Virus record (IMG/VR): IMGVR_UViG_3300024518_003026 | Span: 1 to 25,741 of that record | Length of the DNA stretch: 25,741 bases | Direction: 5' to 3' (one strand) | DNA from: a virus | Shown here: positions 1 through 25,741 of the stretch, piece by piece | How the letters are laid out: the number at the start of each line of letters is the position of its first letter | Numbering within the stretch: the stretch's first letter is position 1 | Translations under genes and position numbers: made by a program | The notes under the pieces: generated by a model | Databases searched by the model: none | The model's input: the letters and a program-made list of their open reading frames with translations, nothing else | Told to the model about the DNA's origin: nothing

Positions 1-104
1 TATTTTAATAGAATCTTTGTGGTAAAAAATATAATAACCATTCCCCCTACTACTATATTAGCAGTTACAATAGAGATTTTGGCTAAATATTCTAACAAAT
101 CCAT
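1..104 (-). CDS. Truncated small membrane protein (3' end outside window)
   Basis: An open frame begins at an ATG (102-104, minus strand) and stays open to the left window edge, giving 34 residues that begin MDLLEYLAKISIVTANIVVG. Residues about 9-27 form one strongly hydrophobic stretch (IVTANIVVGGMVIIFF), so a single transmembrane segment is likely, followed by a Thr/Lys turn. A purine-rich GAGAGG sequence lies about 13 bases upstream, a somewhat long spacing. The gene sits just after the terminator of the tail tube gene and so is probably a separate unit. Family unknown; a holin-like, spanin-like or other small membrane protein are all possible, and the missing C-terminus prevents a choice. 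Confidence 0.5.
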   Translation of the reverse strand, partial: MDLLEYLAKISIVTANIVVGGMVIIFFTTKILLK

Positions 105-136
105 ACAAGTTTCTACACCTCTCTCCGGCTACCACT

Positions 137-174
137 AAAAAAACAAAGGGCCACGTAAAGACGTGACCCTCTGT
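137..174 (-). terminator. Rho-independent terminator after tail tube gene
   Basis: On the minus strand a 14-bp stem (arms 161-174 and 143-156, two G-T wobbles) closes a 4-base loop (157-160) and is followed by a run of T (137-143). It lies 14 bases after the tail tube stop codon. Stem, tetraloop and U-tract are all present, so this is a confident intrinsic terminator. Confidence 0.9.
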
Positions 175-187
175 ATTTAAGTATCCG

Positions 188-1375
188 TTACCATACACCT
201 GAACCGACGTAAAGATCACGTTGGTTCCATCTGGTCTGACCGTTTACATTTCCACCGTTGTCCTCGATATCTCCACTGTGCATTACAGTAAAGTCATTGA
301 AGTTTGAGTAAGAATAAGTAACAGTTGCGTTGCCACCACCAGCATCTCCACCACCGTAGGTGACGGATGAAAGCTTGTTCTTCTTGCCAAGCCATAGTCT
401 CAGGCCTTCGCAAGTAGCGATACGAATAGGTCTCTCATTGAGATTCTGTTTCGTATTACAGGCTCCTTCTTCTGTACAGTCATCAAGAGCATTAATCAAG
501 TCGCCACTAACTGTTGTAACCTCAAAATCACAGGTTACTTCAACAGGGAACGTGACCGTCTTAGCATAGGGGAGTTTAGACCCAAGCTCAAAGATATCTT
601 CACGACCAAGATCTACAGAAGCAGTAATTGAAGAGATGCGAGCATCCGTTCCCTTGACACCACTTAGCAATACACCCGGAATGTCTTCAGGAATAACGGT
701 ATAGTCTCCGCTATTAGAGAAGGCAGTAGATGTCGCAAACTGAATATTCTCACGACGATTTACTCCACCGTCTCCGATAGGGGCGTCGTCATTACCGGCA
801 AACCCGCCAGCAACACCGGTTCCGCTTGGGTAATACTTTACTCCACAACCTGTAGAAATTGTATTGGTTGCGTCTCCAGATTTCCACACTTTGTAGTTAC
901 CGACCATAGTAACGTCTTCGGTGAAGTTATCGTCGAGTGGGAAATTATATCCAACAGATGAAACAACAAGACCTGACATTTCAACTACTGAGTCAGCATA
1001 TGTGTCGGTTTGACCAGCCGATTGATTGTTCGCTTCGTTCCAAATTCCAAGCTGAACAAAAGATTTAACATTAGCAGCATTTCTATTAGCTAAGGCCGGT
1101 GAGGCTGAATACATCGCTGTTGCCATGCAATAAAGAGGGATATACCCGTCTAGAACTTTTGACATTGTTACTTCAACGTCAGGGGTTCCTTCTACATTTT
1201 CGTAGATAGAAATCTGACCAAGTTCAAATACCTGTTCTAGGTTAAAAGTGGTAGTAATACCAACAGATTGAACACCATGCACGACCTTCATACTTGCCTG
1301 CTGATCAGGCGCAGTGCTGTCGGGTGCCATAGCAACCTGTTGAATAGCATAATAAACTCTATTATTAGTTGCCAT
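188..1375 (-). CDS. Major tail tube protein
   Basis: A 395-aa protein that probably polymerises into the tail tube through which DNA passes. The start ATG has a strong AGGAGAA site 6 bases upstream. The N-terminal half (about 34-80) has a tail-tube-like strand pattern with FELG and PDVEVTMSKVLDGY. A related pattern returns at about 245-294 (ITASVDLGREDIFELG, then VEVTCDFEVTTVSG), and each half ends in a beta-rich stretch, suggesting two fused tube domains as in phage T5 pb6. The gene has its own 64-bp leader and ends at a strong terminator, which fits a separately expressed abundant protein. It follows the neck genes, the usual position of a tube gene. No sheath gene precedes it. The assignment rests on pattern and position, not on a search. 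Confidence 0.75.
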   Translation of the reverse strand: MATNNRVYYAIQQVAMAPDSTAPDQQASMKVVHGVQSVGITTTFNLEQVFELGQISIYENVEGTPDVEVTMSKVLDGYIPLYCMATAMYSASPALANRNAANVKSFVQLGIWNEANNQSAGQTDTYADSVVEMSGLVVSSVGYNFPLDDNFTEDVTMVGNYKVWKSGDATNTISTGCGVKYYPSGTGVAGGFAGNDDAPIGDGGVNRRENIQFATSTAFSNSGDYTVIPEDIPGVLLSGVKGTDARISSITASVDLGREDIFELGSKLPYAKTVTFPVEVTCDFEVTTVSGDLINALDDCTEEGACNTKQNLNERPIRIATCEGLRLWLGKKNKLSSVTYGGGDAGGGNATVTYSYSNFNDFTVMHSGDIEDNGGNVNGQTRWNQRDLYVGSGVW

Positions 1376-1409
1376 TAAACTTCTCCTAAAAATTAATTAA
1401 TTCATTATT

Positions 1410-1421
1410 AGATACGTATCT
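1410..1421. promoter_or_regulatory. 12-bp perfect palindrome in the tail tube leader
   Basis: AGATACGTATCT reads the same on both strands. It lies 35 bases upstream of the tail tube start, between the GGTGTA element (1431-1436) and the ribosome binding site. It could be an operator or be chance in an AT-rich gap; no function can be assigned. Confidence 0.3.
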
Positions 1422-1430
1422 GATATTGTA

Positions 1431-1436
1431 TACACC
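1431..1436 (-). promoter_or_regulatory. Candidate late-promoter element GGTGTA upstream of tail tube
   Basis: On the minus strand AAATGGTGTATACAATATC begins just after the stop codon of the preceding gene and lies about 56 bases upstream of the tail tube ATG. Similar cores occur in most larger gaps of the late module (7059-7064, 16341-16346, 18550-18555, variant at 24401-24406). The promoter role is inferred. Confidence 0.35.
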
Positions 1437-1439
1437 ATT

Positions 1440-2423
1440 TTAATCTATAACAACTTCAAAAGTCGCCCTTACCGTGCCTTCATGAAGTCTAGAGTTATAG
1501 CTATTCATTTCTGAAACTGCCATCTCTGTCATTCTTGCAAACAGATATTGATATTGAGGTGTGTCAACAATATCCTTATAGTTATTTGGGTTTGCGACGG
1601 ACATCCCCCTAAAGTCTAAGGGGAAAGCGCCGCTGGATGCTACCGTATTGCTATTATATAGCCAGATTCTGTTATCTTTCTGTAAAGAAATAATGTCTAT
1701 CAGTTGATTTCTCCACCATCTTGATTCGGCAACAATGTGGAACAAAACATCTTGTCTAACAAATTGTGACGTGTCGCCCATTTGATATGGAGTAAATCTT
1801 CTTCTAGGAACTGCCTCTATTACTATTGAGGGCATTTGAACTCTATTATTTGCGAGTATGCCCCAAGCTCCAGAACCTGCTACATCGTAACTAGTATCAT
1901 CTACACGTAAAGAATCATACTGAAGCTCGTCCCACCAAGGGGCTTGGTCTGCAATATAGACTTGGATATTACGGTAACTGTGTTCAAGCTCAACTGTAGC
2001 TGTAGTACTAATAGCGCTGTCAAAAACAACCCTCCCATTGGGATAGTCATAGTGATGACCATAGGTGCTGTCTCCAGTGCCATATAGTACGCCATTAACA
2101 TATACCCCAGATATGCCGATTCCTGAATAGTCTGAGCCTGCATCCGAATATAGTTTACCTGTCTCCCAAACCCAGTCTTTCCTCGCGGACTCCCATATTT
2201 GTCCATTTATATAAGAAGGGTCTTGAACTGCTCTTAAATTACTAAAGTCTCCCCCAAAAGCCCCGGAGGTTGGTATGCTTACATCGCTCCACCCTCCTAT
2301 TTGAAGCATTCCCCAGTCCATATACCATTTTAAGTTATTTTCTAACTCTGAGGTAAAAAGAGTATCTCCGACATGTGACACTTTTGAAAAGCTTGTATAG
2401 CCTTCTCCGTTTGGTAAGCTCAT
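1440..2423 (-). CDS. Probable tail completion/terminator virion protein
   Basis: A 327-aa protein, unrecognised by family. It is rich in aromatic residues and beta-strand patterns, with a Gly/Tyr-rich middle (about 95-150) and no signal peptide or membrane segment. It starts directly after the stop of the 210-aa neck protein (TAAATG), so translation is probably coupled. It is the last gene before the tail tube gene, the place where tailed phages usually encode the protein capping the head-proximal end of the tail. A tail completion role is therefore inferred from order only. A baseplate or other virion role is also possible. Confidence 0.45.
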   Translation of the reverse strand: MSLPNGEGYTSFSKVSHVGDTLFTSELENNLKWYMDWGMLQIGGWSDVSIPTSGAFGGDFSNLRAVQDPSYINGQIWESARKDWVWETGKLYSDAGSDYSGIGISGVYVNGVLYGTGDSTYGHHYDYPNGRVVFDSAISTTATVELEHSYRNIQVYIADQAPWWDELQYDSLRVDDTSYDVAGSGAWGILANNRVQMPSIVIEAVPRRRFTPYQMGDTSQFVRQDVLFHIVAESRWWRNQLIDIISLQKDNRIWLYNSNTVASSGAFPLDFRGMSVANPNNYKDIVDTPQYQYLFARMTEMAVSEMNSYNSRLHEGTVRATFEVVID

Positions 2424-3056
2424 TTATATCACCTTTGTTATTTCTCGCCTGACTATAACGTCTATTTCATCATGTAGTCCCTCAAGGGCTCTTGTTGCAA
2501 AATTGTTGCTAGCTGTCCCTACGAAAGCAGAAGGAACACCCCATGAAGAGCTTTGTCTGGATATCATTATCCCTCCCCCTGCCCTTCCTCTTCTCCCCGG
2601 TTGAAATTTATAGTTATTAACTATTCTGGTGTCTCCCTCTAAAAGTAGCCACCTGAGCCACTCCAGATTAGATCCATTTTCTGTTACAAAATCTGCTTCT
2701 GGCATGGATAATGCTTTTGAATAGTCGTTATCTACCATACTTATAGAAATCCCTCCGAATTTCCCCGCCCCCTTCACATATCTAACCTCAATAGCCTCTG
2801 CCCACATATCTATAATGTTTGCTATCCTAGAAGCCCCATCTACCAACCCAAACTGATACCTTAGCTTCCCTCCTGCTAGTGAATTTACTTCAGGTGCCTG
2901 TTCTAGTTTTATTCTAACCAGATTCTGCAAGGCTATCTCAATAGACTCTGTAATATTATTGATAGAAGCAAGAAGCCTTTTGTTGATCTCCTTGTCTATT
3001 TCTTTCTGAAAGTAAGATTGGAATCCTGACTCTAACCTAATACTCAAGTTTACCAT
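2424..3056 (-). CDS. Probable neck/tail completion protein (HK97 gp10-like position)
   Basis: A 210-aa protein starting MVNLSIRLESGFQSYFQKEI. The N-terminal 55 residues are largely helical and charged (KEIDKEINKRLLASINNITE), followed by a mixed alpha/beta part with a Gly/Arg-rich loop (PGRRGRAGGG, about 153-162). The general build and the position between a small Cys-containing protein and the tail completion candidate match HK97 gp10-like neck proteins. The start codon overlaps the upstream stop by one base (TAATG), a sign of translational coupling. Function is inferred from position and secondary-structure impression. Confidence 0.5.
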   Translation of the reverse strand: MVNLSIRLESGFQSYFQKEIDKEINKRLLASINNITESIEIALQNLVRIKLEQAPEVNSLAGGKLRYQFGLVDGASRIANIIDMWAEAIEVRYVKGAGKFGGISISMVDNDYSKALSMPEADFVTENGSNLEWLRWLLLEGDTRIVNNYKFQPGRRGRAGGGIMISRQSSSWGVPSAFVGTASNNFATRALEGLHDEIDVIVRREITKVI

Positions 3057-3586
3057 TATTTGATCCTTTTCCAGTTACAGAATACAAACTCGTCGTCACC
3101 AAATCCTGCTGGTTGAGGCTCGCTAATGCGTTCAAATCTTGCATCCGCATAATTTGCTATCTCTGTTGAGGGCTGAAGCTCTTTTGCCCTTAATAGCTTA
3201 GGGGTTACTTCCTTCCTTCCTATTACCTGTATTATTCCATCAGGGGCGTTAACTGGAGTCTTTATACCTAAGAAATCTTTATAGTCATATATGACTGCAA
3301 GGTTTATGTTTTCTGTGGATATAACGGGCTTTTTACCATTTCCAGCACAAAGGGGACATATTCCTCCGTTTCTAAATGGGACAGGGCCTCCTGTAATAAA
3401 ACGATTAGAAGACTTTCTTCCAATAGGATCATAAACGCAATTAGGACAAGCCTCATATTTCGTTATTCCAAAATATAGCCTGCACGCAACAGTTAACGCC
3501 GAATCTTCTAATAAAGAACGAATAGCATTACCAAACAGTTTTTTCATATCGCTTGTTATAATATTGGAAAATGACGGAACTGACAC
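3056..3586 (-). CDS. Probable head closure/neck protein with zinc-ribbon-like Cys pairs
   Basis: A 176-aa protein started by GTG at 3584-3586, with a good AAGGAG site just upstream inside the end of the previous gene. It carries two CxxC pairs, CPNC (about 47-50) and CPLC (about 77-80), the second followed by AGNGK. They resemble a zinc-binding pair separated by a flexible loop. The rest has no recognisable enzyme motif. Position between the adaptor and neck genes suggests a head closure or connector protein stabilised by a metal ion. It overlaps the next gene by one base (TAATG). Role is inference; the Cys pairs are directly visible. Confidence 0.5.
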   Translation of the reverse strand: MSVPSFSNIITSDMKKLFGNAIRSLLEDSALTVACRLYFGITKYEACPNCVYDPIGRKSSNRFITGGPVPFRNGGICPLCAGNGKKPVISTENINLAVIYDYKDFLGIKTPVNAPDGIIQVIGRKEVTPKLLRAKELQPSTEIANYADARFERISEPQPAGFGDDEFVFCNWKRIK

Positions 3587-3597
3587 CTTGTTCTCCT

Positions 3598-4686
3598 TTA
3601 AAAGTCTGATAAGTTGAAAGAGGAAACTGCTTGATGGGCGGAAAAACCAAGAGATAGTTTGTTGTTCGCTTCTGCTGAGCTTGTCTTACATGAGTCGCAC
3701 TGGTCAGCCCCTATATCCCAAGAACTAGCGGAAGAGTCTCTGTCATAAGAGTCTATGTCCATCTGGACACTATGAGTTGTCCCTAAGTCTGTTCCTTTTC
3801 TGAGTGCTGCTGCAAATGCAATTAAATGTAAGTCTTCTGAGCCCTGAGTCGTTGATATAAATAAAGTTGGGGCTCTCTTGTTCACTACTGGGTTCCCTCC
3901 GGGAGCGCTATAGTCCCCAGAGAGATTATGGCTACTGCTTGAGCCGCTGACAGCCCTAAAGCATTCTCCCGAATCTATTATTATGGTATTTATATATTCT
4001 CCATAAAAGCCCCCCCATACAGAGTGTGAGCTTAAGTCAAAAAGATTATATAAGGTTGAGTTATATATCTTAGAATCTGTGGAATTGTCTAAATTAAACC
4101 CTTGAACATTGGCAGATACTCCTCCTCCAAAATATGTCTTACCACAATTGAAAACCATGCAGTTTTGCACCCTTGGCTTCCCTTGTCTAAATACCCTAAA
4201 AATCTTGGTAGCCGAGGCGCTAGAAGTAAAGTTGTTAACTAAACATCTGGAGATAACAGTGGTTTTTTCTGATAGTAAAAGTCCAAACATATGGACGTCG
4301 CTAGAACTATTGAAGTCTGCAAACTCAATATCCTCTATCTTTACTTTGTATTCACCATAGGTAGAAGAATCATAGCTTACTGTGTAAGGTGCTACAGAAT
4401 CAGATGCTGATCCACTATAGTTTATTTTGACCCCGGAGTCTGTGGTGCCATCATGCTTATACGCCGAATTAGCCCTAAGAGTGACGCTATTAAGGCTTCC
4501 TGTGCTAAATGGGGCATCTCCAATATTGAAAGTTTCATCATAAGAGGAGTCATAGAGCTCCCCTATTATATCGTATCCGGAAGGATAAGTTCCATCAGAT
4601 AAACTAACTATCCAAGCAGCAATAGTGCTATAGTCCTTCCCGGACCCTATGCTTGCTGTACCAGTGCTGCCTACATACTCGACCAT
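3598..4686 (-). CDS. Beta-helix virion protein, shorter paralogue
   Basis: A 362-aa protein. The ATG at 4684-4686 is chosen over an upstream TTG because AGGAG lies 10 bases before the ATG. The opening (GSTGTASIGSGKDYSTIAAW) and the alternating short strands with Asn/Ser turns (INYSG, VSRCLVNNF, VQNCMVFNC, KIYNSTLYN) resemble right-handed parallel beta-helix proteins used as spikes or glycan-binding and glycan-cleaving fibres. The C-terminal part (SEDLHL, GTDLGTT, then DRDSSASSWDIGADQ) is shared with the 458-aa protein at 7277-8653, so the two are paralogues at least over this module. No catalytic residues can be named. Located among neck genes, it may be a head, neck or tail spike. Confidence 0.6.
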   Translation of the reverse strand: MVEYVGSTGTASIGSGKDYSTIAAWIVSLSDGTYPSGYDIIGELYDSSYDETFNIGDAPFSTGSLNSVTLRANSAYKHDGTTDSGVKINYSGSASDSVAPYTVSYDSSTYGEYKVKIEDIEFADFNSSSDVHMFGLLLSEKTTVISRCLVNNFTSSASATKIFRVFRQGKPRVQNCMVFNCGKTYFGGGVSANVQGFNLDNSTDSKIYNSTLYNLFDLSSHSVWGGFYGEYINTIIIDSGECFRAVSGSSSSHNLSGDYSAPGGNPVVNKRAPTLFISTTQGSEDLHLIAFAAALRKGTDLGTTHSVQMDIDSYDRDSSASSWDIGADQCDSCKTSSAEANNKLSLGFSAHQAVSSFNLSDF

Positions 4687-4699
4687 TTTAAACAAACTC

Positions 4700-5605
4700 C
4701 TATAAAGCTATGATGCCTGCATCAATTTTATTGACGGTTAAAAGGTCTCCTGTTGGTCTTGAGTCTAGTTCTTTTCTAGCGTCCACCTCTGTATTGGGGT
4801 TTCTAATATCATCAACATCCAAGGACAAAAGGGAATCGTAATCCCAGTAAGGAACAGTGAACTTCCTTTTAGCTACCAGTATCTGTTCAAGTGGAACGTC
4901 CCCAGAGTCAATCCCTATCTCCATCTCAACGATAGGGTCCCCGTCGGTATAGGCAGACTCAGCTCTTTCATTCGCAAAGTCTTCCGATAGCTCATGAAGA
5001 TCGCAACCGCAGGTACAGTTAATACATGCAGCATGACTTACAGCATCTTCATGGGTGTGTGGATGTCCATGACCACAACAATTCATAACTAAAAACGATC
5101 TCTTTTCGATAGGGCTAAAATTCCAAGATGTATTATTTTGTTTGAGCTCATCTGTATGGGTCTCTATATCATTCCACAAAGCATCTAGGTCAACAGAAGG
5201 CCTTGTCTTTCCATACCAAATCTCTGCCCCTGACGAGCCAAAAATTTTGTGTCTGGCACTTTTTAGTCTTCTGGATATAAACTGATACGCATTAATATAC
5301 TCCCCTTCGTCATTGGGGGTTGTATTTAATATGTCTTCCTCTCCTGTTATCATATTGGTTCTTCTGATGTCGTTTGAGTTAACCCTCTCAAACTTATAGG
5401 TATTCATCAACTCAAGACACTTCATCAATAAAGAGTCATTATCCCTAAGTCCAGTAACTTCATTTAGAGGAAAATTATTTACATTACATATAGTACCGGC
5501 ATTAGACAAAAGTATCCTATCAGGTGAAAACGTTTGTATAATGTCCCCATCTCTATAGCTGGTCTGAGGACCGTCTGGATTACCTACTTTTACTATTAGT
5601 TCCAT
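4700..5605 (-). CDS. Unknown virion-region protein with Cys/His cluster
   Basis: A 301-aa protein not recognised. Around residues 173-207 lies a dense metal-ligand cluster: CCGHGHPHTH, then a His/Cys pair (SHAACINCTCGC) and DLHE, about seven Cys and six His within 35 residues. Such spacing suggests bound zinc or another metal. N- and C-terminal parts are mixed alpha/beta and acidic, with no membrane segment. The gene lies 13 bases before a beta-helix gene and 10 bases after a small beta protein, in the head-neck region, so a structural or assembly role is likely but not shown. Ribosome binding site is weak (AGG about 8 bases upstream). Confidence 0.55.
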   Translation of the reverse strand: MELIVKVGNPDGPQTSYRDGDIIQTFSPDRILLSNAGTICNVNNFPLNEVTGLRDNDSLLMKCLELMNTYKFERVNSNDIRRTNMITGEEDILNTTPNDEGEYINAYQFISRRLKSARHKIFGSSGAEIWYGKTRPSVDLDALWNDIETHTDELKQNNTSWNFSPIEKRSFLVMNCCGHGHPHTHEDAVSHAACINCTCGCDLHELSEDFANERAESAYTDGDPIVEMEIGIDSGDVPLEQILVAKRKFTVPYWDYDSLLSLDVDDIRNPNTEVDARKELDSRPTGDLLTVNKIDAGIIAL

Positions 5606-5615
5606 TTTTAAAAAC

Positions 5616-5912
5616 CTATACTAGCATGAAGCTGATCGAAGCTGTAGAGCTGGCCGTTATGGCATATATTTTATTAGGCTCTATAATAGGAACCACAATA
5701 GCCTCTCCTGCCGCGAGGGGATACCCATCTGTGTTCTCAGAGGAGGTTCCCGCAGTCACACCCTTTGGGCCAATATACACTGTAACGCTATTTGAAGCAG
5801 TAGCCATTATTTGAACCCCTCGCCTAGCATTTATGGCTCGGGAAGTTATTTGAACTGCACTTGTCCCAATCCCAGCCTTGCTGCCCGTCGAAAATTCCGG
5901 TACGCCTGCCAT
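5616..5912 (-). CDS. Small beta-sandwich-like virion protein
   Basis: A 98-aa protein with AAGGAGA upstream of its ATG. The sequence runs through alternating strands: AVQITSRAINARRGVQIMA, VTVYIGPKGV, DGYPLAAGEAIVVPI, NKIYAITAS, ending SISFMLV. This pattern recurs in small phage virion proteins of unknown exact role and suggests a compact beta-sandwich, possibly an accessory decoration or fibre-tip domain. It sits in a cluster of small genes between capsid-side and neck genes. Function is not established; the structural impression is inference. Confidence 0.5.
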   Translation of the reverse strand: MAGVPEFSTGSKAGIGTSAVQITSRAINARRGVQIMATASNSVTVYIGPKGVTAGTSSENTDGYPLAAGEAIVVPIIEPNKIYAITASSTASISFMLV

Positions 5913-5930
5913 ATCAAGTCTCCTTTTGCT

Positions 5931-6140
5931 CTAAGCGCTATAGTAGTTATAGTCGTTAAATTTATCTTTATATTTATCATAAATCGTTCCGGTCGTGGGA
6001 AGATTAGACACATACGTATCAATAGTGTAGTCACTACCTAGAACTCCTGATCCGGCACCTAGTGGACCTATGCCAACTATAGTACCGTTTTTCAGTGTAG
6101 TTCCGGAGCCTTTAGGTTGGTATATTATATCATCGGCCAT
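5931..6140 (-). CDS. Small hypothetical protein, Gly/Tyr-rich
   Basis: A 69-aa protein with AGGAGAG 6 bases before its ATG, which supports translation. It starts MADDIIYQPKGSGTTLKNGT, has a Gly-rich middle (GIGPLGAGSGVLG) and a Tyr/Asp/Lys-rich tail (YDKYKDKFNDYNYYSA). No membrane segment, no Cys, no known motif. It is in the small-gene cluster between the adaptor candidate and the beta-sandwich-like protein, so it may be a minor virion component. Family not recognised. Confidence 0.5.
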   Translation of the reverse strand: MADDIIYQPKGSGTTLKNGTIVGIGPLGAGSGVLGSDYTIDTYVSNLPTTGTIYDKYKDKFNDYNYYSA

Positions 6141-6177
6141 TTTACTCTCCTATTTTATTAAAAGGTTATATTGTGAA

Positions 6178-6696
6178 TTAGTCTTGGTTTCGTTCCTCGT
6201 CCTCTCCTGCAGAAGGAAAGAAATCGTTCGATGCGAAAGGACTCATAACTGCCTGTATTATCTGTGCTCCCTTATAGCCAAAGTTGTATGCCTTCTTTAG
6301 CTCTTCAAACGCCCTACATGGGCCTTCGTTGAGCAATATTGATAATTGTGCCCCATAGGAGCCTGTTTGTAGAGATGCGGGTCCAAGCCTAGCTGTTACT
6401 CCCTGAAGCAGGGCGGCATTGCGAAACGCGCCTTCATCAGCAAGGCACGCAGCCTTCAAGACCATAAAGGATACGAACTCCTTTCCGTCGTCCTGACTGT
6501 CTGGATTAGGGGTTATACTATAGGCAGAGACATCAATAACATAACTACTTTTAAAATTAATGTCTATCGGTAAAAAATAGGCACTTGTTATAAGTAGGTC
6601 TTCTAATCTCTGCGTAGAATATGTATTCGTGCCGTCACAACCTGCGTCGTTTAGCATGGTTCTAAGCATTATCAAACTTGAATTTTGCCAGCTCAT
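6178..6696 (-). CDS. Probable head-tail connector (adaptor) protein
   Basis: A 172-aa protein. The N-terminal part (LIMLRTMLNDAGCDGTNTYSTQRLEDLLITSA) has the look of gp6/gp15-type head-tail adaptors, which usually open with helices around an LR-x-L-x-D stretch followed by a line of residues like YSxxRLExLL. The middle is helical (LKAACLADEGAFRNAALLQGV) and the C-terminus acidic. It lies at the point where adaptor genes sit relative to downstream closure, neck and tube genes, although fibre genes separate it from the capsid gene. It starts one base after the upstream stop region (gap of one base), so expression is probably coupled. Confidence 0.5.
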   Translation of the reverse strand: MSWQNSSLIMLRTMLNDAGCDGTNTYSTQRLEDLLITSAYFLPIDINFKSSYVIDVSAYSITPNPDSQDDGKEFVSFMVLKAACLADEGAFRNAALLQGVTARLGPASLQTGSYGAQLSILLNEGPCRAFEELKKAYNFGYKGAQIIQAVMSPFASNDFFPSAGEDEERNQD

Positions 6697-6697
6697 A

Positions 6698-7024
6698 TTA
6701 TCTATCCGTTACAAAAAGTATACCATCCCCTTCAAGGGTGGCTGAATCTGAAGTCGCTACAACCGCTTCTATCTTATAGGTGTTCCCGGTAGTTCCACCA
6801 GAAACCCAAAAGGTTATCATGCTATTTTTACTACTAGAAGCAGATGTCTCAATCCCGCTAGTAGCTATGGTCAAGTCACTGACTGTTCCATCTATTTTTT
6901 CTGAACTAACACTGCTTATTGAGCTAATAATCTCTGATGTGGCCAGCAAGTTGTTAAATTCTATTGAAAACTTTCTCTGTTCAGCGGGTTGCTTACAAAG
7001 TCTTTCATTAGCTATAACGCCCAT
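6698..7024 (-). CDS. Ig-like beta virion protein
   Basis: A 108-aa protein with TAGGAG 8 bases before its ATG. After a short basic N-terminus (MGVIANERLCKQPAEQRKFS) the sequence alternates strands and Ser/Thr turns and ends in TFWVSGGTTGNTYKIEAVVATSD followed by a final strand (GILFVTDR). The GGTTGNTYKI type of motif is common in small phage proteins with an immunoglobulin-like fold. A minor capsid or tail accessory role is likely. Its leader contains a GGTGTA element and an inverted repeat, so it may start a transcription unit. Confidence 0.5.
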   Translation of the reverse strand: MGVIANERLCKQPAEQRKFSIEFNNLLATSEIISSISSVSSEKIDGTVSDLTIATSGIETSASSSKNSMITFWVSGGTTGNTYKIEAVVATSDSATLEGDGILFVTDR

Positions 7025-7044
7025 TTTTATCTCCTATAATAAAC

Positions 7045-7059
7045 ATTCTACTGTAGAAT
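7045..7059. promoter_or_regulatory. Inverted repeat in leader of the Ig-like gene
   Basis: ATTCTAC and GTAGAAT flank a single central T, a perfect 7-bp inverted repeat, directly next to a GGTGTA element (minus strand, 7059-7064) and 20 bases upstream of the start codon. It may be an operator or a small hairpin. Function unknown. Confidence 0.3.
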
Positions 7060-7064
7060 ACACC
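7059..7064 (-). promoter_or_regulatory. Candidate late-promoter element GGTGTA
   Basis: On the minus strand the gap after the 63-aa gene reads AATTGGTGTATTCTACAGT. It shares TTGGTGTA with the elements upstream of the portal and at the protease gene. Promoter role inferred from recurrence in gaps. Confidence 0.35.
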
Positions 7065-7074
7065 AATTATTGAC

Positions 7075-7266
7075 CTAAGAAGGGACTGTCCAAGTATCTG
7101 ATCTTGTAGGCAGGGTGGCCTCCAGCTTACACACGGGAATTGTCCATTCTGTCTTTCTAGATGGGACTGTCCATATCTTGATCTTAGCATCTCTCTGCGC
7201 AATTCCTACAATGGTATCTTCTATATCAGATATTGGAAAGCTTGCTATTGGATGGAAACCGAACAT
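7075..7266 (-). CDS. Small hypothetical protein with WTVP-type repeats
   Basis: A 63-aa protein with AAGGAG 7 bases before its ATG. The C-terminal half repeats a short Trp motif: IWTVPSRK, EWTIPVCK and TWTVPS, at roughly 10-18 residue steps. No membrane segment. The neighbours are the beta-helix protein (10 bases upstream) and the Ig-like protein. Family not recognised; a small virion or assembly protein is the most that position allows. Confidence 0.5.
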   Translation of the reverse strand: MFGFHPIASFPISDIEDTIVGIAQRDAKIKIWTVPSRKTEWTIPVCKLEATLPTRSDTWTVPS

Positions 7267-7276
7267 ATAATTCTCC

Positions 7277-8653
7277 TTAAGTATCTAAAAATATTAGAAA
7301 TGCCTTGCCGGTAGTATCAGCTCCTGCTTCGCTTGCCTGATCTGCCCCAATGTCCCAAGTTACGTCGGTAGCATCTCTATCAACACCATCTATATCTATA
7401 TTAACACCATTTGTGGTTCCTAAGTCTACCCCTGCTTCTCTACATACTGAGTCAGTATCTAGGTGTAAATCTTCTGAACCGGCGGCCGTATTAACAAAAT
7501 CTATTTGAGCTAATGTTTTATCTTTAAGAGAGTTTGCTCCTTGGGCTTCATAGGTTGCGTTTGTTGTATCGTCTGATAAGTTGTAGTCTACGTTTGACGT
7601 TCCTGTTCCTGTATCCCAGTAGGCCCTATGCTCAGCAGCGGTGCTTGCGATAAGCAGTGATGCAATGTTGTTTTTAACATTAGCGACTTGGTTTGCATTT
7701 CCATTGAACCTAAAGCAGGTAGCCGCTTTGGTGCTGCCGCTGTTCTCACTCTCAATATTGTAAACAGTATTGTTATATATGTTTACAGTCCCAGCCCATT
7801 GGTTTATATTTATACCGCTAGCAGTGTCGTCAGATGTTTCTCTCCAATCATATATAATATTATTAAGTATACTTAGAGTATCCGAAGATGCACCTGTTGC
7901 TACGACGTGAATCGCAAAGATACCATTAGCGGTGGGACTACCAGTTCTGCTATGTAATATATTATTTCTTATAATATTATCGTCATTGGTTCCTCGTAGT
8001 ACAATACCCTTAGTGGTGTTTGTGTTAGTGAAATCTAGTTCGAACCACTCTACAATAAAATTGTCTATATTAGACTCTATAATCCCATTATCGCTTCCTG
8101 CGTAGGCAGTAGGCCTTATAACAACTCCATTGCCAGCAGTTCCGTCATGCCTATCGTCAGAATTAACAGTTAGCTTTACAGAAGCCAGACTTTGTTTGTT
8201 GGTAAACTGAACTCTTGAATCTGTAAATGCCGAATCTGCATGACACTCTCCAACAACATCATCGGTGCTTCCCCAATATGTAGGACTAGCATCATCAACC
8301 ATAGCTTCAAAAAGAGTAATTGTACTGAAAGCTCGCTTAAAAGTTCCTGCAACCGTGCTGAAAAAGCTGTCATATATATCACAGGGAGATGTAGATCCAC
8401 AACTCATCATTCCCCCGTCATCGCAAGAAAGATACTTAAGAGTGTAATCGCTGCCACTTATTGCTGTCAGAAGAAAGGTAAAAGTAGCAAAAGAGCTGGA
8501 CTCGTCTTGTGCAACGTAAATATCTCCAACCGCCACATTACCACTTGGGGTAGACGAAAAGTTTACTGTCCACGGGCCGCTACCACTACAGCTACTGGGA
8601 GTTACCGTAGATATACTTTGATTAGAACCTATACTTACAGTAGTAGTAGCCAT
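7277..8653 (-). CDS. Beta-helix virion protein (spike-like), longer paralogue
   Basis: A 458-aa protein whose ATG overlaps the stop of the fibre gene by one base (TAATG). From about 150 to 345 it shows repeating short strands with Asn ladders (NNILHSR, LSILNNIIYDW, VNIYNNTVYNI, ANVKNNIASLL), typical of right-handed parallel beta-helices in tailspikes and polysaccharide lyases. The N-terminus has a Cys-containing beta domain (SCDDGGMMSCGS). The C-terminal module (SEDLHLDTDS, VDLGTTNGV, DVTWDIGADQ) is shared with the protein at 3598-4686. Coupling to the fibre gene suggests joint assembly. Binding or cleaving a host surface glycan is the likely role, but no catalytic residues are identified. 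Confidence 0.65.
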   Translation of the reverse strand: MATTTVSIGSNQSISTVTPSSCSGSGPWTVNFSSTPSGNVAVGDIYVAQDESSSFATFTFLLTAISGSDYTLKYLSCDDGGMMSCGSTSPCDIYDSFFSTVAGTFKRAFSTITLFEAMVDDASPTYWGSTDDVVGECHADSAFTDSRVQFTNKQSLASVKLTVNSDDRHDGTAGNGVVIRPTAYAGSDNGIIESNIDNFIVEWFELDFTNTNTTKGIVLRGTNDDNIIRNNILHSRTGSPTANGIFAIHVVATGASSDTLSILNNIIYDWRETSDDTASGININQWAGTVNIYNNTVYNIESENSGSTKAATCFRFNGNANQVANVKNNIASLLIASTAAEHRAYWDTGTGTSNVDYNLSDDTTNATYEAQGANSLKDKTLAQIDFVNTAAGSEDLHLDTDSVCREAGVDLGTTNGVNIDIDGVDRDATDVTWDIGADQASEAGADTTGKAFLIFLDT

Positions 8654-11600
8654 TAAATATTCTGTCCTATAACAAATCCTTCATAATGACCTGCGGTAGT
8701 ACATATAAACCCAAAAGTGTCTGTTTTTCCACCTGTTGTGGTTAGGGTTGGGGCCGTTCCTCCCTCTGCCCACTTAACTGTGCTAAACCAAGCAGTAGTT
8801 CTACTTCCTGTTCCATCTTGAACAAGTCTTATCATAAACTTTTGTCCTGCGGTTACATTTGATAGAGACATGCTTGTTATATTGGATGTCATTACAGTGG
8901 TAAATGTGCTTGCTGTGCTTAAATCAAATGTTGGGGTTGCACTAAACGAGCCAGAAGAAATAGGAGTTAAGACCCCAGAAGTAGTAGTCGTTCCTACGGT
9001 AATATTATTAGTAGTTGTAGCGCCATGATCTGTAATCTCATCCAAGGTTACGTCTGTATTCAGCATTGCTGCCGTTACACCACCAGCTTTTACTCGTATA
9101 GCATCAGAATTTGTCTCTATGGAAGAGTCATCAACCCCAACGGCTAGACTTACACTACCTCCTAAGGCTACTGAACCACCGCCTGTTAGGGCGTCTCCTG
9201 CTGTTACGGTTAAAGAATCGTTAGCAAGCTTTGCGTTGCTTATTCCACCATCTTTAACTCTCAGTGCGTCTGTCTCTATCTCGATAGTAGAGTCGTCTAC
9301 TCCTACAGCCAAGCTTACGCTGCCTCCTAGAGACACGGAACCACCGCCTGTTAGGGCGTCTCCTGCTGTTACGGTTAAAGAATCGTTAGCAAGCTTTGCG
9401 TTGCTTATTCCACCATCTTTAACTCTCAGTGCGTCTGTCTCTATCTCGATAGTAGAGTCGTCTACTCCTACAGCCAAGCTTACGCTGCCTCCTAGAGACA
9501 CGGAACCACCACCTGTTAGGGCGTCTCCTGCTGTTACGGTAAGAGAACTGTTTTCAAGGTCAGTGTTAGTTACAGTTCCGTCAACAATCATACTGCTGTC
9601 AATACCGCTTACATTAAACTCAGTCCCAACGAGAAGCAGTCCGGTTCCATCACTATACGTTGTATTGGCGTCAGTGCTAGTAACCGTCACTGTATTGTCA
9701 CTTGTATTGTATGCTACAGTTGTTGCTCCAGCCCCAGTAAATTTAACTTGATCTGTAGTGCTAATGCTTTCTGAGTTAGTGCCATCGGTAATTGTCCAAT
9801 AGTCATAATTGTCTTTACCATCTATATTAGTTTGTAAAGTTCCAGACAATCCTGATATGGCATAAGGGGTTACTGCAAATCCGGACCCGTAAGGAGAAAT
9901 AGTATTGGTAAGCTGAACAATGCCGCTGCCAGTAATAGTTGAGCCTGATATGTTGAAAGTCGTGGAAGGATCTAGATTCAATCCTGTTCCGGGAGCATAT
10001 TGGGTATTATTATCTGTGCTCGTTATTGTTAATGTATTGTTAGCTGTATTGTATGATGTTGTTGTTGCCCCACCACCGACGAAGCTAACTTGATCACTGC
10101 CACTAATATTTTCTGAGGTAGAACCATCTGAAACATTCCAATATTGATAGCCAGCTGATGTAAGAGCCCCAGAAATATCATATACTGCGTTAGGAGTAAT
10201 CGCCTTATCTACAACGCCATCTTCAGCAGAGTCTTGGAGCTGAACAACTCCCTTGACAGAAGTAGTTGCGTCTATTCCGGTTATTGTCCCTGTGCCTCCT
10301 AGAGTTATGGTTCCACCTCCTTGAAGTCCATTCTCTGTGTTGACGGTGATAGAGCTGTCGGCAAGGGCCATGCCGGTGACATTAAACTCAGTCCCATCGA
10401 GCTCTAGTCCATCTCCAGCGGTATATGTTGTATTGGCGTCAGTGCTAGTAACCGTCACTGTATTGTCACTTGTATTGTATGCTACAGTTGTTGCTCCAGC
10501 CCCAGTAAACTTAACAGTGTCTGTGCCGCTGATATCTTCTGAGTTAGAGCCATCAGTGATAGTCCAGTGACCATAGCCAGTCTCTGCTACATAACCCCTT
10601 ACATAATCCCTAACCCCTGATGGAGTAGCCGCTGTAGTTGGGTCAGCTCCAGATATATCATGATCTAAGTAGGTCATGCCGAAGACGCCCGTTTCGGCTG
10701 TTTTTCCATTTATAGTATAAGGGCTTTCAGTTCCACTTATTTCTATACCAGAACCTCCAAGATATATAGTGTCAGTGCCACTAATGGAGAACGTTGTTCC
10801 ATCCATCAACACGGACGCGTTTCCAACTCCTGTCCATGTTACTGTTTCATTGTCAATTACGTCATTGGTTGTTAGTCCGTCGGTCGCTATCCATTTTGAG
10901 TATGCAGTGCCCTCTATTCCGCTAACAGTATAATATACATTATCAATTCCGGTGCGCATTATAACATCAACGGAACCTACCCCTGTAATCCATACTCCTT
11001 TAAGGCTCTCAACCACATGGTTCTCTATGGGGTTATTTCCAGTATCGTATCCTTTAGCATACCACCCTTCATAGATCGCTGGGGATGATACTGTGATTAC
11101 TCTGCCTTCCTTACAAACAGTAGTGCTTCCGTCTCCTTGAATTGTTACGGCATCCTCTTTTTGTACGTTTACGGGGCCATCGCCACATGACCCATCCGTC
11201 TGTAATATCCAATGCGAGTATTCGTCTCCTGATAACATTACTCCCGTTACCTCAATAGAGGTAGCCAGACCACAGCTAACTTGTATGCCAGTTCCACCAC
11301 TAATAGTTACATTTGTACCGCTGGGAACATCAGTCCCACATAAGTTCCAAGCATAAACGGTGTCTGTGTCTTCTCCGCTAATTGTATAGGTGTTACCGTC
11401 CAGAGTAACGTCTGTGTTACCTCCTCCTTCTAGCGTCACAGTGTTGGTGCTGTTTATATTAGTTGTGGTAGAGCCGTCTGAGGCTGTCCAATAATTATAA
11501 GACCCTCCTCCTGCCCCTCCGATCCCTGTAGTTGCTCCCCAGCCTAGCCCAGTAACATGCCCATATTCATCTACTTGCACTTTTGTTAGGAAATTGTTGG

Positions 11601-13176
11601 GACTTAAGGAAAATCCTCCGGGACCCAGAGCAGAAGTATCATCATGGGTGACCACGAATTTATCTGGAGTTCCAGTGCCGAGATTCACAGAAATTCCTGA
11701 AGTTCCAGAAATTGCCAGAGAAGATCCTTGAGAAACTGTTATTCCTGTTGGCAACCCTTCTGATCCAGATGAAGCACCATACACGCCTGTTGCTTGCCAA
11801 GTATAAATATTGTTTGTTATCTGTGTTTGTAAGTGTCCAGATACTCCAGTTACATATCCTGTCGTAGCATATGAAGATAAGTCTTGGTCTGTTCCGCTTA
11901 CTGTGAATATATTAGGACTACCGCTTATAAAACCGACAGTCGTGTTACCTGCTCCGGTAACTTTTACATCATCGCCGGTGCCAATGTCAGACGTATTGGA
12001 CCCATCTGTAGCAGTCCAACCGGCATATCCCGCAGCTGCAGACGGAGTGTTTATTGTTAGGGTGTTACTTCCAGCGCTATATGCTACGGTTGTTGCTCCG
12101 CTTCCAGTAACTTTGACTTGGGAGGTTGTTGTAATGTCTTCCGAGGTACCTCCATCTGTTATTGTCCAGTATTGGTAATTGTCTTTTCCTGTGGCAATAC
12201 CTGAGACTATCGCTATGTCTACGGCATTGGTTGCTCCGGTAGCTGCAATATTAGTCGCATTCGTAACAGTTAGTCCTGAAACGGTGGAGATGTCTGAGGA
12301 GTTGGAAGAAACTAATCCAGACAGATTAGAAATATCTGTGTCGTTGGAGGATATATTGGACGTGTTCGTGGAGACAAGTCCAGACAGGTTGGAAATGTCT
12401 GTGTCGTTGGAGGATATGTTCGATGCGTTCGTTACTGTCAGTCCCGAAACTATAACAATATCCGCAGCATTTGTGGCTCCTGTACTGGCGATATTTGTTG
12501 TATTGGTGACTGTCAGGCCAGAAACAATGGATATCTCTCCGTCATTGCTTGTTATTTGGGTCTGAAGAGCCCCAGAAGCGTTGCCTACGTAAGTTACTGT
12601 GGCATACGAAGATAAGTCTTGATCAGTTCCGCTAACGGTAACAACGGAAGGAGAGCCGCTAATCATGGAAACTGTTGTATTCCCAGCTCCTGTTATACGA
12701 ACAGCGCCAGAATTAGAGATATTAGAATTAACACCACCATCAGATATCGTCCAGAGGTCGTAGCTGGAGGAGGAGGAGGTTGATGCCGTGGTCTGAATAG
12801 TGCCGTCATTGAACTTAACACCCGTAGCTCCCACTACAAGGCCAGTAATGTTTACATTGTTTTCAGAATCAGCAAAAACAGCTTTCTCTGCTGGGTAGGT
12901 TACAAAAACAAGACCGCTACCACCTAAACTAACAGCGCTATCAGCATTGCTGCTAGATAAAATTGTATCTCTCGATAAGGTTCCAGCGTTATATGTTCCT
13001 ATTCCTACTTCCCATTTTGAAGGAGATTCTTCTATAGCATAATAGGTTTGAGTGCCATTGCCAAGAACAGAAAAGTCTTGAAATCCGCTGGCTGAATAGG
13101 AAACATCTAGGGATACCGTTCCGGCACCTGTGGTGTTAGTTCCCTGTTTTATCCTGTCTTTTATGCTGATTGCCAC
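8653..13176 (-). CDS. Large repetitive fibre protein
   Basis: A 1507-aa fibre. The GTG at 13174-13176 is preferred over an ATG five codons earlier: GGGAG lies 8 bases before the GTG, and the resulting start VAISIKDRIKQGTNTTG matches the usual MAIxxKDRxK opening of such fibres. About ten copies of a 45-50 residue module follow a WTxTDG...VxxTGxGxTTV pattern. Near the N-terminal third there is a coiled-coil-like tract with repeats of SSNDTDISNLSG. Towards the C-terminus are near-identical 55-residue repeats (SLTVTAGDALTGGGSVSLGG), then a tip-like domain ending TAGHYEGFVIGQNI. It is probably a trimeric host-recognition fibre. It lies directly after the capsid gene and its terminator, so a head-attached fibre is also possible. 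Confidence 0.75.
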   Translation of the reverse strand: MAISIKDRIKQGTNTTGAGTVSLDVSYSASGFQDFSVLGNGTQTYYAIEESPSKWEVGIGTYNAGTLSRDTILSSSNADSAVSLGGSGLVFVTYPAEKAVFADSENNVNITGLVVGATGVKFNDGTIQTTASTSSSSSYDLWTISDGGVNSNISNSGAVRITGAGNTTVSMISGSPSVVTVSGTDQDLSSYATVTYVGNASGALQTQITSNDGEISIVSGLTVTNTTNIASTGATNAADIVIVSGLTVTNASNISSNDTDISNLSGLVSTNTSNISSNDTDISNLSGLVSSNSSDISTVSGLTVTNATNIAATGATNAVDIAIVSGIATGKDNYQYWTITDGGTSEDITTTSQVKVTGSGATTVAYSAGSNTLTINTPSAAAGYAGWTATDGSNTSDIGTGDDVKVTGAGNTTVGFISGSPNIFTVSGTDQDLSSYATTGYVTGVSGHLQTQITNNIYTWQATGVYGASSGSEGLPTGITVSQGSSLAISGTSGISVNLGTGTPDKFVVTHDDTSALGPGGFSLSPNNFLTKVQVDEYGHVTGLGWGATTGIGGAGGGSYNYWTASDGSTTTNINSTNTVTLEGGGNTDVTLDGNTYTISGEDTDTVYAWNLCGTDVPSGTNVTISGGTGIQVSCGLATSIEVTGVMLSGDEYSHWILQTDGSCGDGPVNVQKEDAVTIQGDGSTTVCKEGRVITVSSPAIYEGWYAKGYDTGNNPIENHVVESLKGVWITGVGSVDVIMRTGIDNVYYTVSGIEGTAYSKWIATDGLTTNDVIDNETVTWTGVGNASVLMDGTTFSISGTDTIYLGGSGIEISGTESPYTINGKTAETGVFGMTYLDHDISGADPTTAATPSGVRDYVRGYVAETGYGHWTITDGSNSEDISGTDTVKFTGAGATTVAYNTSDNTVTVTSTDANTTYTAGDGLELDGTEFNVTGMALADSSITVNTENGLQGGGTITLGGTGTITGIDATTSVKGVVQLQDSAEDGVVDKAITPNAVYDISGALTSAGYQYWNVSDGSTSENISGSDQVSFVGGGATTTSYNTANNTLTITSTDNNTQYAPGTGLNLDPSTTFNISGSTITGSGIVQLTNTISPYGSGFAVTPYAISGLSGTLQTNIDGKDNYDYWTITDGTNSESISTTDQVKFTGAGATTVAYNTSDNTVTVTSTDANTTYSDGTGLLLVGTEFNVSGIDSSMIVDGTVTNTDLENSSLTVTAGDALTGGGSVSLGGSVSLAVGVDDSTIEIETDALRVKDGGISNAKLANDSLTVTAGDALTGGGSVSLGGSVSLAVGVDDSTIEIETDALRVKDGGISNAKLANDSLTVTAGDALTGGGSVALGGSVSLAVGVDDSSIETNSDAIRVKAGGVTAAMLNTDVTLDEITDHGATTTNNITVGTTTTSGVLTPISSGSFSATPTFDLSTASTFTTVMTSNITSMSLSNVTAGQKFMIRLVQDGTGSRTTAWFSTVKWAEGGTAPTLTTTGGKTDTFGFICTTAGHYEGFVIGQNI
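9182..9543 (-). repeat. 165-bp tandem repeat inside the fibre gene
   Basis: Two units (9182-9346 and 9347-9511) read as identical except at the last base, and a third partial unit follows (9512 to about 9543). A diverged copy lies at about 9119-9181. The unit is 55 codons, so copy-number change keeps the frame. Identity at synonymous sites points to recent duplication or ongoing recombination. Confidence 0.9.
9659..9741 (-). repeat. 83-bp exact direct repeat, copy A, in fibre gene
   Basis: By eye this 83-bp stretch is identical to 10427-10509, 768 bases (256 codons) away. It encodes the VKFTGAGATTVAYNTSDNTV part of the fibre module. In-frame spacing means recombination between copies would delete or add whole modules. 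Confidence 0.85.
10427..10509 (-). repeat. 83-bp exact direct repeat, copy B, in fibre gene
   Basis: Second copy of the repeat at 9659-9741; the neighbouring third module (about 10050) is more diverged. Confidence 0.85.
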
Positions 13177-13198
13177 AATAGAGACTCCCATTATTTAA

Positions 13199-13244
13199 CA
13201 AAAAAAGCCGCCCCCAGCAACGCCAAGGTCACTAAAGGCGACTT
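13199..13244 (-). terminator. Terminator after major capsid gene
   Basis: On the minus strand AAGTCGCC (13237-13244) pairs with GGCGGCTT (13205-13212, one G-T wobble) across a 24-base loop, then a run of seven T (13200-13206). The gap from the capsid stop is about 25 bases. Probably partial, since no clear promoter is seen between it and the fibre gene. Confidence 0.75.
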
Positions 13245-13261
13245 GTTATAAACTCAAGTCG
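13239..13261 (-). promoter_or_regulatory. Alternative hairpin overlapping the capsid terminator
   Basis: CGACTTG (13255-13261 read on the minus strand) pairs perfectly with CAAGTCG (13239-13245) around a 9-base loop. Its 3' arm reuses most of the 5' arm of the terminator stem (13237-13244), so the two hairpins cannot form together. It could act as an anti-terminator or a 3'-end stabiliser; this is inference. Confidence 0.45.
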
Positions 13262-13269
13262 AGATTCTC

Positions 13270-14274
13270 TTAGAATGCACCAAGAAGAGCTCGTCTGTTG
13301 TCGAGAACAGCGAAGCCGTGCTCTGCCCAACCGTACATGCCAGCGCGTCTCTGACGATGAAGGGTATCATCTTCGAAGATCTGCACTTCTTGTCGTACAG
13401 GCATAACAAAACTATCGTTGCTTGATAAGTCAAGACCTACTACGATCTCTTTCTTAGAGCCCGGAAGGGTTCCGGCAAGATCACTAGTGTAGTAGTTTTG
13501 ATACTCTTGACCTTCGCCAAGCTCATCAATGTCATGAAGATTTACTTGGAAGATTCTAGTCAAAAGACCACCTTCTTTAGTAATCAGGTCACGACGTGTG
13601 ATATCATCAACTTCATCTACGCCCCAATTTCGAATGTCTTCAAGACCTTCTGGACTGAGGAAGAGGTCTGTCATTTGACCACGATTAATAGACGAGCTAT
13701 TACCGCCACCATTACGTCTCATGATAGTTTTCATGAGAGAGACAAGTCTCTTACTGAAGTATCCTGCCGTTGCGTCGGCATCGTATACCAAGATGTTACG
13801 ATCAACACCAGCACTGATAATTGTGTGCCAGCCGTCGTCGTTCATCTTCTTAACAAATTGACCTTGAAGAACGTCCATTGCACGTCCAACAACATCCCAA
13901 CGGGCGTCACGGGCATATTTCAACAAAAAGTCGATAGATGCACCAACGTCATAAGTTGGAACCATTACATAGTCACCCTCAACGTGTCGTTCAGGAATTC
14001 TACCATGGTTGGGGATAGTATAGGCTACGAAATCGCTTTCTGTGCCGGGAGCAAGAAGATCCAAAGGAAATTCAGCACTTGCACCGGGCCCTAGACGTAC
14101 AGCTTCGTAGATACCATCGAGAATATCGCCACTCATAACTCCTTTTCGAAGAGGAAGCTCAAGAGCTTTGGCAAGTTCTGCCGTTGCTCCTAAAGATTCT
14201 TCTTTGACCAATGAACCGGCTTGGCGTAAGACCTGATCCATTTCAGGAGTGGGATCGAATAACTTTCTAGTCAT
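13270..14274 (-). CDS. Major capsid protein
   Basis: A 334-aa protein with AAGGAGAA upstream of its ATG. Order (protease-scaffold, decoration protein, this gene, terminator) and length fit an HK97-fold major capsid protein. Visible features are a helical N-terminus (LFDPTPEMDQVLRQAGSL), a Gly/Pro-rich loop (RLGPGASAEFPLDLL), a long helix around LLKYARDARWDVVGRAMDVL, and a C-terminal beta/helix end with VRQEVQIFEDDTLHRQRRAGMYGW near 299-322, typical of the capsid P-domain end. It assembles the head shell, probably with the protein at 14289-14732. Codon and start signals are consistent with high expression. Assigned by pattern and order. Confidence 0.8.
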   Translation of the reverse strand: MTRKLFDPTPEMDQVLRQAGSLVKEESLGATAELAKALELPLRKGVMSGDILDGIYEAVRLGPGASAEFPLDLLAPGTESDFVAYTIPNHGRIPERHVEGDYVMVPTYDVGASIDFLLKYARDARWDVVGRAMDVLQGQFVKKMNDDGWHTIISAGVDRNILVYDADATAGYFSKRLVSLMKTIMRRNGGGNSSSINRGQMTDLFLSPEGLEDIRNWGVDEVDDITRRDLITKEGGLLTRIFQVNLHDIDELGEGQEYQNYYTSDLAGTLPGSKKEIVVGLDLSSNDSFVMPVRQEVQIFEDDTLHRQRRAGMYGWAEHGFAVLDNRRALLGAF

Positions 14275-14288
14275 TACTTTCTTCTCCT

Positions 14289-14732
14289 TTAAACGATGTT
14301 AATTTCTACTTTAGCATAATCGTCCGCGTCTTTTTTAGAAAGAAAGCGTCCAATCTGTTGGCTTCCAGCAGATGAAGTAATTGCGCCCGAACTATCAAAG
14401 TAGGCTTTTGCTCCAGCTGCTGGCGTACCAGCTACATTATCAGTTACAACTGTGCCTCGACGTAACAAAAGAACTTTACTTCCCTTTTGTACTTCGTCTT
14501 TAGCAAAGTTAATATGTTGACGTGTTAAGTCTAAACTTACAACGTCATTTAAGAGCAATCCAGCAGCCAGATCTCCCGTACCAGTGGCTACAATAACCAA
14601 GGCTGAGGAATCGTCCATACTTGCTCCAGAACCTTCGGTACTGTGGGTTACAATTTGCCCCCGAGTGCCGATTTCGTTCATGAAGAAACTAAGGTCTGTG
14701 AGATGCTCGACTCTATCAGGTTTAAGTGCCAT
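14289..14732 (-). CDS. Head decoration/stabilising protein
   Basis: A 147-aa protein immediately upstream of the major capsid gene, the usual place of a gpD-like decoration gene. Its C-terminal half shows a beta-barrel-like pattern: KGSKVLLLRRGTVV, PAAGAKAYFDSSGAITS, QQIGRFLSKKDADDYAKVEINIV, which resembles DUF2190/decoration proteins that bind the outside of the capsid after expansion. The first 45 residues look like a separate N-terminal arm. It has a GGAGAT ribosome binding site. No enzyme motifs. Confidence 0.65.
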   Translation of the reverse strand: MALKPDRVEHLTDLSFFMNEIGTRGQIVTHSTEGSGASMDDSSALVIVATGTGDLAAGLLLNDVVSLDLTRQHINFAKDEVQKGSKVLLLRRGTVVTDNVAGTPAAGAKAYFDSSGAITSSAGSQQIGRFLSKKDADDYAKVEINIV

Positions 14733-14745
14733 CTAGAAATCTCCT

Positions 14746-15444
14746 TTACTCATTAGTGTGATTAAAAACATAAGAATCAACCCAATTGCGAAGACTGGCA
14801 CGGGTATGTTCTGATTCATCTACTTCTTCATCGGAAGCAACTGAAAGATCAGCCTCTTCTTCTACGGAAGCAGTTTCTAGAACTTCTTCGGCCAACTCTT
14901 CAGCTTCTGCCTCAGCTTCTTCAGACTCTTCAGCTTCTGCTGCTTCATCTGCGTCTTCGGCTTCGTCACTACCTTCTTCTGCTTCAGCTTCATCAGCTTC
15001 AACAACTTCTGGTTTGACGCTAGCAATAGTAGCTACAACTTCGCTAAACTGCTCATCGGTAAGAGATGCAAAAGTTTCAAGCTTAGCTTCAACCTGATCT
15101 TCAGCAATACCTGCTTCGATTAAGGCGGCGGCTCTCGCGTTTCGCTTTTCCTTCTCTTCCATTTCTGCGATTGCGGCTTCTGCTGCGTCTTTAGCTTCAG
15201 TCAACTCAGTAATTGTAGCTTCTAGAGCCCCAATTTTTTCTGCGTCTTCTTTAGCTGCTTCTTCAGCTTGTGCCACGGTTTCACCCAAAGTTTCAACCAT
15301 CTGATTTAACTCAGCGGCCTCAACTTCAAGTTTTTCGACGTTAGCCTTGGAAACTTTATCGGTTAGCTCTTTAATTTCTGCTTTTGATACAGAAAGAGCT
15401 TCCTTAAGTTCCTTGACTTGTTCGTTCAAGAAATCGCTTGTCAT
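14746..15444 (-). CDS. Nested scaffold protein from internal in-frame start
   Basis: Inside the protease-scaffold gene an in-frame ATG (codon 293) is preceded by GAGGAG with 6 bases spacing, as strong as the best gene starts here. It opens MTSDFLNEQVKELKEALSVS, exactly at the boundary between protease domain and coiled coil. The 232-aa product would be the scaffold alone, as lambda Nu3 is made from within gene C. The GAGGAG also encodes two Glu, so chance is possible. Confidence 0.6.
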   Translation of the reverse strand: MTSDFLNEQVKELKEALSVSKAEIKELTDKVSKANVEKLEVEAAELNQMVETLGETVAQAEEAAKEDAEKIGALEATITELTEAKDAAEAAIAEMEEKEKRNARAAALIEAGIAEDQVEAKLETFASLTDEQFSEVVATIASVKPEVVEADEAEAEEGSDEAEDADEAAEAEESEEAEAEAEELAEEVLETASVEEEADLSVASDEEVDESEHTRASLRNWVDSYVFNHTNE

Positions 15445-16320
15445 AAGAATCTCCTCTTCGGAACCTGCGTTAGAAAGAATATTTTGTTCTACTCTAACTG
15501 ATACACCATTATTTTTAGAAAACAGGTTTTTTGCTACTGAAGCGCCTACAAAATCAAAAACTTCATCATTGTCAAAAATGATACTTTCTGGATTTGCTGG
15601 CTTCTCAACAAAACCTTTCCCTGAAAACGTAATATTCCTCAACATTCTACCTACTTTGTGATCTTGATATTGACCAGTTCCCCCATAAGACCTGAGATGT
15701 CGAGTCAAGAAAGATGTTTCTTCATTTCTTGCCACGATATGATTCTCACCATCTGGGGACTGGACAGCATAGTCAAAACCTCTAAATATGCATTCCATTG
15801 AGACGAACATTTCTCCATGTTCGATTTTTCTTATTAAATCTTCTGCGCGAGCTTGATATTCTTGATCTTGCCATTGTCTGTAGATAACAGAAGAAACTAA
15901 AATGTGTATTTTTTCTGGCAAATCTTCGGCTGTTGAATTCTCATCAACAAGATTAAAGTCGTCATCGACCGGCCAGCTTGAAATAATGCTTCCAATTATT
16001 TTTTTTTCGTCGTGTTCTAAATTTGCAGGCTTATATTGGGGTGTCTTGCGAGCAGACCAAACTTCTTCTGATCCAAAGACATCGTCATTTTTATTCCAAG
16101 AAGAAGTTACAAGTATAGAATATGTATGATAAACGTCGTCATCGTCCGTACCTGCGATGGACAAAAATTCCGAAGCGTTTGCCTTTAAAGAATCAAGTAC
16201 TGATGGTTCAATCTGATCTGTTGGGTGAAGTGGCGAAGCATATGCTATTGAAGCACTGCTCCTTATCTGCTCTTCTAGTCCCGCATCTTTTTCGGCTTGA
16301 TATATAATTATTTTACTCAT
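14746..16320 (-). CDS. Prohead protease-scaffold fusion protein
   Basis: A 524-aa protein. Residues 1-250 look like a prohead serine protease of the phage type: a His in NLEHDEKKIIGS (H103), a Ser in MFVSMECIFRGFDYA (S174) and a closing GFVEKPANPES. H103 and S174 are likely catalytic residues, by family pattern. From about 295 to 395 follows a Lys/Glu/Ala-rich coiled coil (VKELKEALSVSKAEIKELTD), then a very acidic Glu/Ala tail (about 430-505) and a short C-terminal end (RASLRNWVDSYVFNHTNE). The coiled-coil part should act as internal scaffold for the capsid and be degraded by the protease. It follows the portal gene and precedes decoration and capsid genes. Confidence 0.8.
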   Translation of the reverse strand: MSKIIIYQAEKDAGLEEQIRSSASIAYASPLHPTDQIEPSVLDSLKANASEFLSIAGTDDDDVYHTYSILVTSSWNKNDDVFGSEEVWSARKTPQYKPANLEHDEKKIIGSIISSWPVDDDFNLVDENSTAEDLPEKIHILVSSVIYRQWQDQEYQARAEDLIRKIEHGEMFVSMECIFRGFDYAVQSPDGENHIVARNEETSFLTRHLRSYGGTGQYQDHKVGRMLRNITFSGKGFVEKPANPESIIFDNDEVFDFVGASVAKNLFSKNNGVSVRVEQNILSNAGSEEEILMTSDFLNEQVKELKEALSVSKAEIKELTDKVSKANVEKLEVEAAELNQMVETLGETVAQAEEAAKEDAEKIGALEATITELTEAKDAAEAAIAEMEEKEKRNARAAALIEAGIAEDQVEAKLETFASLTDEQFSEVVATIASVKPEVVEADEAEAEEGSDEAEDADEAAEAEESEEAEAEAEELAEEVLETASVEEEADLSVASDEEVDESEHTRASLRNWVDSYVFNHTNE

Positions 16321-16339
16321 TAGTTTACCTCTTTGTTAT

Positions 16340-18502
16340 TTACACCAATGGGCCATTTTTTTCTACGAAGTAAGTATAGTAAGAAGCCCGAATGCTTCTA
16401 ATCTCGTCGATAGCTAGGCGTTCTTCTGAATCTTCAGATGCTTGAGATATCCATTGTTCACATTCATTATGAATACTTCTGTCTTTCATTCCAAATTTAA
16501 TTGCATTAGCAATAGTCTCTTCGTTTACATCTGAATTAGGGGACAAAGAACACAATATCTCAAACTTTACTTTCTCTGCTTCTTGCGTCTGCTGAGAGCT
16601 TAGGCTTCTCATGTTCTTCTTCTCAAATCTGTCTAAAAGAACCGGGTTTGTTATCTTTGATATTTTAGCCTGCGCTTTTTTAGCCCACAACTCTGTTTTA
16701 GCCTTTATGGCTGGTTTAAACTTTCTTCTTTCTCTTGGGGTATCGTCAGTAGAGTTCTTAGGACGTCCGGGCTCTCCGGGAGATTGATTATCCTCTATTT
16801 TTGGTTCGCTCTGGGGTTTAGACCTCATCTCTAAAGCGTTCTTCTCATCAGGATTTTTCGGGTCTAACTCTAGCCCTACCTGAGAAGGGGAAGCTATTCC
16901 GGTTTGTAAGGCAATCTTCTCAAGGGAGAAGTCCTTGTCAACAGCATGATATGGACTAACCTTTTCTTGCATCTTTCCTCTTCCTCTCTTCTTGGTTTCG
17001 TTTGAGATTCTTTTCTCTTCGATTCCGGGCTTGGCCTTAATCTGTCTCTGAATGAATTCGTCACTAATAATATTTCTATCAGCCAAATTAATCATTAGCT
17101 GCATCATGGAAGCGGGGTCGTCTAGCTGGGTAAGATCAAACTCTACCTGAGCTGACTGCCTAAAGCCCATAGATTTCTGAATGGCTCTGATTTGATAATT
17201 CCAAAATTCAGTAAGAATAGATCTAACGTAGTTTAGTCTCTCTGTTAGTGTTTTCAGAGAAATGAAATTATTTGTAGTTCCGCTAGCTCCAAAAGTTCCC
17301 GTTAGCGTAGGGGGTATGCCAAGACAGGAGTATATAGACATAAGAGTAGGTCTATATTTTTCTTCTCCTAAAAATCTCTGGACATCAGTTCCGGTTTCTA
17401 GAAGCTCGATATCTGGGCCCCAAACAATATCCATTGTTCCGCCGCCAGTATTGGCCCCCAATATACTTCCGAGTGCATTTGCAGCTGTTGGAGTGGGAGC
17501 AAGCTTATGGTCTAGGCTACCAAGTTTCCATACTCTAATTTTATTTACAGCACCATCTAAAGCTGCCTTATCAGCAAGTTTCAATTTTTCATATAGAATA
17601 AGGTCGTCAAAACAGGCATAGGTCATGGGGTCTGCCCATACTTGCCAGTCGTCTTTTTTGTAGAAATATGTAAAGGTCTTGTCTTCGGGCAACACGATTC
17701 CTTTGCCAGAATTCGTAGTATCTAGGAATTCTTTAGGGATACCTTTTAGCATCTCTCTTTCTCTTGCATCTCCGGAGTTCTTTATTTTATTAAGGTCTCT
17801 CTTCAGGTCTTTTGGAATATCCATTCTATAAAGATAATTACCCGACATAGATGCTAGAGGGCCGCCGACCACATCTAGCAGTAGAGGATCAAGAAAATTA
17901 TACTGCCAAGGAAGCTCACCCTTTTTGAATAGATTTTCTTTAAGGTCAGCCTTCATGTCTATCTCTGCTACAGCCTTTTGCATTTCAAGACGTTTGCTCT
18001 TATTGAGCTTAGCTGTCTTCATTCTTATAACGACATTAGCTTCTCTAAAAAGGAGGTTGCAGAATCTTTCTGAAACAAAAGAACCTTTTACTCTAGAAAA
18101 CCAGTCATTATAGAATCTTTCTATTCTTGGGTTAGGGTGAACTAATCTGATTCCTTGGCAGGCAAAGTCTCCCATTAGGTCAATTGAATTTCTTATAAGG
18201 CCTATCTGCCTATAAGATTTTCGAGCAAAGGAGATAATCTCTTTTGACTTTGTGGGGACTCTTTCATTAGAACGAAAATAGTCGTAATCACTTTTCTGAA
18301 GTCCGGGACGACCACTTTGATATGTTGTTAGATTATCATATGAGGTTCTGCTTGCAGCAGCGAACTCTGTTATAGAGCTAGTATAGTTTTGCAGGGCAGC
18401 ACTTTTTCCCTTTTCGTCTTCCCAAGACGCGTAGGCTTCTCCGTTCCGAAGAGAATGCTCTAAGTCTTTCTGTTTGCTGCGGGGATATTTTTTATCTACC
18501 AT
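16340..18502 (-). CDS. Portal protein
   Basis: A 720-aa protein forming the ring through which DNA enters the head. The ATG at 18500-18502 is preferred over the TTG four codons upstream because GAGG lies 6 bases before it. Portal-like signatures include SRTSYDNLTTYQSGRPGLQK near 50, GLIRNSIDLMGDFACQGIRL near 96-115, and YSCLGIPPTLTGTFGASGTT around 410. The C-terminal third (about 500-600) is a Lys/Glu/Pro-rich linker and the end is helical and charged. It lies between the large terminase and prohead protease genes, which matches the canonical order. The last bases include a GGTGTA element overlapping the stop codon. Confidence 0.85.
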   Translation of the reverse strand: MVDKKYPRSKQKDLEHSLRNGEAYASWEDEKGKSAALQNYTSSITEFAAASRTSYDNLTTYQSGRPGLQKSDYDYFRSNERVPTKSKEIISFARKSYRQIGLIRNSIDLMGDFACQGIRLVHPNPRIERFYNDWFSRVKGSFVSERFCNLLFREANVVIRMKTAKLNKSKRLEMQKAVAEIDMKADLKENLFKKGELPWQYNFLDPLLLDVVGGPLASMSGNYLYRMDIPKDLKRDLNKIKNSGDAREREMLKGIPKEFLDTTNSGKGIVLPEDKTFTYFYKKDDWQVWADPMTYACFDDLILYEKLKLADKAALDGAVNKIRVWKLGSLDHKLAPTPTAANALGSILGANTGGGTMDIVWGPDIELLETGTDVQRFLGEEKYRPTLMSIYSCLGIPPTLTGTFGASGTTNNFISLKTLTERLNYVRSILTEFWNYQIRAIQKSMGFRQSAQVEFDLTQLDDPASMMQLMINLADRNIISDEFIQRQIKAKPGIEEKRISNETKKRGRGKMQEKVSPYHAVDKDFSLEKIALQTGIASPSQVGLELDPKNPDEKNALEMRSKPQSEPKIEDNQSPGEPGRPKNSTDDTPRERRKFKPAIKAKTELWAKKAQAKISKITNPVLLDRFEKKNMRSLSSQQTQEAEKVKFEILCSLSPNSDVNEETIANAIKFGMKDRSIHNECEQWISQASEDSEERLAIDEIRSIRASYYTYFVEKNGPLV
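16341..16346 (-). promoter_or_regulatory. GGTGTA element at portal stop, upstream of protease
   Basis: Minus strand CATTGGTGTAAATAACAAA overlaps the portal stop codon and ends about 20 bases before the protease start, close for a promoter with a full leader. Coding constraint (Leu-Val-stop) may explain it. Weakest member of the set. Confidence 0.2.
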
Positions 18503-18549
18503 CAAAAGCCTCAATGAGTATTAAATTGAAAACAATACCTATTATAACT

Positions 18550-18555
18550 TACACC
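18550..18555 (-). promoter_or_regulatory. Candidate late-promoter element upstream of portal
   Basis: Minus strand TATTGGTGTAAGTTATAAT begins just after the terminase stop. The GGTGTA core is followed 3 bases later by TATAAT (18541-18546), with no -35 box, about 45 bases before the portal start. Fits a start site for portal transcription by an altered polymerase; inferred. Confidence 0.35.
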
Positions 18556-18559
18556 AATA

Positions 18560-20632
18560 CTAATCATTCTTCTTCACTACAAAAAAACTGTCTGTGGAAA
18601 TATTTTGAGCCCATTCTGGACCCTTATACATACTTCCTCCCGCTCCTTCTGGTTGCTGACCAACAACTAAGCCTACATGTTGGTATGTGGGTGCTGGGAG
18701 CTCTCTTTGGATCGTTCGTGCTATCATATTGGCAATAACCAGAGCACTATAGCGGTCTTTTCTCATTCTTCCCTTTTTTCCAGATCCTAATTTTACTTCT
18801 GGAGTATTCCATCTTTCTCTTCCTGCCGTGGTCACGCTCATAACTATGGTAGAAAGCTCGTCTTTTAGTTCCTCTACCTCCATTGCGGCGTCCTCTAATG
18901 TATCATAGAGCTTTAACGCCTCTGAGTTACCAACTTTTTCTTTCATTTCCTTAAATAATATCTTATCTTTTTCGGAAGTGAGACTTAGGGTCAAAGTGTC
19001 AAAACGAGGAAATAACAAAACCTTATCTTCTAAGTCTTTTCTAAGTCCATGATTAGCATTAGAAGTCCACGTTGAGCTGGCAAAGTTTATAAGCTCTAAA
19101 CAATGGTCCCCAGCCAAGTCGTCAGTGTCTTTCTTTTTATTTTCTTCTATAATGGGATAGATAGGTCTTTCTCCGGGCTTAAGTTTGTCTAGATCTCTAA
19201 GGCTCTCGGCTATTGTAAATCCGCCCCCTTGAGAGTCGATACCAAGCCTGACACAGGGAAATAGATGCATAAGATTACGTATTTTGCGAGCACAGAAAGA
19301 ATAGTAGTCATGAGAGTCTGTAAGTCCAACCTTTTTTCTTCCTGCAAAGTCTTTTTTATTTGTAGTCCATGTGTAGACAACTCTTTGGTGTTCCGGGTGC
19401 AGCTCCACCACCACTACTGCAAAATTATCTTGTTCAGAAGCTGGATCAACTCCTATTATATATTTTTTATCCGGCTGGCCTCTGGTCATAGAGTCAAATG
19501 GCTGATCGCACCACTTTGGCCAAGTGGGCTTTTCTATATTGTTATCGTTAGCAACGCACGCATGTATTAGACTTCTCCTAAAAAATCCCTGACTATCCGA
19601 GGTGAAGCACGCACCATATTCCATTTGGTAGATTCCATTATGCATAGTAGCCCTTGATCTAGCAACCTGCTGATCGTCCATAAACCCTTCGGGTATGAGC
19701 TCGTAGGGCATTCTAATTATAGAGAAAGAAGTCCAGTCAAGCTTTTTCATGTAGTCTGGTATATCTTCCTCATCTTCCTCATTCTCAACAGCAACTTTTT
19801 TAAAATCTCCACGGTTCAGGATAGTGGACTTATATTTCTTCCAGTACTCTGCGTATGGTTCAAAGTCGTAACCTGCGGTTCCGGCTATAATCGACTGGTT
19901 TGCCTTTCTGTCCTTGTATGTTTCTTCCGACTTGTCGCTCCACACTCCTTCGTCCTGCATCTTTTTTCGTCTTGCCGCCTCTTTTACGTTTTGTGTCGGG
20001 TCGCTGGACACAGCAGCGAAGCCAGCCACAACAGTTTCATAGATATGAGTGGGGATAGAGTTGAATTCGTCCGCGATAATGGTGTGTGCTCTCAAGCCTC
20101 TAATTTTATTTCCGTCACCAAGAGGAACAGCCATTGCCCAGCTATCATTAACCTTCATAGTGCAGCGGTCAACATCTCTGCGTGGACCACTTGCATCAGA
20201 GCAGATGCTCTGTAGAATTGGAGCGCTTCTCCATATTGTATCCATGTATTCAAAAATAACTTTCGATTGACGGAAGGCAGCACCCACTATAACTATCTTG
20301 GTTCCGGGGACAAGGATACACTTCAGAATAGAATATACAGCTAAGATAAAAGACTTACCAAAACCACGAGAAGCTATATACATTGGAAAGGGCCTATTCC
20401 AAAGCTCTCTCAGTACACAAGTCTGAACGGGAAGAAGGTCTATTCCCATTAGTGTCTTGACTGTCCAGTGGAAGTAGTCTGGATCTCGCATCTTTTGTAT
20501 TACGTGTAGATGAAAGTCGTTTTTCTCGTCGTCTGTAAGGCCTGAGAGCGGAGACTTAGCATCCTTGATATCTTCTTCCGTTATACCAAGCCAAGCGTTC
20601 TCGTATGCGTTGACATCAATTGTAAAGCTCAT
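18560..20632 (-). CDS. Terminase large subunit
   Basis: A 690-aa packaging motor. The ATPase domain has a Walker A variant SRGFGKS (88-94) and Walker B TIIADE (184-189), with a likely coupling motif at IIAGTAGYD (248-256). The nuclease domain has the RNase H-like acidic residues D396 (IIGVDPASE), D466 (LGIDSQGG) and D626 (KDRYSAL). It cuts concatemeric DNA and drives it into the prohead through the portal encoded just downstream. Its start overlaps the ERCC4-type nuclease gene by 17 bases, so the two are co-expressed. The length is normal to slightly long for the family. Confidence 0.95.
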   Translation of the reverse strand: MSFTIDVNAYENAWLGITEEDIKDAKSPLSGLTDDEKNDFHLHVIQKMRDPDYFHWTVKTLMGIDLLPVQTCVLRELWNRPFPMYIASRGFGKSFILAVYSILKCILVPGTKIVIVGAAFRQSKVIFEYMDTIWRSAPILQSICSDASGPRRDVDRCTMKVNDSWAMAVPLGDGNKIRGLRAHTIIADEFNSIPTHIYETVVAGFAAVSSDPTQNVKEAARRKKMQDEGVWSDKSEETYKDRKANQSIIAGTAGYDFEPYAEYWKKYKSTILNRGDFKKVAVENEEDEEDIPDYMKKLDWTSFSIIRMPYELIPEGFMDDQQVARSRATMHNGIYQMEYGACFTSDSQGFFRRSLIHACVANDNNIEKPTWPKWCDQPFDSMTRGQPDKKYIIGVDPASEQDNFAVVVVELHPEHQRVVYTWTTNKKDFAGRKKVGLTDSHDYYSFCARKIRNLMHLFPCVRLGIDSQGGGFTIAESLRDLDKLKPGERPIYPIIEENKKKDTDDLAGDHCLELINFASSTWTSNANHGLRKDLEDKVLLFPRFDTLTLSLTSEKDKILFKEMKEKVGNSEALKLYDTLEDAAMEVEELKDELSTIVMSVTTAGRERWNTPEVKLGSGKKGRMRKDRYSALVIANMIARTIQRELPAPTYQHVGLVVGQQPEGAGGSMYKGPEWAQNISTDSFFVVKKND

Positions 20633-21095
20633 ACACTTTTCTCATTATATAAAATGCTACATCTTGTGCTCTGACCTTATCCCCACAAGCGATAACGTGT
20701 ATACCATATTCCAATCTTGCTGTGGAAATAACCCTGTTCATGTATTTGCCCTTTATCTTTATCTGATTCCATTTGTGCTTAGGTACAGAAGACCCTGCAG
20801 GATATCTCTCTATATCAGCCCAGCTAAATTCAAATATGAGGAAGGCAAATGGGAAGGACGCCATCTTTTTCAGCTCTGCATGAAATCTCTTTTCACTACA
20901 GTTGCCTGCGAACTCAGATACGCTCTCCTTTCTTTCTATACACAAGATATGTTCCAGTCCCTCTATTGCATAGTCACCTATGTCTACTTTAGCAACAGTT
21001 GTTCCAGAACAATATGCATTTTCATCATACCACCATCCATGCCCCTTTTTCTCTCGGGTATCTTTAGTGATATGAAATCTATTGTTTTCCGTCAT
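20616..21095 (-). CDS. ERCC4-type nuclease
   Basis: A 159-aa protein with ERCC4/XPF-like nuclease features: KDTREKKG (about 11-18), VDIGDYAIEG (about 37-46), and IERKESVSEF (about 53-62), close to the family's ERKxxxD motif but with Ser-Glu where Asp is usual. Enzymes of this type cut branched or structured DNA. The gene overlaps the HNH gene by 17 bases upstream and the large terminase gene by 17 bases downstream, so it belongs to the packaging unit. It may resolve branches in replicating DNA before packaging, by analogy to T4 endonuclease VII (a different fold). The domain is confident; the role is inferred. Confidence 0.75.
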   Translation of the reverse strand: MTENNRFHITKDTREKKGHGWWYDENAYCSGTTVAKVDIGDYAIEGLEHILCIERKESVSEFAGNCSEKRFHAELKKMASFPFAFLIFEFSWADIERYPAGSSVPKHKWNQIKIKGKYMNRVISTARLEYGIHVIACGDKVRAQDVAFYIMRKVYELYN

Positions 21096-21426
21096 CTTCT
21101 TTTCGTTTCTTTAATCTTTGGATAGCTTGGTGTTCTAGTAATTTATAAAAGAAGGCTTCGTACACCTCTTCGTTACCCTGTGTAGTGTCGTGGCATTTTT
21201 TACATAGGGTAATACCATTGCTAACATCATATCTCATAGAAGGATGACTTGCCCATTTTTTAATATGGTGAACATGGAGTCTTTTTTTAGACCCACATCC
21301 CGGATACATACATTTGTTGTCGTCTCTTTTTCTAACCGACTTGCGAAAGTTAGCGTAAGCAGGGTCGTCATAATTTCTAGCACTAGGACGTATGCGTTTC
21401 CAATTCCGTTTTCGCTTTCTCGGCAT
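21079..21426 (-). CDS. HNH endonuclease
   Basis: A 115-aa protein with a basic N-terminus (MPRKRKRNWKRIRPSARN) and an HNH nuclease domain: KCMYPGCGSKK (first Cys pair), LHVHHIKKWASHP (the HH of the motif), then NGITLCKKCHD with Asn and the second Cys pair for zinc. Overlap: its 5' end lies within the last 44 bases of gmd, and its 3' end overlaps the ERCC4-type gene by 17 bases. HNH proteins beside terminase genes can take part in packaging (HK97 gp74), while others are free-standing homing enzymes. The tight overlaps favour a resident packaging role. Confidence 0.8.
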   Translation of the reverse strand: MPRKRKRNWKRIRPSARNYDDPAYANFRKSVRKRDDNKCMYPGCGSKKRLHVHHIKKWASHPSMRYDVSNGITLCKKCHDTTQGNEEVYEAFFYKLLEHQAIQRLKKRKEDDGKQ

Positions 21427-22615
21427 TTATATCGCTCTCTAACATTCTATGTACTAGTTGTTCAAATGATACTTCTCTCTTCCATCCCAGTCGTTTTTCC
21501 GCCTTGTTTGGTATACCTCTTAGATATTCAACCTCTGATGGTCTATAAAATCTAGAATCAATTAAGAAGAATTTCTCGTAGTCTTCTTCCTCAATGTTAA
21601 TATATTGAAAAGCATAGACAAGAAAGTCACGAACGCTATATGTTTTGCCCGTTGCAATTACATAGTCATCGGGGTCTCTCTGCTGCAACATGAGCCACAT
21701 CGCATTTACATAATCTTCGGCATGTCCCCAGTCGCGAAACGCTTCTATATTCCCAAGCCGTAGTTTGGGATAAGATTCTCCGTTCCCATAGATATTGTCG
21801 TCATCAAATTTAAAGTTCTCTGGGTTAGTATCTAGGCCTTGGCGCTCCGCCCAATTTTTAAAACCTGCTACCCATTGAGTAATTTTTCTTGTGACAAAGT
21901 TTTCTCCTCTTCTTTCACTCTCATGATTAAAGAGAATTCCACATGAAGCATGGAGACCATAGCCGTCCCTATACATACGGACTAGGTGATGTGATGCCAG
22001 TTTAGCAGCAGCGTATGGGCTTTGAGGCTCAAAAGCCGTGTCTTCATTTTGAAACTTTTCTCCAACGATAGTTCGTTTTGCATCAACTGGAGCAACCTTG
22101 GGGAATTCAGGCAGCATGACGTCTACGTTCTTTCCAAACATCTCGCTCGTCGAGGCCTGATAAAATTTGCTATCGGGTGAAAAACGCCTAATAGCCTCTA
22201 GGAAATTGATTACACCTATTGTGTTTACCTGAGTCGTATAACAGGGCTGATCAAAAGAAGTTTTGACGTGTGATTGTGCAGCAAGATTATAAATCTCATC
22301 AGGTTTATATTTTTCTACTACAGCGTAGACAGAGCCAGAGTCTACTATCTCAAACTCCTGTAATTTAAAATTCGGCTTCTCTAATAGATGCGAAACCCTA
22401 TCAATATTGTTTGTGCTACTACGTCGCCTAAGGCCTATGACCTCATATCCCTTATCCACCAAGAGATCTGCAAGGTAAGATCCGTCCTGACCAGTCACTC
22501 CGGTTATTATCGCTCTCTTAATATTTTTCTTATTGCGAGAATCCTCCAAGTTTTTTAAGCGAGCATCTCTATCTTGGGTAGTATCTTCTCTTCCGTCATA
22601 TTTTATAATAGGCAT
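21383..22615 (-). CDS. gmd: GDP-mannose 4,6-dehydratase
   Basis: A 410-aa short-chain dehydrogenase making GDP-4-keto-6-deoxy-mannose from GDP-mannose, the precursor of GDP-fucose, GDP-rhamnose and related sugars. It has the NADP-binding TGVTGQDG (38-45), catalytic T156 (ASTSEMFG) and Y201/K205 (SPYAAAK), and family signatures GILFNHES, RRGENFVTRKIT and RDWGHAEDYV. Unusual features are a 32-residue charged N-terminal extension, an insertion of about 20 residues after EMFG (about 162-195) and one of about 25 residues before the RDWGHA region (about 254-282). GGAGG in the 3' end of the upstream gene serves as its ribosome binding site, and its ATG follows that gene's stop directly. Likely alters host or phage glycans. 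Confidence 0.93.
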   Translation of the reverse strand: MPIIKYDGREDTTQDRDARLKNLEDSRNKKNIKRAIITGVTGQDGSYLADLLVDKGYEVIGLRRRSSTNNIDRVSHLLEKPNFKLQEFEIVDSGSVYAVVEKYKPDEIYNLAAQSHVKTSFDQPCYTTQVNTIGVINFLEAIRRFSPDSKFYQASTSEMFGKNVDVMLPEFPKVAPVDAKRTIVGEKFQNEDTAFEPQSPYAAAKLASHHLVRMYRDGYGLHASCGILFNHESERRGENFVTRKITQWVAGFKNWAERQGLDTNPENFKFDDDNIYGNGESYPKLRLGNIEAFRDWGHAEDYVNAMWLMLQQRDPDDYVIATGKTYSVRDFLVYAFQYINIEEEDYEKFFLIDSRFYRPSEVEYLRGIPNKAEKRLGWKREVSFEQLVHRMLESDINAEKAKTELETHTS

Positions 22616-23422
22616 TTAATCATTTTCCTCCATATCTATAGTGTCCGCATTAATAAAGGGTTGGTCTACTAAACCATCCTCAAAAGTGTGATATTCCGCT
22701 AACTTCTTCAAGGCTTTGTCGGCGGCAATCCTATTGACTTCCATGTTGTGTTCTTCACGCTTCCTAACCTCCTCATTGTCAAGTTGTCTTAACCAAGATG
22801 AGAAGTTTGTCTTTGCATCTTCTGATCTTCTCTTCCTTTGCTCACGGGTCCCCTTCAAATCTTTTAGGAGCCGCTCCTTCTTTGTCAAGAGTTTTTCATG
22901 TTCATTGATATAGGCTGACTTGCTTGCCATTAATGCCCCCAATTGCGTCTGGAAACTGGCGATTGCATTAGGGTCCTGAATTCCAACAGGTTTATCCATC
23001 TCATCGTCAATGAGTCTATTCAATCTTTCAATATTGGAAACAACTTCCTGACGATCCTCCATTCCTCGGTTAATGAGAATTTCCGTCCTGATGACCTCTA
23101 AGATCTGCATTTCCTCGGTATGAGTCACGTCCTCTGAAAACTGCTTAAAATAATCGATCCACTGATGCTCAAAGAAAATAAGCTCTGGATCACTAAACTG
23201 TTTGCCCAGCTCCTTATAATAGTATCTTTCGCGAAGATGAATGAGCATATACTCATGATCGGTCAAATCCCGCGCTTTAAGATTTTCCTTATCAATAAAT
23301 CTTTGTACTGGAGCCGCCGTCCTATTGAGTTTTTCCGCAATCTCCTCGATGCTTAAATCAAAGCAATTCTGACGAATGTAGTCCATTTCCCCATTTGAGA
23401 GCTTACCACGCTTCTTGGTCAA
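22616..23422 (-). CDS. HTH/coiled-coil protein, probable small terminase subunit
   Basis: A 268-aa protein. The N-terminus has a helix-turn-helix-like region (LSIEEIAEKLNRTAAPVQRFI, about 23-43), suited to DNA recognition. Long charged helices follow (about 140-240, with KKERLLKDLKGTREQRKRRS), and the tail is acidic (TIDMEEND). DNA-binding N-terminus, helical oligomerisation core and position before the other packaging genes fit a small terminase subunit that selects phage DNA. It overlaps the sigma factor gene by 20 bases. A transcription factor is the main alternative. There is no strong family signature. Confidence 0.5.
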   Translation of the reverse strand: MTKKRGKLSNGEMDYIRQNCFDLSIEEIAEKLNRTAAPVQRFIDKENLKARDLTDHEYMLIHLRERYYYKELGKQFSDPELIFFEHQWIDYFKQFSEDVTHTEEMQILEVIRTEILINRGMEDRQEVVSNIERLNRLIDDEMDKPVGIQDPNAIASFQTQLGALMASKSAYINEHEKLLTKKERLLKDLKGTREQRKRRSEDAKTNFSSWLRQLDNEEVRKREEHNMEVNRIAADKALKKLAEYHTFEDGLVDQPFINADTIDMEEND

Positions 23423-23999
23423 TGTTATTCTCCTTTAGCACAATATTTATTTCCTCAAGCAGCTTATCCTTGCGATTTTTACCAAGCTTCAGATTGTTAA
23501 GAAGTCTTATCCAATCCTCGCGAAACCTTACGTGTAGCTGTTCGTCTAGTATCTCCATTACTTCCTTGGCAAATAAAGTACTCAAAGAGGCAGTTTCATG
23601 TTCTTTTTGATCAAATTCTACTGATACACTATGCATTAGGTTTTTCTTGGCATTGTTCCTATCAAGCCATCCCTTATATAGGTGACATTCTTCTTGGTCT
23701 ACAAAGGCTGTGCATTTCTTATTAATATAGAACTCGCATGTATCACAGGGCTTCTCTAATCTAGAATAGTTATTTCTTTTAAAGTTATAGAGGCGATTCC
23801 TAACATGTGTCCATAAGAAGTTTTCTAGGGGCCTTTTACCATCATATTTCTCTAGGCCTTCCCATGCGAATAGGCGTGCCTGTTGTTTCATATCCTCTGG
23901 AGAATGATAGCCGAATTTAAACTTATAACATAGGCGATTAGCAATACCGTCAATTACATCAAGAACTTCCTGTTCACTATGGTTGTCCGGTATTTTCAT
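23403..23999 (-). CDS. Phage sigma factor-like protein (sigma-70 region 2) with Cys cluster
   Basis: A 198-aa protein. Residues 33-75 (DMKQQARLFAWEGLEKYDG, then NFLWTHVRNRLYNFKR) match the sigma-70 region 2 pattern that contacts core RNA polymerase and the -10 element, as in T4 gp55-type late sigma factors. Straight after it is a CxxC-x7-C-x8-CH cluster (C85, C88, C96, C105, H106), probably binding a metal. The C-terminal part is helical and charged (LEEINIVLKENNID), and region 4 is not clearly seen. It probably directs host polymerase to late promoters. It overlaps its neighbours by about 20 bases on both sides and lies near the start of the late module, so it may promote its own expression. 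Confidence 0.75.
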   Translation of the reverse strand: MKIPDNHSEQEVLDVIDGIANRLCYKFKFGYHSPEDMKQQARLFAWEGLEKYDGKRPLENFLWTHVRNRLYNFKRNNYSRLEKPCDTCEFYINKKCTAFVDQEECHLYKGWLDRNNAKKNLMHSVSVEFDQKEHETASLSTLFAKEVMEILDEQLHVRFREDWIRLLNNLKLGKNRKDKLLEEINIVLKENNIDQEAW

Positions 24000-24180
24000 C
24001 CACTACCTGAATCTCGTCAAGTTCTACTTCAAATTCTTGGAAAGTTAGGGCAGCAAAGCCTCCATCTATCGAATCAATTGAAATGTCTACTGCAACGACC
24101 CCTTCTATAAGCTCACCAGTGTCGGCGTTTTCTATCCTCGTTTTGGTGTGATCACCATTATAAAAAATCTTAATCTTCAC
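23977..24180 (-). CDS. Small hypothetical beta protein (GTG start)
   Basis: A 67-aa protein. The GTG at 24178-24180 is chosen because it opens a well-formed sequence (VKIKIFYNGDHTKTRIENAD) and overlaps the upstream stop by 11 bases, whereas longer in-frame starts would run into the upstream gene. GGGG lies about 10 bases before the GTG. The middle has ADTGELIEGVVAVDISIDS and the end is acidic (FEVELDEIQVVDENTGQP). It looks like a compact beta-rich protein of no recognised family. It overlaps the sigma factor gene by 23 bases, so it is translated with it. Confidence 0.6.
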   Translation of the reverse strand: MKIKIFYNGDHTKTRIENADTGELIEGVVAVDISIDSIDGGFAALTFQEFEVELDEIQVVDENTGQP

Positions 24181-24355
24181 TTGTCTTGCATTCCCCACCA
24201 CCACAACATTTATTGTCGGGGTTATCGAGTACTGAAGAAATTGCAATCTCGGCGTCTTCTTCTAAATCTTCTTCTAGTTCCTTGTCTATTTCCTCCTGCA
24301 ACTCCTCGGAAGCAGTAACCTTTAGTTTACTATCTACAAATTTTGGATCATTCAT
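24170..24355 (-). CDS. Small acidic protein with C-terminal Cys motif
   Basis: A 61-aa protein, first gene of the minus-strand module. The middle is a very acidic helix (ELQEEIDKELEEDLEEDAE, about 18-36) and the C-terminus carries CCGGGEC (about 50-56), a compact set of three Cys that could bind a metal or form a disulfide. GAGG stands 12 bases before the ATG. The acidic character recalls DNA-mimic or polymerase-binding small proteins, but nothing proves that. It is next to the divergent control region. Function unknown. Confidence 0.6.
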   Translation of the reverse strand: MNDPKFVDSKLKVTASEELQEEIDKELEEDLEEDAEIAISSVLDNPDNKCCGGGECKTSED

Positions 24356-24387
24356 GATTTTAATTAACCTCTTTGTTGGGATACCTC

Positions 24388-24401
24388 ATATAATATTATA
24401 T
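24388..24401. promoter_or_regulatory. Divergent control site: 14-bp palindrome with two -10 boxes
   Basis: ATATAATATTATAT is a perfect palindrome in the 84-bp gap between the minus-strand module and the plus-strand genes. It holds TATAAT on both strands (plus 24389-24394, minus 24395-24400). Neither has a good -35 box at 17 bases. On the minus strand a CGTGTA variant of the GGTGTA element overlaps its edge (24401-24406). Confidence 0.45.
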
Positions 24402-24409
24402 ACACGAAA

Positions 24410-24420
24410 GACCACTTTTA
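24410..24420. repeat. GACCACTTTTA motif, copy 1
   Basis: The first of three copies (others at 24786-24796 and 24829-24839), all in non-coding control DNA. It lies 19 bases upstream of the plus-strand HTH gene start and 9 bases upstream of the minus-strand -10 box. Confidence 0.6.
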
Positions 24421-24439
24421 GGAACATAAAGAATATAAA

Positions 24440-24646
24440 ATGAACATAAAATGGACAGAGAAAGAACGTCAATTTATTATTGACAACGCTGCCACCATGA
24501 AAGATAAGGATTTGGCAGAAAAAATAAGCCAAATGGCAGGAAGAACGGTCACTTTGGATGCTGTGCGTAAAGTACGGCAAAAACTAGGTATTAAAAAGAA
24601 ACGAGGACGTGGAATCTGTGGAATCAGACAAACACCAGAAGAATAA
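24440..24646 (+). CDS. Small HTH-type DNA-binding protein
   Basis: A 68-aa basic protein, first plus-strand gene. It opens MNIKWTEKERQFIIDNAATM with a SANT/HTH-like Trp start, continues KDKDLAEKISQMAGRTVTLD and then AVRKVRQKLG, a pattern of three helices with a likely recognition helix at AVRKVRQKLGI, and ends in a basic tail (KKKRGRGICG). It probably binds DNA and may regulate transcription from the adjacent divergent region. Its ribosome binding site is weak (AGGA about 16 bases upstream). Confidence 0.7.
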   Translation: MNIKWTEKERQFIIDNAATMKDKDLAEKISQMAGRTVTLDAVRKVRQKLGIKKKRGRGICGIRQTPEE

Positions 24647-24779
24647 CGCGGCTGAAGAGCTAAAAATCGCTCAAAGATCGCTAAGTCTAGTGCAAAAATC
24701 TAAATTTGCTGACCCTTATCATGTTGATAAGCTAAAAGATAAAATTCGGAAACTTCAGCAGTCTCTTGCTGCGCAATAG
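24618..24779 (+). CDS. Small charged helical protein, overlapping the HTH gene
   Basis: A 53-aa frame from a GTG (24618-24620) with GAGGA 10 bases upstream; an earlier GTG at 24609-24611 is closer to that site. It overlaps the HTH gene by 29 bases in another frame. The sequence (VESDKHQKNNAAEELKIAQR, then KLKDKIRKLQQSLAAQ) is a highly charged helix, likely a coiled coil. Codon use with few stops and the position support a real gene, possibly a partner of the HTH protein, but there is no family match. Confidence 0.55.
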   Translation: MESDKHQKNNAAEELKIAQRSLSLVQKSKFADPYHVDKLKDKIRKLQQSLAAQ

Positions 24780-24995
24780 GGTAACGACCACTTTTATTAA
24801 GTAGTTGTCCAAGATTTTTCAGGCAAAGGACCACTTTTATTAAAATGTTATCCTAGTTATGTCTGCACCACCACCGGCAAATCAGTATATATTTACTCTA
24901 CCCTACCCATTTTATAAAAACACCACCTGCGCGGCGCGAGCGACTACGAATAATATATTTATTGTCTTTTTTTATAAATAAAGTTAAGTTTACCC
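24780..24995. other. Non-coding control region
   Basis: About 286 bases separate the small helical gene from 25066. The part up to 24995 holds two imperfect 25-base direct repeats (24786-24810, 24829-24853), a GC-rich patch (about 24926-24952) in otherwise AT-rich DNA, and a TATAAATA at 24973-24980. No convincing gene or tRNA is seen. Confidence 0.6.
24786..24853. repeat. Two 25-bp imperfect direct repeats with GACCACTTTTATTAA core
   Basis: Copies at 24786-24810 and 24829-24853, 43 bases apart, match at 21 of 25 positions, including the first 15 bases. Together with 24410-24420 they form a three-copy motif. A binding site for a phage regulator, perhaps the HTH protein at 24440, is a guess. 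Confidence 0.65.
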
Positions 24996-25024
24996 TTGAC
25001 AAGTGCCGATATATATTATATAAT
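24996..25024 (+). promoter_or_regulatory. Perfect consensus sigma70 promoter, first
   Basis: TTGACA (24996-25001), 17-base spacer, TATAAT (25019-25024). Both boxes match the consensus exactly at ideal spacing, so host sigma70-type polymerase should use it. It drives the gene at 25066. Confidence 0.9.
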
Positions 25025-25065
25025 AAGAACATAACAAGTTAAGACATTAAACGAAAGAGGATAAA

Positions 25066-25254
25066 ATGTTTACAGTAAAAAAAGAATTAAGATTCAACGG
25101 TGTTCACAATCGCTACTTAGTTGAACGATTGCAAGGTGTTCGGTATACTATTCACGCATCACATACTAAGTTAAACATAGGCGATAAGCTAAATGTAATT
25201 AGTCCAATCGCTAATAGTAACGATAAAAAATACTTGCTAAAAAGATATAATTAA
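25066..25254 (+). CDS. Small hypothetical early protein
   Basis: A 62-aa basic protein behind a perfect sigma70 promoter, with AAAGAGG 7 bases before its ATG. It starts MFTVKKELRFNGVHNRYLVE and ends YLLKRYN; the middle (IGDKLNVISPIANSNDKK) suggests a small beta-rich fold. No Cys or membrane segment. Likely an early host-interaction or regulatory protein because of the strong promoter, but that is inference. Family unknown. Confidence 0.7.
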   Translation: MFTVKKELRFNGVHNRYLVERLQGVRYTIHASHTKLNIGDKLNVISPIANSNDKKYLLKRYN

Positions 25255-25267
25255 TTAACGATTGCTA

Positions 25268-25296
25268 TTGACAAAATGGCAAACATAGTATATAAT
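25268..25296 (+). promoter_or_regulatory. Perfect consensus sigma70 promoter, second
   Basis: TTGACA (25268-25273), 17-base spacer, TATAAT (25291-25296), again exact. The region after the -10 resembles that of the first promoter, including AACGAAAGAG just before the ribosome binding site (25318-25327). Confidence 0.9.
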
Positions 25297-25335
25297 AAAG
25301 ACATACTAAACAACTCAACGAAAGAGAGTAACACA

Positions 25336-25641
25336 ATGAAGACAACTGAAACAAATATCCTTAACGTAGTATACAACAGCCGTCGTATCTTGATTGATAA
25401 GATTACTGAATACGATTACAATGGCGACATCGCTGTTGTTAAGAAAATGTGTACCGTCATCAATTATTTTGGTGGTGGTGCTACGCCAATGATATTCAAC
25501 GTATCACCATATACGTCATTGGTTGACATGCACACAATGGCAAGGGTGTGGATTGATTGCGGTTGTCCTAGTGACGGCAACGCTATGGGTGTACCACGTA
25601 AGTGGACTAAGGAAAACTTGCACGCTTGGGTAGCCGGATAG
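25336..25641 (+). CDS. Hypothetical early protein
   Basis: A 101-aa protein. The ATG at 25336-25338 is chosen over an in-frame ATG at 25276, because the latter lies between the -35 and -10 boxes of the promoter, while AAGAGAG precedes 25336 by about 8 bases. It starts MKTTETNILNVVYNSRRILI. It has a Gly-rich loop (VINYFGGGATPMIFNV), the Cys pair VWIDCGCPSDGNAMG and ends WTKENLHAWVAG. No recognised family. Likely an early gene because of its strong promoter; role unknown. Confidence 0.75.
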   Translation: MKTTETNILNVVYNSRRILIDKITEYDYNGDIAVVKKMCTVINYFGGGATPMIFNVSPYTSLVDMHTMARVWIDCGCPSDGNAMGVPRKWTKENLHAWVAG

Positions 25642-25683
25642 GGCTAGCCGCGCTGGGTAAAAAATCGAGGCGGCCCCGCCCGC

Positions 25684-25704
25684 TACCCCCTCTGTGGGGG
25701 GGTA
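25684..25704 (+). terminator. Possible terminator hairpin in a GC-rich patch
   Basis: TACCCCC (25684-25690) pairs with GGGGGTA (25698-25704) around a 7-base loop, 43 bases after the preceding stop codon. A T-rich stretch follows only 10-15 bases later (about 25716-25741), so intrinsic termination is uncertain. Confidence 0.35.
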
Positions 25705-25741
25705 AAAATACTTTGCCTTTTTTCTTCTTTTTCCTATTGTT

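Follow-up and report, generated by a model that had tools for sequence, protein, structure and literature searches.

Late transcription in T4 depends on gp55, a small region 2 sigma factor that works on host RNA polymerase and recognizes promoters without a -35 element. In sigma-70 itself, region 3.0 is the reader of extended -10 elements, and in ECF sigmas sigma-2 is joined to a DNA-reading sigma-4. The phiEco32 sigma factor gp36 has no region 4 and uses a single-element promoter, tAATGTAtA, with transcription starting 6-8 bp downstream (PMC8948821). Cysteine clusters are also known from sigma factors, since CorE carries one that senses copper (PMC3107203) and OrbS one that senses Fe(II) (PMC9023288). 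The window analyzed in this study, the whole of a 25.7-kb IMG/VR virus record, encodes a sigma factor with four invariant cysteines directly after region 2, and the gene stands at the head of an operon of structural genes (Table 1).

Table 1. Features of the window, with strand and the basis or context of each assignment
Feature	Position	Strand	Basis or context
Cys-cluster sigma factor gene, 198 aa	23403..23999	-	ORF, PF04542, phrog_1740, 117 distinct homologues, dN/dS ~0.1
Sigma region 2, residues 9-77	23769..23975	-	Pfam, AlphaFold2 helices, conservation, hhalign
Four-Cys module C85-x2-C88-x7-C96-x8-C105, putative zinc site	23685..23747	-	invariance in 117/117
Helix 106-122 after the Cys module	23634..23684	-	AlphaFold2, conservation
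C-terminal three-helix domain, residues 139-190	23430..23585	-	AlphaFold2
Conserved control block of sigma/late operon CCTAAAAGTGGTCTTTCGTGTATATAATATTATAT, containing CGTGTATA	24388..24422	-	
Palindromic core of control block TATAATATTATA	24388-24405	-	
Exact AAAAGTGGTC copies	24829-24838, 24786-24795, 24410-24419	-	
Candidate late promoter TGGTGTAA	18549..18556	-	between terminase large subunit and portal; junction aligned
Candidate late promoter TGGTGTAA	16340..16347	-	27 nt upstream of 524-aa gene
Candidate late promoter TGGTGTAT	7058..7065	-	41 nt upstream of 108-aa gene
Candidate late promoter TGGTGTAT	1430..1437	-	62 nt upstream of 395-aa gene
Terminase-portal leader, conserved AATAGGTATTG ... 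AATACTCATTGAGG pair, possible hairpin	18505-18545	-	before ribosome-binding site; close relatives
Perfect host-type promoters TTGACA-17-TATAAT	24996-25024, 25268-25296	+	before plus-strand genes
68-aa protein	24440-24646	+	
268-aa protein, possible small terminase subunit; coiled coil and, at the N-terminus, an HTH-like segment	22616-23422	-	
Nucleotide-sugar epimerase gene	21383-22615	-	between sigma and terminase genes
ERCC4-type nuclease gene	20616-21095	-	between sigma and terminase genes
Terminase large subunit	18560..20632	-	syntenic late-operon marker; phrog_38/phrog_9; tblastn match (E 1e-28) to the terminase of Bacillus phage Slash
Presumed portal	about 16340-18502	-	
Cement/head decoration protein	14289-14732	-	
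Terminator-like hairpin and T run	about 13192-13270	-	between 334-aa and 1512-aa genes

A sequence-only reading of this DNA had called the protein sigma-like on the strength of region 2, and region 2 itself is now secure. Residues 22-77 match PF04542 (Sigma70_r2) with an E value of 2.7e-5 and 24.3 bits, above the cutoff of 24, and the match was found in 12/12 members of the first homologue alignment. When proven phage sigma factors were compared with the same Pfam family, both phiEco32 gp36 (E 0.002) and T4 gp55 (E 0.087) scored worse, so the match of the window protein is not too weak to mean anything. The protein also matches phrog_1740 (RNA polymerase sigma factor; E 1.9e-5). The comparison with sigma-family profiles that the earlier reading had suggested gave P values for region 2 of 2.6e-5 against ECF-like and sigma2-3-4 phage sigmas and of 4.8e-5 against gp55 (hhalign). 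Among proteins of solved structure, the ECF sigmas SigW and CnrH come closest to it in region 2; identity across this region is modest, and on sequence it does not tell ECF ancestry apart from gp55 ancestry. An AlphaFold2 model calculated from the window protein and 58 relatives (full length, pLDDT 80.5, pTM 0.49) places the region 2 helices at residues 9-26, 34-50 and 58-77, and region 2 contains a near-invariant stretch, RPLENFLWxHxRNRLxNxKR. As to a sigma fold, on which the earlier claim also depended, the outcome did not speak against it: the Foldseek matches of the protein were almost all sigma factors (best E 0.0044 among viral models and 0.045 in the PDB), none of them individually significant.

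Successive scans of IMG/VR viral contigs returned 14, then 467, then 475 relatives, and 117 distinct sequences were aligned. At least 475 contigs of uncultured viruses carry the family, some of them longer than 200 kb, while no relative was found among 50,697 cultured-phage records. No full-length PHROG family was found for this sigma either; the window protein does match PHROG families, but just over region 2. When a host was sought in the genome collection, relatives were found on only two MAG contigs, the phyla of which conflict. A further sigma-70 protein, either ~150 aa with a clear sigma-4 or ~250 aa, is encoded by 7/12 long relatives (G002, with L091 and L094; G004, L100; G005, L107; G007, L110; G009, L114; G011, L113; G012, L112), and G002 carries all three sigma types, which points to a sigma cascade in the relatives. 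The RNA polymerase beta-subunit family had no match in 13 records (controls 14/14 positive), an absence that carries little weight because virus records may be incomplete. When the single-subunit RNA polymerase family (PF00940) was searched, the controls did not match either.

Nearly all genes from position 24355 down to 188 are on the minus strand, in the order of two small ORFs, the sigma ORF, the 268-aa gene, epimerase, nuclease, terminase, presumed portal, cement and further late genes. The sigma gene is the first module of this structural (late) operon, a position that speaks for a late role, and the arrangement is conserved: terminase lies downstream on the same strand, 1.5-5.3 kb from the sigma gene, in 134/135 loci with enough downstream sequence. 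On the plus strand, two perfect host-type promoters were found where 0.02 were expected. Other observations concern individual genes of the window. The position of the 334-aa gene suggests a major capsid protein, and a terminator-like hairpin follows between it and the 1512-aa gene. Both phrog_323 and phrog_14101 match the N-terminus of the 268-aa protein as well as the 68-aa plus-strand protein.

When upstream regions were searched for k-mers enriched on the sense over the antisense strand, with no motif chosen beforehand, a strand-specific motif, (T)GGTGTA(T/A), was found upstream of late genes. In the first set of 426 non-redundant upstream regions, which are not independent as they come from related phages and whose gene starts were taken from a simple ORF caller, the top words were GGTGTA (37 sense vs 7 antisense), TGGTGTA (28 vs 1) and the 8-mer TTGGTGTA (18 vs 1), and these ranked above ribosome-binding-site words. 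The distance to the start codon was 38-62 nt for 26 TGGTGTA sites. The same procedure applied independently to a second, diverged set (74 loci) gave GTGTAT (45 vs 14) and, as the top 7-mer, GTGTATA (22 vs 3); here the majority of GTGTA[TA] sites were 40-59 nt ahead of the start codon. In a 125-kb relative GTGTA[TA] was present in 4/49 upstream regions, all of them before late genes. At the terminase-portal junction, GTGTA was found in 92/92 non-redundant loci and GTGTA[TA] in 88/92 (6.8% expected on shuffling), the other four having GTGTAG or GTGTAC; in T4, Microcystis phage MaeS and Bacillus phage Slash the motif was absent at the junction or at that position. No -35 element was conserved upstream of the motif.

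We infer from co-occurrence that this motif is paired with the Cys sigma. The alternative that survives best accepts the protein as a sigma factor and holds that GTGTA either is recognized by a different phage sigma or acts as an RNA element of the 5' leader. Many relatives do encode one or two extra sigmas. However, two long relatives (159 and 122 kb; G001 and G003) carry GTGTATA at the junction though the Cys sigma is their only PF04542 sigma-70 protein, and this strengthens the assignment of the motif to the Cys sigma. With regard to an RNA element, a repeated AATAGGTATTG/CAATAC pair in the terminase-portal leader could form a hairpin, but the leader of the window folds no better than shuffles (z -0.07) and the motif precedes several unrelated late genes. 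Taken as a whole this alternative is unlikely.

If the Cys sigma does read the motif, phiEco32 gp36 would be its closest working parallel. The two proteins are alike in having ~200 aa, a divergent region 2 and no recognizable region 4, and gp36 acts on host RNA polymerase (PMC8948821), as is proposed here for the Cys sigma. The promoter of gp36 is close to TGGTGTATA of the window family, and what the two systems share is a single-element motif without a -35 element, which in the window family has a GTGTA core and would be recognized by the Cys sigma. However, gp36 has no cysteine at all and its gene, one of the middle genes, lies apart from the structural cluster (PMC8948821), and tblastn searches of cultured phages with the Cys-sigma family and with gp36 do not meet.

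The start of the sigma operon itself, CCTAAAAGTGGTCTTTCGTGTATATAATATTATA, combines the late motif with a AAAAGTGGTC box, and the box is repeated further upstream. The control block is almost unchanged in 12 sequences, namely the window and 11 relatives whose sigma identity ranges from 97 to 68%; it is also present in the relatives L023 and L037, and G002 has a variant of it. The three exact copies of AAAAGTGGTC (0.02 expected) are conserved in relatives and flank a small plus-strand HTH-like gene, and they are probably operator or activator sites of an early/late switch. The block has a palindromic core, and as the genes on its two sides diverge, this core might act in both directions.

Cys85, Cys88, Cys96, Cys105 and His106 come right after the region 2 match, and the sequence-only reading had presented them as one CxxC-x7-C-x8-CH group. 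The four cysteines, their spacing and their place after region 2 held up, but the histidine did not. Cysteine is found at all four positions in 117/117 distinct homologues, with identity down to ~43%, so the conservation on which the earlier claim hinged is complete. In contrast, position 106 is mostly E (45), S (20) or D (17) in the same homologues and H in only 8/117, and His106 was rejected as a metal ligand. Between the second and third cysteines stands a loop of 7 to 15 residues, and the last spacer is always 8, which gives a conserved signature of CxxC-x(7-15)-C-x8-C followed by W111, R114, N115, K118 and M122. The sigma gene is under purifying selection (dN/dS ~0.08-0.11), and its Cys codons switch silently between TGT and TGC among relatives; together with the invariance of the four cysteines, this indicates that the cluster is not due to chance. 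The four cysteines seem to form a single metal site, probably zinc-binding, in which the loop varies. In the AlphaFold2 model the Cys module contains a short turn and a short beta hairpin (~91-95), and the hairpin stands between the knuckle and helix 106-122, and it is in this helix that the five downstream signature residues, invariant or near-invariant, are located. No paper on a zinc-containing phage sigma was found in the open literature.

The CxxC arrangement is a usual redox/metal motif, and the earlier reading had raised the possibility that the cluster responds to redox or metal state, in which case iron, zinc or a disulfide would switch the sigma on or off. Sigma factors of this kind exist, as CorE and OrbS also have a built-in cluster of four or more cysteines, and theirs responds to metal. 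However, the cysteines of CorE and OrbS follow region 4 at the C-terminus, whereas those of the window sigma are in the middle of the protein, at residues 85-105 and directly after region 2. The late operon consists of terminase, portal and cement genes with no recognized metal or redox gene among them, and there is no obvious reason why a regulator of late particle genes should await a metal signal. A structural site fits better because the invariance is total, the ligands are unchanged and no metal or redox genes were recognized in the operon. The site is probably structural rather than sensory, and a sensor role, for which these data give no support, is improbable.

It is similarly improbable that the protein descends from T4 gp55 as a true orthologue, having gained a zinc module while continuing to work with a sliding clamp and a gp33-like co-activator. 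The weak profile similarity of region 2 to gp55, in which KFKF-GYH is aligned to RFNFSGYT, speaks for this descent, as do matches to phrog_234 (late sigma transcription factor) in 2/59 family members, but the similarity to ECF-like and sigma2-3-4 phage sigmas is equal or better. The C-terminus is unlike that of gp55, and the Cys cluster, which the sequence-only reading had considered foreign to gp55, is indeed absent from gp55 and its relatives (eight gp55s). The T4-type clamp was found in 0/7 relatives (T4 control positive at E 2.9e-35) and no bacterial-type clamp was found, weak absences because the records may be fragments. Finally, T4-like TATAAATA promoters were rejected as candidates, as they showed no asymmetry between strands in either relative set (2 sense, 3 antisense).

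The sequence-only reading made no mention of the C-terminal domain. In the AlphaFold2 model a disordered linker (124-139) leads to three helices, and the domain modeled alone is confident (pLDDT 90.8, pTM 0.73). A region 4 was looked for here and rejected, as nothing convincing was obtained: hhalign of the C-terminus against sigma-4-bearing phage sigmas gave no match, the top Foldseek match of the domain (3hug, the -35-binding domain of M. tuberculosis SigL) was not significant (E 2.9, TM 0.51), and a PDB profile search gave helix matches to unrelated proteins. In the ECF sigmas sigma-2 is joined to sigma-4, and in the window sigma region 2 is followed by the Cys module and the three-helix domain. 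It is plausible, as the earlier reading had also proposed, that the Cys module replaces a missing promoter-recognition part, because it sits where region 3.0 would be, a region 4 could not be identified with confidence and the motif has no -35 element. That the protein is instead a non-initiating anti-sigma or polymerase-binding decoy, with a Cys module that blocks DNA contact, is very improbable, because even though the lack of a confident region 4 would fit and the host-type promoters on the early side of the window mean that the phage could gain by blocking host sigma, conservation in the protein is highest in the near-invariant stretch of region 2 (corresponding to regions 2.3-2.4), which a decoy would not need, and the proven sigmas gp36 and gp55 are also without region 4.

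The model favored here, and as a whole a likely one, is that of a phage late sigma that works on host RNA polymerase, reads (T)GGTGTA(T/A), contains a structural zinc module and makes a core contact through its C-terminus. Host sigma-70 would read the early genes, and the Cys sigma would be made next, perhaps from a promoter that it reads itself, after which it would bind the host core polymerase and bring it to the GTGTA promoters of the structural genes. Region 2 (residues 9-77) would bind core and would melt and read the motif ~40-60 nt before late start codons with no need of a -35 element. The four cysteines would hold one zinc ion, forming a small structural module in the usual place of region 3.0, and this module would set the basic helix 106-122 beside the upstream edge of the -10-like element. 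The zinc module probably helps to read the GGTG part of the motif; the extension (GG)TG directly precedes TA(T/A). The C-terminal three-helix domain would be a second contact with core polymerase, replacing the DNA-binding region 4. A more specific proposal, that the late promoter is an extended -10-like one whose GGTG is read directly by the zinc module standing in for region 3.0, in a zinc-finger type of recognition, is put forward tentatively, as possible rather than likely.

The data presented in this study define a sigma family that was not found in the searched cultured phages or among full-length PHROG families, and a candidate late-promoter code that matches it. With one marker gene and a short motif, late operons could be called in these uncultured virus genomes. 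Should promoter DNA or polymerase be contacted by the zinc module, this would be a new way to build a minimal sigma factor, and if GGTG is read by the zinc module, it would mean zinc-finger-type promoter recognition by a bacterial-type sigma in a large group of uncultured phages.
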